NCBI RefSeq assembly: GCF_000614065.1
Contig: NZ_BAKG01000005.1
Span: 62,001 to 126,000 of the forward strand
From: Prevotella dentasini JCM 15908
GTDB lineage: Bacteria; Bacteroidota; Bacteroidia; Bacteroidales; Bacteroidaceae
Length of the DNA: 64,000 bases
Direction of reading: 5' to 3'
The translations under genes and the position numbers were made by a program. Positions 1 through 64,000 of this stretch are shown here, one piece after another. A model generated the notes under the pieces. The model was not told the origin of the DNA. It did no database searches and was given only the letters and a program-made list of their open reading frames with translations. Position 1 is the first letter of the stretch. The number at the start of each line of letters is the position of its first letter.

Positions 1-309
1 AATATCCCTGCGACGGTAACCATCAACGAGTATGTAGACCTTGCGAAGGTTTACAGCACTCCGCGTAGTGGAGGATACATCAACGGTATGCTCGACACCA
101 TTGCTCGCTATCTCATTGAGACGGGAGCCATGATGAAGCAGATGCCAGAGCCTCGCCAGCGTCGTCCGAGGGAGGTCATGCAAGGTTCGCCACGGTATGG
201 CAATCGTCCTTACAACCGTTCTTACAACCGTCAGCCAATGCGTGGCTATGATGGCCAAGACATAGAAAGAACCGAATTTAAAGTAGAAGATAATACAGAT
301 AAAGAATAA
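1..309 (+). CDS. nusB: Transcription antitermination factor NusB, 3' end
   Basis: The 5' end lies outside the window; the frame is open from base 1. The visible part begins with the conserved NusB C-terminal helices (NEYVDLAKVYSTPRSGGYING, then LDTIARYL) and ends in a basic, Arg/Tyr/Asn-rich tail typical of Bacteroidetes NusB. In the family NusB joins NusE (S10) at boxA RNA to prevent early termination in rRNA operons. The stop overlaps the yajC start, so the two are probably co-transcribed. The identification rests on the NEY.DLAK.YSTPKSG-type motif. Confidence 0.9.
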   Translation, partial: NIPATVTINEYVDLAKVYSTPRSGGYINGMLDTIARYLIETGAMMKQMPEPRQRRPREVMQGSPRYGNRPYNRSYNRQPMRGYDGQDIERTEFKVEDNTDKE

Positions 310-638
310 TGAATACATCAATTTTCCTCGCTGCACAGGCAGCACAGGGCGGAAGCCCATTGCCCATGATACTGATGATGGTTGCCGTCTTCGCTATCAT
401 GTGGTTGTTTATGATTCGTCCACAGCAGAAGAAGCAGAAAGAAATACGCGCTTTCCAAAACTCGCTGACCGAGGGTAGCTCCGTTGTAGTCAGCGGTGGC
501 ATTTATGGTACCGTGAAGCGCATTGACCTTGCTGCCAACAAAGTGGAAGTGGAGATAGCCCGTGGCGTTGTCATCACCGTCAACAAGGGTGCTGTCTTTG
601 CAGATGCAGAGTCTTCGCAGCAGGCGCAGGCTAAATAA
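309..638 (+). CDS. yajC: Preprotein translocase accessory subunit YajC
   Basis: A 109-residue protein with a short N-terminus, one membrane helix at about residues 18-38, then the hallmark cytoplasmic start MIRPQQKKQKE and a small basic/acidic domain with GG..GTV.. repeats. YajC belongs to the SecDF-YajC complex of the inner membrane. The start ATG overlaps the nusB stop by one base, so the start is well set and translational coupling is likely. The order nusB-yajC-ybbR-coaE is usual in Bacteroidales. Confidence 0.95.
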   Translation: MNTSIFLAAQAAQGGSPLPMILMMVAVFAIMWLFMIRPQQKKQKEIRAFQNSLTEGSSVVVSGGIYGTVKRIDLAANKVEVEIARGVVITVNKGAVFADAESSQQAQAK

Positions 639-668
639 ATCAGAAAACGATTTGAGAGCAAACGGATA

Positions 669-1676
669 ATGGTTGGCAAGTCGCTGAACGTTTTCAGTCT
701 ATTCAGGAACTTCTTGTCGCAGATTGTCAACAAGGAGTTTCTGATTTTTTTGTTCTTTCTCGGCTTGAGCGGACTTTTCTGGCTCACGATGGCCCTTGAC
801 GATACCTACGAGAAAGAGTTTACCGTGGATGTCCGGCTGGCAGGCGTACCCAAGAACGTGGTCGTAACCAGCGAGATGGACTCCATGGTGCGATTCGTTG
901 TGCGCGACAAGGGCTACATTATCGGGCTGTATATGTTCCGCGAGCAGTTCCATCCCCTCTTCTTCGACTTTCAGGCATATAGCGACGGCAAGGGGACAGG
1001 AGTGATTTCCTCTGCTGAGGTGCTCAAGATGATTAATCAGCAAACCTACAAGAGTTCTAAGGTAACGGCGGTCAAGTCGGAGAATCTGACCTTTGAATTC
1101 AACTACGGACTTCACAAGCGTGTCCCGGTACGCCTGTTGGGAAGGGTCGTTCCAGAAGACGGCTACTATCTGGCACACGTTCAGTTCACGCCCGACAGCG
1201 TAGATGTCTATGCCTCGAGGAAGGTCTTGGACAGCATACAGCAGGCCTACACGGTGCGGCAGGACATCCGTAATTTCTCTGAAGTAAAGGACCTGCCGGC
1301 CCAACTGCGCAAAATCAGGAATGCCAAGTGTACTCCGGGGCAGGTGAAGATGAGATTGTTTCCCGACGTCCTTACCGAGGAAGAGGTAGAAGTCCCCATC
1401 GAGGCCATCAACGTACCGAAAGACAAGATTCTCAGAACGTTTCCCGGGAAGGTCAGTGTGAAGTTCGTTGTCGGGGCAAGAAGAATGAAATCCATGCCGA
1501 AAAACATTACGACGCGGGAACTTCTTCCCACGGGCTTCCGGGTGATAGTCAACTATAACGAAGTGGCAGAACACAAGTCGGAGAAATGCCACCTCTATGT
1601 AACGGGAACTCCGTTGGGAGTCCGCAACGCCCGTCCATCCGTCGAGCACGTCGACTATCTGATAGAGCAGAAATGA
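669..1676 (+). CDS. YbbR-like domain protein
   Basis: 335 residues. An N-terminal cytoplasmic stretch is followed by a membrane helix at about residues 24-43 (FLIFLFFLGLSGLFWLTMAL) and then a periplasmic region of repeated beta-rich YbbR-like units, for example VPVRLLGRVVPEDGYYL and VEVPIEAINVPKD. In Firmicutes the YbbR protein CdaR modulates a diadenylate cyclase; no such partner is visible here, so the role is unknown. The last 4 bases overlap coaE (ATGA), which implies translational coupling in the nusB operon. Confidence 0.85.
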   Translation: MVGKSLNVFSLFRNFLSQIVNKEFLIFLFFLGLSGLFWLTMALDDTYEKEFTVDVRLAGVPKNVVVTSEMDSMVRFVVRDKGYIIGLYMFREQFHPLFFDFQAYSDGKGTGVISSAEVLKMINQQTYKSSKVTAVKSENLTFEFNYGLHKRVPVRLLGRVVPEDGYYLAHVQFTPDSVDVYASRKVLDSIQQAYTVRQDIRNFSEVKDLPAQLRKIRNAKCTPGQVKMRLFPDVLTEEEVEVPIEAINVPKDKILRTFPGKVSVKFVVGARRMKSMPKNITTRELLPTGFRVIVNYNEVAEHKSEKCHLYVTGTPLGVRNARPSVEHVDYLIEQK

Positions 1677-2242
1677 AAATAGCCATTACGGGAGGCATCG
1701 GCAGCGGCAAGTCGTTTGTGTGCCAATGTCTTCACAGACACGGTATAGAAGTCTACGATTGCGATACGGCTGCCAAGCGGCTGATGCGCTCGTCGGCCGA
1801 GCTGCAGCAACAGCTGAAGGAACTGGTCGGGGAGGCGGTCTGTCGGGACGGAATACTCCAAAAAGCCGTTCTGGCAAAGTTCCTTCTCGCCAGCGATGCC
1901 CACGTGCAGGCCGTCAACAGCATCGTCCATCCTGCTGTGGCACGCGACTTTGAGCAGAGCGGACTTGACTGGATAGAGACTGCCATCCTCTTCGACAGCG
2001 GCTTCCACCGTCGTATATATATAGATAAGGTGGTATGTGTGTCTGCCCCCATCGAGGTGCGCATTAGCCGAATCATGGAGCGCGACCACATTACCCGTCA
2101 GCAGGCGATGGGCTGGATAGCCAAGCAACTGCCTCAAGACGAGGTTCTCGCCCTGAGCGACTACGAGATTGTAAACGACGGGCAACGCGATGTAGACAGG
2201 CAGGTAGCCCGTCTTCTCAGTGAAATACAGAACAGGAAATAA
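1673..2242 (+). CDS. coaE: Dephospho-CoA kinase
   Basis: 189 residues. It carries out the last step of coenzyme A synthesis, phosphorylating the 3'-hydroxyl of dephospho-CoA with ATP in the cytoplasm. The P-loop GGIGSGKS is at residues 6-13, followed by the substrate motif DCDTAAKRLM and the family motif IVHPAVARDF. A longer in-frame start exists about 30 codons upstream inside ybbR, but MKIAITGGIGSGKS is the normal family N-terminus and overlaps the ybbR stop as ATGA. Full length for the family. Confidence 0.95.
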   Translation: MKIAITGGIGSGKSFVCQCLHRHGIEVYDCDTAAKRLMRSSAELQQQLKELVGEAVCRDGILQKAVLAKFLLASDAHVQAVNSIVHPAVARDFEQSGLDWIETAILFDSGFHRRIYIDKVVCVSAPIEVRISRIMERDHITRQQAMGWIAKQLPQDEVLALSDYEIVNDGQRDVDRQVARLLSEIQNRK

Positions 2243-2274
2243 TAACGAACAAACAAAATAACAAACAAGAAACC

Positions 2275-2742
2275 ATGTTACAGACAATTCTTTCTATTGC
2301 AGGCAAGCCCGGACTGTATAAACTTGTAAGCCGGGCTAAAATGAGTCTCATCGTAGAGGCACTGGACGAAACACACAAGCGTCAGCCTGCCTTTGCATCA
2401 GACCGCGTTACCAGTCTTGCCGACATAGCAATGTTTACCGATACGGAAGACGTACCTCTCTGGCAGGTACTTGAGAACGTCGGCAAGAAAGAGGACTACA
2501 AGGCGGCTTCCATCAACTGGCGCAAGGCTTCGGCCAATGAGTTGCAGGAATACTTTGGCGAAGTTCTCCCCAACTTCGACCGCGACCGCGTCCACAACAG
2601 CGACATTAAGAAGCTCCTTCAGTGGTACAATATTCTCATCGCATCAGGCATAACCAACTTCGAGGAGGCTTTGAAGCCGACCGAGGGCGACAATATCGAC
2701 GACAGAATAGAGGCTGCCGACACTGCCGAAGAGGAAGCATAG
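2275..2742 (+). CDS. DUF5606 family protein
   Basis: A 155-residue cytoplasmic protein with no signal peptide. It matches the conserved Bacteroidetes DUF5606 pattern: it begins MLQTILSIAGKPGLYKLVS and contains PLWQVL..., a W-K-A helix and LQWYNIL near the C-terminus, then an acidic tail. It lies 32 bp after coaE and ends at a strong hairpin, so it is probably the last gene of the nusB-coaE operon. No biochemical function is known to me; the fixed neighbourhood suggests a housekeeping role. Confidence 0.85.
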   Translation: MLQTILSIAGKPGLYKLVSRAKMSLIVEALDETHKRQPAFASDRVTSLADIAMFTDTEDVPLWQVLENVGKKEDYKAASINWRKASANELQEYFGEVLPNFDRDRVHNSDIKKLLQWYNILIASGITNFEEALKPTEGDNIDDRIEAADTAEEEA

Positions 2743-2817
2743 TTCCGTAAGAGGCGGTCAGCAGGCGTTGCAGCAGTTACATTCCATCCCCTTCTTTCGC
2801 CTGTGCCGTTTATTTGG

Positions 2818-2864
2818 TAAACTACTCTCCCAAGACTTCCTGCAAGTCTTGGGGAGAGTTTGTT
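2818..2864. terminator. Bidirectional intrinsic terminator
   Basis: ACTCTCCCAAGACTT pairs with AAGTCTTGGGGAGAGT across a 5-base loop, with A-rich sequence on the left and T-rich (TTTGTTTTG) on the right. It sits between the convergent DUF5606 gene and the Crp/Fnr gene and can serve both. Confidence 0.85.
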
Positions 2865-2868
2865 TTGT

Positions 2869-3540
2869 CTATGGTCTCATTTTCTTTCCGTCTACAATCG
2901 TAATCTTCTTGCCCTCAATCTTCAGTGCGCCCTCTTTCTCAAACTCAGAAAGCACGCGCAGCAGCGAGAACTTCTGTATGCCGAACGAGTCGGCTATCTC
3001 CTGTCTCGACCGTTTCAGGTGAATCTCGTTGCTGCCCTGTTCGCCTGCCAGCTTCATGAGCATGTATGCCACCTTCTCCCGGACCGTGAAGAGACTCAAG
3101 ACCTTCATCTTATGCGTCAGGAAGACGTCTATGTCCGACAGAGTACGGATAAAATTCATGCGCAGATGCTCATCGTTGTCTATCAGCGTCTTCAGTTCCG
3201 GCGGCATCATCCGCAGCAGCTCCACCTCCCCGTCGGTCTCCACGCTCACGGGCAGGCTCGTGTCCTTGGCAAAGATAAATGCCGGTGCAACGATGTTTCC
3301 CTCGCGCAGCCGGCTCACCTCCACCTGTTTGCCCGACAGGGAGGCCATGCGGCAAATCAGCGAACCCTTCACCACGATGTCGACATATCGGCAGGGCATC
3401 CCGGCAAGGGCATAGACCTCGTGCGAAGGCAGACTGACAACCTTGCATCTTGTGTTGCCGAGGCTCATGGCTATTTCCATCGAACTCATTCCGGCAAATA
3501 GCGGACAGGCTCCCAAGGCCCTGATAATCTTCTCTTCCAT
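2869..3540 (-). CDS. Crp/Fnr family transcription regulator
   Basis: 223 residues from the chosen ATG. A cyclic-nucleotide-binding-like jelly roll fills roughly residues 10-120, followed by the long dimer helix (NFIRTLSDIDVFLTHKMKVL) and a winged helix with recognition segment RQEIADSFGIQKFSLLRVL. There is no cysteine cluster of the FNR type, so a haem or nucleotide ligand is as likely as an Fe-S centre. The upstream TTG start (3570) is less likely because a promoter lies just before the ATG. The window also holds TTGA-N6-TCAA boxes at 47994-48093, the kind of site this family binds; a link between them is only a guess. Confidence 0.85.
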   Translation of the reverse strand: MEEKIIRALGACPLFAGMSSMEIAMSLGNTRCKVVSLPSHEVYALAGMPCRYVDIVVKGSLICRMASLSGKQVEVSRLREGNIVAPAFIFAKDTSLPVSVETDGEVELLRMMPPELKTLIDNDEHLRMNFIRTLSDIDVFLTHKMKVLSLFTVREKVAYMLMKLAGEQGSNEIHLKRSRQEIADSFGIQKFSLLRVLSEFEKEGALKIEGKKITIVDGKKMRP

Positions 3541-3545
3541 GTATG

Positions 3546-3575
3546 CAAATGTACTGAAAATCTCGTACAAATCAA
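3546..3575 (-). promoter_or_regulatory. Promoter of the Crp/Fnr gene
   Basis: On the minus strand TTG (3575-3573), 19 nt, then TACATTTG (3553-3546). Transcription would start almost at the ATG (3540), so the mRNA may be leaderless. Confidence 0.55.
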
Positions 3576-3617
3576 GGCATTAACGATATTTAAGCCGTCG
3601 AAGGCACAAATGTTGCC

Positions 3618-3646
3618 TTGCGAATGAGCAGAAAAGGGTAGCTTTG
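3618..3646 (+). promoter_or_regulatory. Promoter upstream of the DUF488 gene
   Basis: TTG (3618-3620), 18 nt, then TAGCTTTG (3639-3646). The fit to the Bacteroidetes consensus is good apart from slightly short spacing. It leaves a leader of about 145 nt before the DUF488 start. Confidence 0.5.
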
Positions 3647-3795
3647 CACCAAAATAAAAACATTCAAGGAAAACCGGAACAATCAGAGAGGGCGGCTGTC
3701 CGTCTTACCTTCAGCTGTTCCTGCTGCCGCCCGTTTTCGCCTGTCTGTCTGCACATTCTGTGTTTCGGGGCAATTAGGGAGGCCTATTGCGCACA

Positions 3796-4158
3796 ATGAT
3801 GATGACCATTAGGATAAAAAGAGCCTACGCCCCGGCCGATGCCGGCGACGGATTCCGTGTTCTCGTTGACCGTCTCTGGCCACGGGGACTCGGTAAGGAA
3901 AAGGCGAGGATAGACCTCTGGGAGAAACGGGTCGCCCCGAGTAGAGAATTGAGAAAATGGTTCGGGCATGCTCCCGGGCGGTTTCCGAAGTTTGCCGAAC
4001 GCTATCGGGCGGAGCTGGCAGCCAATGCCGCTTACCCGGACTTTCTTGCGCAGGTCTGTCGGCACGAAGTGGTTACGCTCGTCTACGCTGCCCACGACGA
4101 GGAGCACAACAATGCAGTGGTGCTTCGGGATAGTCTCCTGTCTGCTACTGCGGAATAA
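3796..4158 (+). CDS. DUF488 (YeaO-like) family protein
   Basis: 120 residues. It matches the YeaO/DUF488 pattern: MTIRIKRAY near the start, the signature VDRLWPRGLGKEKA, then WEKRVAPSRELRKWFGH and a final VTLVYAAHDEEHNNA. It is a single small cytoplasmic domain without membrane segments. Three ATG codons in a row (3796, 3799, 3802) are possible starts; a TTG at 3787 is less likely. The function of the family is unsettled. It stands alone with its own promoter. Confidence 0.8.
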   Translation: MMMTIRIKRAYAPADAGDGFRVLVDRLWPRGLGKEKARIDLWEKRVAPSRELRKWFGHAPGRFPKFAERYRAELAANAAYPDFLAQVCRHEVVTLVYAAHDEEHNNAVVLRDSLLSATAE

Positions 4159-4273
4159 CCCTTTGGCAAGTGGGGTGCAACCTTATGGGTGCATCTCTCC
4201 TTGCAGGTGCTCCGGCTCTTTTCCTCAGCGGGTCTGTGCACCCTTGCCGTAAGTGGAGTTGGATGCCCGGGAG

Positions 4274-4304
4274 TGTCAAATTGGCAGATGTTGATGTCAA
4301 ATTG
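4274..4304 (+). promoter_or_regulatory. Direct repeat upstream of hsp20
   Basis: TGTCAAATTG occurs twice (4274-4283 and 4295-4304), 21 bp apart, about 85 bp before the hsp20 start. The two-turn spacing on one face of the helix suits a regulator site. No clear TAnnTTTG box is seen directly downstream. Confidence 0.35.
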
Positions 4305-4386
4305 TCTTATTTTTACCCTTGGTATGCAACTTGCACTACTCTTGGTGTAAACATTAAGAACCAATTAAATATAGGAGATTAAGACT

Positions 4387-4794
4387 ATGTACAGAAATTC
4401 TTGGTTACCGGAAGTGTTCAACGACTTCTTCTATAACAACAATATGCCCCGGGCAAATGCAACCGCTCCTGCCATCAACGTACTGGAGACGGCTACCGAA
4501 TACACCGTAGAGTTGGCTGCACCGGGACTTAGCAAGGAAGATTTTGTGGTAAACATCGACAACGATGGCGACCTGACCATCAAGATGGAAAAGAAGGAGG
4601 AGACCAAAGATCAGGCTGCACACTATCTCCGCCGCGAGTTCTCGTATAGCAAATATGAGCAGACGCTCATCTTGCCGGACGATGTCGACAAGGAGAAGAT
4701 TGGTGCACGCATGAGCGATGGCGTACTGACGGTCTCGCTGCCGAAGGTACAGCAGAATGTGCAGAAGATAGCCCGGCAGATTGAGGTGGGATAA
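4387..4794 (+). CDS. Hsp20/alpha-crystallin small heat shock protein
   Basis: 135 residues. A short N-terminal arm (residues 1-30) precedes the alpha-crystallin domain (about 31-120) with the family motifs ELAAPGLSKEDF, LRREFSYSKYEQTLILP and ADGVLTVSLPK-like MSDGVLTVSLPK, and a short C-terminal tail. It is an ATP-independent holdase that keeps unfolding proteins soluble. It is transcribed alone, between a 228-bp upstream region and a terminator. The I-x-I tail motif is not obvious. Confidence 0.93.
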   Translation: MYRNSWLPEVFNDFFYNNNMPRANATAPAINVLETATEYTVELAAPGLSKEDFVVNIDNDGDLTIKMEKKEETKDQAAHYLRREFSYSKYEQTLILPDDVDKEKIGARMSDGVLTVSLPKVQQNVQKIARQIEVG

Positions 4795-4883
4795 CCCCCG
4801 TCCGTTGACGGAGCTGTCAGAGAGCGAAAGCAACGTAATAGACGTTTTAATGATGTAGTTTAGTGTAATAGTTAGAATTGTTG

Positions 4884-4917
4884 AGTCCTCGGATATGCGA
4901 ATGTCCGGGGACTTTCT
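4884..4917 (+). terminator. Terminator after hsp20
   Basis: AGTCCTCGGATAT and ATGTCCGGGGACT form a stem around a 4-base loop, followed by TTCTCTTTTCTT. Confidence 0.8.
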
Positions 4918-5036
4918 CTTTTCTTCTGTCAGGAGGGACGATGCCGTTCGGAGATTCGGGAGACAGAGGCGGGAAGTGCCTGCCGTCCGTTGCGGAGGGT
5001 CATAGAACTGTTCCGGCCTTGCCGCAAAGCCCCTTT

Positions 5037-5090
5037 GACACGATGAAACGGGCACTTTCGCATCGCGAAAGTGCCCGTTTCGTTGTGTCG
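5037..5090. repeat. Dispersed 23-bp-type repeat, copy a (2 units)
   Basis: A nearly perfect dyad: AAACGGGCACTTTCGC, ATC, GCGAAAGTGCCCGTTT, flanked by GACAC and TGTCG. It is two inverted units of the GCGAAAGTGCCGCTTTCGC-like family also seen near 17.2, 27.4, 48.8 and 53.8 kb. The rest of 4918-5211 shows nothing else. Confidence 0.75.
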
Positions 5091-5211
5091 TTTGTAATGT
5101 GTTGGGAGACAATATGTTATGGTCGTCGTCGGGAAGGCATTGTCGTGAGTTCACTTCCGCCTCTCGTCCATTCTTCGGAGCGGTGCAGGAGGCTCGCCCT
5201 TGCTTCCTGTT

Positions 5212-6214
5212 CTATTCTTTTTCATCCTTTGCCTTCCTCACGTTCTCGGCCGATTGGGCGAGCATTTTCTTCAGGAAGCTGTCGCTGACGAGCTGCGACA
5301 AGCGGTTGATTTCGTCTACGACGAGTTTGCGTTCGTCGGCATCGAGCCGGCCGGCATGCTTGCAGAGGTCGTAGATGGTGGAGACGTAGTACGACGTACT
5401 GTTGTTGTTGGGATGTTTCTCTATCAGCCGCCGCATGGAGTTGAACTGCGACAGCCACGTCGGGCCGTACATTTCGTCGGGCGAGACGAAGCGGCCGTCG
5501 ATGTTGTAGAGCGTTTGTCCGTTCCTGACAAGGCTGTCTATCTGTTCCAACTGCCATCCGGTGCTCTTCTCAAACTCTTTCTTCGCCTTGTTGATGTCTT
5601 CCAGCGAGCCTAATTTCCCGATGTTCTGGTATACGGTTCCCCTGTGTTTCTTGTCGAAGTATAGGGAAGGGAAAGAGAAGTGCCCGAAGGTCTCGTTCCT
5701 TGTTTCCCGTCTGCCGGTCGGCCGCACGGAGTAGGAGGTGGTCAGACGTCCCTTCACATAATTGTCGGAAGAGCCGTGGTCGTTGTCCCATTCTATGGCG
5801 TAGGCGTATCGGTAAGTGGAGTCGGCAGGGTCGGCAAAGCACATGAGGGTGCTGTTGTCGTATTTCTCGCCCACGATGACCATAGGATAGTTGGTGAGAG
5901 TGAGGCTGGCAATGCCCTTGTGGTCGCCGTCGGTCTGGCGGATGACGTTGTATGCCTCGTTCTCGTCTTTGCTGAAGGCATCCAGAATGGGCTGTATGCG
6001 CTGCGTGTCCTTCCCTTTGAGGGTGAAGGTGTAGGTAGACAGGTAGTTGTCGAACTTCCTTTTCCCGGCAGCTTCGCCTTGATTTCGTTGGTGCTGACCT
6101 TGTTTTCCTTGATAAACTGCTTGAAGCTTTCTCCAGCTGGGTCTGTGCGGAGGAGGCCGTCGGCATGGCTGCCATCATCAGGCAGGCCAGTGCGGTTGCT
6201 GAATTTTTTTTCAT
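5212..6214 (-). CDS. Secreted protein of an ECF sigma operon (two frame breaks)
   Basis: About 334 residues when rejoined. It starts ATG at 6214, overlapping the previous gene as ATGA, with signal peptide MKKNSATALACLMMAAMPTASSAQ. The frame then breaks near 6126-6131 and again near 6058-6064 (an AAAA run). Adding one base at each gives a continuous protein through ESFKQFIKEN..., KRKFDNYLSTYTFTLKGKD and on to the end. Both breaks look like missing bases. I do not recognise the family. Its place behind a sigma factor and its membrane partner suggests an envelope protein made under the control of that sigma factor. It might also be a true pseudogene. Confidence 0.6.
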
Positions 6215-7019
6215 AGTTCAATGATGTTTGTGAGTTCTGTATTCTGTGTTGTGTATCCGATGCTTCCGTCTTCGTAGTAAACTATCTGATAGCCGTGTGC
6301 CTGAATGGCGGATATGGCAGTCTCGGTCTGTGCCATGGCTATCTCTCTGGCGGCTTCGCGGTATTGGCGTTCGATGAACAGGAGTGTCGAATTCTCTGTT
6401 TTGCGGCGTGTGGGCTGCGATGGCTGTATGTCGGCCGATGGGGAGGCCGTGCCCGGCTGTGTCTTGTCTGCCTTTGCCGTGGCGTGGGCGGTGGCTGCCG
6501 TGGACGGTGGTGCCGTTCGGCTTGTCTGCTGCCTCGTTTCGGTATGGACGGTGGGAAGGGTGGTGCGTATGGCTGTCGTGCTGTCGGGGGATGGAGGCGG
6601 ACATGCCGCTTGACTGCTTTCACATCGCAGTGTGTTCTCCGGGGTGTCCTGTCCGTTTGTCTCCGGCTTTGTGGTGGTGGGAATCGAATTGTCGGACAGG
6701 ACGGCAGTCTCCATCAGGCTGTCGTGCAGCAGGAGAGCTGATAATCCTATGGCAAGTAGGGCGACGGCTGCCGCAGCCCAATAGCGTCGCCGGCTTTTCG
6801 TTCCCGTGCCGGCGGTTGTGCGTGCCGATGGCCGGGGGGCAGCGTCGTCCATGCCCCGGTCGAAGTAAGCGAACATCTCGCGATAGTCCTCCCATTCTTC
6901 GGGAATGTCGTCGGAAGACTGAAAAAGTCTGCCAGCAAGCGTTCTTCGTCGAGTGTTGTCTGCCCGTCCATGAATCGGTCGAGCAGCGTCTGTATGGTGT
7001 TGCGTGGGTAGGTTGTCAT
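6211..7019 (-). CDS. Anti-sigma-like single-pass membrane protein (one frame break)
   Basis: About 269 residues. The start MTTYPRNTIQTLLDRFMDGQ overlaps the sigma gene stop as ATGA. The cytoplasmic N-terminus has the FMDGQTTLDEERLLADFF pattern common in Bacteroidetes partners of ECF sigma factors. One membrane helix (YWAAAAVALLAIGLSALLL) follows, then a low-complexity Pro/Thr/Ser-rich periplasmic stretch and a C-terminal helix (IERQYREAAREIAMAQTE). The frame breaks at the A5 run 6922-6926; one more A restores ...ADFFQSSDDIPEEWEDYREM. The anti-sigma role is inferred from position and topology. Confidence 0.7.
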
Positions 7020-7519
7020 TTTCGGTTCCTCCTTTTTATTTCTTCCAGTAGTTGTCGTCGCGCCTTGGAGAGCAGGGTGCTGACCGACGGGATGGTGATG
7101 CCGAGTATGTGGGCTATCTCCTGTATCGGGCGGTGCTCCGTCTGCCGCATGTAGAGTATGGCGTGCTCCGTTGTCGGCAGTCGGCCGAGCCTTTCTGCGA
7201 GCCATTGCTCGTCTTCGCGCTCTTCGAGCAGGCTTTCGGGGTTTCCGTATGCGGCCGTCTGTTGTTTCTGCATGGCTTTGTCCAATGGTATGCTGCGCTG
7301 CCGCCGGTGTGCGTTCAGGAGCATGTTGTGGGCCATTCTGGCGGTAACGGCCTTCAGGGAGTGGAATCTGCCGAGGCTGCCGCGTAGCTGCCATAGCCGC
7401 AGCATCACATCCTGTGCGATGTCTTCGGCCTCTTCGGCTGACGCTCCCATCCTGAAGCAGACGCTTAGTGAGGTCTGCCGTAGGACGGGGGCAAGTTGGG
7501 CAAATTCGTTTTCTTCCAT
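7016..7519 (-). CDS. ECF-type RNA polymerase sigma factor
   Basis: 167 residues, the usual ECF length. Region 2 is at about residues 10-75 (ASAEEAEDIAQDVMLRLWQ) and region 4 at about 105-160 (LPTTEHAILYMRQTEHRPIQEIAHILGI, then SVSTLLSKARRQLLEEI). It directs RNA polymerase to a small regulon. It is the first of three genes joined by 4-bp ATGA overlaps (sigma, anti-sigma-like membrane protein, secreted protein), a layout that suggests an envelope signal. Confidence 0.93.
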   Translation of the reverse strand: MEENEFAQLAPVLRQTSLSVCFRMGASAEEAEDIAQDVMLRLWQLRGSLGRFHSLKAVTARMAHNMLLNAHRRQRSIPLDKAMQKQQTAAYGNPESLLEEREDEQWLAERLGRLPTTEHAILYMRQTEHRPIQEIAHILGITIPSVSTLLSKARRQLLEEIKRRNRK

Positions 7520-7756
7520 GCTCGGTGGTGGACTGTTTCGCTATTAAGACAAGTAAGAGGGCAAATGTTCAATCGGTATTAACGTTATTTAAGAAGAAAA
7601 GCATTATGCAGGCAAAGCCGTACTTCTGCAGGGCAGGGGCTGTGTTCCCATGCTCTGTCGAAGTATGGCCTGTAGTCAGGTACTTATATTTGGGTTGTTG
7701 TTGGCACTTCGGGCTGTTCTGTCCCGTTTTTCTCTCTTTTGTGCGATGACGGAAGG

Positions 7757-9477
7757 TTAGAAACAATGCCGCTTCAGAAACTCTTCGTACTGGTTTCTGT
7801 AGCCGTTGAATATGTTGATGTCCACCTCACCGTGTATTCCCCTGACCCGTCCGTCGGGGCAGAGCTGCCAGTAGACGAGCTTCATGTCGGGCTTGTACTC
7901 ACCATATCGGGCTATCCAGACGGGGTAGTTGTCGCCCAAATCGGGGGCAAGGGGCATGTATTGTTTGGTGAACATTTGACTGATGTAGAGGATGGGACGC
8001 TTGCCGGTGTGTTTCTGCACTACTTTCAGCCAGTCGCGTATGTGGCGGAACATGACCTCCGCACCGCCCATCTTGACTATCTGTGCGTCGGAAGGCTCGA
8101 CGTCGAGTACCGGTGGCAGGTCGCCCTTGCCGAAATGGCTGCATTTGAGGAAGTAGGCTGCCTGCGCAGCTCCCGGCGAGGTGGTGGAAAAGAAGTGGTA
8201 TGTGCCCACCCTGATGCGTGGGCGCGTGCGGCCCGGTAGTCGTCGGAATAGTAGCTGTTCAGAACCGTGCAGCCTTCGGTCGACTTGATGTAGGCGAAAG
8301 AGATGGGATAGTCTACCCGCCCCTTTGTCTTCTTCGGGCTTTGGCTGCCCAAATCGGTGATGCGCAGGCGGTTCCAGTGGATGGGATAGATTTTTTTCTT
8401 GATTTCGTGCTGATGCTTCGAGAGGTCGATGCCGTAAATGCGGTCGGCATTGTAGGTCAGCCTCTCGCCCTTGTAGACGCCTTTTCTCCATTCGCCCACC
8501 TGTAGATAGGCATACGGGGCTATGAAGAATCCGAAGCCGTCGCGTTGTCCGTCGGCCCAGTGTCCGTCGTAGTAGCTGCCGTTGTATCCGTAGTGTTGCC
8601 CGTAGCCGTGAGGTTTTCCGTTCCGGGTCTCGCCGGTGTAGTAGCCCGTGGAGTCGATGATGGCGTTCTTGGGAAGGAAGACGGGTTTGGGCTTTATAAT
8701 CTTGGCCTTGATTAAGGACTGTTCTGCGTCGCTGCGCACGAGCCGTGTGTGGACATTGAGGGGGGTAATTCTGCTGGCCGTCTGTAAGAGGATGAAACCA
8801 TGACTGTCGGTTTCCAGACGGTTGCAGGCAATGCGTTTGCCAGATTTGTGCAGCACGACGGTGTAGCGGTTCATCTGTCTTACGCGCAGCCGGGCATCGT
8901 GGGGAATGTCGTGAAGGGCGTGCATTATCTTTCGGAGCGAGTCCATCTGGTGGCTGATGGCGGCATGGCGGTCGGCTATTTTGATGTATCCGTAGTCTTG
9001 GATGCTGTGCACCCGGAGGTAGTAGGAGAGCTCGTTGTACTGCGTCTGTAGGCCTGCGAGCTGATGGTCGGTGCGGATAAACTCGCGGAGTACAAGCTGG
9101 TGAAGCTGGCGGTTGTTCATGTTGACGACGGTGGAGGGGCGGTTTTTCCATTGGGCCACGATACGTCCGAAACTTGACGGGACGAGGCGGTAGCGGTTAA
9201 TCCAGTAGCCCGCAAGGTCGGTCTGCCGTGTTCGGATGGAATCCTTGTTGGTTGCACCTCCCGAGAAAACGGAGCCTGCATGGTTGGCAAAGTAGACTGC
9301 CGGTCTGCCATTGACTTCGAGCTGATAGTATGACTGCTGCTCAATGCGTGCCGCAGCCTCTTCTATCTGCCGGGAAGAAGGGGGAAGGAGCCTGAAAAGG
9401 GCGTAGGCGGCGAATAGGGCAAGGGCGATGCTTCCTGCGATGTATCCTGTCCGCTTGCTGATATGTGGATGAAACAT
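7757..9477 (-). CDS. Membrane-anchored GH25 lysozyme with MORN repeats (one frame break)
   Basis: About 573 residues. An N-terminal membrane anchor (residues about 12-32) leads to a region of unknown fold (about 35-270). MORN repeats follow at about 275-350 (YYTGETRNGKPHGYG, YYDGHWADGQRDGFG), then a glycoside hydrolase family 25 domain. The GH25 signs are YGIDLSKHQ with its conserved Asp, FAYIKSTEG, HFF and the catalytic PPVLDVEPS. GH25 enzymes cut the MurNAc-GlcNAc bond of peptidoglycan. The frame breaks near 8214-8217 (one base missing) just before RVGTYHFF. It is divergent from the next gene, with overlapping promoters. Confidence 0.85.
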
Positions 9478-9500
9478 TTATGCAAAAAAGTCTTTAATCC

Positions 9501-9532
9501 TTGCAAAGGTAAATATAAATATCGTAACTTTG
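9501..9532 (+). promoter_or_regulatory. Divergent promoters between the GH25 gene and the small membrane protein
   Basis: Plus strand: TTG (9501-9503), 21 nt, TAACTTTG (9525-9532), giving a very short leader before 9542. Minus strand: TACCTTTG (9511-9504) lies inside the same segment and points at the GH25 gene, without a clear TTG box. Confidence 0.6.
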
Positions 9533-9541
9533 TCGTTCAAG

Positions 9542-9925
9542 ATGAGAAAATACATCAACATATTGCTGTCGTTGTTGCTGTCCGTAATGATTGTTTGGGC
9601 GGCAACGGGTGTTGTGTTGATGCAGTGTGCACATACGGGAAACGTTGCCATTGGCAAGATGCCGAAAGCTGACGAAGGCTGTGGGACGGAGTCGGACAAG
9701 GATTGCCTCAAGGTGATGGTGCTGAAGCTCTCCGAAGTGAGTCAGGCACAGACCGTTCAGCAAGATTTTCAGCCTATGCTGTTTTTACTTCTTGCACCTC
9801 TCGTAACGATTCTTCTGGCTTTACCGATATTGTTTTTTATAGCATCGCCGATACGGTTGATGCCCTATTGCTGGCATAGTCCGCCGCGGCAGTACCTGCA
9901 AAGCCTCACGGTTCTTCAGATTTGA
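9542..9925 (+). CDS. Small membrane protein before a TonB receptor (HYC_CC_PP-like?)
   Basis: 127 residues from MRKYINILL; an upstream ATG at 9530 overlaps the promoter and is unlikely. A signal/anchor helix covers about residues 5-27, then a Cys-containing exported segment (MQCAHTGNVAIGKM, GCGTESDKDCLK), then a second helix (about 80-103). Position and layout resemble the small Cys/His proteins that precede TonB receptors and HMA proteins in Bacteroidetes, but the Cys pattern is not a full match. The role is unknown; metal handling is an inference. Confidence 0.6.
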   Translation: MRKYINILLSLLLSVMIVWAATGVVLMQCAHTGNVAIGKMPKADEGCGTESDKDCLKVMVLKLSEVSQAQTVQQDFQPMLFLLLAPLVTILLALPILFFIASPIRLMPYCWHSPPRQYLQSLTVLQI

Positions 9926-10213
9926 TTTTGTGATAGCGTCATCGCTGCTTTTGCCTGATGGGCTGGTTTTGTCCGGCCTGTCGGGTCAGATTGTTGTAAC
10001 TGTTCAGTGAATGGGTCGCCTTCGCTGCTTTTGTTCGATTTGTTCAGGTTTCATGGATATTCCGGCCGTCTGCCGGTTACCATGCGGAAGTCTCTTGTAG
10101 GTGGCTGTTCGCTGAATCTGTCTGGTCATGCAAGGGAGAGTGAAGTGCATGCCGGCCTGTTTGGGACAGCTGAATGGTTATCCCCGATTAACGTATTCAC
10201 AAAATAAAAACAA
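9926..10213 (+). other. Non-coding gap before the TonB receptor gene
   Basis: 288 bp with no convincing ORF, promoter box or hairpin. It includes two similar stretches (TCATCGCTGCTTTTG and CTTCGCTGCTTTTG, near 9943 and 10019). Confidence 0.3.
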
Positions 10214-12275
10214 ATGACTGATAAGATAATTCTTGCAGGCTTTGCCCTGCTTTTTGCCTCGTCTGCCCTTGCGCAGCAGGTGTCCGTCGACACTATGGCA
10301 ACCCTTAGAGACCAAGAACTCAACAATGTAACCGTTACTGCACGGCGCGTCGGTGTGCGTCGTATGGGCGGAGCTGTCAATGGACAGGATATTTTGCGCG
10401 GCGAACTTTTCAAGGCGGCCTGCTGCAACTTGGGAGAGAGCTTTGTCAATAATCCGTCCGTAGACGTCAATTATTCTGATGCCACTACGGGAGCACGGCA
10501 GATAAAGCTGCTCGGACTGAGTGGAACATACGTGCAGATGCTCACGGAGAATCTGCCGAACTTCCGTGGCGCAGCCTGCCTTACGGTCTTGGCTATGTGC
10601 CGGGAAGCTGGATGAAGAGCCTGCAAGTGAGCAAGGGGAACTCGTCGGTAAAGAACGGCTATGAAGCCATGACGGGACAGATAAACGTAGAGTACCTTAA
10701 GCCTGACGATGAACAGGGTGCTGCTCTCAACATCTATGGCAATTCGATGAGCAAGTTGGAAATAAACGCTGATGGAAACATCCACATTGGCGGCAGCAAG
10801 AACTTCAGTACGGAGATTCTTACCCACTTCGAGAACAGCTGGAGCCATCACGATGGCAATGGCGACGGGTTTCAGGACGACCCTCAGGTACGTCAGTACA
10901 ATCTGCAAAACCGATGGTTCTACAAGTCAGGTAACTACATGCTGCATGCCGGTATCGGCTTCCTGAACGAAGAACGGACGAGCGGACAGGTAGCCGGCTC
11001 GCATCATCTTGCTGCTGAAACTGCTCCTTACCGCATCCGTATCGGTACTGACCGCTATGAAGGATACATGAAGCATGCCCTCATTCTTGACCCGTCGCGT
11101 GGTACGAATATCGCTCTGATAGGCAATTTGTCCATGCACAAACAGTCGGCAGACTATGGTCTTAAGCACTACGACGTGCACGAGAAGAACGCCTATGCCT
11201 CGTTGATTTTTGAAACAAACTTTGCCACTGGGCATAACCTTTCTGCCGGACTGGGCCTGAGCCACGATTATCTGCGTCAGAATCTTACGCTTGCCGAGGG
11301 TACTGCCGCCCCAACAGGTTACGGCAACCGCTATCCTCTCTTGGGAAACGTGGAGCGAGAGACTACACCGGGAGCTTACATGCAGTATACGTATAGCCTT
11401 GGGCACCGCTTTGTGGCGATGACAGGGCTGCGCATAGACCGCAGCAGTGTCTATGGTACGTTCGTAACACCACGGTTTCATGTGAAGTGGATGCCTGCCG
11501 ACTTCCTTACGCTCCGCCTTTCTGCCGGAAAGGGTTATCGGAGTCCGCACGCTTTGGCTGAGAATAACTTCCTGATGGCATCGGGCAGGCGGCTCGTGAT
11601 AGATGAACTCAAGCAGGAGAAGGCATGGAACTACGGTGCGAGTCTTTCTTTCCTGATACCTTTGCAGAATAAGGCACTGAAGCTGAACGCGGAGTATTAC
11701 TATACCCACTTTGTCAATCAGACGGTTGTTGACTATGATACCGACCCGTTGACGCTCCGCATCGGCAATCTTGACGGAAAGAGCTATTCTCATACGTTTC
11801 AGATTGACGCTTCCTATCCTTTCTTCCGCGGCTTTGAGCTGACAGCTGCCTATCGCTATAATCTTGTGAAAGAGACTTTCGGCGGCCGCCTGCTCGCCAA
11901 GCCGTTGCAGAGCCGGTACAAAGGTCTGCTTACCGCAAGCTATAAGACACCGCTCGGTCTCTGGCAGTTCGATGCCACTTTTGCCCTCAATGGCAGTGGC
12001 CGGATGCCGACCCCGTATGTTTCTACCGACGGTACGCCCTCATGGGCAGGACACTATCGTGCCTACGGTCAGCTGAGCGGACAAGTTACGCGCTACTTCC
12101 GCCACTTCTCGGTCTACCTTGGTGGCGAAAATCTGACGAACTATAAGCAGAAGAATCCTATCATGGGATACCATGACCCTTGGTCGCAGACTTTTGAACC
12201 TACCATGTTTACGGACCGGTGCAAGGTGCCATGGTCTACGCTGGTATTCGGCTGAATTTCGGGAAGCGGATTTAG
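10214..12275 (+). CDS. TonB-dependent outer membrane receptor (two frame breaks)
   Basis: About 687 residues. Signal peptide MTDKIILAGFALLFASSALAQ, a plug domain (LNNVTVTARR, ESFVNNPSVDVNYSDAT, GARQIKLLGLSGTYVQMLTE), then a 22-strand barrel. The first break, near 10582, is mended by one C (RGAALPYGLGYVPGSW). The second, near 12205, is mended by one G, giving a proper end MVYGPVQGAMVYAGIRLNFG and a stop at 12275 in place of the early stop at 12255. Receptors of this class import metal complexes or other ligands with TonB-ExbBD energy. The HMA gene 135 bp downstream suggests a metal. No carboxypeptidase-like N-terminal domain is present. Confidence 0.88.
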
Positions 12276-12302
12276 CTGATGGGTTGACAAGCATACGGGT
12301 TG

Positions 12303-12316
12303 ACTGGTTGACCAGT
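12303..12316. promoter_or_regulatory. Small palindrome between the receptor and HMA genes
   Basis: ACTGGTTGACCAGT, within a stretch that holds GTTGAC three times (12284-12312). It may be a regulator site or only a chance dyad. Confidence 0.25.
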
Positions 12317-12410
12317 TGTTTGTCTGGAAAACAAATAATCAATGGTCCTGTGGGTTGCGACACCGTTGCAACTCCTCCTCCATAGCAACAATAACAAACA
12401 AAAACAAACA

Positions 12411-12740
12411 ATGAAGAAAAGTATCCTGACCATGCTGCTGGCAATGGCTGCCATTGCCGTATCAGCCAAAGACATCAAAACCGTAGTCTTTACAACCACA
12501 CCGCAGATGCACTGCGAGAGTTGCGAAAACAAGATTAAAGGCAACCTGCGCTTTGAAAAGGGCGTGAAAGAAATAAAGACCGATGTCGAAGAGCAGAAAG
12601 TTTACGTAACCTACGATGCGGACAAGACTACCGAGGAAAAGCTCCGTCAGTCGTTCGAGAAGTTCGGCTATAAGGCGGAAAAGACGACTAAAGATGCCAA
12701 AGTCCCCGTTCACGAGGGCGAGGAATGTTCGAATATGTAA
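12411..12740 (+). CDS. Secreted heavy-metal-associated (HMA) domain protein
   Basis: 109 residues. A signal peptide (MKKSILTMLLAMAAIAVSA) precedes one ferredoxin-like HMA domain. The metal site is MHCESC in the usual M-x-C-x-x-C place, and FEKFGYKAE is the usual second signature. The tail ends EGEECSNM, adding another Cys. Such periplasmic domains bind Cu(I), Hg(II) or similar soft metals. The start was chosen at the signal peptide; the longer frame upstream is not coding. It probably works with the TonB receptor just upstream. Confidence 0.9.
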   Translation: MKKSILTMLLAMAAIAVSAKDIKTVVFTTTPQMHCESCENKIKGNLRFEKGVKEIKTDVEEQKVYVTYDADKTTEEKLRQSFEKFGYKAEKTTKDAKVPVHEGEECSNM

Positions 12741-12756
12741 TTCAAAGAACAATGCA

Positions 12757-12797
12757 AATGCCGGTGTTTCCATGTGGAAGCACCGGCATTTTTGTAG
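12757..12797. terminator. Terminator between the HMA gene and mnmA
   Basis: AATGCCGGTGTTTCC pairs with GGAAGCACCGGCATT across CATGT, followed by TTTTGT. It ends the HMA transcript and may also serve the convergent mnmA. Confidence 0.85.
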
Positions 12798-12804
12798 ATT
12801 GGGG

Positions 12805-13885
12805 TTATAGCGCAATCTCTCCCGACCCGTAGCAGCGGTGATGCCGCTCATCGTAGACGACGCAGAACTGCCCCGGGGCGACGCCGTGTATGCTCTTCTC
12901 CGAATGGACCATGTACCTGCCGTCGGAAAGCGGCTCAATGGTAGCAGGGTGATATTCCGGCGTGTGCCGTATCTTGAAGGTTACGTGCTGAGGCAGTGAG
13001 GTGATTCCCTCGGTGAGGAAATGAAAGTCGTGCAGCGGAAACTCCTTCTTGTAGGCAGTTGCCGGGTCGTAGCCGTGGCTGACATAGAGGATGTTCTGCG
13101 CCACATCCTTCTTGACGACAAACCACGGACCGCCACCGAAACCGAGTCCCTTGCGCTGCCCGATGGTATGAAACCACAGCCCCCTGTGCGTGCCGATTCT
13201 CTTTCCAGACTCCAGTTCTATCACGTCTCCTGCCTGTTCGCCCAAATAGCGTCGCACATACTCGTTGTAGTCTATATTGCCGAGAAAGCAGATTCCCTGC
13301 GAATCCTTTCGCCGTGCATTGATAAGGTGCTCGCGTTCGGCTATTTCCCGTACTTCATTCTTCTCATAGTGCCCTATAGGAAGATGGCCTTCTTCAGCTG
13401 CCAGTCGTATATTTGAGCGAGGAAATCGGTCTGATCCTTCACTGGGTCAGGGCTGGTGCAGAGCCATTTCCGCCCCTCTATCCACTCTGTCTGGGCGTAA
13501 TGACCCGTGGCTATGAGGTCGTAGTCGTGTCCCATCTTTGCATCGAAAGCACCAAACTTAACAAGCCGGTTGCACATCACGTCAGGATTGGGGGTAAAAC
13601 CTGCCTTTACCTTCTCCATGGTGTAGCCCGTAACCTGACTCCAATACTCTTGGTGGCAGTCGACAACCTGCAGTCTGCAACCGTATTTCCGTGCACCGAT
13701 GTTGCCATCTCGAGGTCTTCCTCCGAGTTGCAGTCCCAGTCTTCCTTTTCTTCCGGCCCAATCTTGATGTAGAAACAGTCGGGATGCAGTCCGAGTCTGT
13801 CAAACTCATATACTGCTACCGAGCTGTCTACTCCGCCCGAAAGCAGAACGGCTATTCGCTTGTCTTTTATTTCGTTGGTGTTCAT
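12805..13885 (-). CDS. mnmA: tRNA-specific 2-thiouridylase MnmA (two frame breaks)
   Basis: About 360 residues. MnmA activates U34 of tRNA-Lys, -Glu and -Gln with ATP and inserts sulfur. PP-loop AVLLSGGVDSSVAV is near the start; then TPNPDVMCN with the first catalytic Cys, DLIATGHYAQ, RKDSQGICFLG with the second Cys, TIGQRKGLG and a C-terminal beta-barrel. The frame breaks near 13695 (one G missing) and 13378 (CC for CCC); mending both gives an unbroken family-length protein. The start is MNTNEIKDKRIA; the in-frame codons upstream are less likely. Confidence 0.92.
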
Positions 13886-14052
13886 TGTCTTATCATTCTT
13901 TCTTTGGTTCACTTTCGTCTATAGCCGGGTGTATGGTCACTGACGGACGGAGCTGTCATTATGTGCTCTATGGGGCTTGGGGATAATTGCCGGATGGCGT
14001 CCCGATGTCCTTTCCTGCCTCCTGAAGCCTATTTGCTGTGAGTATCTTGCTG

Positions 14053-14083
14053 CAAAGGTATAATAGAATTTTGAAATGGGCAA
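14053..14083 (-). promoter_or_regulatory. Promoter of mnmA
   Basis: Minus strand TTG (14083-14081), exactly 20 nt, TACCTTTG (14060-14053). The leader is about 160 nt. The rest of 13886-14240 shows no gene. Confidence 0.7.
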
Positions 14084-14242
14084 GGGAACAATAAACAATG
14101 TGCTGTCTGCCGCCGCCTGCCGTTTCTGTGCGAAAAGACGTCTGCCCCGCAGCGTCCGGTCAGCAGGAAATGGTTGGCAGAAGTGGCGTCGTCGGTTGTT
14201 CATTCCGTGTGTAAGCGTGTCGCGGGCAGGGGAGAGAAACAA

Positions 14243-14290
14243 ATGAACGGACAGAAAGAGGATTTCTCCACTTGCTGTCCGTCCATTCAG
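14243..14290 (-). terminator. Terminator of the porin gene
   Basis: ATGAACGGACAG and CTGTCCGTCCAT form a stem; on the minus strand it is followed by TTTGTTTCTC. Confidence 0.65.
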
Positions 14291-14302
14291 ACTCGTAAAA
14301 AC

Positions 14303-15310
14303 TTAGAGAACCTTTACTCGCCACGTAACTCCGACGTTCAGTGCCGACAGCTTGTCCTGTACGACACCGTTCGGATTACTGTTCTTTCCGAAAGAATAAC
14401 TGTAGTTGCCGTGTATGCGCACACGGTTGTCTTTCAGCGGAAAGTATTCAAAGCCGGCTCCTACGCGTGTGATTTCAGTACCGTCCTGAACGGCCTTATC
14501 CGCAGCCGACCCTGTATTGTTCACGTCGTAGCTCATCTTCGTGAAGAGATGGAACTTCTGTGTGGGGCGATAGGAAATCTGTCCCGATATAGTGCAGTCG
14601 CGTCCGAAGAAGGTCTGTCCCTTGGCAGCGCGGTTCATGAAGTCGAAGTCGACCTGTACCTTTTCGCCGATGTGGAAACGGTTGCCTAAGGATATGTAGC
14701 TGAAGAACTTTCCCTTTTCGTATTCAATCGCGTTGACCGACCACAATGGCTCGTAGAAGCCGTGGCGGCCGTGCCACATCAGGTTGTAGGCGTATGTATC
14801 GGGATGTTGCTTGGAGAAAGGACTCTGGCAAGCCTGTAGGGTGAAGGCATCGTTACCGCTCTTGGTCTGGTATTCGGCACTGACTCCCCACTGGTAGCAG
14901 GCGAAGTTATAGCAGAATTCTGAGAGGTAATAGCAGTCGATAGGGGCTGGGTCAAGTTCCCATCCTGCTACGAGTACCACGTATTTTCCTGCCGAAACGG
15001 CCAACTGGTCCGTAGCTTTGTACTTGAGGAAGAGCCAGTCTGTGGCATCGAAGAACTTGTAGTCTTTGTTGATGCCGTTCAGACGCTGTCGGTAGGCGTA
15101 TGAGAACTTGGGCGACAGCTCGCCTTTCAGTACCACGTCGACGATGTTGCCCTTGAATCCGCACTCGTCCTTGATGTCTTCTCCGTCAATACTTGTCCGC
15201 TGATAGTCGCCGCGTGCCTCTACTTTCAGGTCGACAGGCAGCTTTTCCTGTGCCTTGGCAGTAGTCCATCCGAGTGCAAGCAGTAGCAGGAGGGTGCATG
15301 TAGTCTTCAT
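14303..15310 (-). CDS. Outer membrane porin family protein
   Basis: 335 residues from MKTTCTLLLLLALGWTTAKAQ, a clear signal peptide. The rest is alternating beta-strand sequence with aromatic girdles and short turns (FSYAYRQRLNGI, AVSAGKYVVLVAGWE, FSYISLGNRFHIG, VRIHGNYSYSFG), as in the OprO/OprP-like porins of Bacteroidetes. The substrate cannot be told. It has its own terminator. Start codons upstream (15340) lie before the signal peptide and are less likely. Confidence 0.8.
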   Translation of the reverse strand: MKTTCTLLLLLALGWTTAKAQEKLPVDLKVEARGDYQRTSIDGEDIKDECGFKGNIVDVVLKGELSPKFSYAYRQRLNGINKDYKFFDATDWLFLKYKATDQLAVSAGKYVVLVAGWELDPAPIDCYYLSEFCYNFACYQWGVSAEYQTKSGNDAFTLQACQSPFSKQHPDTYAYNLMWHGRHGFYEPLWSVNAIEYEKGKFFSYISLGNRFHIGEKVQVDFDFMNRAAKGQTFFGRDCTISGQISYRPTQKFHLFTKMSYDVNNTGSAADKAVQDGTEITRVGAGFEYFPLKDNRVRIHGNYSYSFGKNSNPNGVVQDKLSALNVGVTWRVKVL

Positions 15311-15360
15311 GTATGGTAGTCTTGTATGATTTGTTTTCAAAGGTTGTTTTAATTCGGAAA

Positions 15361-15393
15361 GGCCTTCTCCACATACCAGTGTGGAGAAGACCT
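15361..15393 (-). terminator. Terminator after the YitT gene
   Basis: GGTCTTCTCCACAC and ATGTGGAGAAGGCC (minus strand) form a stem around TGGT, followed by TTTCC. Confidence 0.65.
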
Positions 15394-15420
15394 CCTCGTT
15401 ATAAGAATTTCTTTATGTTA

Positions 15421-16389
15421 TTATAGGAATTTCTTTGTTTTCTTGTTCCATATTCCGTACACCTCGCTGACGGTATCGATGGAGATGAACGGATGCAAAT
15501 CTTCCTTGTTGAGGAAGTTCAGCAGTTTGGAGAACTCGTCGCGTGTCAGTATGATTTCGAGTCTCATACCCTTCTCGTGGCTGTATCCGCCGACCATTTC
15601 GGTCAGGGTGATGCCGCGTTTCAGCTCTTCTACGACGAAGTCGCGTATTTTCTCGTAGTGCTGTGTGGTGATGACAACCCGGGTCTTTTGGCTGAGGCTT
15701 GTCATAAAGTGGCTCAGTATCATACCGTTAAGCCATGTTCCAATCAGACCGATTACAACGAGGTTTACGTCGTTGATGGCAAATGCCGTACAGCAGATTA
15801 ACCATCCGGCAACCGATACTGCCGTTCCGAGATTGATGCTGGTGTACTTGTTGATAATCTTGGCAAGGATGTCAAGACCGCCCGTCGAGGCGTTGATGCT
15901 GAAGAGAATACTCTGCGAGGCACTTAGGATGATGACGAAACATAGCAGGTCGAACCATGGGTTGGCTATGACTTGTCCCGCCACATGCACGGCAAAGATA
16001 GATTCTTCCATCGGGAACAAGGAGCCGAGGAAGTCAATCATAGGGCCGAGAATAAGGGCAGTGTAAACTGTCTTGGCACCGAACTCATTGCCGATAAGCA
16101 GGAACGAGAGCACCAGCAAAACAGCGTTGATGACGAAGATGATGGTACCGACGGAGATGAATGGCAGCAGCTTTGCCAAAACGAGCGACAGACCCGTAAT
16201 AGAACCGACTATCAGCTTACTCGGGATGAGGAAGAAGTAGACACCGAGGGCTGCGACGAACATTCCGACGGTCATGATTATCAACTCCACCCAGAACTTC
16301 TTGGTAGTCAAAAGGTGCATTACCATTTCGAGCGTGCTTTTCATACGCTCTGCCGTAAACAGATCACGGTTGATGAGACTATTACTCAT
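15421..16389 (-). CDS. YitT family membrane protein (DUF161/DUF2179)
   Basis: 322 residues. After an amphipathic N-terminus there are five or six membrane helices (for example VELIIMTVGMFVAALGVYFF and GTIIFVINAVLLVLSFLLI), the family motif NASTGGLDILAKI, then a cytoplasmic DUF2179 domain at about 225-315 (HYEKIRDFVVEELKRGITL, GYSHEKGMRLEIILTRDE). The function of the family is not settled. It is transcribed alone, with a long leader of about 240 nt. Confidence 0.88.
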   Translation of the reverse strand: MSNSLINRDLFTAERMKSTLEMVMHLLTTKKFWVELIIMTVGMFVAALGVYFFLIPSKLIVGSITGLSLVLAKLLPFISVGTIIFVINAVLLVLSFLLIGNEFGAKTVYTALILGPMIDFLGSLFPMEESIFAVHVAGQVIANPWFDLLCFVIILSASQSILFSINASTGGLDILAKIINKYTSINLGTAVSVAGWLICCTAFAINDVNLVVIGLIGTWLNGMILSHFMTSLSQKTRVVITTQHYEKIRDFVVEELKRGITLTEMVGGYSHEKGMRLEIILTRDEFSKLLNFLNKEDLHPFISIDTVSEVYGIWNKKTKKFL

Positions 16390-16628
16390 GGCTTTACAAT
16401 TTTTTGTTTGTTGTATTTCTGAAATTGATTATTAATTTAATGCCTGTCCGCCCGTTGCCACCGCATGTTTTCGCCGGCAGCCTTCCGAACCTGTTCACCC
16501 GTGGGCTTTTCCGAGGTTTTTCGGCAGCTTGAATGGCAGGAGAGCGGTGTCGCCTCATTTGTGTTTGTGTGCATGACGGATGTCCTGCTGTTTGGGCGAG
16601 TATTCTCTGTATTGGGCTTTTAGTGGGG

Positions 16629-16659
16629 CAAAGTTAGTAAAAGATTTTATACGCTGCAA
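16629..16659 (-). promoter_or_regulatory. Promoter of the YitT gene
   Basis: Minus strand TTG (16659-16657), 20 nt, TAACTTTG (16636-16629), a full match to the Bacteroidetes consensus. I see no gene or known riboswitch in the leader, 16390-16628. Confidence 0.7.
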
Positions 16660-17206
16660 AAGAAATTACGATTTTTATTCCATTACCCTCTATTTTACCT
16701 TTTTATAGGGTGTAATTTGCCCGTTTGGGCTGTCTCTTTGGACAGATTGTGGTAGCAGACTTACAATTTGTAACTGGCAGAAAGTGGAACGGGGAAGGCT
16801 GGCCGGAAGTGTCAGTGCCGTTGTCTCGGGAGGGGCTGCCGATAGGGCTGCGAGACGGATTTCTGCCAGTGAAATTGCCGGTCCTTATTGATAAATGTGT
16901 GCCTGTTGCCTTTTTCTTTGGTCTCTTTCCTATAGTGGTAGTGTGTTCCTGACTTTGGTGTCGGGCAGAAGAAATGCTATCGGGAAACGGAAATTAAGTA
17001 ATTTTAGTATCAATCTATAACTTGTTGTCTGAAAAATGGAATAAACCGCAAACTAATACGCCGTGGTTCAGACTATTTCGAGGGGGAGTTTTGGTTACCA
17101 TGTATTGGGGAACTTTGACGGCAAGGAGGAGCTTGGGTGGGAGGGCGAGGCCGTTGCAGGCTTGTCTTCTTAGGTTCGGAAATGTCGTGTTTTTTCTTGT
17201 CCGTAT

Positions 17207-17274
17207 GATGAGAGTGCCCGGTTCGGTGGTCGAAAGGGGCTTGTCCGCATGGTGAAAGTGCCGTTTTGATACCG
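17207..17274. repeat. Dispersed 23-bp-type repeat, copy b (3 units)
   Basis: Units at 17207-17229, 17230-17252 and 17253-17274, each a diverged GAAAGTGCC...-type dyad (for example TGAAAGTGCCGTTTTGATA). The gap 16660-17365 otherwise holds no convincing gene; the two short ORFs there lack any family features. Confidence 0.6.
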
Positions 17275-17365
17275 TCGGAATGGTATTTTCGGTATGCAGG
17301 TAAGGTTGGTTGGGATTGCAGGCTTTTAATCGTCTGATTGTCAGTGCTGTAGGGATGTGTTGAAG

Positions 17366-17405
17366 AAAAAGCCTTCCCCTTCCGTTGGAGGAGGGCGAAG
17401 GCTTT
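17366..17405 (-). terminator. Terminator of the menaquinone operon
   Basis: AAAGCCTTCGCCC and GGGGAAGGCTTT form a stem on the minus strand, followed by TTCTTC. It lies about 120 bp past the menE stop. Confidence 0.8.
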
Positions 17406-17524
17406 GTTTGTCATTATTTTTCGTATGCTTGGCGGCTTACGTTACCGGCTGATATGGAGGATATTGTGGTGCCGTTCGGTTGTCGCGCATTGTAGGCTGC
17501 TTATGATCTGTTTAGTTAGAAGGT

Positions 17525-18526
17525 CTATTGAGACATCTGTTTCCGCAGCAGGCTTCGGGCTATTTTGCCGGTTTCGGTCATCGGAATATGGCCGGTGTGC
17601 AGGATTTCCTGCGGCTGCCAGTATTTGGGCAGGACATTCCGGCAGAGCCTGCCAGTTTCGCTGATGTTCTCGTCTTCGGTAACCAATACGACCGTCTCGC
17701 CAAATTTGGGGTCGGGACGGCTTGTGATGGCGAAGGGACGGGATAGGTGCGGCTTCAGCATGGCTTCTACTTCCTCTGCCTGAATCTTGATGCCGCCCGA
17801 GTCTATCACGTTGTCTTTCCGTCCCAGTATGCGGAAACGGGTGATGCCGTCTGCGTCTCTGACTATTTCGGCACGGTCGTTGGTGGTCAGCGTATGGTTG
17901 CATACCAAGGGTGCGTCTATCGTCAGACAGCCGTCGGGCGAAAGGCTGACACCGACGCTTTCAAAAGGCCGGTACCACAGACTGGCCTCGCCGCCGTTCA
18001 GACGTCGTAGGGCAATGTGCGACAGGGTCTCCGTCATGCCGTAAGTGCTCCATACCGCATGGGGGAAGTCTTTGAGCGCGGCAGCCAAGGCGTCGTCTAT
18101 GGCACCACCGCCAATGATGAGGTGGCGGATGTTTCTGAGCCGGTCGTGCTCTTGCGGTACTTGCAGCGAATTGTAGACCTGTAGGGGAACCATGGCTGCA
18201 AAGCTGATTTCGTCGGGCCGGCTGGGCAGTGCCGAGAGCGAGTCGTCGGACAGCGGATGCCCCGAGGGAGGGACGGGGAGTAGTTGCAGCTGCCGTTCTA
18301 TGCTCCGCACAACGACCATTTTCCCTGCGATATAGTCGAGGGGCATGCAGAGCAGGGCCGTATCGTCCGGCTTGAGGTTGAGAAAGTCGCAGGTGATACG
18401 GGCAGAGTTCAGCATCCGCCGTTTCTCCACCCATAGCGGCTTGGGCTTTCCCGTAGAGCCGCTGGTATGTACCAGAAGCCGGGGAGAGGCGTTGTGCCAG
18501 TCAGAAAGAAATTCTTTTAGTGTCAT
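17525..18526 (-). CDS. menE: o-Succinylbenzoate-CoA ligase
   Basis: 333 residues from MTLKEFLSDWHNASP. It activates o-succinylbenzoate with ATP and CoA in menaquinone synthesis. It is a compact acyl-adenylate enzyme with P-loop HTSGSTGKPKPL, STYGMTETLSHIAL, and the hinge/C-terminal motif GRKDNVIDSGGIKIQAEEVE. It is shorter than the usual MenE (about 450) but typical of Bacteroidetes. An upstream in-frame extension into the menC gap is not supported. Last gene of the men operon, 49 bp after menC. Confidence 0.92.
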   Translation of the reverse strand: MTLKEFLSDWHNASPRLLVHTSGSTGKPKPLWVEKRRMLNSARITCDFLNLKPDDTALLCMPLDYIAGKMVVVRSIERQLQLLPVPPSGHPLSDDSLSALPSRPDEISFAAMVPLQVYNSLQVPQEHDRLRNIRHLIIGGGAIDDALAAALKDFPHAVWSTYGMTETLSHIALRRLNGGEASLWYRPFESVGVSLSPDGCLTIDAPLVCNHTLTTNDRAEIVRDADGITRFRILGRKDNVIDSGGIKIQAEEVEAMLKPHLSRPFAITSRPDPKFGETVVLVTEDENISETGRLCRNVLPKYWQPQEILHTGHIPMTETGKIARSLLRKQMSQ

Positions 18527-18575
18527 ATTCTGTCGGGAAATTATGATGTTCGGTTTGGACTGGTTGCCCGGATTT

Positions 18576-19633
18576 CTATTTCTGGTCTGTTGCCATCCAG
18601 AGCTGGTCGCCCCGTATCTCCAAGGGCATCGGCACATTGTCGGTGAAGAGCTGCCCTGTTCCCAGACCTTGAGCCATCGTGATGCGCGGGCCGTAGATGT
18701 CGGCGGCCAGTTGTGCTATGGCGTTCAGCCCGATGTTACTCTCCAATGCGGAGGTTATCCACGAGCCGATGCCGCGCTCACGTGCCAAGGCTATCCACTC
18801 CCGTGTCCCGGCCATGCCTCCGTGGAGGCTTGGCTTGAGGATGATGAATTGCGGACGGACGGTATCGAGAAGCTCTGCCTTGCGGTCGCGCTCGTTGGTG
18901 CCGATGAGTTCCTCGTCCAAGGCTATCGGCAGGGGCGTGTGGCGGCAGAGGTTGGCCATTGCTGCCCACTGGCGTTGGCGGATGGGCTGTTCGATGGAGT
19001 GGATGTCGTATTGTGCCAATGCCTCCAAGCGCGCCATGGCATTGTCGGGTGAGAATCCTCCGTTGGCATCTACGCGCAGCTCGACTTGTCCGCTTGGGAA
19101 GGCCTGCCGGATGTGCCGTATCAGCTCCATCTCCTTGTCGAAGTCTATAGCCCCTATCTTCAGCTTCACGCATCGGAAGCCTGACTGTAGTTTCTCCTCC
19201 AGCCGGTCGTACATTTCCTCGAAACTTCCCATCCATACCAGTCCGTTGATGGTGATGCCCTCCTCGCCCCGTCCGAACGGGGTAGCGAAGAGATTGAGCT
19301 TCCGCCGGCTTCGTATTGTGCCATTGCCGTCTCCAGACCGAAGAGCATGGAGGGATAGGGACGCATTGCCTCAAGGTCAATTTTCCCGGTCAGCTCTACG
19401 TCGTCGCAGAAACGTCTCAGCAGTTGTTCGTATTCATCGTCCGGCAGGGCGTCGCAGGAGAGGTCTGGCAGGGCGGCACACTCGCCGGTGCCTTTCCTTT
19501 CGGGATGCAGCAGGTCGGAAATGCTGACGTAGAAGCTCTTCCGCGTCGTGTAGACTCCCCTTGATGTTCCAGCCGGTTGCTTGAAGTGGAGGAGTCGGGA
19601 GGTGATGCTGAGCTTTATATTATTCTTGTTCAT
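18576..19633 (-). CDS. menC: o-Succinylbenzoate synthase (one frame break)
   Basis: About 352 residues. An enolase-superfamily enzyme that dehydrates SHCHC to o-succinylbenzoate. The capping domain starts MNKNNIKLSITSRLLHFK. The barrel has the catalytic Lys in CVKLKIG, the metal ligands in LRVDANGG, SIEQP and ALDEELIG, and the second Lys in FIILKPS. The frame breaks near 19299; one more C turns ...GGSSISS into GGSLNLFATPFGRGEEG and joins both halves. Its place between menB and menE supports MenC over a dipeptide epimerase. Confidence 0.9.
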
Positions 19634-19733
19634 TGGGCTGGGTGGAAGTTTGGTTTTTCTGTTCTTTTCCGGGTGGTGGGCAGAGACAAGCAAGACTGAT
19701 AGAGCCTTGAAGCCCTATCAGCCTTTTGAAATC

Positions 19734-20561
19734 TTATGGGAACTGCGGATATTTGTCGAAGTCGGGCTTCCGTTTTTCGAGGAAGGCCTTTCCGCCTTCC
19801 TGCGCTTCGTCCATCGTATAGTAGAGCAGGGTAGCATCTCCGGCCAGTTCCTGAATACCTGCCTGCCCGTCTAGTTCGGCATTAAAGCCGGCTTTCATCA
19901 TTCTTAGCGCAAGGGGCGAACGCTCCATCATGGTTTCCGCCCATTCCACGCACTCATCTTCGAGCCGTTCAAACGGCACAACCTTGTTGACAAGTCCCAT
20001 CCGTTCGGCCTCGGCAGCGGAATACTGGCGGCACAGAAACCATATTTCGCGCGCTTTTTTCTGCCCTACGATACGGGCGAGATAGGAGGCTCCAAAGCCG
20101 GCATCGAACGAACCGACCTTTGGCCCCGTCTGCCCGAAGATGGCATTGTCTGAGGCGATGGAGAGATCGCACATGACATGGAGCACGTGTCCGCCTCCGA
20201 TGGCATATCCGTTGACCATGGCGATGACGGGTTTCGGCAGTCTCCGAATCTGCATCTGTACGTCAAGGACATTCAGGCGGGGCACTCCGTCGCCGCCGAC
20301 ATAGCCTCCGCGCCCTTTCACGTGCATGTCTCCGCCGGAGCAGAAAGCCTTGTCACCGGCACCTGTGAGAAGAACCACGCGTATGTCGAGGGCTTCGCGG
20401 CAATAGCTGAACGCCTGCGACATCTCCCAGACGGTACGGGGTGTGAAGGCGTTTCGGTAACGTGGGCGGTTGATGGTAATCTTTGCGATATGGTTAAACT
20501 CTTCAAAGAGGATTTCCTGAAAGTCGAAACCCTCAATCGTTTTCCATTCTCTATTGGTCAT
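19734..20561 (-). CDS. menB: 1,4-Dihydroxy-2-naphthoyl-CoA synthase
   Basis: 275 residues from [15 protein letters not shown] crotonase-fold enzyme that closes the naphthoquinone ring of o-succinylbenzoyl-CoA. Family signs are [16 protein letters not shown], the oxyanion-hole stretch [27 protein letters not shown], and the conserved C-terminal [13 protein letters not shown]. The start at 20561 gives the usual MenB N-terminus. It is preceded by a strong 18-bp hairpin in the gap after menD. Confidence 0.96.
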
Positions 20562-20593
20562 AATCTTTTGTTTTTGGGAATTTATTAAACGAT

Positions 20594-20637
20594 AATAGGC
20601 GTTCATAAGCAACTGCATGTGCTTATGAACGCCTATT
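20594..20637 (-). other. Perfect 18-bp hairpin within the men operon
   Basis: AATAGGCGTTCATAAGCA and TGCTTATGAACGCCTATT pair exactly around an 8-nt loop, 10 bp after the menD stop and 32 bp before menB. On the minus strand it is followed only by ATCGTTTAATAAA, a weak T-tract. It could attenuate transcription or set an RNA processing point between menF-menD and menB-menC-menE. Confidence 0.7.
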
Positions 20638-20647
20638 TTCTCATTGA

Positions 20648-22321
20648 TTAAAATTGTGATTTGCAGCTCTGATAATATTCTTTCAGTATGCGTGCGTCTT
20701 CCTCCGGGTTGGTGAAAACCTCCAAGAGAACTGGTCCCTCTTCGGAGTTGAACATCTCGTGCAGCCCTTTTTGCAGTTCCTCGGCATCGTGGGCGGAGAG
20801 GTAGACTACGTCGTTCGCCTCGCAGATTCCCTTTGCAGAGGTTTCGTGAGCGGCTGCCACCATCTTGTTTCTGAACGGACTCTTCTCCAGACCGGACAAT
20901 TGCCGGAAGATGCCGCCGCCTCCGTTGTTGAGCAAAAGGATGGATAGGTTGCTGTCAAGGTTTTGGTTCCACAGGGCGTTTTGGTCGTAGAAGAAGCTCA
21001 GGTCTCCTATGACGCAGTAGACATCTTCGGTTTCCCGGCTTGCCACGGAGTAGCCGACAGCTGTCGAGAGTGTTCCTTCAATGCCGTTGACTCCACGGTT
21101 TACGTAGATGTACTGGTCGGAATAGATGTTTCCTAAGCGCACGGCGGTGCTGTTGCCATAGACCAGTTCGCCGTCCATATTGTCTTTCCGCATCATTTGG
21201 TGGAACATTTTCACGGCCAGAAGCTGCGAGTAGGCAGGTTGGAAAGCCCGTGCGTGTTTCTCCGCCTTGTCCATTGCGTGTTGCCAGAGTTTGCTGTAGG
21301 CTGACGGTTTCGCCTCTTTGGCTTCCTCGGAAAGAATGTCCAAGGCATCGACAGGGCAGCCATGGAAAAGGCAGGTCATGTTTTTGAATGTATCGTGAAC
21401 CTCTCCCCATTCGTCTATGAGTACGGATGGGATGTCCTTGCAGCCGCGCAGAAAGTTCTTCAGCTGCTTGCTGACAATGCTTCCTCCCATATATATGATG
21501 TAGTCCGGGCGGTAGCGGTCGTCAGATTCTACTACAGAAAGAATCTCGTCAATGTGTTGCGACGGGCAGATATCGTCGTCGGCAAGTTTCTCCTGCAAGA
21601 CAGCAGCCTTGCCTTTGATTTGATCCAGTTGCCCCAGTACGTCTCCTGCTATCTCCGGCTTCATCTGTCCGAGTACCAACATGGGCTTTTTAGCTTGGAA
21701 GAATTGTGTTGCCACGTCTTGCATGGCAATATCATCGATGAAGGATTCCAATAGTTCTATTTTTCGTTCGTCGGGCAATGACAGGACGGAATAGTCGAAC
21801 AGCGGTTCTGAAATGGGCACGTTGATGTGGACGGGGCCTCCTCCTCCGCTGATGGCAGCGTTCAGTGCTTCGTTGACCAAGCGGTTGCAATACCATCGTT
21901 CCTCGTCGTTGTGGGGTTCAGGAAGGCTGACGCTCTTGCGCACATTGGGGGAAAGTGCTCCCTGTTGCAAGATGGTCTGCCCGTCAGACTGACCTATCCA
22001 CTGTTCCGGGCGGTCTGCGGAGACAATGATTAGCGGACGATTCTGATAGTAGGCTTCGGCAGTGGCAGGGGCAACATTGAGCAATGCCGAGCCTGAAGTA
22101 ACACAGACAACCACCGGTTCGTCGTCGGCGGCTATCATGCCGAGGGCAGTAAAGCCTGCCGAACGCTCGTCGGTAACGGGGAAACACTCTATGCCGGGAC
22201 AGGCACAGAGGTTATGTACGATGGAAGAATTGCGGGAACCGGGACATACTACTGCCTTGCTGATTCTGAATTTCAGAAGTAGTGCCGTGAGAATGTTTAC
22301 GTTTTCTTTATTGCTGTACAT
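20648..22321 (-). CDS. menD: SEPHCHC synthase (MenD)
   Basis: 557 residues, full length. A thiamin-diphosphate enzyme that joins 2-oxoglutarate-derived succinic semialdehyde to isochorismate, the first committed step to menaquinone. It begins [20 protein letters not shown]; conserved pieces are [65 protein letters not shown] and the ThDP/Mg motif [19 protein letters not shown] with [11 protein letters not shown]. It lies 90 bp after menF. Confidence 0.97.
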
Positions 22322-22411
22322 TGTGGATGTTGTCTGATGGGTGTTGTCTGATGATGAGAATAAGGAGAGATGATGAGGCTGATTGGGCCTTTCGGGCAGA
22401 CAGGAACGATG

Positions 22412-23455
22412 TTACAATAATAGCCGCCTCATGGTCTGGAGCTTGGCCTCTGTCTCTTTCCACTCGTTATCTTCCGTGCTTTCTTTCAGTAGTCCGCCAC
22501 CGGCAAATAGCCGGTACGAACATCTGCCCATCTGCATACAGCGCAATGTAACATAGAGCCGGCAGGAACCATCTTTGGAAACCGGGCCAGTGAATCCGCT
22601 GTAATATCTTCTCCGCGTATGCTCATGGGCGAGGATAAATTTCCGTGCAGCCTCTTTCGGCATGCCGCAGACGGCAGGGGTGGGGTGGAAGGTATCAAGG
22701 AAATGTCCGAGATGGATGTTGTCGTTGAGACAGAAGCGGAAATCGGTCCGCAAATGTGCCAGTCCGGCTGCCTGTACCGTGTAGGGTCCTTGCTCTTCTA
22801 TGCGGTCGGCAATGGGCTGCAGGCGTTCCCTTACGTAGTCGGCCACCCACTTTTGTTCCTCCCTGTTCTTCTCCGACCAGTCAAGGCTTCCCTCTCTATA
22901 TGGCATGGTTCCTGCCAACGCCATTGTTCTGTACCGTCCCTGTCTGCCCTCCAAGAGTATTTCAGGGCTTGCCATCAGCCACATCCCCGTCTGCGGAGTA
23001 TAGAACAGGGCTATGTACTGGTGTGGATAGCAATGGCAGGCACGTACGAAAATCTCCCGGGGCGACAGCCGTCCCGTCTTCATCTCTACGAAAGAGCGGG
23101 CCAGAACGAGTTTGCCGAACATGCCGTTTCCCAGTTCCTGCTGGAAACGGAGGAAGTCCTGCCGATATGCCTCACGCTCTTCGGTAACCCGGGACTTGAA
23201 ATCGGTCGTGTCGCTCTCGTCTGGCAACAGGCTGAGACCCTCTTCGTCGTTCATGGAAAAATCTCCCCCCTCTGCCTTTTTGCTGCCCAATAACAGGATA
23301 GGACTATCATCGGAAGGAGCAAAGGGAGCTATGACGAACCCTTCACTTTCGTTGATTTCAGCCATCGAAGCAAGGATGCGGGGTGCAACCGGCAGGGAAA
23401 CGACGTGGTAGCTCTTCTCGTCGGGAAAGCGATAGACGGCAAACGGCTTCATCAT
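22412..23455 (-). CDS. menF: Isochorismate synthase
   Basis: 347 residues, on the short side for the family but normal for Bacteroidetes. It converts chorismate to isochorismate. The chorismate-binding fold shows FGKLVLARSF, FYTPQTGMWLMASPEILL, TMALAGTMPYREG, FHPTPAVCGMPKEAA, HEHTRRRYYSGFTGPV and FAGGGLLKESTEDNEW. Its ATGATG start overlaps the stop of the thioesterase gene by 4 bp once that gene's frame is mended, so the two are coupled. Confidence 0.94.
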   Translation of the reverse strand: MMKPFAVYRFPDEKSYHVVSLPVAPRILASMAEINESEGFVIAPFAPSDDSPILLLGSKKAEGGDFSMNDEEGLSLLPDESDTTDFKSRVTEEREAYRQDFLRFQQELGNGMFGKLVLARSFVEMKTGRLSPREIFVRACHCYPHQYIALFYTPQTGMWLMASPEILLEGRQGRYRTMALAGTMPYREGSLDWSEKNREEQKWVADYVRERLQPIADRIEEQGPYTVQAAGLAHLRTDFRFCLNDNIHLGHFLDTFHPTPAVCGMPKEAARKFILAHEHTRRRYYSGFTGPVSKDGSCRLYVTLRCMQMGRCSYRLFAGGGLLKESTEDNEWKETEAKLQTMRRLLL

Positions 23456-23888
23456 TCGTCCATTTTCAGAACAGGACTCTTCTGTGGTTCAATCACGTAG
23501 TTGGTAACCTGCACCATTGAAATCAGTTCGCCCTCGTCGTTTTTATCTCTATATGCCATACGTGCAATGTCTTTCCCTTGTGCACCAACCGCCCGTAGGC
23601 CGTAACGGTACCTCCGTAGGGCATAGCCTTAACGTGGTCTCCGCTGACGCTGATGCCCAAAGCCATTTTTCCGGGACAGGCTGCCATCGAACCGACACCG
23701 GCCAGATTTTCTGCCAATGCCAGCGATGCACCGCCCGACAAGAAGCCGAACGGCTGCTTGTTGCGGTCGTCTACTGCCATCTTTGCCATCAGCGTGTCAG
23801 GTTCCGGGGTCGAAATGAACTCCATGCCGAGCGTCCGGCTCAGTCCGTCCTCATTCTCCAGAAGTTGCTTCTGTATTTCTATGTCCAT
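23452..23888 (-). CDS. Hotdog-fold thioesterase, probable DHNA-CoA hydrolase (one frame break)
   Basis: About 145 residues. The hotdog core is complete: MDIEIQKQLLENEDGLSRTLGMEF, then QPFGFLSGGASLALAENLAG with the HGG-type helix position read as SGG, and SGDHVKAMPYGG. The frame breaks near 23543 at an A4 run; one more A gives KNDEGELISMVQVTNYVIEP and a stop at 23452 that overlaps menF as ATGA. First gene of the men operon, so the likely substrate is 1,4-dihydroxy-2-naphthoyl-CoA. Substrate is inferred from context only. Confidence 0.85.
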
Positions 23889-23977
23889 AATATTATATAT
23901 AAATAGGTGTGCCGCTACCCGATGGACAAGCCGCAGGAAGTCTCTGCGTGTCTCTCCGGCCTATGCGAAGCACTTTG

Positions 23978-24008
23978 CAAAGATACTAAAAAACAAACTC
24001 AAATCCAA
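23978..24008 (-). promoter_or_regulatory. Promoter of the menaquinone operon
   Basis: Minus strand TTG (24008-24006), 20 nt, TATCTTTG (23985-23978). The leader is about 85 nt. Confidence 0.75.
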
Positions 24009-24046
24009 GTCTTTCGTGTGGTTATCCCCTCTTTATTATGCCTAAA

Positions 24047-24082
24047 ACTCCCCTTTCGGATAATTCCGAAAGGGGAGTCTTG
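24047..24082 (-). terminator. Terminator of the M6 protease gene
   Basis: ACTCCCCTTTCGGA, TAAT, TCCGAAAGGGGAGT: a perfect 14-bp stem. On the minus strand it is followed by TTTTAGG. Confidence 0.85.
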
Positions 24083-24118
24083 GGTTATGGTTGGTTCAGA
24101 ACCGGGTTCCGAAACCTT

Positions 24119-26934
24119 TTATTTAAGTACGACCTTCTTGCCGTTCTTGATGTATATGCCGTGTACAGGACGAACCACCCTGCGGCCTTGCAAGTCGTAG
24201 TACACGTCGTCTTCGGTCTCGACTGTCTTCAGTTCGCTGATTCCCAATGCTACATTTACGAACTTCTTCCAGTACTGGTCGGCTGCATAAGCCTCCTTGC
24301 TGCCTTCTGGAACAAACAGTTTGCAAGTCTCCGAATTGGTCTCTGTGAATGGGTCGGAGGTTGCGGTGGCAGGAATCTTGGTCTTGGCAACAAGACTGGT
24401 CAGGCTGGAAGAGCTGATAGAGTTTGCACCGAGGGCCTTCAGGGAGTCGGAGAGCACAATCTCGTTGAGCGATGTTCCCTCGAAGGCATAATCGCCAATG
24501 CGCGTAACCTTGACGGGCAGGGTATAGCTACCCTTCTTTGCAGCAGGATAATAGAGCAGTGCAGCCTCGTTCTCTCCGGAAGAGATGAACTTGACAACGA
24601 TAGAGTCTATGAGGTTGGCACCTGTTGCCGTGAACTTGATGCTGTTGGTGTTTCCAGTCCATTCCTTTTCTTTGAGAGTGCCTTCACCGGCTGTCAGTTT
24701 CGGGGTAGCACCCATGCCTAAGATGACATTGGTAATAGTAGAGCCTTCAGGAACACTGAATGTGAGCGTTGCCCCGGTGTAGCAGCGGAATGAAACCTTT
24801 GCACCAGAATCCCAGAGACGGGTGATGGTAGACCCATCGGTCGTGGTAAGAGTAACTTCTCCCATCTCGATGGGGGCAGTGATATGCCCTCCGTTGACAT
24901 TTCCGTTGCGTGAAGTAGGAAGATCCCATGAGTTTTTGTTGAAGTTGAAGTTTTCTTCCATATTCCTCAAGATGGGGCCTCCACTCTGTCCGTAGTCGTT
25001 GCTGCGGGTATAGAGAGCCTCGTCAAGCGACTGATAGGTGTTGTTCTCTCCTGCTACCTGAATTTTCTCTATTGCCTTGCTTCCGCGGAAAGAGTTGGCA
25101 GCAATGGCAGTAACGGTGGCAGGGAGAGACACGGAGATCAGGTTGTCGCAGTTGGCAAAGGCGTCGTCTGCAACACCTACGACGGTATAGGTAACGTCGT
25201 CCTTGGTGAATGTCTCCGGTACGACCACTTCGCTTCATATTTTCCTTCTGCCTTCGGGATGACTATCCATGTGCGCTTGTTGTTGTACTGATAGGTAATG
25301 CCGTTGATGGTCTCCTTGTCTCCCACGGTGTAAGGAACTGACTTGCCGTCCTCTGAGATGAAGTTGAAGGTGATGGTTGCGTCGTCGTGCTTCTCTATCT
25401 TGTAGATAGGGGCTGTTGTGAGTCCTCCGCCGCTGTAGAGTGGCAGCGAGGTAATCTCATCCACGCCGTTTCCATAGAGGTTGTCCTGTGAAGCAGTGTA
25501 GCTCAGTTTCTTCTTGTTGGCAGTAATAATCAATGCACGTTTCCTTGTCTGTACGTTGTTGAGGTTGTTCGAGCTCCACGCATTGGCATCGTAGGTAACG
25601 TGGGTCATCATCAGGCCGCTTCCGAAATGGTGTCCTTCAGAGTCGGTGTTGGGATACCATGTGCCCGGCTGGCGGTTCTCGAAGAGGAAATACTCTTTAT
25701 TCGTACCTGGCTTGCGTACCATGACCGCGTAGGTTCCGTTGACGGAGTCGGCAGGATTCAGCGTTACCGTCTGTGCTTCAGTTATCTCCTTGATGTCGAG
25801 CCAGCCCATGTAGGAACGCTCGTAGGCAGTGTAGCCGATAGGAGCACGGCTGTTGTTGACGTAGGCACCGGCATCCATGATGGACCAGTAGCTGAAAGCG
25901 TCGTCATTGCCATAGTTGTAATTCGTGCAGTAGAAGTCGGGCAGGCCGAGTGCGTGTCCGAACTCGTGGCAGAATACGCCCATGCCCATCAGGCTACCGT
26001 CGTTGCCCAGCTCGTTGCCGACAAAGAAGGAGTTGAAGTGGAAGCCTGCAATATCGCTGTCGATGTCGTATTCGCAGGGCCATACATAGTCGGCACCGTT
26101 TCGCTCGGTAGCCTCACCGCGGCTGCATAGAGAACGCTGACCAGCTCGATGTTACCCTCTTCGTCCTTGAACTGGGCGAAGTCCACGCCCTGTTCCTTGG
26201 CAGCCTTTATGGCATCGGTAACCAATCCCGTTACGTCCTTGTCGTTTCCGTAATAGTCGTTGGCTCCGTAGGCCTTGTAGCTCTTGTCGAGCGTAACTAT
26301 GCCTACAACGTGAAAGTCGGGCCGGAACATTCCCCGGCTCTGCGAGATGAAGTAGTCGCGTGCCGAGCCTACACAATGCTGCTCGTCCTTATAGCCCTTC
26401 TCGTTGTAGAAGCGGTTCATCTTCTCCTGCGTCGTGGTAGCCTTGAACTTCAGGTCGGAGAACTGCACCATGATAACGGGAATCTTCCGATCGCCGATGC
26501 TCTTCACTGCGCCCTTGCTTGGCGTGCCATATTTGCCCAGACCGTCTTCGGTTGAGGCTATGATGGCCTTGCGTGCCTTGTGCTGGGGAGCCTCCATGGC
26601 GGCCAGTTCGTCAATGCGCGACTCTATGTCGTTGGCGGTGATGAATTCCTTTTCGGCCTCCGAGCGCAGGTTGGCTTCGTGGGCAACGAACTTTGAGGCA
26701 ACAAGCCGGCCGTTTTCCATTTGTGCGTAGCAGAGGTCGCCTGCCTGATTCAGTACTAAGATTTTCCCGTCAAGAGAGGTGTAGAAGGCAAAGTGCCCAT
26801 CACCGTTCTTGTAGCACATCATGGTTGTCCCGTCACTCTGCTTGAACTCCCAAGCCTTCGGGATGGGGCGGATGGCCTGTACTTGCAGCGATATGGCAAG
26901 AGACAGCATCGCCAGTGTAAGAACTTTTTTTCAT
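24119..26934 (-). CDS. Secreted M6-family metalloprotease with sorting tail (three frame breaks)
   Basis: About 938 residues when rejoined. Starting at ATG 26934, removing one A from an A7 run gives a clean signal peptide (MKKVLTLAMLSLAISLQVQA); as read the frame is broken. An M6-type catalytic domain follows with the zinc motif HEFGHALGLPDFY and the later MDAG turn. Further breaks near 26125 and 25231 are each mended by one G. After the protease domain come a BspA-like leucine-rich piece (VVGVADDAFANCDNLISVSL), a carbohydrate-binding-like beta region and a C-terminal tail (YYDLQGRRVVRPVHGIYIKN) of the type IX secretion kind. Role: probably a surface or secreted protease. Confidence 0.85.
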
Positions 26935-26995
26935 TAGAATGTTTGCTTTTAATTATTGATTTGTATCTATTTTTGTTTTTGCCAAAAGAAGCTCA

Positions 26996-27026
26996 CAAAT
27001 TTAATATTTTTCGCTATAATACTCAA
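26996..27026 (-). promoter_or_regulatory. Promoter of the M6 protease gene
   Basis: Minus strand TTG (27026-27024), 20 nt, TAAATTTG (27003-26996). Confidence 0.7.
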
Positions 27027-27395
27027 ATAATAGAGGTGTAAATATTGTTTTTTAACATGTAAGAGGCGGTTCTGCCATGTCTGTGGCATGGGTCGGGTGG
27101 GCAGAATGATAAATTTCTCCTAATTGTGCGAGGTGGAATATCGGCCAAGGGGCATGCAGCTTTTGGGAAAGAATGACATGAAGGCATATTTCTATGCAAA
27201 GATGCTTTGGTAGAAGGATGGCGGATGATGGTATCGGGCTATGGACGAACGGGGACGGGAGGGGCACAATAAGCTGCTTTGGGTATGTGTCTTGAAGTTA
27301 TAAATGTTTACAAAAAAGATAGATGACCGTCGTGTGTTATGGTTTCCGGTCGTTAGTCTCAATGGGTTGACAATCAGAAATTTAACGAATGTATT

Positions 27396-27486
27396 GATGA
27401 AACGTCCCCTGCGGTGTTCCGAAACAGCCGTTCTGACGATGCCGGAAAGGCTTCCCGGTGCAGCGAAAGTGCCGCTTTCGTTGCAT
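27396..27486. repeat. Dispersed 23-bp-type repeat, copy c (4 units)
   Basis: Four consecutive units (27396-27418, 27419-27441, 27442-27462, 27463-27486); the last contains GCGAAAGTGCCGCTTTCG, the family core. The surrounding gap 27027-27669 shows no real gene; the short ORFs there have no family features. Confidence 0.65.
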
Positions 27487-27669
27487 GGGGAAGCCGTGGC
27501 GGATGAGCGATTACGAAATAGTTTTACAGAAATTGCGGGTCTCCTGACCGACGATGGAGGGCTGCCTCTGGTGCGAATGTATGAAATCGAAGCCTGTTTC
27601 CCCACTCGTTCAGGTCATGAGCCGTCGCCTTGATTCATCGGTACAGGAGGGTTTCCCGCTCCCGATGCC

Positions 27670-27699
27670 TTGCCGTGTCGCATAAAAGTTGTACCTTTG
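27670..27699 (+). promoter_or_regulatory. Promoter of mfd
   Basis: TTG (27670-27672), 19 nt, TACCTTTG (27692-27699), about 85 nt before the mfd start. Confidence 0.7.
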
Positions 27700-27789
27700 C
27701 AGAGGCAAGACCGCACAGGGCAATGGGGCGATGAGCCTCTGCCGTCCTTCGCAATAGGCTCTATGCCATTCTCAACGCAAATCAATGCG

Positions 27790-30700
27790 ATGAACATACA
27801 GGATATTCAAAAAATCTACGCTGCCTTGCCGCAGGCAGGAGCGTTGCTGAAAATGCTGGAAGACAAGTCGGTGAAGACGGTTTTCCTGCAAGGACTCGTG
27901 GCGTCGTCTGCCCCGATGCTTTTCGCCTCGATAGCCGGGAGGTGGGGCAGAACCATCCTCTTCGTGCTCAACGACAACGATGAAGCAGGCTATTTCTATA
28001 ACGATCTGAAGACCCTTGCCGCTTCAGCAGACGGCGAGGACGCGGCGGCAGAGGTGCTGTTCTTCCTTCTTCCTACCGCCGTGCGGTGAAATACGCCCAG
28101 CGCGATGCCGGAAACGAGATTCTGCGGACGGAAGTCTTGTCGCGGTTGTCTGTCGCCCATAAGAGGAAGGCGCGTCTGCCGCTGCTTATCGTTACCGAGC
28201 CGGCAGCCCTTTCGGAACTCGTCGTGTCTAAAAAGAGGCTCGACGAGCGCACGCTCTCCCTGCAGACGGGTCAGAAAATTGACATCACCGACGTGGAGAA
28301 GACCCTCATAGCCTTCGGGTTCAAGCAGATGGACTATGTCTACGAGCCGGGGCAGTTTGCTGTCCGTGGCAGTATTCTCGACGTGTATTCCTTTTCGAGC
28401 GAGCTGCCGTTCCGCATAGACTTCTTCGGCGACGAGATAGACACCATCCGAACCTTTGAGGTGGAGACGCAGCTCTCGCACGAAAAACGGGAGAGGGTGG
28501 AGGTTGTACCCGAGCTGGCAACGGTGTCGGAAGAGAAAATCCCCTTCCTCCAGTTCCTGCCCGACGACGCCCTGCTGGCGACAAAGGATTTCCTGTTTGT
28601 CCATGATGCCATAGAGAGAATATATAAGGAGGGTTTCTTGAAACAGGCTCTGACCGAGCAGCTCGAAGGGAAAACCGAAGTGGAGCAGCAGGAGCTTCGG
28701 CTCGGGCTGCAGCGCGACCTGCAACTGGTGTCCGAAAGGCAATTTACCGATGATGCCCTCCGCTTTCGCCGGATAGAGTTCGGTGCAGGCCGCACGCCCG
28801 AAGCTGCCGGGATAGGCAAGACGGAAGGGCGTGCCGCTATCCATTTCCATACCGTGGCGCAGCCCCTCTTCCACAAGAATTTCGACCTGCTCATGCAGAC
28901 TCTCGCCGACTATCTCGTACAAGGCTACAAGCTGTATATCCTTGCCGACAGCGAGAAACAGACCGCCCGGCTGAGAGACATCTTTGACAATGGACAATGG
29001 ACGGTTGACAATGGCCGGCTGACAACGGACAATGAAGGACGCGGCGGGGAGGATTTTTCCGCTGTTCATCGTCCGTTGTCCGTTGCCTTCACTCCCGTCA
29101 ACCGCACCATTCACGAGGGATTCGTGGACCATAACCTGAAAGCCTGCTTCTTCACCGACCACCAGATATTCGACCGTTTCCACAAATACAGCCTCAAGTC
29201 GGACAAGGCCCGTCAGGGCAAGATGGCTCTGACGATGAAGGAGTTGCAGGAGATGGAGCCGGGCGACTTCCTTGTTCATGTAGACTTTGGCATCGGCAAG
29301 TTTGCCGGACTTGTCCGTGTACCGGCAGGAGACTCCTATCAGGAGATGATACGGCTGGTCTATCAGCACAACGACATTGTGGACGTCTCTATCCATTCGC
29401 TCTATAAAATCAGCAAGTACCGCCGTGCCGGCAGCGGCGAGCAGCCCCGGCTGTCTGTTCTCGGCTCCGGGGCGTGGGACCGGCTGAAGGAGAAAACCAA
29501 GAAGCGCATCAAGGACATAGCACGCGACCTCATCAAGCTCTATGCCAAGCGCAGGCATGAAAAGGGCTTCGCCTTCTCGCCCGACTCGTTCATGCAGCAC
29601 GAACTGGAGGCTTCGTTCCTCTACGAGGATACGCCCGACCAGCTGAAGGCTACGCAAGAACTGAAGCGCGACATGGAGAGTGCGCGTCCGATGGACCGCC
29701 TCGTCTGTGGCGACGTGGGCTTCGGAAAGACCGAGGTGGCAGTGCGGGCCGCCTTCAAGGCTGCTGCCGACAGCAAGCAGGTAGCAGTGCTCGTGCCCAC
29801 GACGGTACTCGCCTTTCAGCATTTCAAGACCTTTTCCAAGCGTCTGAAGGGGATGCCCGTCAGGGTGGACTATCTCTCGCGTGCCCGTTCGGCAAAGCAG
29901 ACGCGGCAGGTTCTGACAGACTTGGAGGAGGGAAGAATAGACATTCTCGTAGGTACGCACAAGCTGATAGGCAAGAGCGTGAAGTGGAAGGACCTTGGCC
30001 TGCTTATCATTGACGAGGAGCAGAAGTTCGGTGTCTCTACCAAGGAGAAGCTGCGGCAGCTGAAGTCGAACGTCGACACGCTCACCATGTCGGCGACTCC
30101 GATACCCCGGACGCTCCAGTTTTCGCTGATGGGCGCGCGCGACATGAGCATCATGCGCACGCCGCCACCCAACCGCTATCCCATACAGACGGAGATACAT
30201 ACTTTTTCGCCCGAGGTCATCACCGATGCCATTAACTTTGAGATGAGCCGCAACGGACAAGTCTATTTTGTCAACGACCGTATCTCTAACCTGACGGAAA
30301 TCGGAAATATGATAAGGAAATATGTACCCGACTGCCGGGTGGCCATCGGCCACGGACAGATGAAGCCCGAGGACTTGGAGGAAATAGTGATGGGATTCAT
30401 GAACTACGACTACGACGTGTTGTTGTCTACGACCATCGTGGAGAACGGCATAGACATTTCCAATGCCAATACCATCATCGTCAACGATGCCCACCGCTTC
30501 GGTCTGTCGGACTTGCACCAGATGCGGGGACGTGTGGGGCGGTCGAACAAGAAGGCGTTCTGCTATCTCCTCGCTCCGCCTTTGGCAGCTCTCAACCCCG
30601 AGGCGCGACGGAGACTGGAGGCCTTGGAAACCTTCTCCGACCTCGGAAGTGGTTTCAGCCTCGCCATGCAGGACCTTGACATTCGTGGTGCGGGCAATTT

Positions 30701-31316
30701 ACTCGGGGCGGAACAGAGTGGTTTTATGGAAGACTTGGGGTATGAAACCTATCAGAAAATCCTCTCGCAGGCGGTAACGGAGCTGAAAAACGACGAGTTT
30801 CAGGATTTCTATGCCGATGAAATAGCCGGGGGTAAGGAACTGACGGGCGACGATTTCGTGGACGATTGCGCCATTGAGAGCGATTTGGAAATGTATTTCC
30901 CCGACAATTACGTACCCGGAAGCAGTGAGCGCATGCTCCTCTACCGTGAGCTGGACAACATAGAGCGCGACGAGGAACTCGATGCTTACAAGCTGCGCCT
31001 CGAAGACCGCTTCGGCCCCGTACCGCGGCAGGGTGAGGAGCTGATGCAGGTCGTTGCCTTACGGCGTGTCGGAAAGCGGCTCGGCTGCGAGAAGATAATG
31101 CTCAAGCAGGGGCAGATGCAGATGCAGTTCGTCTCCAATCCCAATAGTGCCTACTACAAGAGCCGTGCCTTCGACAAGCTGCTCGGCTATATAGGCAGGC
31201 ATCCTCGCCGCTGCAATATCAGGGAGAAGAACGGCAAGCGTTCGATGGTGGTCAGCGAAGTGAAAAGTGTTGGTAGTGCCGTAATGATATTGAGGGAGAT
31301 TGAGAAAGGGGAGTAA
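27790..31316 (+). CDS. mfd: Transcription-repair coupling factor Mfd (one frame break, in-frame insert)
   Basis: About 1175 residues. It displaces RNA polymerase stalled at DNA damage and recruits UvrA. In order: a UvrB-like N-terminal region (YVYEPGQFAVRGSILDVYSF), the RNA-polymerase-interaction domain (EPGDFLVHVDFGIGKFAGL), RecG-like helicase lobes with CGDVGFGKTEVAVRAAF, LIIDEEQKFGVSTKEKL, TMSATPIPRTLQFS, GRVGRS, and the TRCF C-terminal domain. The frame breaks near 28067; one C (TTCCCTTC) restores FFPSSYRRAVKYAQ. At about residues 400-432 there is an extra low-complexity stretch encoded by a palindromic repeat, absent from the family. The end is 6 bp from the convergent BspA-like gene. 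Confidence 0.95.
28985..29085 (+). repeat. Palindromic repeat inserted in frame within mfd
   Basis: TGACAATGG/TGACAACGG direct repeats (from about 28985) lead into a stem: GACAACGGACAATGAA (29021-29036) pairs with TTCATCGTCCGTTGTC (29065-29080), one mismatch. It encodes a stretch of about 32 residues rich in Asn, Asp and Gly between RLRDIFD and FTPVNRTIHEGF. Confidence 0.75.
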
Positions 31317-31322
31317 GCCGGT

Positions 31323-32759
31323 TTATACCCGTATTTTACGAATGGTGTTGCCGATACGGACAACGTAGATACCTCTTGACGGCATTTGGATGGAATAGGA
31401 AGAGATGAGGCTTCCTTGTTCTATTGTCGTCCCGTCTATGGCATAAACAGAATAGGGGACAGGAGAAGAAAGGCTTTCTGCCACCTCAATGACAAGCATG
31501 CCGTCTTTTCCATATACTTTGTATTTCCCAACATCATCCGCCTGAGGTGTTTCTATCCCGGATGGGAACTTGTCCGTCTCAATGATATTGGTGAAGTAGT
31601 TCCAGCCGAAAGCCTGACGGTACTTCTCGCCCGAGCCGATGGGGACATAGACAGGTATATCGTTGGGGGTAAAGCCGTGGAATGGTCCAAGACCGGGATT
31701 CGCATGGTCTTCTGTGCAAATAGGAGGTGTTTGAGCAAGGGAGTATATCTTTTGCAGATAACGCAAATCTCTAAAAGCCCCACCTTCAATATATTCCACA
31801 GTAGAGGGGAAAACTATCGAATCAAGAGCGCAATAATCAAAAGAGTCCCATCCTATCCAACTCAAATTCTGTGGAAGTTCGGTTTTAAGTTTATAGCATA
31901 ATTGAAAAGCATTCCTGCCTATTTTTGTTACAGATGTAGGAATATCTATTTCGTTTAAGTTATGACATAAACAACATAGTCTTTGAGGAATCCCTGTAAG
32001 TCCTTCTGGCAAGACAACTTTCTTTAATCTCCTATTGTCAGCAAAAGCCGCATTTCCTATCTTTTTTACCGTATTGGGTACTACTATCTCAGTAAGATGC
32101 GTACCATATATGGCAGAAAATCCGATACTGTCCAAGCCTTCGGGAAAATTCATCTCCTCTACTCTGGTATAGAAAAATGCGAGCATGTCTATGGTTTTGA
32201 GAGTGGACGGCAGAACAATCTTTTTAAGGCTGTCACACCATTGAAAACATCGGACTGGGATTTCCGTAATCCCCTCTGGGATTATCAAAGGATTTACTTG
32301 AAGCCATCTGTTGTCCTCAAAACTGCTCTCTCCCAGTTTTCTCAGTGAAGAGGGTATATTGATGGTTCTCAATGTCAATCCTAAAAATGCACAAAAACCG
32401 AACTCCGTAATATCATCGGGAAGAATAATGCGGCGAATATCCAAAAAGTGCCCGGAAGTGTACAAATCCCCATCAACAAAACCGTAATCTGGAATTTTAT
32501 TGTTCTCAACCTGTGCATATTGCAAATTGACAATCCGCATAGAACCGTCTTTTGCACATCGAACGATTGTCTTGAAATCAGTGGCATTGATAGGTCCATG
32601 CACGACCAATGAATCTATGGTGTTCCATTTGTCGCCAAGAACTTGCTCCAGCTGCCCGTACTCGCTCACCCTCGCATCATAGAAACTGACTTGTCCCCAC
32701 GTCTTTTGGGAACAGAAGAATATAAGAGACAGTAATAGAAGTGTTATTTTTCTCATCAT
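31323..32759 (-). CDS. BspA-like leucine-rich repeat surface protein
   Basis: 478 residues. Signal peptide MMRKITLLLLSLIFFCSQKTWG, an N-terminal SFYDARVSEYGQLEQVLGDK domain, then about 10 BspA/TpLRR repeats at residues 85-340 (IPSSLRKLGESSF, VPNTVKKIGNAAFADN, IPTSVTKIGRNAF). After PIGSGEKYRQAFGW..., a C-terminal beta-sandwich ends MPSRGIYVVRIGNTIRKI, a type IX secretion sorting tail. BspA-like proteins act in adhesion and co-aggregation in oral Bacteroidetes. It is a tandem paralogue of the next gene. Confidence 0.9.
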   Translation of the reverse strand: MMRKITLLLLSLIFFCSQKTWGQVSFYDARVSEYGQLEQVLGDKWNTIDSLVVHGPINATDFKTIVRCAKDGSMRIVNLQYAQVENNKIPDYGFVDGDLYTSGHFLDIRRIILPDDITEFGFCAFLGLTLRTINIPSSLRKLGESSFEDNRWLQVNPLIIPEGITEIPVRCFQWCDSLKKIVLPSTLKTIDMLAFFYTRVEEMNFPEGLDSIGFSAIYGTHLTEIVVPNTVKKIGNAAFADNRRLKKVVLPEGLTGIPQRLCCLCHNLNEIDIPTSVTKIGRNAFQLCYKLKTELPQNLSWIGWDSFDYCALDSIVFPSTVEYIEGGAFRDLRYLQKIYSLAQTPPICTEDHANPGLGPFHGFTPNDIPVYVPIGSGEKYRQAFGWNYFTNIIETDKFPSGIETPQADDVGKYKVYGKDGMLVIEVAESLSSPVPYSVYAIDGTTIEQGSLISSYSIQMPSRGIYVVRIGNTIRKIRV

Positions 32760-32836
32760 GATTTCACATATAATTGTTAGTATCTTGTGCTTAAGAAGTT
32801 TATATATCGTTGGTTTCCCATCAAGTTGGTGAGGAC

Positions 32837-34303
32837 TTACAGGTGAATCTTGTGCAGGGTGTTGCCGACACGGACAATATAGATGCCTCTTGATGGTATT
32901 TGGATAGAATGGGAGGAAGTTAGGCTTCCATGATCTATCATCTCCCCGGCTATGGAATAAACAGAATAGCGGACAGGAGATGAAAGGCTTTTTGCCACCT
33001 CAATGATAAGCATGTCCTCTCTTCCATATATTTTATATTCTTCTGCATCATCCGCCTGAGGTGTTTCTATCCCGGATGGGAACTTGTCCGTCTCGATGAT
33101 ATTGGTGAAGTAGTTCCAGCCGAAAGCCTGACGGTACTTCTCGCCCGAGCCGATGGGGACATAGACAGGTATATCGTTGAGGATGAAGCCGTGGAAAGTT
33201 TCATGTTTTCCTTCTTCGTCAGCATCACAACAAGGAGGATTAGGAGAGAGGGAATATATTTTTTTTACATTTACCCAATTCGCACAACTCCCTGCTCCCA
33301 AGTACTCAAGTGAATTTGGGAATACGATAGAATCAACCGCAATATACCAAAGAGCATCCCTTTCTATACGTTTTAATCCGTTGGGCAAGTTTATCGGATT
33401 GAGCATCACATCACCTTCAAAGGCATACTCATCTATTATTGTTACGCTCTTTGGAATATTCACAGTCTCCAATAAAGGACACCAAGACGCAAGAGAAGCA
33501 GGTATCGTATCAATATTCTCTGGTAACTGGATTTTCTTTAATGCTGGGCACATAGAAAAAATGCTCTCCCCCAATTCTTTGACTGTGTTAGGAAGTATTG
33601 CTTCTATGAGGTCGCTTCCACAAAAAGCTGCAAGTTTGATTTGTTCTAACCCCTCTGGAAAGTTTACTTCTACCACTCTTGTGTTGTAGAAAGCAGATAT
33701 GCCAATGCTTTTAAGTGTAGAGGGAAGAACCAGCTTACCAAAGCATTGACAATTACCAAAGCATTGGGTGGGAATGTCCGTAATCCCTTCTGGGATAATC
33801 AAAGGCTCGGTACTCAACCAATGGCAATTTGAAAAACATGAACGCCCCAGCTTCCTTAGACTCTTGGGTAGATTCACCTGTTCTAACCTCATTCGTGAAA
33901 AAGCATAATCACCTATTTCCCGGATACCATCAGGAAGAATAAGATGACGAATAGGGAGATAGACCACCCCTTGATACGCTCTCGGATCATCGATTATCTG
34001 TTTGTCTTTTTTCCAAAGTGCATATTCAGGTATCTTCCCGTTCTTCACTTGTGCATATTCCAAGTTCAGCACGGTGAGTTTTCCCTCGAAACTGCATTTC
34101 CACATGGTTGTAAAATCGGCTTCGTTGACAGGACCATGCACCACCAGTGAGTCTATCGTGTTCCACTTGTCGCCCAGCACTTGCTCCAACTGTCCGTACT
34201 CGCTTACCCTCGCATCATAGAAACTGACTTGCCCCCACGCTTTTTGGGGAAAAGTGGAAACAAGAATCCAAAACATAAACAAAAGAAAAGTTCTTCCCAT
34301 CAT
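32837..34303 (-). CDS. BspA-like leucine-rich repeat surface protein, tandem paralogue
   Basis: 488 residues with the same plan as its neighbour 77 bp downstream: signal peptide (MMGRTFLLFMFWILVSTFPQ), an almost identical VSFYDARVSEYGQLEQVLG domain, LRR units (LPNTVKELGESIFSMC, IPKSVTIIDEYAFEGD), an almost identical linker and a sorting tail (PSRGIYIVRVGNTLHKI). The ends are near-identical while the repeat units have diverged. Both may be in one transcript. The 224 bp upstream (34304-34527) holds no clear consensus promoter. Confidence 0.9.
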   Translation of the reverse strand: MMGRTFLLFMFWILVSTFPQKAWGQVSFYDARVSEYGQLEQVLGDKWNTIDSLVVHGPVNEADFTTMWKCSFEGKLTVLNLEYAQVKNGKIPEYALWKKDKQIIDDPRAYQGVVYLPIRHLILPDGIREIGDYAFSRMRLEQVNLPKSLRKLGRSCFSNCHWLSTEPLIIPEGITDIPTQCFGNCQCFGKLVLPSTLKSIGISAFYNTRVVEVNFPEGLEQIKLAAFCGSDLIEAILPNTVKELGESIFSMCPALKKIQLPENIDTIPASLASWCPLLETVNIPKSVTIIDEYAFEGDVMLNPINLPNGLKRIERDALWYIAVDSIVFPNSLEYLGAGSCANWVNVKKIYSLSPNPPCCDADEEGKHETFHGFILNDIPVYVPIGSGEKYRQAFGWNYFTNIIETDKFPSGIETPQADDAEEYKIYGREDMLIIEVAKSLSSPVRYSVYSIAGEMIDHGSLTSSHSIQIPSRGIYIVRVGNTLHKIHL

Positions 34304-34527
34304 CGTTCCAAAGTTTTACTTTATAATAAAAAGTGGTAGCAGGAAAAGAGTTTCCCAATTGCTCAAAATAATCATGTCTTATTAAACTTCTTGTTGTCAA
34401 CGATTTGACCATCTGCTGAACAGTTACTGCTGATTCTTCCTATATAATCCTTGATTTCCTCATTCCCTGCGGACATGTTGGAAAGATACGGAGCCACCTG
34501 ATTAACAGATACTGCCTTTTCCACAAT

Positions 34528-35151
34528 CTATCTCTTTATTAAGTTATAGATGAAAGCAACAGAATCTCTCAATTCGGCAATGGAAAGAGCACCTAATAAA
34601 GAGGTTTTATATGATAATCCTACATAAGAGTTGTAGAAGGCGGAAAATACTTTCTCGCTGTCAGCCTCAGGGGAAATTTCCCCGCATTTCTTGGCCTGCT
34701 CAATGTGTCTTTTCCATACTTCCTTCTCCTGTCTCATATATATCGCAAACTTTTCGTCCCATGAGGGATAATTGTCTTTTAGATAAAGAATGAATCCCAT
34801 GAAATTGGCGGCAGTAACCTTACCGGCGGTTTCACGAAAGAAAGATCTCATGCGAATTTCTACCCGCGTCAGCCAACTATCAAGAAATTCTTTCAATGGA
34901 GTCTCGGACTCATCCGAACGGAAATCCTCCTTATCCTTCAAAAATTCAAAAACGAACCTGTCTGCAACCTTTATAAAGATGTCCTCCTTATTCTTGAAAT
35001 GGTGGAACATGTCGCCACGGGAAACGTTGGTCGCTGCTACCAAGTCTGCAAATGTAACTGCGGAATACCCTTTTGCAAGAAACAGCTTGAAAGCCTCCTG
35101 CAACACGATTTCCTTTCTGCTGGGTTTTTCTATTTTGGTCTTATTATTCAT
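34528..35151 (-). CDS. TetR/AcrR family transcription regulator
   Basis: 207 residues from MNNKTKIEKPSRKEIVLQ. An N-terminal HTH is at about residues 15-60 (LQEAFKLFLAKGYSAVTFADLVAATNVSRGDMFHHFKNKEDI), followed by an all-helical ligand-binding domain. The longer start at 35205 would begin inside the promoter and operator and is rejected. A 22-bp palindrome just downstream of its -7 box suggests autorepression. It is divergent from an outer-membrane protein gene about 410 bp away, a likely target. The region is AT-rich. Confidence 0.9.
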   Translation of the reverse strand: MNNKTKIEKPSRKEIVLQEAFKLFLAKGYSAVTFADLVAATNVSRGDMFHHFKNKEDIFIKVADRFVFEFLKDKEDFRSDESETPLKEFLDSWLTRVEIRMRSFFRETAGKVTAANFMGFILYLKDNYPSWDEKFAIYMRQEKEVWKRHIEQAKKCGEISPEADSEKVFSAFYNSYVGLSYKTSLLGALSIAELRDSVAFIYNLIKR

Positions 35152-35175
35152 TGTGTTTATTAGGTTGTTACTATT

Positions 35176-35197
35176 AAACGGAACGCTTGTTCTGTTT
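35176..35197. promoter_or_regulatory. Probable TetR operator
   Basis: AAACGGAACGCTTGTTCTGTTT: an imperfect 22-bp palindrome between the -7 box and the tetR start. The core GAACGCTTGTT also occurs at 53991-54001. Confidence 0.6.
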
Positions 35198-35202
35198 GTC
35201 TG

Positions 35203-35233
35203 CAAAGCTAAGAATTAAAAAGCATAATACCAA
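35203..35233 (-). promoter_or_regulatory. Promoter of the tetR gene
   Basis: Minus strand TTG (35233-35231), 20 nt, TAGCTTTG (35210-35203). Confidence 0.7.
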
Positions 35234-35398
35234 ATATTTTGCGACCTTTTCCAAAGAAATCTGTATTATTCCTATCAACTGACAGTTTGCGGCCTCAAAA
35301 TCTGTCTTTGTATTTCTTTTTTATTTAGAGTTTGATTACCTTTGTACGGAGAATGGCACTAACTAGCTGTTAGCAACAGAGTGTTAACGGAAAGTTGG

Positions 35399-35470
35399 TG
35401 TCAGCCTGTCATCGATTTTAACATTCCAGCTATTGTAAATCAATACATTGCAAAGGTTGACAGACTGACA
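35399..35470. promoter_or_regulatory. Inverted repeat before the outer-membrane protein gene
   Basis: TGTCAGCCTGTCA (35399-35411) and TGACAGACTGACA (35458-35470) pair 12 of 13 over a 46-bp spacer, after a possible -7 box TACCTTTG (35337-35344). It may be a leader hairpin or a second regulator site. Confidence 0.4.
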
Positions 35471-35560
35471 GGAAAAATGGAAAACTAAATAAAGGAGAAT
35501 ATGGCACTCCGTTCTGCAAGTATTAAATCAAGGTATCGTTCAACTAAAATTTGATTATCA

Positions 35561-37959
35561 ATGAGAATCTTTAGTAGAATTACTTTAAGAACATATAAAG
35601 TTTTGCGAAGAAAGAGCTTAAGCTTTACTATAAAAGATGTCTGTGGCAACATCTTTTCATTGTTTTTCTATTTTCTTTTATTCCCTTCAAATTTGTCTGC
35701 ACAAATATCAGGCAGGTTGTTGATAACACAGGGAAACCTATTGGGTATGCCAACGTTGTAATGTTTGTTTTGCCGGATAGCACTTTTGTTTGTGGAACAA
35801 CAACTAATGAGCAAGGAAAATTCCGTTTGGAAAACATTTTTATTCCCGACAAGACATTCTTGCGAGTATCTTATATCGGCTACCAAATCACATATATAAA
35901 AGCATTTGAAAACAATGAGAAGATAGTCTTGCTGCCCAATAGTATAGAGATGAATGGAGTGACTGTTGTGGCACATCGTCAAATGTTTAAGTCGCGTGGT
36001 ACTGATGTAATTGTTGATATTCAACATTCGTTGCTGAAAGATTTTGGGATGGCTGACGACATACTCGGCAAGTTGCCAATGGTTTCGGGAAGTAATGGTC
36101 AGTATTCTGTTTTTGCGAAGGTTAACACTGCGGTCTATGTAAATCGTCGACGTATTACAGATGCCTCGGAATTAAGTCGCTTGCAATCAAAAGATATTGC
36201 AACAATCGAAGTGATAAGCAATCCGGGAGCAGGCTACGATGCTGATATAGACGCTGTCATAAAAATTAATTTAAAGCGAAATACCGATATTGGGTTGGGC
36301 GGAATGGCAAGTGTAATGAACGCGCAGGGCAGACGAGTTTTAGATTCTGAGCAGGTGCAGCTTACATATAACACCAGTATCGCCAACTCTTTCCTTACAT
36401 TCAGCAATTCTTCGTCGCGATATTCTGCTGACCAAACAAACTTAGAACGTTTCTCAACCGATACAAGCGAATGGCTTTTCAAGAGTAATATGCCACATTG
36501 GAAATCTAATTATTATAACTTTAACCTCTCAGCTGGTTCCAGTTTGTATTTTTCTAATGGCGGTATTTTTGGTGGTCAGCTTTCTTTATCGAAAGAAACT
36601 GGCCAAAACGGAGGCTATAGTATGAGCCAAATGATGAGAGACAACGTGATGTTTGAATGGCTTTCATCCGATATTCATTCACGTTCTAATTACGACCAAT
36701 GGCTTGCAAATATTTACTATGAAACCAAAATAGGCAAGAAGCTGCAATTAAACTTCAACGGCGACTATTTGCACCGCAAGGCTTCTGGCAACAGAATGAA
36801 TGGTGAAAGCGGCAGTTTGACAGCATTGCATACAGTGAGAACTGATAACTCGATGACGCATAGCATTTATGCTGGGTTACTTACGCTGAATTATGCAGTA
36901 AAAGATAGACTATCGTTAATCTTTGGAACAAACTTCAGCTATGTGAAAGACAATAAAGATAATAACGGTTTCGACAATGAGAATCAAACTTATCGCTCTT
37001 TGCTTTCATCAAAAGAAAACAAGTATGCTGTCTTTACGGAGTGCAATTTTAGCATCAACAAGCTAAACGCGCAAATAGGTTTACGCTACGAAATATTTAA
37101 AATGTTATATGAAAATCCACTCGCAAATGCGATACTTGAAGACCGGAGCTATCACCGCCTTTAGCCGTTTGTCTTTTGCACATTCCCTGTCAGCGTAGTA
37201 AAAATGGGTATAAGTCTATCTACAAAAGTGCGGCGTCCGTCTTACTATGAACTTAGAAATAGTGAAGAATATTTTAATCGTTATGAAATTGAGGCAGGCA
37301 ATCCGCTGTTATTGCCACAATATACGACTGATTTATCTTATTCGCTGCAATACAAACGATTCCGTTTCGGCATGAATTACCAATGGATTAAAGATTATGT
37401 AATGAGCAATAACCTTGTATTGCAAGGCAATCCACTCATAGTCAAGTCGCAACCATTTAATAAACCACATTATTCTGCCTTTGGTGCCAACGTGTCTTAT
37501 AATGCCACGATAGGTTTTTGGGAGCCTTACTGCTATGCGAGTATCATGCAAACATTTTTAGATATTCACGATATGAATGGCATGAGGGTGAATGGGCAAA
37601 AACCATACGTTGAGGTTTCAGTCAACAATTATTTCAACTTAAAGAATGATTTTATGCCCTATGTCTTCATGGCTTATAATACAACAGGCGATTTGCGAGA
37701 ATATAATGTAAAAGAAAAGTTTCTTTTGAGTTTTGGCATTGGCAAACATTTCCTTAAAAACTCACTTTATTTGCGCCTGAACGTAAATAATGTCTTGGGG
37801 ATAAAAGAAATAGAAACACGTTATGGCAGTAATTATTTTTTTGAAAAGGAAAGATTTAAGGATAACAGGAATATTAGCCTGATGCTACGCTATGTCTTTA
37901 ATAATAAAAAGAAATATAAGGGAAATTCAGCAGCAAGTGAAGAAATAAACCGTTTATAA
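35561..37959 (+). CDS. Outer membrane beta-barrel protein, TonB-receptor-like (two breaks)
   Basis: About 800 residues when joined. The N-terminus with a signal (FFYFLLFPSNLSAQ) lies in one frame and the rest begins in another; one extra G near 35713 gives SAQISGRVVDNTGKPIGYANVV, a carboxypeptidase-like domain. A plug-like part (DDILGKLPMVSGSNGQYSVF, ATIEVISNPGAGYDAD) and a barrel follow, as in the OMP_b-brl_3 family. A TAG at 37162-37164 interrupts the same frame (HRL*PFV); a neighbouring frame reads RLSFAHSLS across this spot, so two compensating indels are likely. Codon use is clearly AT-rich. The ligand is unknown. Confidence 0.75.
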
Positions 37960-38118
37960 TATAACGGTCTGAGAAAAAGGGGAGTTCTGACAATTTACCC
38001 ATTTGGTAGCTTGTTGGGACTTTTCTTATTTTTCTACATTCTATCTTGCAACTACATAATAGTTTTTCGGGTTCTTTTGCTATTTACCGGCTGAACTCGA
38101 AAAATATCTTAAAAAGAT

Positions 38119-38149
38119 TTGGTTCGTTAAGATTAAATTTGTACATTTG
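38119..38149 (+). promoter_or_regulatory. Promoter of the secreted beta-propeller-like protein gene
   Basis: TTG (38119-38121), 20 nt, TACATTTG (38142-38149). The leader is about 135 nt. The 332 bp between 37960 and 38291 hold nothing else. Confidence 0.65.
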
Positions 38150-38291
38150 GCGCATCTGTTGTACAATTTTGCTTGTTTTTTATTTGCAGCACGATATAAA
38201 AGCAAAACTTACGGCACAGGGAGTGCCTCCACCATCGGCACACCACTATTGATGAAACGAAAGATTAGTGCTGCAGAAACTTAATTTATTT

Positions 38292-41200
38292 ATGATGAAA
38301 AAATTATTATTAATCTTTGCAGCATTGTTCTTCGTCTGTACGATGAAAGCAGACGAAGTAGAAGTCATGCCGGATTATTCCTATGCCATGGCTGTTTCGC
38401 CCAATGGGCGGTATCTTGTGGGCTACAATCCCTCCACGGCCGTATCGGGCGTCGGGACGGAAAGTTTCCTCTATGATGCCGAAACTGCATCTTTCACATG
38501 GATGACAAGTTTCACCGGGGAAGACTGGAGCAAGGCTGGTTATTTCAAGGACGTGAACGACGCAGGGACCATCTGCGGTTCTGTCAAGGACATGGACCAT
38601 GTCGTTACCTTCGAAGGAGTGGACGCGCCCACCAACATTGCCGCTGTGTTTGAAAAGGGAAAAGTCTTCAAACTCCCGTACGGCGACTTGGACCTCGGCA
38701 AGATAAAGCAGCATGAGGACGGAACCTTCGCACGTTCTATCTCGAATGACGGCAAGGTGGTCGTGGGATATTGCACCTGTTCCCACTCGGCCTACAACTA
38801 TCCCTGTCTGTGGACAAGGGACGGAAGCGGCCAGTGGACTTTCAGCAGGCTGGCACTGCCTGAAGGATACGACAACGGCGTGGCCATCAACGTGTCGGCA
38901 GACGGGCGCACCATCGTGGGACTGGCCATCAAGGGAATGGAATCCACAGCCTGCTATTGGATAGACGGAACCTGCCATCTGGTAGCATGTACGGCGGAGG
39001 ATGCTCCGATATTGGCCTATTCGGGGCAGATGCGCGTGATAGACATGAGTCCCAACGGCAGATTCTTCATCTTCTCCATCAGCAGCTACTACGGCTACCG
39101 CATCTTCGACATTCAGAAAGGCTCTTACCGCCCGCTGCCTTCATTCGATGACAGCGGCATGTCGCAGCTGCCGTCCATTACGAACGACGGGGACGTGTTC
39201 GGCGCAGAGAAGTGCAACTCCGTCGGCAACGAGGAAAAAACCTTCTACAAGAACTATTGGTACCAGTATTCTTCGGGCCGCATCTTCGACTTCACCTACT
39301 ATCTCCAGCTTTTCAATCCATCGCTGGGCATGCCGTTCTCCCTCAGCTATGAGGACAAGACGCAGGCTTTCCCCTGCGCGGTATCGGGCGACGGCAACGT
39401 GGTGGCAGGCAACAAGGACGTCATGACCATCTTGGGAGAGATACCGAAGGCATGGATGCTGAACGTGAACAGGAAAGACGTGTTCATCCCTGCCACGCCG
39501 GGCCGCGTTACGGGCAAGTCTACCGGATTCCGGCAGGCAGCTATCTCGTGGAAGGCCGACAAGACTTCCTACGAGTCTCTGCGCCTGACGGGCTACAACG
39601 TATATCAGGACGGCAAGAAGATTGCCACGCTCAACACCGTTACCGACGAGATGTCGCTGGCCTGCAAGGACCTGCCTGCCGGCTATCTCCACTTCTCCGT
39701 GGAGGGAATCTATCAGGACGCACAGGGCAAGCCGATGCTCTCGCCCCGTTCCGCCCCGGCGGTGATTGCGATTCCCGAGAACTATTCGCTGCCGCTCTTC
39801 GAGGATTTCGAGCAGGCATCGCTGACGGCCAACTACTGGACAATGGAGAAGGACTACGGCGAGGACGCCGACTCGCAGTGGGCGGTAGGCCCCTATCTCG
39901 GATATGGAGGGAGCATCGGTGCCGTCAGCGGCGCCATTTCGCTCAAGCCGTACTCGGCGAGCTTGGTCAGCCGTCCGTTCGACGCTGCCAAGCTGGACAA
40001 GGTGAAGTGCTCGTTCATCTTCCTCGGGCTGCAGGAAATGTCGGACGACGGCAAGCCTCAGGACCTCTCCAAGACACGCTCAGCCTTGAGTATTCGCTGG
40101 ATCAGGGAGAGACATGGACGTCGGCAAAGGACTGGACCATCGGCAGATGCCTCCGATGGAAGGCGTCATGGCCGTAGACCTGACCGAGGCCGTGGCCGGG
40201 CATCTGTTCCAAATCAGACTCCACAAGCACGGCGAGGGTGCGGCGAAGTTCTATTTCTACATTGACAACATCACGGTAGGCTCCGGCGGCGGAGCCGGCG
40301 CGCCGGAGGGATTCATGGCCAAGGCCACGCAGAACCATGAGGTGGCACTGGCTTGGAAGAACTGCCGGAAGAGCTATCCGCTCAGCTATCTTGCCGAAAG
40401 GCCCGGTGCGGGACTCACCTTGGGCAACGAGGGCAAGGAGCTTATCGGTGCAAACAAGTTCACTGCGGAGGAGCTGGACATGTATCACGGCAAGTACCTC
40501 ACGTCGGTAACGACCTACATCAACTTCGCCGAAGACGAGGAAGAAGAGGAAATAACCGGGGAGGAAGTACATGCCGCAGTCGTCATCTTCGAGGACGGGA
40601 AGCTCATCCGCGAGCAGGAGATAGAGAACCTGAGCTACAACGAGAACACTACCCAGAGGCTGAGCCAGCCCGTGCTTATCGACAGCAGCAAGGAACTCAT
40701 CGTCGGCATCAGGATACACGACTACGACGCTGAGCAGATGCCGCTGACCTATGAGCTTTCAAAGGCGTGCGTACCGGGCAAGAGCGACCTCTTCTCAGAG
40801 GACAACGGTGCTACGTGGCAGACCGTCTGGGACTTCTATGCCGGCGACCCGTACACGGCCGCATGCTGCTGGGACATCACGGCCAACATCACCGACCGCC
40901 CCGACGACGCCACGGGACAGGACCAGACCGGCATCATCGGCTACAACGTCTTCCGCGACGGCCTGCAGCTCAACGGTGCCTGCATACCCGAGGAGGGAAC
41001 GCGCTATCTCGACAAGCAGCCGCTACCCAAGGCTACCTACCATGTCATAGCCTACTATGCCGACGGGAAGGAGTCAGAACCCTCGGAGGCAGTCGTCGTG
41101 GAGCTGGCTGACGGCATATCCGCACCGGCCTTCGACAGCTCTCTCCTGCACTGGGACGGCACGTCGGTCAGCCTCAGGGAAAAGGGCACGCTGACCGTCC

Positions 41201-41337
41201 TTTCCGCTGACGGGCGCGTGGTGGCCCGGAGTGCCGCAGGGCGTCTTCCGCTTGCAGGCCTGCCTGCCGGTATCTATATCGTATCGGCAGAGTGCGGCCA
41301 TCAGAACTACAGCATGAAGATAGCCGTCAGACGCTGA
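38292..41337 (+). CDS. Large secreted protein with sorting tail (two frame breaks)
   Basis: About 1015 residues. Signal peptide MMKKLLLIFAALFFVCTMKA, then repeated extracellular-style units (YAMAVSPNGRYLVGYN, ARSISNDGKVVVGYC, AINVSADGRTIVGLA, VIDMSPNGRFFIFS) that look like a beta-propeller. FnIII-like segments follow (QAAISWKADKT..., TGYNVYQDGKKIATL), then jelly-roll-like parts and a tail GLPAGIYIVSAECGHQNYSMK of the type IX secretion kind. Frame breaks near 40073 and 40140 are each mended by one base, giving DTLSLEYSLDQGETWTSAKD then MPPMEGVMAVDL. No enzyme motif is seen; an adhesive or binding role is a guess. Confidence 0.8.
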
Positions 41338-41378
41338 CGGCAGGGCAGCCGGTGCACTGGCTGACCAACCACGATACA

Positions 41379-41421
41379 AGAGATGATGCCGGGCAGGGCC
41401 TTGGCGTCATCTCTTTTTTTT
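41379..41421 (+). terminator. Terminator of the large secreted protein gene
   Basis: AGAGATGATGCC and GGCGTCATCTCT form a stem with a GGGCAGGGCCTT loop, followed by T8. Confidence 0.85.
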
Positions 41422-41663
41422 CTGCCCCCGTAAGGCTTCGCCGGCAGGGGGCGCAGTGTATGATTGTCCGCATATTCGTCTGATTCCGGCAGGCTGTAAA
41501 ACCCTCTTTCGGGGGGCTTTCCGGCCGGGACGGCTGTGCGGGAGTCCGTCGGAATCGTGCCGTTCCGCAGGCCCGGAAGCCTGTTTTCAGGAGAAGCCGT
41601 GATAGGTTAGTGTCCGGCAGATTATATCTTTTCAAAAAAACGAAGCTACTTTTTATCTGAAAC

Positions 41664-42119
41664 GAAGGTACTTTTTTCAGAAAAAGTACCTTGTTTTTAT
41701 AGAAACTATAATTATAGATTTGAAATTTATAATTATAGTTTTATGAAAAAGTACGGATATTTTCTGAAAATCTATAATTATAATTCCCATGACTTGTAAT
41801 TACAAATTTCAAATCTATAATTATAAATTTCCAAAAAGGTATATAGCTTTTTGGTGAAACTTATATACTTTTTTCTGAAAAGTACCTTGCTTTTATAGAA
41901 ATTATAATTATAGATTTGAAATTTATAATTATGTTTTTACGAAAAAGTACGGATGTTTTCTGAAATCTATAATTACAATTTCTATAACTTATAATTACAA
42001 ATTTCAAATCTATAATTATAAATCTCTAAAAAGGTATATGGCTTTTTGATGAAAGGTATATGTCTTTTTTCTGAAGGATATAATATTCTTCTGAAAAAGA
42101 CACCATTGTTCTTCTGAAA
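41664..42119. repeat. AT-rich 196-bp tandem repeat with nested palindromes
   Basis: Two copies (about 41682-41877 and 41878-42073, estimated near 90% alike by eye) with partial copies on both sides. Each holds AAAAGTACCTTG, ATAATTATAGATTTGAAATT (a dyad) and ATTTCAAATCTATAATTATA. A hairpin AAGGTACTTTTTT/AAAAAGTACCTT precedes copy 1. No ORF runs through it. The GC-rich flanks 41422-41640 and 42120-42300 show nothing recognisable. Confidence 0.85.
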
Positions 42120-42301
42120 AGCGATTGCCGGGTCAGGATAAAGGCAGCATGGTCTTGTATGAATGTGCGGCATCCTCTTTCCTCTTCCTGCGGCAGAATT
42201 GCGCTGCAGGGCTGAGGGATTGCGGCAGCCGGATGGCCGCGGCCCGTGGCGTTCCGGGGATATTCCCTTTGCTTTTCCGTCCTTTTCTCCTTTTTTATTT
42301 A

Positions 42302-42309
42302 TATCTTTG
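42302..42309 (+). promoter_or_regulatory. -7 box of the patatin-Omp85 gene
   Basis: TATATCTTTG context with TATCTTTG at 42302-42309; no TTG box at the usual distance. About 80 nt before the start codon. Confidence 0.45.
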
Positions 42310-42391
42310 CAGGCAGGAGGCGGATAGGCCGGCGCGGAAGGCTGCGCACGGGGAAGCTGCCCGAATCATCTCATTACCATACACCACTAAC

Positions 42392-44717
42392 ATGAAAGTA
42401 AGCACATTTAGGACGCGTCCCGGACGGGGGCTGCTGCAACAGATGCTTGTTGCCTTGTTTTTTCTGTCGTCGTACTCTTTGAACCTGTCTGCGCAGACGC
42501 CGGAGAGGAAGAAGGTGGCCGTCGTCCTCTGTGGCGGCGGAGCCAAGGGAGTGGCGCACATCGGTGTCCTGAAGGTTTTGGAAAAGGCCGGAATACCCAT
42601 CGACATGATTACGGGCACGTCGATGGGCAGCCTCGTAGGCGGACTCTATGCCATCGGATACGATGCCGGACAGCTCGACTCCATCGTGCAGATGCAGGAC
42701 TGGGGGATGCTGCTGTCGGACAAGGCGGACCTCACCCATCAGAGCATCGACGACCGGAGGAAGCAGAATACCTACATCATCTCGCGCGAGCTGTCGTTCC
42801 GCGGCAATTCCCTTGCCGAGACGGGCGGAATCATTCAGGGGAAGAATCTGTCGCTCCTCTTCGACAAGCTGACGGCAGGCTACCGCGACTCCGTGGATTT
42901 CAACCGGCTGCCCATTCCCTTTGCCTGCGTGGCGACGGACATTGTGGACAATTCGGAGGTGGTCTGGCACAGCGGCATCCTCGCGCAGGCCATGAGGTCG
43001 TCGATGTCCATCCCTGCCGCCTTCGCCCCGGTGCGCGTCGGCGACAGGGTGCTCGTCGACGGCGGACTGCGGAACAACTTCCCCGTCGACGTCGCCCGGC
43101 AGATGGGGGCCGACTACGTGATAGGCGTAACCCTGTCGGGCCGCGGACGCACGGCCGACGAACTGAGCAACGGAGCTTCGGTGCTGGGGCAGATAATAGA
43201 CGTCAACTGCAAGAACAAATACGACGAGAACATAGCCGCGACGGACATTCTGATACAGTGCAATACCGAGGGCTACAGTGCGGCGAGCTTCTTTCCGAGG
43301 GCGATAGACACCCTCATGGTGCGCGGCGAGCAGGAGGCGATGAAGCACTGGGACAAGCTGATGGCGCTGAAGCGTCTGCTCGGTCTGCCCGACGACTATT
43401 CTCCCGTCGTGCGGCAGCCCGCCGGTCGCCGGTCTGCCCGGGGTGATGCGGCTGCGGAAGCTCGTCTTCGAGAATGTGGAGCCGGGAGACCGGCGGTTCT
43501 TGCAGAGAAAGTTCCGCCTGCCGTCCAAGAAGACGATAACGGCAGACGAGGTGGGGCAGATAGCGGCGGCGATGAGGGTCAGCCTCTTCTATTCCGATGC
43601 CGACAGCTACTACCTCCCCGTACCCGACTCTGCCGGACTTTACGACGTCCGCATCGTCGCCAAGGAGAAGAAGCGCAGTCAGATAAACCTCGGAGTACGG
43701 TTCGACAGCGAGGAGATAGTTACGTTGCAGGCCAACGGGGGCATCCAGTTCCACAGCCGGATGCCGATGAACGCGGAGCTGACGCTGCGCCTCGGAAAGC
43801 GCATCATGGCACGCGGCGACCTGAACATGACCCCGTGGACGTTCGGCCGTATGTCGTTCTCGTATGTTTTCCGCCACAACGACATCAACATCTACGAACG
43901 GGCGAGCCGCCAGTCCAACGTTACCTACAATCAGCACACGCTGAACCTCAACCTCTTCGACTTCAATCTGCGTAACTTCAACTTCAAGATTGGTACGCGA
44001 TTCGATTACTACAACTACAACGCCCTCTTGGTCGGGGTACATTCCGAATACAGCAGCACGCCGCCAAGCGACCGCCACTACTTCGACTATCACGCCGAAA
44101 CCGACTATAACTCCGAGGACAAATGGTACTTTCCCTCGTCGGGCGCGTGCTTCAATGCTTCGTACCGGTACGTTACGAGCAACTACGTCAGCTATAACGG
44201 ACATATAGGATTCTCTGTCGTAGGGGCTTCGTGGCGGATGAACTTCCCCCTGAACAAGCGGCTGACCTTCCAGCCCATGGTGTACGGAAGGCTGATAATG
44301 GGACACCGCGGCGAGCAGGCGGAGGCAGCATCTTCGCCTGATGCTCCTGCCACAGGCTATCTCACCCCGTCTGCCCTCCGCAATTTCGTGGGAGGAGACT
44401 GGTTCAATCATTATTTTGAGAATCAGCAGCTGCCTTTTGCCGGAATAGGATTCATAGAGGCGGTGAGCGACAAGTTCGTAGCCGTACAGCTCCGCCTGCA
44501 GCAGCGGATAACACAAAACAACTATCTGCTGCTTAAGTTCGCCACCTACGAGGACGGCCACGACTTCAGCAATCTGCTGGATCACGGCCCGAAGATTGGT
44601 GTGCAGGCGGCATGGTATTATAACGTCAGCTTCCTCGGCCCGGTCGGTGCAAGTATCGGCTACTCGTCGAGGACACACTCGCCCTATGCCTTCGTAAACA
44701 TCGGCTACGAGTTCTGA
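42392..44717 (+). CDS. Patatin-like phospholipase with POTRA and Omp85-type barrel (one frame break)
   Basis: About 774 residues. Signal peptide (MLVALFFLSSYSLNLSAQ in the first 40 residues), then a patatin domain with oxyanion motif GGGAKGVAHIGVL, nucleophile GTSMGSLVGGLY and the catalytic Asp in VDGGLRNNFP. A POTRA-like unit (MRLRKLVFENVEPGDRRFLQ) leads to a surface-antigen barrel ending AFVNIGYEF. This is the PlpD/RssA-type V-like secretion layout seen in one protein across Bacteroidetes. The frame breaks near 43421; here one G too many gives the best join. The start at 42392 follows a TATCTTTG box. Confidence 0.9.
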
Positions 44718-44741
44718 GATGGCCGTCCCGTCCGCCTGCCG

Positions 44742-45794
44742 TCAGGGCTTTATCTCCCTGATGACGCGGCACGGGTTTCCGGCTGCGACCACATTGCCGG
44801 GAATGTCGTGCGTAACGACCGAGCCGGCACCGATGGTGGTGTTGTCTCCTATCGTTACGCCGGGCAGCACGACCACGTTTCCGCCTATCCACACATTGTT
44901 GCCTATGCGGATAGGCAGCGCGTAGCCGATGTCGGCGTTGCGCTGGACGACATTCAGCGGATGGCCGGCAGTGTAGAAACTGCAGTTGGGAGCAATGTAG
45001 ACGTTGTCTCCGAACGTTACCTTTGCCTCGTCGAGAATCACCATGTTGGTGTTGGCAAAGAAGTCTTCGCCCACCTCTATGTTATATCCGTAGTCGCAGA
45101 AGAAGGGTGCGATAATCTTGAAGTTGCTTCCAGTCTTGCCCAACAGGCGTCGCAGGCGTTTCGTGCGCTCTTCCGTGAGCAGCGGAGAGAGCCTGTTCAG
45201 CTGGAAGCACTCTTCCTCGCAGGGCTTCAGGTCGGCCAGTACCTCCGGGTCGCAGGCTAAGTAGGGCAGTCCCGCAGCCTGTTTCTCGCGTTCCGTCATA
45301 CTGGTTATCAGCTGATAGGCGAGCCTCGGCGCGCCATCGTCAAGATGGATGACGCCGCAGAGAATATAGCCCAGACGCGACAGGGCCTTTTGCATGGGAA
45401 GGTTGTCGGCATGTGTGTCGATGCGGATATTGTCGGTATGGCGTGCGCAGAACCGCGTTATCTCTGCCACGACGCCGCGTGTTCCGTCTGCCGAGGCCAC
45501 CCGGTGAACGACTCCGTATGGCTCGGTATTGAGCCAGTCGCCCTGCTCTATGTGGGCGTAGGTAGGCTCTTTGCCGAGAATGAAGGCAAAGGTGGCGACG
45601 GGAGCCGGGTCGTCGGTCTCCGGCAGCAGGAGGTAGGAATTGCCCCTCCTGATGTCGTTCTCTATACATTCACGGCCGGGATGTCCGTCCGTCCACTGAT
45701 GAAGGTTGCCCGAAGCCTTCATCTTCTTCCTGCCGTTTTCTATCAGCCGCAGAACGGTGTCAAGGTCAGCGGCTGTTGCCTTGCGTACTTTCAT
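44742..45794 (-). CDS. Fusion: GNAT acetyltransferase and maltose/sugar O-acetyltransferase
   Basis: 350 residues. The first 160 form a GNAT fold (MKVRKATAADLDTVLRLIENG, GVVHRVASADGTRGV, NIRIDTHADNLPMQKALSRLGY, then a CGVIHLDDGAPRLAYQ end). The second half starts MTEREKQAAGLPYLACD, the usual N-terminus of a free-standing Maa enzyme, and carries the left-handed beta-helix (NCSFYTAGHPLN, PIRIGNNVWIGGNVVVLPGV, VVTHDIPGNVVAAGNPCRVI). Both domains look complete. It lies 6 bp after aguB, so it is probably in the putrescine operon; acetylation of an amine is possible but unproven. Confidence 0.88.
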   Translation of the reverse strand: MKVRKATAADLDTVLRLIENGRKKMKASGNLHQWTDGHPGRECIENDIRRGNSYLLLPETDDPAPVATFAFILGKEPTYAHIEQGDWLNTEPYGVVHRVASADGTRGVVAEITRFCARHTDNIRIDTHADNLPMQKALSRLGYILCGVIHLDDGAPRLAYQLITSMTEREKQAAGLPYLACDPEVLADLKPCEEECFQLNRLSPLLTEERTKRLRRLLGKTGSNFKIIAPFFCDYGYNIEVGEDFFANTNMVILDEAKVTFGDNVYIAPNCSFYTAGHPLNVVQRNADIGYALPIRIGNNVWIGGNVVVLPGVTIGDNTTIGAGSVVTHDIPGNVVAAGNPCRVIREIKP

Positions 45795-45800
45795 AAGTCC

Positions 45801-46683
45801 TTAGTCTATAAACCGGCGTGTGATGTCGGTGTACTTGTCTATGCGGCGGTCGCGCAGGAACGGCCACCATCGGCGTACCTGTTCGCTGTGGTGCAGGTCT
45901 ATGCTGACGATGGTGCTTTCCTCGTCGTCGTCGCAGGCGCGGTAGAGCAGCTCGCCCTGCGGCCCGGCAACGAAACTGCTTCCCCAGAACTGTATGCCGT
46001 TGGTCTGGCCGCTCGGGTCTGGCTCGTGTCCGATGCGGTTGACGGCCACGACCGGCAGTCCGTTGGCGACGGCATGACCGCGCATGACGGTCGTCCACGC
46101 TTCGCGCTGCCGCTGCTGTTCGTCGCTGCTGTCGCTGCTCTCGTACCGATGGCAGTAGGATAGATGAGAATTTCTGCCCCCTGCAGGGCCATCAGCCGGG
46201 CAGCCTCGGGATACCACTGGTCCCAGCAGACAAGCACGCCGAGCCGTCCCACGCTCGTGTCGATGGGATGGAAGCCGAGGTCGCCGGGCGTAAAGTAGAA
46301 TTTCTCGTAGTAGGCCGGGTCGTCGGGAATGTGCATCTTGCGGTACTTTCCGGCTATGCTGCCGTCTTTCTCGAATACGACGGCCGTGTTATGGTAGAGT
46401 CCCGGAGCGCGACGCTCAAACAGCGAGGCGACGATGACAACCTTCAGCTCGCGTGCCAGTGCCCCATAGTGTCGGTAGACGGCCCGGGTACGGGTTCGGC
46501 AAGGTCGAAGTTGCCGACCTCCTCTACCTGACAGAAGTAGAGAGAGTTGTGAAGCTCTTGCAGTACGATGAGTTCTGCGCCCCGCTGTGCAAGGTCGGTG
46601 ATGCCCTCGGTGAGCCGCTTGATGTTATTGGCAACGTCTGCCGTATTGTGCAGTTGCAGGAATCCTATTTTCAGTTCTTTCAT
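45801..46683 (-). CDS. aguB: N-carbamoylputrescine amidase (two frame breaks)
   Basis: About 294 residues. It hydrolyses N-carbamoylputrescine to putrescine, CO2 and ammonia. A nitrilase-fold enzyme with its catalytic triad visible: Glu in LIVLQELHNSLYF, Lys in GKYRKMHIPDD and Cys in GVLVCWDQWYPEAAR. Breaks near 46457 (one C) and 46146 (one base) are mended to give STDHYGALARELK and YPTAIGYESSDSS. The start MKELKIGFLQL is the family N-terminus. Downstream of aguA by 74 bp and 6 bp before the fusion acetyltransferase. Confidence 0.92.
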
Positions 46684-46757
46684 TGTTGGGTGATGGTTGT
46701 TGGATGATGGGTGTGGATGAATGGGTGGACGGCGGGCCGGTGCCGTCGTCTCGTCGG

Positions 46758-47800
46758 TCAGGCGAGACAGCCTTTCGGCAGCTGCATGGTCAGGCAGTGG
46801 AGCGAGCCGTGCTGCCTGACGACGGTTGTAGCGTCTATTCCGATGATGTCCCGGTCGGGGAAGGCCTGCGCGATGGTGTCCATGGCGCGTTGGTCGTGCC
46901 CGGGTTGCCCGTAGGTCGGCACGATGACGGCCCCGTTGATGACGAGATAGTTGGCATAGGTAGCCGGAAGCCGGTCGCCGTCGTCGTAGATGGGCGACGG
47001 GATTGGGAGCTTCAGGCAGCGGTAGGGCTTCCCGTCGAGGGTGCGCAGGCCGTGTGCCTGCTTGTCGAGGGCGCACAGGTCGTCGTAGTGTGGGTCGGAA
47101 GGGTCGTCGCAGCTTATATATAATAAGGTGTCGTTGGGCGCGCACCGCATGATGGTATCTATGTGTCCGTCGGTGTCGTCGCCCTGCAGTTCGCCGTGGT
47201 CTATCCATACGACGCGTTCGAGATGGGGGAACAGCAGCAGCAGACGCTTTTCCAGTTCGTCCTTTCCGAGGGGTTGGTTGCGGTGGGGAGCCGTCAGGCA
47301 GGCGGTGGTGGTGAAGAGCGACCTTGCCCCGTCGCTCTCTATGGACCCTCCTTCGAGCACAAAGTCCTTGTGATTCTCCAAAGGAGCGTTGAAGGCTCCT
47401 GCCCTGTAGAGCTGTCGGTTGACGGCATTGTCCTTGTCGGCAGCGAACTTCTTGCCCCAGCCGTTGAAGCAGAAGTCCATCAGGTGGATTGGGGCGAAGA
47501 CGCCTGCCGCATCGTTTTCCGCCACGACGGCAACGGGCGCGACGTCCCGTGCCAAGTGTCGTTGTTGTCGCAGGCGTAAATCCGTATCCTGTCCATCTGG
47601 CCGGCGTCGAGCCGCCGTGCCATCAGCGACCGTACATGCCCGGGATTTCTTGCTGCAATCAGGAGCTTCTCGTATCGCGTAATGGCGTCTGCCATCTGCA
47701 GGTAGGTCTCGGTAATCTCTTCCAGATAGGGTTTCCAGTCGGTCTCCTCGTGTGGCCATATTATCATTACGCCACTCTGCTCCTCCCATTCGGCAGACAT
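46758..47800 (-). CDS. aguA: Agmatine deiminase (one frame break)
   Basis: About 347 residues. It turns agmatine into N-carbamoylputrescine. The start MSAEWEEQSGVMIIWPHEETDW, NNDTWARD after mending, FNGWGKKF, ENHKDFVLEGGSIESDG, WIDHGELQGDDTDGHID and the catalytic Cys in GSLHCLTMQLP are all present. The break near 47556 is mended by one G (TTGGGCACGGGAC), giving the family motif NDTWARD. First gene of an operon with aguB, forming a complete agmatine-to-putrescine path; an arginine decarboxylase is not in the window. Confidence 0.94.
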
Positions 47801-47901
47801 TCTGAATGTGTATGGATTGTTTCTGTTCACTTTCTTTTCCGTATAATAAGATGATAGCCGTCCATTCGCCGGTTTTCGGAGGCGGATGGCCGGTGTGTCT
47901 G

Positions 47902-47932
47902 CAAAGTTATGAAAAAAGATTGTTATTGGCAA
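47902..47932 (-). promoter_or_regulatory. Promoter of the aguA-aguB operon
   Basis: Minus strand TTG (47932-47930), 20 nt, TAACTTTG (47909-47902). Confidence 0.75.
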
Positions 47933-47993
47933 TGAACGGTGGTCTTTTTACAGAGAAGACTCCAGAATAGGGTGGCAGCAGGTTCCGTGGGGC

Positions 47994-48093
47994 TTGATGC
48001 AGGTCAATCCGGGGGACGTACAGGCGTCAGGGAAGGCTTGACTTGTGTCAATCCGGAGTGTTGACGCAGGTCAAAATGCTTGATGGGAGTCAA
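47994..48093. promoter_or_regulatory. Array of four Crp/Fnr-type binding sites
   Basis: Four 14-bp dyads of form TTGAY-N4-GTCAA: 47994-48007 (TTGATGCAGGTCAA), 48038-48051 (TTGACTTGTGTCAA), 48061-48074 (TTGACGCAGGTCAA), 48080-48093 (TTGATGGGAGTCAA). This is the 5-4-5 plan of FNR/HcpR-class sites. They lie between the divergent aguA and small-ORF promoters, with centres about 44, 23 and 19 bp apart. Confidence 0.75.
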
Positions 48094-48131
48094 AAATAGG
48101 CGGATTTTCGGCTTATATCGGTGATTGAATT

Positions 48132-48162
48132 TTGTGGCGAATAGGAAAAGATGCTAACTTTG
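48132..48162 (+). promoter_or_regulatory. Promoter of the small transcript
   Basis: TTG (48132-48134), 20 nt, TAACTTTG (48155-48162); the start of transcription should be near 48169. The nearest Crp/Fnr-type site is centred about 82 bp upstream of it. Confidence 0.75.
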
Positions 48163-48348
48163 CAAGCGTAAAACGAAGAGGAAATTTTCAGGATAACAAG
48201 CCGTCGCGACAAGGGCACGCCCCGTTCAGCAGGGTAGGAATAAGGCTCAATAAAGGCAGGGTCGGATAGTCAGGGCACCAGTCTCAATAGGACACACGAG
48301 TTTAGGTAAGAAGATTGTATAACAAAAGAACAAGAAAGGAACACTATT

Positions 48349-48453
48349 ATGAAGACGAGAATGACAAGAAAGGAGACAACCAAGAACATCCTCCGCTATC
48401 TGGTCAATGTTCTTCGGATGTATAATGAAGGTCGCATGAATTGTCCGGCATAG
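48349..48453 (+). CDS. 34-residue basic small protein of unknown function
   Basis: ATG at 48349, stop TAG at 48451. The peptide begins MKTRMTRKETTKNILRYLVN and has an amphipathic helix with a basic face; no signal peptide or membrane helix. AAGAAAGGA lies 8-16 bases before the start. It sits about 180 nt into a transcript with its own promoter and terminator. The long leader has G/C-rich pieces (GGGCACGCCCC) that could fold. I do not recognise the family; the transcript may act mainly as a regulatory RNA. Confidence 0.55.
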   Translation: MKTRMTRKETTKNILRYLVNVLRMYNEGRMNCPA

Positions 48454-48541
48454 TCCGGGACAGCCGTCCGGAAGCAAGCAACGGTGCTTCGGGCGACATT
48501 CAGACAGGAAAAGTATAGAATTTAGAGAGAATAAAAAAGGT

Positions 48542-48578
48542 ATCGGACCATAGCTTCTGGGCTTTGGTCCGATTTTCG
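48542..48578 (+). terminator. Terminator of the small transcript
   Basis: ATCGGACCA...TGGTCCGAT with a 14-nt loop, followed by TTTCGTT. Confidence 0.8.
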
Positions 48579-48748
48579 TTAGATTGTCCTGAGGTTGCAG
48601 GAGGAGGATTTTATTATGATGAAATAAGTTTACAAGACCATTGCCTGTAGGCGGATGGGCAGCCTGTTGCCTTATAATCAGTGTGAGGAAACTATATTGC
48701 TGTTATTCAGGTAGTTATGCTTTATGTTTTGAAATAGTTGCTTTGATG

Positions 48749-48840
48749 TTGCTAAAGTGCCGCTTTCAGTGTCTGGAAAAGCCGCTTTCGCATGCTCAAA
48801 GTGGCTTGTTGGCAGGGTGAAGGTGGCACTTTGGCCTGTA
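48749..48840. repeat. Dispersed 23-bp-type repeat, copy d (4 exact-period units)
   Basis: Units 48749-48771, 48772-48794, 48795-48817 and 48818-48840, all exactly 23 bp, each with an AAAG-TGCCG-CTTTC-like dyad core. This is the clearest copy of the family. The rest of 48579-49092 and 49101-49208 holds no convincing gene. Confidence 0.8.
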
Positions 48841-49092
48841 GGCGGTGTCGGAGTTGATGAAAAAGATTTACACTTCAGGAGTACGGGCTGGGTAGGACGG
48901 CCGGCCGGACAGGCATGGGCAGACAGACCCGGTTCCTATGCAGCGGTATGAGAGTGTGTGCCCGGGGGTGGCATCCATAGTTGCCTGTGCAGCGGCAGAC
49001 GGCAGGCAGTATTGTGTCTGTGGCAGGAGCGGTAATCCTGTTTGTTTGTTAAATATTGTAGGGAAACCTGTGTTTATTTCGGAGAATAATCG

Positions 49093-49100
49093 TATCTTTG
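49093..49100 (+). promoter_or_regulatory. -7 box of pepT
   Basis: TATCTTTG about 110 bp before the pepT start; no good TTG box at the usual distance. Confidence 0.45.
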
Positions 49101-49208
49101 CCATTGATAGTACATGTGTGGCGGTTCTGGCGGCGGCTTGCCCCGCCGGGACAACCATCAGCGGCATGACAGAAAACCAAAAACAAATATCTAAATTCCA
49201 ATAGCAAT

Positions 49209-50431
49209 ATGGAAATAGCAGAGAGATTTATTAACTATACTAAGTTTGACACACAGTCGGCTGAAGATTCGCAGACTGTGCCAAGTACCCCCAAGCAGCT
49301 CATCTTCGCAAAATACCTGAAGGAAGAACTCGAGCGCGAGGAGCTGAAAGATGTAGAAATGGACGAGATGGGCTACATTTACGCCACTCTGCCGTCCAAT
49401 TCAAAGAAGAAAATTCCTACTATCGGATTCATTTCTCATTACGATACGGCACTTGATGCGAGCGGAGCTAACATCAAGGCACGCATTGTAAGGAACTATG
49501 ACGGGGGAGACATACAGCTCAATCCCAATATGGTATCGTCTCCGGCGATGTTCCCCGAACTGCTGGAGCATAAGGGCGAAGACCTCATCGTTACCGACGG
49601 TACGACCCTGTTGGGCGCAGACGACAAGGCAGGCATTGCCGAAATAGTGCAGGCTATGTGCTATCTGCGCGACCATCCCGAAATAGAGCACGGCGATATA
49701 CGCGTAGGTTTCAATCCCGATGAGGAGATTGGAATGGGTGCCCACCACTTCGACGTAGAGAAGTTTGGCTGCGACTGGGGCTACACCATTGACGGCGGCG
49801 ACCTCGGCGAACTGGAATACGAGAACTTCAATGCCGCAGGGGCAAAGGTGTTCATTCATGGCGTCAGCGTCCATACGGGCTACGCAAAGGGCAAGATGGT
49901 CAACGCAAGCCGTCTGGCATGTGAGTTCAATGCCATGATTCCCGATACCGAGATTCCCGAAGCTACCGAAGGATATCAGGCTTCTACCATCTGCTCGGGA
50001 TAGACAGCCGCTGCGAGGAGGCCAAGCTGAGCTATATCATCCGCGACCACGACCGCGACCGCTTCGAAGACCGCAAGCGGTTCATGCAGAACTGCGTCAG
50101 CCAGATGAACGAGAAGTATGGCGAGGGTACCGTAGAACTGAAGATGAACGACCAGTACTACAACATGAAGGAGAAGATAGACCCGAACATGCACGTCATA
50201 GAGCTTGTGCTGAAGGCCATGCAGCAGTGTGCCATTGCCCCGAAGGTACAGCCTATCCGCGGCGGTACGGACGGCGCGCAGCTCTCTTTCAAGGGTCTGC
50301 CCTGTCCGAACATCTTTGCCGGTGGTGTCAACTTCCACGGCCCGTATGAGTTTGTGTCCATTCAGGTGATGGAAAAGGCCATGCAGGTCATCATAAACAT
50401 TTGTCAGCTGACGGCGGAGTTTAACGATTGA
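49209..50431 (+). CDS. pepT: Peptidase T, tripeptide aminopeptidase (one frame break)
   Basis: About 407 residues, family length. A zinc-dependent M20 peptidase that removes the N-terminal residue of tripeptides in the cytoplasm. Metal ligands show in [55 protein letters not shown] and C-terminal [22 protein letters not shown]. The frame breaks near 49979: CAGGCTTC for CAGGGCTTC; the extra G gives [18 protein letters not shown]. The start [17 protein letters not shown] is the family N-terminus. Confidence 0.95.
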
Positions 50432-50456
50432 GTGAGAAGCTAAGGAAGTTTAGAAC

Positions 50457-50518
50457 TAAAAAGGAGTTAGGACAATAGCCCTGCAGCAAGGAGCCGGATA
50501 GTTGTCTTAACTCCTTTT
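50457..50518 (+). terminator. Terminator of pepT
   Basis: AAAAGGAGTTAGGACAA and TTGTCTTAACTCCTTTT form a long stem around a GC-rich 27-nt loop, ending in CGCTCC rather than a T-run; it may work mainly as a 3'-end stabiliser. Confidence 0.55.
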
Positions 50519-50631
50519 CGCTCCTTAATGTGTTTTCTTTTCTCGGCTTCCTTGGTTTTTTCCATGCGCCGGCTTCTTTAATTCCCTTTATTTCCGTAAC
50601 TTTCCTAACTACTCTAACTCCTTTAATAAGT

Positions 50632-52899
50632 ATGTCCGAACTTCCTCCCCTCGTCCAAGACCTTGCTCTCATACTTGTCGTGGCAGGCTTCGTAACGCTG
50701 CTGTTCAAGAAGCTGCGGCAACCATTGGTACTGGGCTACATCGTGGCAGGCTTCCTCGTGTCGCCCCACATGCCCTATCTGATGAGCGTAGTAGACAAAT
50801 CCGACATACAGACGTGGGCCGACATTGGCGTCATCTTCCTGCTTTTCTCGTTGGGACTCGACTTCTCCATCAAGAAAATCCTCAAGATGGGGGCATCGCC
50901 GATTATTGCTGCCAGTACCATTATCTTTTGTATGATGGGCTTGGGTGTCGTTGTCGGGCACGGATTCGGGTGGAAACAGATGGACTGCATCTTCCTTGGA
51001 GGCATGCTGGCAATGAGTTCGACCACCATTATCTATAAGGCGTTCAACGATATGAGCCTTTCCCAGCAGGGATTTGCCTCTACCGTGATGAGCGTTCTGA
51101 TACTTGAGGACATCCTCGCCATTGTGATGATGGTCATGCTGAGTGCCATTGCGAGCGGTTCAAGCCCTGACGGCGGACAGATTGTGGGAAGCCTGCTGAA
51201 GATAGGGTTCTTCCTCGTGCTGTGGTTCGTTATCGGTCTCTTTGCCATACCGCTCTTTTTGCGTTCAGTAAGGAAGATTCTCAACAGCGAGACACTGCTC
51301 ATTGTCGCCCTCGGTTTCTGTTGCCTGATGGCTGTAATCTCCACGGAGGTAGGTTTCAGTGCTGCCTTTGGCTCGTTCGTCATGGGCAGTATTCTTGCTG
51401 AAACGATTGAGGCTGACAAGATTATACGGCTTGTCGAACCTGTCAAGAACCTTTTCGGGGCAGTTTTCTTTGTCTCTGTGGGTATGTTGGTCGACCCGAA
51501 CATCCTTGTCGGCTACGCTGTTCCCATCCTCATTCTCGTCCTTACCATCCTCGTAGGGCAGGCTTTCTTCGGCACATTGGGCTACCTTCTGGGCGGACAG
51601 TCGCTTAAGAACGCCATGCGCTGCGGCTTTTCGATGGCTCAGGTAGGCGAGTTCGCTTTCATTATCGCCTCGCTCGGCCTGTCGTTGGGGGTTATCGGCG
51701 AGTTTCTCTACCCCGTCGTGGTGGCCGTGTCGGTGATAACGACTTTCCTGACACCCTATATGATACGGGCTGCAGAGCCATGCTACAATATCCTCCTCAA
51801 CCGTTTGCCGAAGCGGTGGGTGCGCCGTCTCAGCCACATTCAGACGGGTGCACCCGACAATACGGCTTCGGACAACCAGTGGAAGTCGCTCATTAAGGCC
51901 ATGATGCTGAATACCTTGATATACAGTATCCTTTCTACGGCAGTCATAGCCCTTATGTTCTCGCTGGCATTGCCGCTTTTCCGCAGGATTTCCGTTGAGC
52001 TGACAGGTTCCCATTGGATGGGAAATGCTGTGTGCGGATTGCTTACCATCCTTATTATCTCGCCTTTCCTGCGCTCCATAGTGATGAAGAAGAACCACTC
52101 GGAGGAGTTCAAGTATCTCTGGACCGTGCGCCGGCTGAATCGCCTTCCGCTTGTTTTCACGGTTCTTGCCCGTGTCCTCGTGGCGATAGGTTTTATCTTT
52201 TATGTCTGCAACTACCTCACCCGGTTCAAAAATGCACTTATCATCGCCATTGCGGTAGGCGTACTTGTGCTGATGATTCTTTCGCGCAGCCTGAAGAAAC
52301 GGAGCATCACGCTTGAGCGTCTCTTCGTTCAGAACCTGCGGGGGCGCGATATTCAGGCGCAGGTAAGCGGCAGGAAGAAACCGCTCTTTGCCGGACATCT
52401 GCTCGACAGGGACATCCACATCGGCTGTTTCGACGTGCCCGAAAGTTCGTTGTGGGCAGGCCAGACGCTCCGTCAGCTGCAGCTGCGCAACCGTTTCGGT
52501 GTCCATGTGAGCAGCATCCTCCGTGGCGCGCTCCGAATGAACATCCCCAACGGCAGCACCATTTTGTTTCCGGGCGACAAGATACAGGTTATCGGAAACG
52601 ACGAACAGCTTTCGGTCTTCTCGGCTGCCGTCCGCGACGAATTGCAGGAGGAAGACACGGAGATAGAGAAGCGCGAGATGAAGCTCCGGCAGATTGTACT
52701 CACCGCCCGGAGTCCCTTTATAGGCAAGACGTTGAAGGAGAGCGGCATCCGCGATAAGTACAACTGCATGGTTGTAGGTGTGGACGAGGGGCAGCAGAAC
52801 CTTACCCTCATCACCCCGTCGCGTTGTCTCGAGGCAGGCGACGTGCTGTGGGTAGTGGGAGAGCAGACCGACTTGGACAGGATTCTTGCCCTCCATTAG
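50632..52899 (+). CDS. CPA2-family monovalent cation:proton antiporter with two TrkA-C domains
   Basis: 755 residues from MSELPPLVQDLALILVVAG. About 12 membrane helices with the CPA2 core motifs (LLFKKLRQPLVLGYIVAGFL, LFSLGLDFSIKKIL, AMSSTTIIYKAF, GFSAAFGSFVMGSILAET, GFSMAQVGEFAFIIASLG), a second membrane part at about 420-560, then two RCK_C/TrkA-C domains (FPGDKIQVIGNDEQL; CLEAGDVLWVVGEQTDL). It probably exchanges K+ or Na+ for H+ at the inner membrane, gated by a ligand on the C-terminal domains. The start at 50530 would add an unsupported 34-residue extension. Confidence 0.92.
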   Translation: MSELPPLVQDLALILVVAGFVTLLFKKLRQPLVLGYIVAGFLVSPHMPYLMSVVDKSDIQTWADIGVIFLLFSLGLDFSIKKILKMGASPIIAASTIIFCMMGLGVVVGHGFGWKQMDCIFLGGMLAMSSTTIIYKAFNDMSLSQQGFASTVMSVLILEDILAIVMMVMLSAIASGSSPDGGQIVGSLLKIGFFLVLWFVIGLFAIPLFLRSVRKILNSETLLIVALGFCCLMAVISTEVGFSAAFGSFVMGSILAETIEADKIIRLVEPVKNLFGAVFFVSVGMLVDPNILVGYAVPILILVLTILVGQAFFGTLGYLLGGQSLKNAMRCGFSMAQVGEFAFIIASLGLSLGVIGEFLYPVVVAVSVITTFLTPYMIRAAEPCYNILLNRLPKRWVRRLSHIQTGAPDNTASDNQWKSLIKAMMLNTLIYSILSTAVIALMFSLALPLFRRISVELTGSHWMGNAVCGLLTILIISPFLRSIVMKKNHSEEFKYLWTVRRLNRLPLVFTVLARVLVAIGFIFYVCNYLTRFKNALIIAIAVGVLVLMILSRSLKKRSITLERLFVQNLRGRDIQAQVSGRKKPLFAGHLLDRDIHIGCFDVPESSLWAGQTLRQLQLRNRFGVHVSSILRGALRMNIPNGSTILFPGDKIQVIGNDEQLSVFSAAVRDELQEEDTEIEKREMKLRQIVLTARSPFIGKTLKESGIRDKYNCMVVGVDEGQQNLTLITPSRCLEAGDVLWVVGEQTDLDRILALH

Positions 52900-53071
52900 A
52901 CCGGGAGACGGCAATGCCGACGGCTCCGGGCCGTTGGCGTCGTGCCCTTATCGTTCTATGCCGTCTTTTTCATACTTCCTTTCTTCTGTCCTCGGTGATG
53001 TTCTGCCGGTATTCCGTAAAGTGCTACGGCTGTAGGCAGATTGTCGGTGGCATGCCGTCATGGTACGACAA

Positions 53072-53107
53072 CAGGGAAACAGGACAATGTGCTTGCCTGT
53101 TTCCCTG
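53072..53107 (-). terminator. Hairpin after the nitroreductase gene
   Basis: CAGGGAAACAGG and CCTGTTTCCCTG pair perfectly around a 12-nt loop, about 20 bp past the stop; followed by TTGTCG on the minus strand, so the T-tract is weak. Confidence 0.55.
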
Positions 53108-53127
53108 CAGTCGTTCTGCGGCTTGTC

Positions 53128-53643
53128 CTATCCGACGTAGAACACGCGCCCGTCCTTGCGCGGTGCCGTCTTTCCCTCGCGCTGTGCATAGCCGAGGATA
53201 CAGAAGCCAATGCCCTCGTAGTCGCCGCCGACTCCCCATTCGGCAAGCATCTTCTTGCCGTCCTCGCGCTCGAAGGTTTCCCGCGCACGGTTAATCCAGC
53301 AGCTGCCCAGTCCCACGGCATGGGCGGCGTTCAGCAGATTGCCCATCATCAGTGCCCCGTCATAGACATGGTTCGGACTCTCTTTGCGGGCCAATACCGC
53401 CAGTACGACAGGCGCACCATAGAAGGGGTCGCTCTTCGTCCCCATGATTTCACCGTTTATTTCCGACAGGCGGTCGCGGACGGCCTTGTCGGTAATCTCC
53501 ACGACGATGGCGGTCTGCATCCCCATTCCGCTTGGGGCATACAATCCTGCTTCTATGACTTTGTCTATGAGTTCCTGTCCGGGTTTTCTTGACTCAAATG
53601 CGCGTACACTTCGGCGCGTCTTCATTGTTTCTAATGCTTCCAT
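53128..53643 (-). CDS. Nitroreductase family protein
   Basis: 171 residues. An FMN-dependent oxidoreductase fold: MKTRRSVRAFESRKP gives the phosphate-binding Arg residues, LYAPSGMGMQT the helix near the flavin, and the C-terminal half has LLNAAHAVGLGSCWI and a final Gly-rich turn (GYAQREGKTAPRKDGRVFYV). The substrate cannot be told; candidates are nitro compounds or quinones. Stands alone at the left edge of the mobile element. No consensus promoter was found in the 360 bp upstream. Confidence 0.92.
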   Translation of the reverse strand: MEALETMKTRRSVRAFESRKPGQELIDKVIEAGLYAPSGMGMQTAIVVEITDKAVRDRLSEINGEIMGTKSDPFYGAPVVLAVLARKESPNHVYDGALMMGNLLNAAHAVGLGSCWINRARETFEREDGKKMLAEWGVGGDYEGIGFCILGYAQREGKTAPRKDGRVFYVG

Positions 53644-53822
53644 ATTGTCTTTTATTTACTTGATAATCTTATCTGACACGGATGATAAAACAAAAAATGT
53701 ACCAAAACAGGAGGGTCATTTCTTCCGAAAAATGATGTGTTTGCGGTCTGTTCTTATATAGAAATACAATGTTTTATTATCCTGCATGTAAGGCGTTGAT
53801 ATTCAGTGTTTTGTAAATGAGC

Positions 53823-53868
53823 TTGCGAAAGTGCCGCTTTCGTACCGCGAAACGGGCTTGTTCGCACC
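53823..53868. repeat. Dispersed 23-bp-type repeat, copy e (2 units)
   Basis: Units 53823-53845 (TTGCGAAAGTGCCGCTTTCG and TAC) and 53846-53868 (CGCGAAACGGGCTTGTTCGC and ACC). Close to the left edge of the mobile element. Confidence 0.75.
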
Positions 53869-53909
53869 GTAAGATAATTCCTAAAATACAACTTGTTGAA
53901 AATAAAGAA

Positions 53910-53940
53910 GTTACCTTGTTGGCATAACTAAACAGGTAAC
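53910..53940. other. Short stem-loop near the left edge of the element
   Basis: GTTACCTTGTT and AAACAGGTAAC form an 11-base imperfect stem around a 9-nt loop. No gene is near enough to assign a role. Confidence 0.35.
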
Positions 53941-53991
53941 GATTTGGAAACGAGCGAGCTACTTGGCTTCGCTGTTTTCTGCCTAACAAAG

Positions 53992-54046
53992 AACGCTTGT
54001 TATTCTGTCTGCAAAGATAATACTTTGTTACCGAATAACAAGCGTT
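53992..54046 (-). promoter_or_regulatory. Palindrome and orphan promoter at the element edge
   Basis: AACGCTTGTTATTC (53992-54005) and GAATAACAAGCGTT (54033-54046) are perfect 14-bp arms 27 bp apart. Between and over them lies a minus-strand promoter: TTG (54041-54039), 19 nt, TATCTTTG (54019-54012). No gene follows it for 360 bp. GAACGCTTGTT is shared with the tetR operator at 35181-35191. Confidence 0.6.
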
Positions 54047-54103
54047 TTCGATGAAATATTCACGTTTCTGCATTATCTAATGCTGTTTGTCGTTGGAATA
54101 GGG

Positions 54104-55164
54104 CTATAACCCTCGTCCTCTTTTCTTCTTTTTGTTGGCTTGGTTTCTAAGTTTACGCTGCCACGCAGCTTCGGCATAGTCATTGCCTTGTGAGGTTGGT
54201 GTAATCAATTCGCCCAACCCTTCCATTACTTCATCGGCTGCGCTAACAATGGTGTCTGCCACTGCACCAATGGAATTCTGCACTCGTGGGCTGTCATTGT
54301 CTCGTGAGATTGAGGAACGACTTGGAGGTACAAGCTGATAACCTGTATCAGACTGTTCATTCCTTTCTGTTGCCTCCTGTATTGTTTGGTGTGGCATCTT
54401 TGATTCTTCCTTGTTGGTTGCTTCAAAGCTCTTCTGCAAGGAACGGTATCCGAATTCCCTACCGATTTCGGAAGCCTTGAAGGACTGTCTTGTGTATGAG
54501 AACCTCAAGCCATAGACCTTGCCCTGCTTGTTTTTCATGCGCTCTATGGTAATGCCGTTCTTGTTCAACTCATAGAGGAACATGGAATGCCCTGTAATGC
54601 CTGTTTCTTTGTACTTCTCAAGCAGGGTGTAGCAGATATTCTGTACTTGTTGCTTTGTTTGCTCTCTTGTGGGATTAGCCTTTGTTTTTTGGTGTTTCCT
54701 TTCCGCCTTGACCTCCTTTGCGATGGTCAAGCCTTTCTCCCTGCTGATTTCCTCCGCCACTCTCGCTGCCCTGTTGCTTACAAAAGTCGTGTCATAGACC
54801 TCCCCATACAGGCTGATGCGGTTGGCAATGATATGGATATGCCTGTTATCGGTGTCCTTATGCGTTACCGCTACCCATTGGTGGTTGTCAAGTCCCATTT
54901 GCTTGGCAAACAGATGGGCTATCCGCATGAGTTCAGATACGGGCAACTTCTTCTCGTCCTGCGGTGCGATGCCTATTTCGATACGGAGAAACTTGTTCCT
55001 GCAACGGCTGTTATAGTCGCTGACCACCTTCATTTCCTCATAGACAGTCTTTGGCTCCCTGCTGCAAAGATTGTGGAAGGCAAGCCGGCTACCGAGCTTG
55101 CCTTCCCTAAATATATAGTCCAAAGCCGTACTTCCGTGGCTATCGCCTTACATTTTCCTATCAT
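54104..55164 (-). CDS. mobB: MOBP-type relaxase/mobilization protein MobB (one frame break)
   Basis: About 353 residues. It nicks one strand at oriT and pilots it. The mended N-terminus MIGKCKAIAHGSTALDYIFR has the Tyr expected for the nick; as read, one C is missing near 55138, so the frame starts only at TTG 55123. The metal-binding motif is AVTHKDTDNRHIHIIANR (H-x-D-x-D-N-x-H-x-H). The C-terminal half is basic with a KKKKRGRG end. The start overlaps the MobC gene end by 17 bp. It would act with MobC at the oriT upstream. Confidence 0.88.
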
Positions 55165-55579
55165 CTTTTGTCATATTTAAGACTATATATATCTCATCGT
55201 CCACACGAAAATGGGGGTCGTAAAATCGCTTAAATGCTTCTTTGGCACATAGCGAAAGGTTCTTTGTGGTATGTACCCATCTTTCATCCTTGACCTTGAT
55301 GAGGTTGGAAACCTGCCCGTAGAACCTTCCTGTATGCTGAAGAATGGCAATGGCTTCCCTCTCATTGTCGGTCATCTTGGGGACGGCTGTTACCTCTCCG
55401 TTAAGGAGTATCTCACGGCAGTAATCGGAGAACTTCCGCCCTGCGCTTTCCGCCCTTGATTTGATACGCAGCTTTTCCTCTAAGGTGCATCTAACCTTGA
55501 TGAACTCCGTCTTGTTCTTCCGCTGTTCTTCTCTATCCTGTTGCTGCCATCGGGCAGAATTTCCTTTGTATCTGCTCAT
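55148..55579 (-). CDS. MobC-like relaxosome accessory protein
   Basis: 143 residues, basic at the N-terminus (SARWQQQDREEQRKNKTEF), with a ribbon-helix-helix-like segment (FIKVRCTLEEKLRIKSRAESAG, KFSDYCREILLNG), typical of MobC/MobA proteins that bind oriT and help the relaxase. It is the first gene of the mob pair, and a candidate oriT lies just upstream. Confidence 0.8.
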   Translation of the reverse strand: MSRYKGNSARWQQQDREEQRKNKTEFIKVRCTLEEKLRIKSRAESAGRKFSDYCREILLNGEVTAVPKMTDNEREAIAILQHTGRFYGQVSNLIKVKDERWVHTTKNLSLCAKEAFKRFYDPHFRVDDEIYIVLNMTKDDRKM

Positions 55580-55640
55580 ATAAGTTTCCTTGAAAGTTAA
55601 TCATTGAATATAATTTGTTGTTGTTTAATTTCTGAACACT

Positions 55641-55770
55641 GACCGATGAGAACGGAGTGATTACGGTCTAATCTCCCCGATAATCGAACGAGGGGAGCAA
55701 GAGCAGTTTGTGGGTACAAACTGACGTCTTGCAATGTCAGCTAACGAAACGTTTACGCACAAGGCGTTTT
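55641..55770. other. Candidate origin of transfer (oriT)
   Basis: In the 361-bp gene-free stretch before the mob genes there are four nested dyads: GACCG...CGGTC (55641-55668), CTCCCC...GGGGAG (55673-55697), AGTTTG/CAAACT (55705-55722) and TGAC...GTCA (55722-55739), followed by ACGAAACGTTTACGC. This density of short dyads beside relaxase genes is the usual look of an oriT. The nick site is not known. Confidence 0.5.
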
Positions 55771-55940
55771 GTAGCCTAAAAATGAATGCCGTGCATTCCG
55801 TGCCTGCCTGCGTTCGTGAAACTCTCATCGTTCTCTTTATTCAGCAAATGTCCGTTACTCTGTTCTCTGAAAGGGGTCGAGGGGTTTGAGTGGAAAGGTT
55901 GTCCCTTTTCAGGAATACCCTTGACCCTTTTCCTGTGGGT

Positions 55941-56375
55941 TCAAAGCTTCCTCCATTTTTCTATGTCCTCACCATATTCCTCCAAGTGCCGGACTATAAT
56001 GTTCTCTACGAAGCTGGACAGGTTGCTGCCCCTGTCGCCCAACCTACGCACGATGAAGTCCGCACGCTCCTGTGTTTCCCTGCTCAGATAGACCGCCTTT
56101 CGGTCGTTCAGTCTGGTTGGCACAAGATAGGCTTGCTTGTAGGCGGTGAGCGTTTCTTTTCTCATCTTGGCACTGACGCGTCTCTGAACGGGCATATTCC
56201 CTGTGTTCCGTGCAGGCTCCGAGTGCGTGGTATTCTCTGTGTTCTGTTCGTCTGTTGGTCTTCCCGTTTCAGGAACCGCAGTCGCTTCTTGTGAAGTAGA
56301 TTCGTCCTCTGCTTCATCTTCCACGCCCAAATATCTTAAAAAATCTTTGTCTGTTATCTTTGTCTTCTTTTCCAT
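55941..56375 (-). CDS. DUF3408 family protein
   Basis: 144 residues. An acidic, low-complexity N-terminal half (EDEAEDESTSQEATAVPE) is followed by the conserved domain (RRVSAKMRKETLTAYKQAYL, DRKAVYLSRETQERADFIVR, GSNLSSFVENIIVRHLEEY). DUF3408 proteins are frequent in Bacteroidales conjugative and mobilizable elements; the C-terminal part resembles a ribbon-helix-helix DNA-binding fold. It lies 4 bp after the primase gene and may be co-transcribed with it. Confidence 0.85.
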   Translation of the reverse strand: MEKKTKITDKDFLRYLGVEDEAEDESTSQEATAVPETGRPTDEQNTENTTHSEPARNTGNMPVQRRVSAKMRKETLTAYKQAYLVPTRLNDRKAVYLSRETQERADFIVRRLGDRGSNLSSFVENIIVRHLEEYGEDIEKWRKL

Positions 56376-56379
56376 ACCC

Positions 56380-57366
56380 TTATCTCATTTTATGTTTGAC
56401 TTGTTTTGATTTATCGATTTGATTTTGCACCAGTGTCTTTACCTGCCATTTCTGTTCCCTCTGCTCACGGACACGGCTGACATGAAAATCGTTGAGGTCT
56501 TTGAAGTCCCTGTAATATCGGGACATGTCCTCCACCTTGAAACCTGCTCTGATAAAATCATTGGTTGCTCTCCGTCCTGCTTCATCATTGTCAAGGAAAG
56601 CACGGATATGCGTTAGGTTGTGGTCATTCAGGTAGCGAACGGTTCTCGTCACGTTGCTCACGGAGTTCATCACAAGGCAGGGGTTGGCAACTTTTTCTTT
56701 CATTGAAAGGATAGATAAAAAGTCCATAAATCCTTCGAATACACAGATTGGTTGTATTCTGTCCGTTATCTTATCCGTGAATATCGGAGTAATGTCCTTC
56801 GGGGCAATCGTTCCCTTGAACGTATTATCGTCCCGAAGCTCATAGCCTCCCGATTGATTGGCGAAGCCGATGGCCTGATAGCGCCTGCCCCTTACCTCAT
56901 AGCAGATACATTTGAGGAAAGGTATTGCCCTGCTAAGGTCGATACAGCGCTTATCGGTAAGATAGGCCTCTAAGTGAGGAGGCAAGGTGTCTGATACCTC
57001 TATCAGTTTCCTTGCCCCACTTGGCTGCCATGGCGTGACTGGACCGGTACCTATGCCTGACCTCTCTTTTGAAAGACCGTACGCTGCATCAAGGGAAGCG
57101 GTCTGTCCCAAACGGCAGATGGCTTCCTGCAGCGTGCAGCCCTCCAAGCGCATACAGAGGTCGATGATGCTGCCGCCCTTGCCCTCTCCATAGTCTATCC
57201 ATAGGTTCTTCCGTGTGTCAACCTTGAAGCTCGGATGCGTTTCTTCCCTCAGCGGTGAGCGGTACATGGCATAGGCAGGTGTCCTGCGCACGGGCTTAAT
57301 GCCTTTCCTTTCAAGATACTCCACGATGGGGTATCGCTTGATGAGTGATAAATCTTCTTCTTTCAT
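56380..57366 (-). CDS. Toprim-domain primase-like protein
   Basis: 328 residues. The N-terminus resembles a CHC2 zinc-finger fold without the metal ligands (MKEEDLSLIKRYPIVEYLERKG, YAMYRSPLREETHPSFKVD, GEGKGGSIIDLCM). The toprim domain is at about 195-290 (ICVFEGFMDFLSIL, with its Glu, and HIRAFLDNDEAGRRA with DxD-like residues). Such proteins prime replication of mobile elements after transfer. Next to VapE-like and DUF3408 genes. Confidence 0.85.
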   Translation of the reverse strand: MKEEDLSLIKRYPIVEYLERKGIKPVRRTPAYAMYRSPLREETHPSFKVDTRKNLWIDYGEGKGGSIIDLCMRLEGCTLQEAICRLGQTASLDAAYGLSKERSGIGTGPVTPWQPSGARKLIEVSDTLPPHLEAYLTDKRCIDLSRAIPFLKCICYEVRGRRYQAIGFANQSGGYELRDDNTFKGTIAPKDITPIFTDKITDRIQPICVFEGFMDFLSILSMKEKVANPCLVMNSVSNVTRTVRYLNDHNLTHIRAFLDNDEAGRRATNDFIRAGFKVEDMSRYYRDFKDLNDFHVSRVREQREQKWQVKTLVQNQIDKSKQVKHKMR

Positions 57367-57559
57367 TGTCGTGATACTTTAAGTGTTTGAATTATAAAGG
57401 ATTGTTTGAACTATATTTGATTGCATTTGAATATTTTGTCCTTTTCCTAAGTTTTCCCCTCCAAACTTTTTTCATCTTTCTTCTTACTACAGACTACTTT
57501 ATCCTAAATTATTGATAATCAGGTGTATTTTATTGTTTCTGATATAACTACGCATGCTA

Positions 57560-58846
57560 CTACATTTGGCTACTGCAACTACCCAGCAAAGGACACGGCA
57601 GGATTTTCCTTACCTTGTACACATAGATAGGACTGCCACCATCTCGCCTTCTGCTCACTTTCTCAAAGCCTGCCCTTTTAAGGGCTTCGCCCATACGTTT
57701 GGAGGTCAGGGGCTGCCGGGTATAGATACCCAGATAGGTAAGGATTTCCGTAGTGGTCATATAGGAGCAATGGGGATTATCATCAGTTGGTTTCTCGAAG
57801 CACCTCAACAGAAGTTCCGTTTCTGCGGTCTGCACTTGGAAATCCTCGCTCTCCCTGTATAGTTCCACTATTTCATCATCGTCAAACCAATAGCGGAAAC
57901 CTGCATTTAGCAGGGCTTTGGCTTCCGCATAGACACTGTCCATAGAAATAGCCTTTGCACGTTCTATATCAATGGAAAGCACCTCAAAGGGCAGGAACCG
58001 TCTGCTTCCTGTGGGGTCTGTCAGGAAGTCGTTGCCGTTCACCGATGCCACGAAACTTGCCAAGTGTGGGTGTTCCTCCACATACTTGTCGTAGGGCATG
58101 CGGTATTTGACCATCGGGCAGGTTATGAGGTTCTTCAGTTCGTTCTCATCCCTCTTGTTGAGTGCTTTGAGCTGGTCGTCGATGTTTACGATAAGGTTCT
58201 GCCCGATATAGGTGAGCGTGTCCTTCTCCTGTGGATATATCTTTCCCGTGTAGCTGTAACCGTACAAGGAAGGAGGACAGAGCAAATCCAAGAATGTAGT
58301 CTTGAACTTTCCCTGCTCGCCTGTCAGCACGAGGCAGGTGTGGTTACGGCACTCGCGGTCGTCCATTGCGTTGGCGACCACTGCCACAAGCCATTTGATG
58401 AGGTATTGTAACCATTTGTCGGAGTTGCGCACCACAACGCAACTTGCCAGTTCGGGAATGGCTTTCAGTGAAAGGGAGGAGATATTACTATTACCTTCAT
58501 CACAGCCTATATCCACCAATGGCAATGCCTTGAAATATTCCTGTATGGGATTGATGCGTGGTGAGAAGCTACTCTCGGTGATAGAGTACAGGTTATCCGA
58601 TGAGGTTATTATCCCGATGTCGTTGTCTATCTCCCTTCGGAGCGTGTTGATTTCATAGCGACCTACTTTTGAGAAGTGAGCATCGTTCTTGCTTCGGTAT
58701 TCAGTTCTTCCCAATACCGTATTGTATCTGAATTCATAGTAGTTGGAAAGATAGGCTTCTATCTCCGAGTTCTTGGAGGAAGTTTTTCTCGGTCTGAGTG
58801 TGCTGTACCCATCCTCCAATTTGCCTTTATCTGCGCTTGTTTTCAT
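57560..58846 (-). CDS. VapE-like superfamily 3 ATPase (virulence-associated E family)
   Basis: 428 residues from MKTSADKGKLEDGYSTLRP. An N-terminal region of unknown fold is followed by the VapE core: CLVLTGEQGKFKTTFLDLL (Walker A), YIGQNLIVNIDDQLKALNK (Walker B-like), FVASVNGNDFLTDPTGSRRFLPFEV (sensor/Arg finger region) and a winged-helix C-terminus (TEILTYLGIYTRQPLTSKRMGEAL). Such proteins resemble replicative helicases of mobile elements. An in-frame extension to 59200 exists but has no family features. Confidence 0.85.
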   Translation of the reverse strand: MKTSADKGKLEDGYSTLRPRKTSSKNSEIEAYLSNYYEFRYNTVLGRTEYRSKNDAHFSKVGRYEINTLRREIDNDIGIITSSDNLYSITESSFSPRINPIQEYFKALPLVDIGCDEGNSNISSLSLKAIPELASCVVVRNSDKWLQYLIKWLVAVVANAMDDRECRNHTCLVLTGEQGKFKTTFLDLLCPPSLYGYSYTGKIYPQEKDTLTYIGQNLIVNIDDQLKALNKRDENELKNLITCPMVKYRMPYDKYVEEHPHLASFVASVNGNDFLTDPTGSRRFLPFEVLSIDIERAKAISMDSVYAEAKALLNAGFRYWFDDDEIVELYRESEDFQVQTAETELLLRCFEKPTDDNPHCSYMTTTEILTYLGIYTRQPLTSKRMGEALKRAGFEKVSRRRDGGSPIYVYKVRKILPCPLLGSCSSQM

Positions 58847-59173
58847 TATATGCTTGGTTTTGTTTCCAAGATCTAAGTTATCAAGAGAACAGGTAAGTTC
58901 CAAGCATTCGGAGAGTGCTTGCATAATGTTGCGCCCATTGGCAATGAAGTTCGCAGGGATTTTTATGGAGACAGGGAGAGAAAAGACTGATTTAAGCCAA
59001 AACAGGAGGATAAAACAACAAGAGTGGGCAAAGATAGAAGTGTGCCCCTTGCGCACGCTTGCAGTATTCTGCACCGATATTACAAACGACAGAATCAGCA
59101 CAGAAATATGGTAGCGTTTGCCCACATCGAAAGTGCCACAAGCTGCCACCTGAACATAAGCCGATTGAATTGG

Positions 59174-59240
59174 ATATGCACCGCCCTGTCTTTTCACCAA
59201 AAGGCGGTGAAAGAAGAAAACAGGGCAAAAAGATGCATAT
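59174..59240. other. 67-bp dyad in the 557-bp gap between VapE and the HTH genes
   Basis: Outer arms ATATGCA and TGCATAT; inner arms GCCCTGTCTTTTC and GAAAACAGGGC, with CACC...GGTG in the centre. It lies between divergently transcribed VapE and HTH genes, a typical place for a control region or replication origin. The rest of 58847-59403 holds no gene. Confidence 0.5.
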
Positions 59241-59403
59241 GTCTGCCAATGGAATGCGTTGCCTTTTCCTTTAAGTTCCCTACATTTCCCTGCTGTTCCC
59301 TCGTGCTTTGAAGTATGGGAAACGCATCCTACTTTTGCAGGCAGAAATGTGCGATAAGGCGCAAAACAAGAATAGGAATTACAAACAAAACAATAATAGA
59401 ACT

Positions 59404-59706
59404 ATGGGATATTTTATCATTACGGACACAAATTGGGCAAGGCTGAGGGACGAGATACTCAGTCTTGCCGAGACCTGCCACAAGGCATTCGGGGAACAGA
59501 GCAGGCACACGGATTGGCTACACAACGGTGACGTATGTAAGTTGCTCAACATCAGCAAGCGCACCTTGCAGCACTACCGTGATACGGGTGTACTGCCATT
59601 CTCCCAAATCGGGCACAAGTGCTACTACAAGCGTGAGGATGTGGAACGATTGTTGGAAACCAAATCAGTGAAATCGAACACAGACAAATCTAAGAACAAC
59701 AAATAA
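59404..59706 (+). CDS. Helix-turn-helix (excisionase/MerR-like) protein 1
   Basis: 100 residues from MGYFIITDTNWARLRDEI. The DNA-binding segment is DVCKLLNISKRTLQHYRDTG, with VLPFSQIGHKCYYKREDVERLLE after it, the usual form of Bacteroidales excisionase-like HTH proteins. It probably acts in excision or in control of the mob/replication genes. It forms a pair with the next gene, 12 bp away. Confidence 0.85.
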   Translation: MGYFIITDTNWARLRDEILSLAETCHKAFGEQSRHTDWLHNGDVCKLLNISKRTLQHYRDTGVLPFSQIGHKCYYKREDVERLLETKSVKSNTDKSKNNK

Positions 59707-59718
59707 GATAAGAGTTTT

Positions 59719-60006
59719 ATGGAATCAGTAAAGGACTTGAATATGGATGCGGACGACATACAGGTGGTGCTGTCCGCTATCAATAGTGTAAGCAAACGTA
59801 TAAAGGAAGTGGCACAGACACACAAGCCACTATTTGGCGGTAAACATTTCCTTACGGGCAAGGAAGTGTGCGAGCGGCTGTATATCAGCCCCCGCACCTT
59901 GCAAGACTATCGGGACAAAGGGATTATTTCCTATACGCAGTTTGCAGGGAAGATTCTCTATAAGGCCTCGGACTTGGAAAGGATTTTGAAGGATAACTAT
60001 AAATAA
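59719..60006 (+). CDS. Helix-turn-helix (excisionase/MerR-like) protein 2
   Basis: 95 residues. It is similar to its upstream neighbour: EVCERLYISPRTLQDYRDKG then IISYTQFAGKILYKASDLERIL. The N-terminal helix (MESVKDLNMDADDIQVVLSA) differs. The pair probably arose by duplication and may form a heterodimer or compete for sites. Confidence 0.85.
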   Translation: MESVKDLNMDADDIQVVLSAINSVSKRIKEVAQTHKPLFGGKHFLTGKEVCERLYISPRTLQDYRDKGIISYTQFAGKILYKASDLERILKDNYK

Positions 60007-60079
60007 CAAGCATATTCCATCATAATTTTTCTCAATAAGAATGTAACATAAGAAATTATGATTATAATTCTTCAACTAC

Positions 60080-60480
60080 TTGATGCCAAGCAACAAAAAG
60101 CCTTCAAGTAGGAAATGCGGCAGGCCTTTCAAAAAGGCTACGAAGACCGATATGGGGACAGACGGTGAATCTGTACTGCCCATTCAGAATATCGACCGCT
60201 CCTTGCAACCCCAAGGAGCCCAAGCCTACGAAGCTGTGCTCAATGGAACGCGCATTGGCGGTGACGTTATCAATATAGATAAAGAGTACGGTGGTCTTGA
60301 CTTCCTTTATGTTAAGGGGGGCGCTCAGAGTAAAGGTGAGAGTAAAAACACCTGGGTGTGCGTGACTTTCATATCGTGGTATAGTACCACTCTGACCCCA
60401 ATATGCCCGACATATTTGCCGAAGACGACGGCATGTTCAGGTTTGAAAAACGGATGGGTGAGGTGTAGTAATGTAGTATA
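60080..60480 (+). pseudogene. Degenerate gene remnant
   Basis: A frame of 133 codons begins MMPSNKKPSSRKCGRPFKKA and is sensible to about YGGLDFLYVKGGAQSKGESK. After that an alternative frame reads VRDFHIVV, a stop, then YHSDPNMPDIFAEDDGMFRF, more gene-like than the open frame. This suggests at least one frame break near 60360 and one stop near 60380. No family was recognised. Confidence 0.4.
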
Positions 60481-60831
60481 GATGACAGAATGATAATTTA
60501 TCTAACTTTCTACATTATAACCCATTCCCTTTCACCGTTTTAACGCTTATTGTAGTAATGTAGTAGGATAATATCAGTGAAAGAAAAAGTAAAACAGTTA
60601 TTAGTTGTATATAAACAGAAATATCGGTGTTGTGGTTGTATAAAATCTAACAGAGGATGAGTGAGATTGACACACCCTCCCGCAATGTGACCAGATTCGG
60701 TTTTACCCTATCTTGTCGCAATTGAAGTACGACCGGTTATTATTATGTTTTACAAATTCTGAGTGCAATCGAGTAGGTTTCCTCCTTTTCGATTTTTGTA
60801 AATGCCCTGCACGTTCTAAATGCAGAATAAG

Positions 60832-60957
60832 ATGGCAAAAATAGGGCAAATGTTTCCTAACAAAGAAGGTCGTGTTCCAAAGAACAGTGCTTATTTTCCA
60901 GAAATTAGAGGACTCAATTTCCTCAAAAATGAGTTTGTTTGGGATAATCTCTTATAA
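60832..60957 (+). CDS. 41-codon small ORF, uncertain
   Basis: ATG at 60832, stop TAA at 60955. The peptide begins MAKIGQMFPNKEGRVPKNSA and ends NEFVWDNLL; no signal or membrane segment. No clear promoter or ribosome site. It could be a fragment of a lost gene. The rest of the gap 60481-60992 shows no other gene. Confidence 0.25.
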   Translation: MAKIGQMFPNKEGRVPKNSAYFPEIRGLNFLKNEFVWDNLL

Positions 60958-60992
60958 GAAATATTGACATCGCCCAAGACTACCCCTTAGGA

Positions 60993-61035
60993 AAAAAAGG
61001 AGTGAGATGGACATGTTCCAACTCACTCCTTTTTA
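60993..61035 (-). terminator. Terminator of the ferritin-like gene
   Basis: AAAAGGAGTGAG and CTCACTCCTTTTT form a stem around a GC-poor loop; followed by TTTTTTCC on the minus strand. It is well placed 50 bp past the stop. Confidence 0.75.
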
Positions 61036-61085
61036 TAATCGTAATGCATTCCTCTCTTTCCTATCGCGGAAACATCCGTTCCTGA

Positions 61086-61529
61086 TTAAATCTGCGTCAC
61101 CAGATAGTTCTGCAGTCCGATGGTGTCAATCATCTTCACCTGACTTTCCAGCCAGCGAAGGTGTTCTTCCTCTGCGGCAATATACTCCGTGAGAATATCC
61201 TGTGTAACAGGATCCATATCATTAGCTTCCTTGAGCATCGTAAGAAATTCATCCACTGCCTTAGACTGCATTTTGGCCTCCTCACGTATCATCTGCTCTA
61301 CATCGTAATAAAGCGGATATGATTCAATCTTGATGTCGAGGTTACCCCCCAAGTCGAGGATGCGCCGAGTCATTGTGGCAACATCCTCCATTTCTTCATC
61401 ATACTCCTCGCGCATTTTCTTGGAAAGTTTGGTAAATCCCTGTCTTTCGCAGATGATAGAGTGGAACAGATGCATTTTGGCACCGTCGAGACCGCCGATG
61501 ATTGATTTTAGAATGTCTATTGTTTTCAT
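61086..61529 (-). CDS. Ferritin-like/bacterioferritin family protein
   Basis: 147 residues forming a four-helix bundle. It matches bacterioferritin best at the C-terminal end (EYIAAEEEHLRWLESQVKMI, IGLQNYLVTQI) and at EEYDEEMEDVATMTRRILDLGG. Compared with E. coli Bfr, the helix A Glu is not kept (GGLDGAKMHL) and the His after the helix B Glu reads Asp (MEDVA), while the last Glu and His remain. The haem-ligand Met cannot be set with certainty. So ferroxidase activity may be altered. It is divergent from an AraC gene, perhaps its regulator. Confidence 0.8.
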   Translation of the reverse strand: MKTIDILKSIIGGLDGAKMHLFHSIICERQGFTKLSKKMREEYDEEMEDVATMTRRILDLGGNLDIKIESYPLYYDVEQMIREEAKMQSKAVDEFLTMLKEANDMDPVTQDILTEYIAAEEEHLRWLESQVKMIDTIGLQNYLVTQI

Positions 61530-61569
61530 TGTTAAATTTATTTTGAATTATTTCCTGTTGCAAAGTTAT

Positions 61570-61626
61570 AGGAAAAATCGCAAAGACTCTATGGTCATTT
61601 TGCTGAAATGTTTTGCGATTTTTCCT
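61570..61626. promoter_or_regulatory. Perfect 15-bp inverted repeat between the ferritin-like and AraC genes
   Basis: AGGAAAAATCGCAAA (61570-61584) and TTTGCGATTTTTCCT (61612-61626), 27 bp apart. It lies directly upstream of a minus-strand -7 box TAACTTTG (61568-61561) that lacks a TTG box, so activation by a bound regulator is plausible. Confidence 0.65.
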
Positions 61627-61633
61627 TTTTCTC

Positions 61634-61665
61634 TTGTTATATTAGCTAAAAAAACAGTATATTTG
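61634..61665 (+). promoter_or_regulatory. Promoter of the AraC gene
   Basis: TTG (61634-61636), 21 nt, TATATTTG (61658-61665); the leader is about 17 nt. Confidence 0.7.
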
Positions 61666-61686
61666 CAGTCAAAACTACGTGCAATT

Positions 61687-62550
61687 ATGGAAAAGCAGCC
61701 TCCTTTTCATCCTTTCACGGCGCAGGCCGACGAGATTGCCGAGCGCGGTCTTGTGGTTTTCGACGATATCCGCTCGATGCCTCTTTATAATGAGCCTTAC
61801 GTCACTGATCTAATGACAATAGGTCTTACACTAAGCGGATGGGTCAGGATGGAATGTAACATGCAGGCCGTTACGCTTCAGGCTCACGACCTTGTCGTAT
61901 TTATGCCAAGTCACACCCTCTGTTTCAGCGAGACATCGGCCGACTATAAGGCCATGGTTATCGTTATGTCTCGTGCCTTCCAGGAAGAGATGAGGCTACG
62001 TTACCCTGATGGTTATCGCAACACCAACCACTATCTCTATCGTCAGGACATCAGTCTGACCAACCATCAGTTTCAACGTATCGTTGGCATGTTTCGTCTG
62101 TTGCGCGACATCAGCAGCGAAGACGGCTCATGTCGTACTGCCATGCTTGGTTATCTGCTCGAAGTGATGTTTATGCAGATGGAGGACTACCGCATAGAGA
62201 ACGGCATAGAACCCTACATTCCCACACTCCGCGAAGAACTTTTCTACAATTTCTATCACGCCGTAGAGCAGCACTACCGCGAGAGTCGCGAGGTACATTT
62301 CTATGCCGACCTGTTCCACCTCTCGCCAAAGCACTTCGCTGCTGTCATCAAACAGCAGACGAATATCGGAGCACTTCAGTGGATCAATAGTTACGTCATT
62401 ATCCAGGCCAAATTCCTGCTACGTCATCATCGCCAGATGACCATGCAGGAGATTTCCAACCACCTCGGCTTCCCTGACCAAGCCGCATTCAGCCGCTACT
62501 TCAAAACCAATACAGGACTTTCACCCACAGAATATAGAGAACAGAATTGA
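61687..62550 (+). CDS. AraC family transcription regulator
   Basis: 287 residues from MEKQPPFHPFTAQADEIAE. An N-terminal cupin-like sensor domain is followed by the C-terminal double HTH: LFHLSPKHFAAVIKQQTNIG and MTMQEISNHLGFPDQAAFSRYFKTNTGLSPTEYR. The longer frame from 61330 overlaps the ferritin-like gene on the other strand and is rejected. It is divergent from that gene across a 15-bp inverted repeat, so it may control it. It may be cargo of the mobile element. Confidence 0.92.
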   Translation: MEKQPPFHPFTAQADEIAERGLVVFDDIRSMPLYNEPYVTDLMTIGLTLSGWVRMECNMQAVTLQAHDLVVFMPSHTLCFSETSADYKAMVIVMSRAFQEEMRLRYPDGYRNTNHYLYRQDISLTNHQFQRIVGMFRLLRDISSEDGSCRTAMLGYLLEVMFMQMEDYRIENGIEPYIPTLREELFYNFYHAVEQHYRESREVHFYADLFHLSPKHFAAVIKQQTNIGALQWINSYVIIQAKFLLRHHRQMTMQEISNHLGFPDQAAFSRYFKTNTGLSPTEYREQN

Positions 62551-62698
62551 ATAATGGAACAGGATAGAAGCACTATGCTCGGAACGGGCAATACTCTCGT
62601 CTCTCGGTGCTACAACTCCTGCTCTATGCTCCATGTTGCTTCGAGCATACTGTTGCTTGTCAATGGTTTTCTTATTGGCTGGTAACAGGCGATATTGC

Positions 62699-63937
62699 CT
62701 ATGTCTTGGCAACCGCATCATTCTTATACTTAGCAATGAGTCTGTCCATGTCCTCTGAAATCTTCCTGTCCGTTACCTGTGCATGAATCTGCGTGCTTGA
62801 TATAGAAGCGTGTCCCATCATCTTGGCTATGCTCTCAATGGGGATTCCAGCATTGAGTGTCATGGTGCCGAAAGTGTGCCTTGCCATGTGGAACGACAAC
62901 CTTTCCTTAATGCCGCAAGCCTTGCCTACAATGCTAAGTCTGTCGTTTATCACGCTCCGGCTGCACTCACGGGGAAAGATAAGTGTCTCACCTTTTTCTT
63001 TCACCGCTTTTTGTTTTCCATTCAGATTCTGCTCTTCCAGACAATGGCGGATAATGGCCTCTGCTATCGGATGTAGTGGCACAATGAACTCCATCTTTGT
63101 CTTTTGGCGTTCCTTACGGATATACTTCCTCCCATCCGCTGCCGTTTGGATATGTTTATATTGCAGGTGTTCCATATCGGCGATTGCCAATCCCGTAAAG
63201 CAGGAAAAGACGAACATCAGTCTTGCCTGTTCTGCTTCCCTGTCATTCATCGTCATTGCCATGAGCTTTGCAACATTACTCTTCTGCAGGAAGCGAATCT
63301 TCTTTTCTTCTTTCTCATACTTGGCATGCTCAAAAGGATTGTAGCGGATAATCCTTTGACTTACTGCATGGAACATCAGCCTGCTCAGCCAGCAGAGATT
63401 GTTGTTGATTGTAGTTCCCTTCAATCCTCGCTTTTTGAGAAAGAAACGGTATTCCTCAAACAAATCCTCCGTAATGGTGGAAATGGGTATGTCCTGCAAT
63501 CCTTTATCTTTGACAAACTCACGGAGATTTCTGTCAGAATGGGACAGGTTCAGAAAAGTTCCCTCCGCTCTTGACCTGCCAATACTTTCCTTGACTGCTT
63601 GCAGTTCCGCCCTGCTCATGGCAAGGAGAGTTGTAGGATGGGTGGCAATGCCTTGCAGGTGGTTCTTGATGAATTCAGCACTTACCACTCCATCCCTTGT
63701 CAGTATATCCTGATAGGTCTTTTCCACAAGTTCCCTGAACTCATGGAGTCTTTGATTGGTCTTTCTGTCAGTTGTCAAGCCCTGCTTCGTGTTCCACTCG
63801 GAGGGCTTACACTCTTCGCCTGTGGTAATGGCTGCGCTTTTTCCGTCTATGGTAATACGGCAGAGAATGGCTGTCCTTCCGTCTGCCTTTGTCTTCTGTC
63901 TGTTGATATAGAATAGTATCTTGAATGTACTTCTCAT
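62699..63937 (-). CDS. Tyrosine-type integrase with His in place of the catalytic Tyr
   Basis: 412 residues from MRSTFKILFYINRQKTKADG. N-terminal arm-binding domain, SAM-like core-binding domain (TLLAMSRAELQAVKES..., DLFEEYRFFLKKRG) and catalytic domain. The first Arg is replaced (FTGLAIADMEHL), which is known in Bacteroides integrases such as IntDOT. HMARHTFGTM and MMGHAS keep the His/Arg and His. The nucleophile position reads TQIHAQVTDRK, where relatives have TQIYAKV: the codon at 62785-62783 is CAT, not TAT. A catalytic defect is likely. An alternative start at 63949 would add 4 residues. Confidence 0.92.
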   Translation of the reverse strand: MRSTFKILFYINRQKTKADGRTAILCRITIDGKSAAITTGEECKPSEWNTKQGLTTDRKTNQRLHEFRELVEKTYQDILTRDGVVSAEFIKNHLQGIATHPTTLLAMSRAELQAVKESIGRSRAEGTFLNLSHSDRNLREFVKDKGLQDIPISTITEDLFEEYRFFLKKRGLKGTTINNNLCWLSRLMFHAVSQRIIRYNPFEHAKYEKEEKKIRFLQKSNVAKLMAMTMNDREAEQARLMFVFSCFTGLAIADMEHLQYKHIQTAADGRKYIRKERQKTKMEFIVPLHPIAEAIIRHCLEEQNLNGKQKAVKEKGETLIFPRECSRSVINDRLSIVGKACGIKERLSFHMARHTFGTMTLNAGIPIESIAKMMGHASISSTQIHAQVTDRKISEDMDRLIAKYKNDAVAKT

Positions 63938-64000
63938 AATGGTTGTCATTTATATGGTCAAACGTAAATCTTCGGTGAAAGAGAGGAAGCGGTCAAACTC

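Follow-up and report, generated by a model that had tools for sequence, protein, structure and literature searches.

Four boxes of the form TTGAY-N4-RTCAA are clustered within 100 bp in a 64,000-nucleotide stretch of the Prevotella dentasini JCM 15908 genome, the whole of which we analysed and refer to as the window. We consider it probable (roughly 0.7) that this array works from upstream as a tandem activating element for the transcript of a 34-amino-acid microprotein, that it is read by a Crp/Fnr protein encoded beside lepA, and that it belongs to a Prevotella-wide regulon of small transcripts. In other words, the boxes are probably a genus-wide on-switch for tiny transcripts, here one for a 34-residue protein and elsewhere small regulatory RNAs. 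The sites, their geometry, their conservation, the coding selection on the microprotein and the presence of the candidate regulator are established by computation. The source assembly comprises 2.55 Mb in 41 contigs and is 85.85% complete. A literature search that had most subscription papers outside its scope found no description of the array, of the microprotein family or of the candidate regulator.

The box array and its promoter

The boxes, which as dyads are assigned to neither strand, occupy positions 47994-48007 (TTGATGCAGGTCAA), 48038-48051 (TTGACTTGTGTCAA), 48061-48074 (TTGACGCAGGTCAA) and 48080-48093 (TTGATGGGAGTCAA), with start-to-start spacings of 44, 23 and 19 bp, and an A-rich stretch directly follows the last, proximal box. 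They are the only four exact matches in the 64-kb window; the four dyads reported by the first-pass annotation are all in place, and their agreement with the TTGAY-N4-RTCAA dyad argues for Crp/Fnr-type operators, as it had proposed. The array is far beyond chance: shuffles of the whole window contain a mean of 0.39 boxes and none of 100 reaches four, and in 20,000 dinucleotide shuffles restricted to the 200 bp around the array (47940-48139) a single box turned up 37 times and never more than one. Across the whole assembly, 24 boxes compare with 7 for the backward pattern. Five of the boxes in this genome are no more than about 600 bp from a contig end, as though they adjoined repeats (C14:84, C17:23360, C25:233, C26:539 and C41:197803); no rRNA was found beside these five, and the idea that they suggested, rRNA operons as targets, was dropped after Rfam found no rRNA in 60 box-bearing loci. 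We also considered a fifth, degenerate box in the 44-bp gap that separates the first two boxes and rejected it, as by eye the gap holds no more than a half-site.

Downstream of the array, a Bacteroidota-type promoter for the small transcript can be read on the plus strand at 48131-48162, with a -33 element TTTG at 48131-48134, which begins 51 nt after the start of the proximal box, and a -7 element TAACTTTG at 48155-48162. A divergent promoter-like element on the minus strand (47902-47932) points toward aguA; its -7 element TAACTTTG covers plus-strand positions 47902-47909 and its -33 TTG covers 47930-47932, and the closest box start is 75 nt off, not 51. The two divergent consensus promoters of the earlier annotation are therefore present in the Bacteroidota sense (TTTG / TAnnTTTG) and not as sigma-70 consensus promoters, a scan for which over 47000-49500 gave 3 matches against 2.6 expected, with none at the two promoter positions.

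The small transcript is predicted to run from about 48167 to about 48580. Its start is placed by analogy with the FopS small RNA loci described below, and this start sets the box centres at about -166.5, -122.5, -99.5 and -80.5. Near its end, on the plus strand, a hairpin followed by a T-rich run at 48542-48573 (48558-48571; longer arms 48542-48554 / 48561-48573) is a likely intrinsic terminator. The RNA structure of the whole transcript is not notable (z -1.13). As for identity with FopS, the window contains no Rfam match and the transcript does not reach the RF04319 gathering score.

The combination of boxes and promoter is found throughout the genus. We defined a composite site as a box, 33-39 nt, TTG, 18-23 nt and TANNTTTG, and we took Prevotella in the GTDB sense. 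All 150 genus genomes contain such a composite, and none has a match to the backward control; in the family the composite is present in 86 of 151 genomes and 18 of 30 genera, where the control gave one match. Arrays are conserved as well. The check that the first-pass annotation had proposed, a scan of related Prevotella, comes out in its favour: 14 of 35 relatives from the same genus have a two-box array, and in a larger set 85 of 398 genus genomes combine two boxes with a -33 TTG, the backward-pattern control being 0 in both cases. The 19-bp spacing seen between the last two boxes of the window is the commonest in the genus, accounting for 91 of 112 neighbouring pairs when 18-24 bp is allowed. 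At loci picked by boxes alone, the distance from box start to promoter is 50-52 nt in 6 of 14 pairs of this genome, and at the relatives' array loci it is 51-54 nt in 11 of 16 pairs. The A-rich stretch past the proximal box is also recurrent, with A at +2 in 82% and at +3 in 86% of 180 composites. The proximal box keeps a constant distance to the promoter, its centre being at about -80.5, which may be a helical position suited to class I Crp-type activation. A second palindrome, TGTKTGCGNAMACA, which mostly overlaps the -33 element, appears in 41 of the 180 composites against 0.47 expected (L046, L062 and L111 are examples); it is absent from the array in the window and might be the site of a second regulator.

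Products behind the box promoters

The small transcript carries an open reading frame of 34 codons that was missed by the first-pass annotation. It lies on the plus strand at 48349-48453 (stop included), encodes MKTRMTRKETTKNILRYLVNVLRMYNEGRMNCPA and has the purine-rich sequence AAGAAAGGA just upstream. Similar frames follow the arrays of relatives and share the C-terminal motif Y-N-x-G-R-[VMI]-N, after which we call them the YNxGR family. In this family the pooled pN/pS is 0.26 (27 distinct coding sequences), and differences by codon position number 514/423/1366 over 103 non-independent pairs, an excess at the third position. These two observations make the protein the conserved entity of the YNxGR loci, and the encoded microprotein is under purifying selection. 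Neither Pfam nor NCBIfam gave a family above its cut-off for three members. The 34-codon frame is intact amid several neighbouring genes that look split into two frames: patatin-like (42125-44717), aguB-like (45801-46680), aguA (46758-47800) and pepT (49209-50431). So many apparent splits in 8 kb (42125-50431) suggest that they are assembly indel errors and not true pseudogenes.

To say that all array loci have boxes is circular for most of them, because they were fetched for carrying boxes. The sole test of the link between array and microprotein from the protein side is a search of the 150 genus genomes with a YNxGR profile, built from 23 members and run without reference to boxes at E <= 0.01, together with the 30 loci examined after it. 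The profile matches in 40 of the 150 genomes; the 30 examined matches are those with fetched loci, and the ten left out have E values from 2e-7 to 0.007. At least two exact boxes precede 27 of the 30, and the other three have one exact box and one with a single mismatch. All 14 matches from genomes that supplied the profile have at least two exact boxes within about 420 nt. The remaining 16 comprise 13 with at least two exact boxes and three with one exact box and a near-match, and 13 of these 16 come from genomes that the array search had missed (ten with at least two exact boxes, three with one and a near-match). At one locus (L415) the boxes precede a second small frame in the same stretch, and tandems of two different small frames, SWxES-type and YNxGR-like, lie behind one array at L262, L300 and L252/L415.

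YNxGR proteins are one product among several. Behind 96 array promoters we find 29 predicted membrane microproteins, 27 YNxGR, eight 'SWxES', four 'MDxLI-KNQ', five secreted proteins of about 110 aa, one YGEA, one aguA, seven others and 14 with nothing found; the 96 rows partly overlap or come from near relatives, and the classes are regular-expression pattern calls. For many composite sites no product could be recognised behind the promoter. In several species, transcripts of membrane microproteins under a box lie upstream of ksgA (L012, L013, L111).

Rfam places the FopS small RNA (RF04319) right after the box promoter in 11 of 60 box-bearing loci (L117, L145, L112, L109, L133, L142, L130, L129, L056, L063 and L015), a proportion that is not a rate because the loci were partly chosen for having no evident coding gene, and directly behind 14 of the 180 composites in fetched loci. 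Its 5' end lies 5 nt past the -7 element, which places the box centre at about -80.5. In 14 of 16 copies the box starts at -86 to -88 of FopS; the other two are each the second copy of a tandem. At L109 and L117 this second copy lies 181 nt further on and has no box. The FopS locus of the P. dentasini genome itself (L145) has a box promoter, and it and the window locus are the only two in this genome with a recognised product behind the composite site. Transfer RNAs were seen by Rfam in two of the 60 loci, and ARAGORN found none in a different, overlapping set of 20; at L058 a tandem of three tRNA genes lies right behind the box promoter.

Candidate readers of the boxes and the place of aguA

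The most likely reader, judging from sequence comparisons, is a Crp/Fnr protein of about 200 aa that is encoded outside the window (G000:C22:4706-5299), directly downstream of lepA. PgRsp of P. gingivalis, with 207 aa (PMC6955866), was considered as a possible orthologue. At this locus (L303, G000:C22:2500-7500) the gene follows lepA, which encodes elongation factor 4, in the same direction. When the Crp/Fnr proteins of 11 genomes are grouped, the lepA-linked one is present in 11 of 11, and at E <= 1e-40 it is present in 142 of 150 genus genomes and 67 of 68 near-complete ones; lepA adjoins it in 80 of 80 named loci. The eight genus genomes lacking it at this threshold all have sites, and one of them is near-complete (G110). 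Its last helix carries P-E-T-L-S-R, with Pro-Glu at the two specificity positions (TPETLSRVR, aligned to the published rule by eye). A Glu at the specificity position of the recognition helix goes with TTGA-type sites, and HcpR1 of the delta-proteobacteria, which has Ser or Pro and then Glu, reads TTGACnnnnGTCAA (PMC1274295). The lepA-linked protein has this pair, and the HcpR-like protein at 2869-3540 does not (K-F).

The distribution of the regulator also follows that of the sites. At E < 1e-24, 80 of the 151 family genomes have both, 14 have the regulator without a site, six a site without the regulator and 51 neither, and some of the 14 and six discordant genomes are incomplete assemblies. 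Taken by majority, the 30 genera divide into 15 with both, two with the regulator only, none with the site only and 13 with neither (p 1.8e-6, at a cut-off of 1e-24 that was picked after the table was known; a cut-off of 1e-40 gives p 4e-16 over non-independent genomes). The predicted structure is that of a Crp-like protein which stops at the recognition helix and lacks the usual wing (mean pLDDT 77, 26 close sequences), and the best PDB match is 3DN7 of Cytophaga hutchinsonii (E 1.5e-11). Pfam HTH_Crp_2 did not report the protein. Three cysteines, C52, C87 and C162, are invariant in 26 orthologues. Autoregulation was considered and set aside: no exact box lies within 300 nt before the start in 11 of 11 genomes, so none is seen.

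The first-pass annotation had suggested instead that the Crp/Fnr protein at 2869-3540 on the minus strand binds the array and that aguA and the small transcript belong to a nitric-oxide or nitrosative regulon. An HcpR-like protein is indeed encoded there, since its best solved match is 9DAY (E 1.1e-31), which is P. gingivalis HcpR (PMC12750200). Moreover, TTGACnnnnGTCAA is the published HcpR1 motif in delta-proteobacteria (PMC1274295), and the B. thetaiotaomicron small RNA locus snoA sits between hcpR and hcp (PMC13370916). However, in the recognition helix of the protein (IQKFSLLRVL) the specificity position, at which the alignment to 9DAY shows Gln in P. gingivalis HcpR, is occupied by Phe instead of Glu, and HcpR2, the Bacteroides-type HcpR, has the motif GTAACnnnnGTTAC (PMC1274295), which the array boxes do not match. 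A site of the HcpR2 consensus, GTAACATTTGTTAC, is present 70 nt before hcp in a relative (L180 of G085), with an HcpR-like gene nearby. Neither hcp nor another nitrosative-stress gene, as expected of an HcpR2 target, adjoins the array, whose neighbours are aguA and the microprotein, and none of eight hcp upstream regions (300 nt) of relatives contains a box. All 150 genus genomes have box promoters, against 44 (31 of the 68 near-complete ones) that encode a relative of the 2869-3540 protein at E <= 1e-20; some of these relatives are only 35-42% identical and may form another subgroup. Among the 11 genomes, hcp was not found in that of P. dentasini (86% complete), G004 and G069; the latter two (99% complete) have box promoters without hcp or an HcpR relative, and G004 has an array and microprotein as well. 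HcpR was rejected as the reader on its helix, its distribution and the hcp promoters; the 2869-3540 protein is probably not what reads the boxes, and the nitrosative regulon is very unlikely. A redox signal in a wider sense is possible.

Other Crp/Fnr proteins deserve consideration, such as a 1zyb-like protein on contig C33 of the same genome (helix ESRLNVSRLL) or one missing from an assembly that is incomplete to this degree. The 1zyb-like group is present in at least ten of the 11 genomes examined, so that presence alone cannot separate it from the lepA-linked protein. Its helix, however, aligned by eye, has no Glu at the TTGA-reading position, whereas the lepA-linked protein has this Glu and tracks the sites across genera in a distribution test that was run on it alone; we regard a reader of this other kind as unlikely. 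An orthologue of Cur (BT4338), the master regulator of carbohydrate use, has in its favour that Cur is Crp-type and activates at least one small RNA, MasB (PMC10994844), and that small RNAs of B. thetaiotaomicron lie near Cur sites (PMC10294740). Yet the Cur consensus, wwwTATGTTnTAnAACATAwww, is a different motif (PMC6989115), a Cur-like pattern occurs in one of the 180 composites, and the array sequence does not match the Cur operator TATGTTnTAnAACATA, so that the chance of a Cur orthologue as reader appears slight in the extreme. The idea that the lepA-linked protein is itself the Cur orthologue was likewise abandoned, the Cur consensus arguing against the site in a comparison made by operator alone.

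A further alternative concerns the target and not the reader: the array might mainly control aguA and hence polyamine synthesis, with the microprotein transcript as a bystander. The aguA gene (agmatine deiminase, minus strand, 46758-47800) lies in two overlapping frames, its ATG at 47800 being in the frame 47480-47932 and the remainder in the frame 46758-47789. Of 30 microprotein loci, 15 have aguA in the vicinity, and in G444 the gene stands directly behind an array (L295, with a box-to-promoter offset of 74), which makes co-control possible in some species. In contrast, the other 15 loci, among them a few truncated at a contig end, showed no aguA nearby, and the offset on the aguA side varies (75, 74, 73, 74, 104, 85, 152) or no promoter is recognised, whereas on the microprotein side it is about 51. 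Because of this variable distance we rate aguA as a secondary or passive target, and its control as the main role of the array seems quite improbable. The first-pass annotation had assigned the array to the aguA operon and/or the small transcript; the constant geometry on the microprotein side bears out the second assignment and leaves the first weak.

A small-transcript regulon and its relation to known systems

In the reading that we favour, a Crp/Fnr-type dimer on the proximal box, centred at about -80.5, would contact RNA polymerase from upstream in a class-I-like manner. A box at such a distance would be an activating position by analogy with proteobacterial Crp; we infer activation rather than repression. 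Dimers on the boxes further upstream, for which 19 bp is the typical spacing, may add occupancy or cooperativity. The window locus would then belong to a regulon that acts mostly on small transcripts, namely several microprotein families and FopS small RNAs.

More tentatively, and with somewhat less than even confidence, we speculate that Prevotella has a dedicated small-transcript regulon, in which an orphan, wing-less Crp/Fnr activator of the lepA operon uses FNR-type boxes, single or in cooperative 19-bp tandem arrays, to switch on microproteins and FopS jointly. One signal would thereby be converted into many tiny protein and RNA effectors, with YNxGR, which has the strongest array, as the main output. 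The neighbourhood of lepA suggests that this signal is perhaps tied to translation or starvation. Few regulators of small RNAs and microproteins have been described in Bacteroidota of the gut and mouth. The present analysis offers a regulon open to testing: its operator, the promoter geometry, a candidate for the regulator and a target list that includes one Rfam small RNA family. It also cautions against taking FNR-type boxes in Prevotella as HcpR or nitric-oxide sites by default.

Among known systems, FNR and HcpR1-type operators (TTGAT-N4-ATCAA, TTGAC-N4-GTCAA) resemble the boxes in sequence, dyad symmetry and position upstream of a promoter. The Prevotella boxes differ in being two to five in tandem, typically 19 bp apart, before a Bacteroidota promoter, and in having microproteins and FopS small RNAs as targets, not hcp or respiratory genes. 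The candidate regulator is like 3DN7 and other short Crp/Fnr-like proteins, which also end shortly past the recognition helix, although its identity to 3DN7 is low. The Cur (BT4338) regulon likewise combines a Crp-type regulator with small RNA targets but has another operator consensus. In the SnoA-HcpR-hcp locus of B. thetaiotaomicron, another member of the Bacteroidota, a Crp/Fnr regulator is also linked to a small transcript; SnoA is described as nitrite-induced and located at hcp (PMC13370916), whereas the window transcript lies beside aguA, has no HcpR2-type sites and encodes a microprotein. A parallel in promoter geometry is FopS, a paralogous small RNA family of the Bacteroidetes (RF04319), whose box lies at the same distance as that of the window locus in 14 of the 16 copies, whereas the window transcript is longer, encodes a protein and has no RF04319 match.
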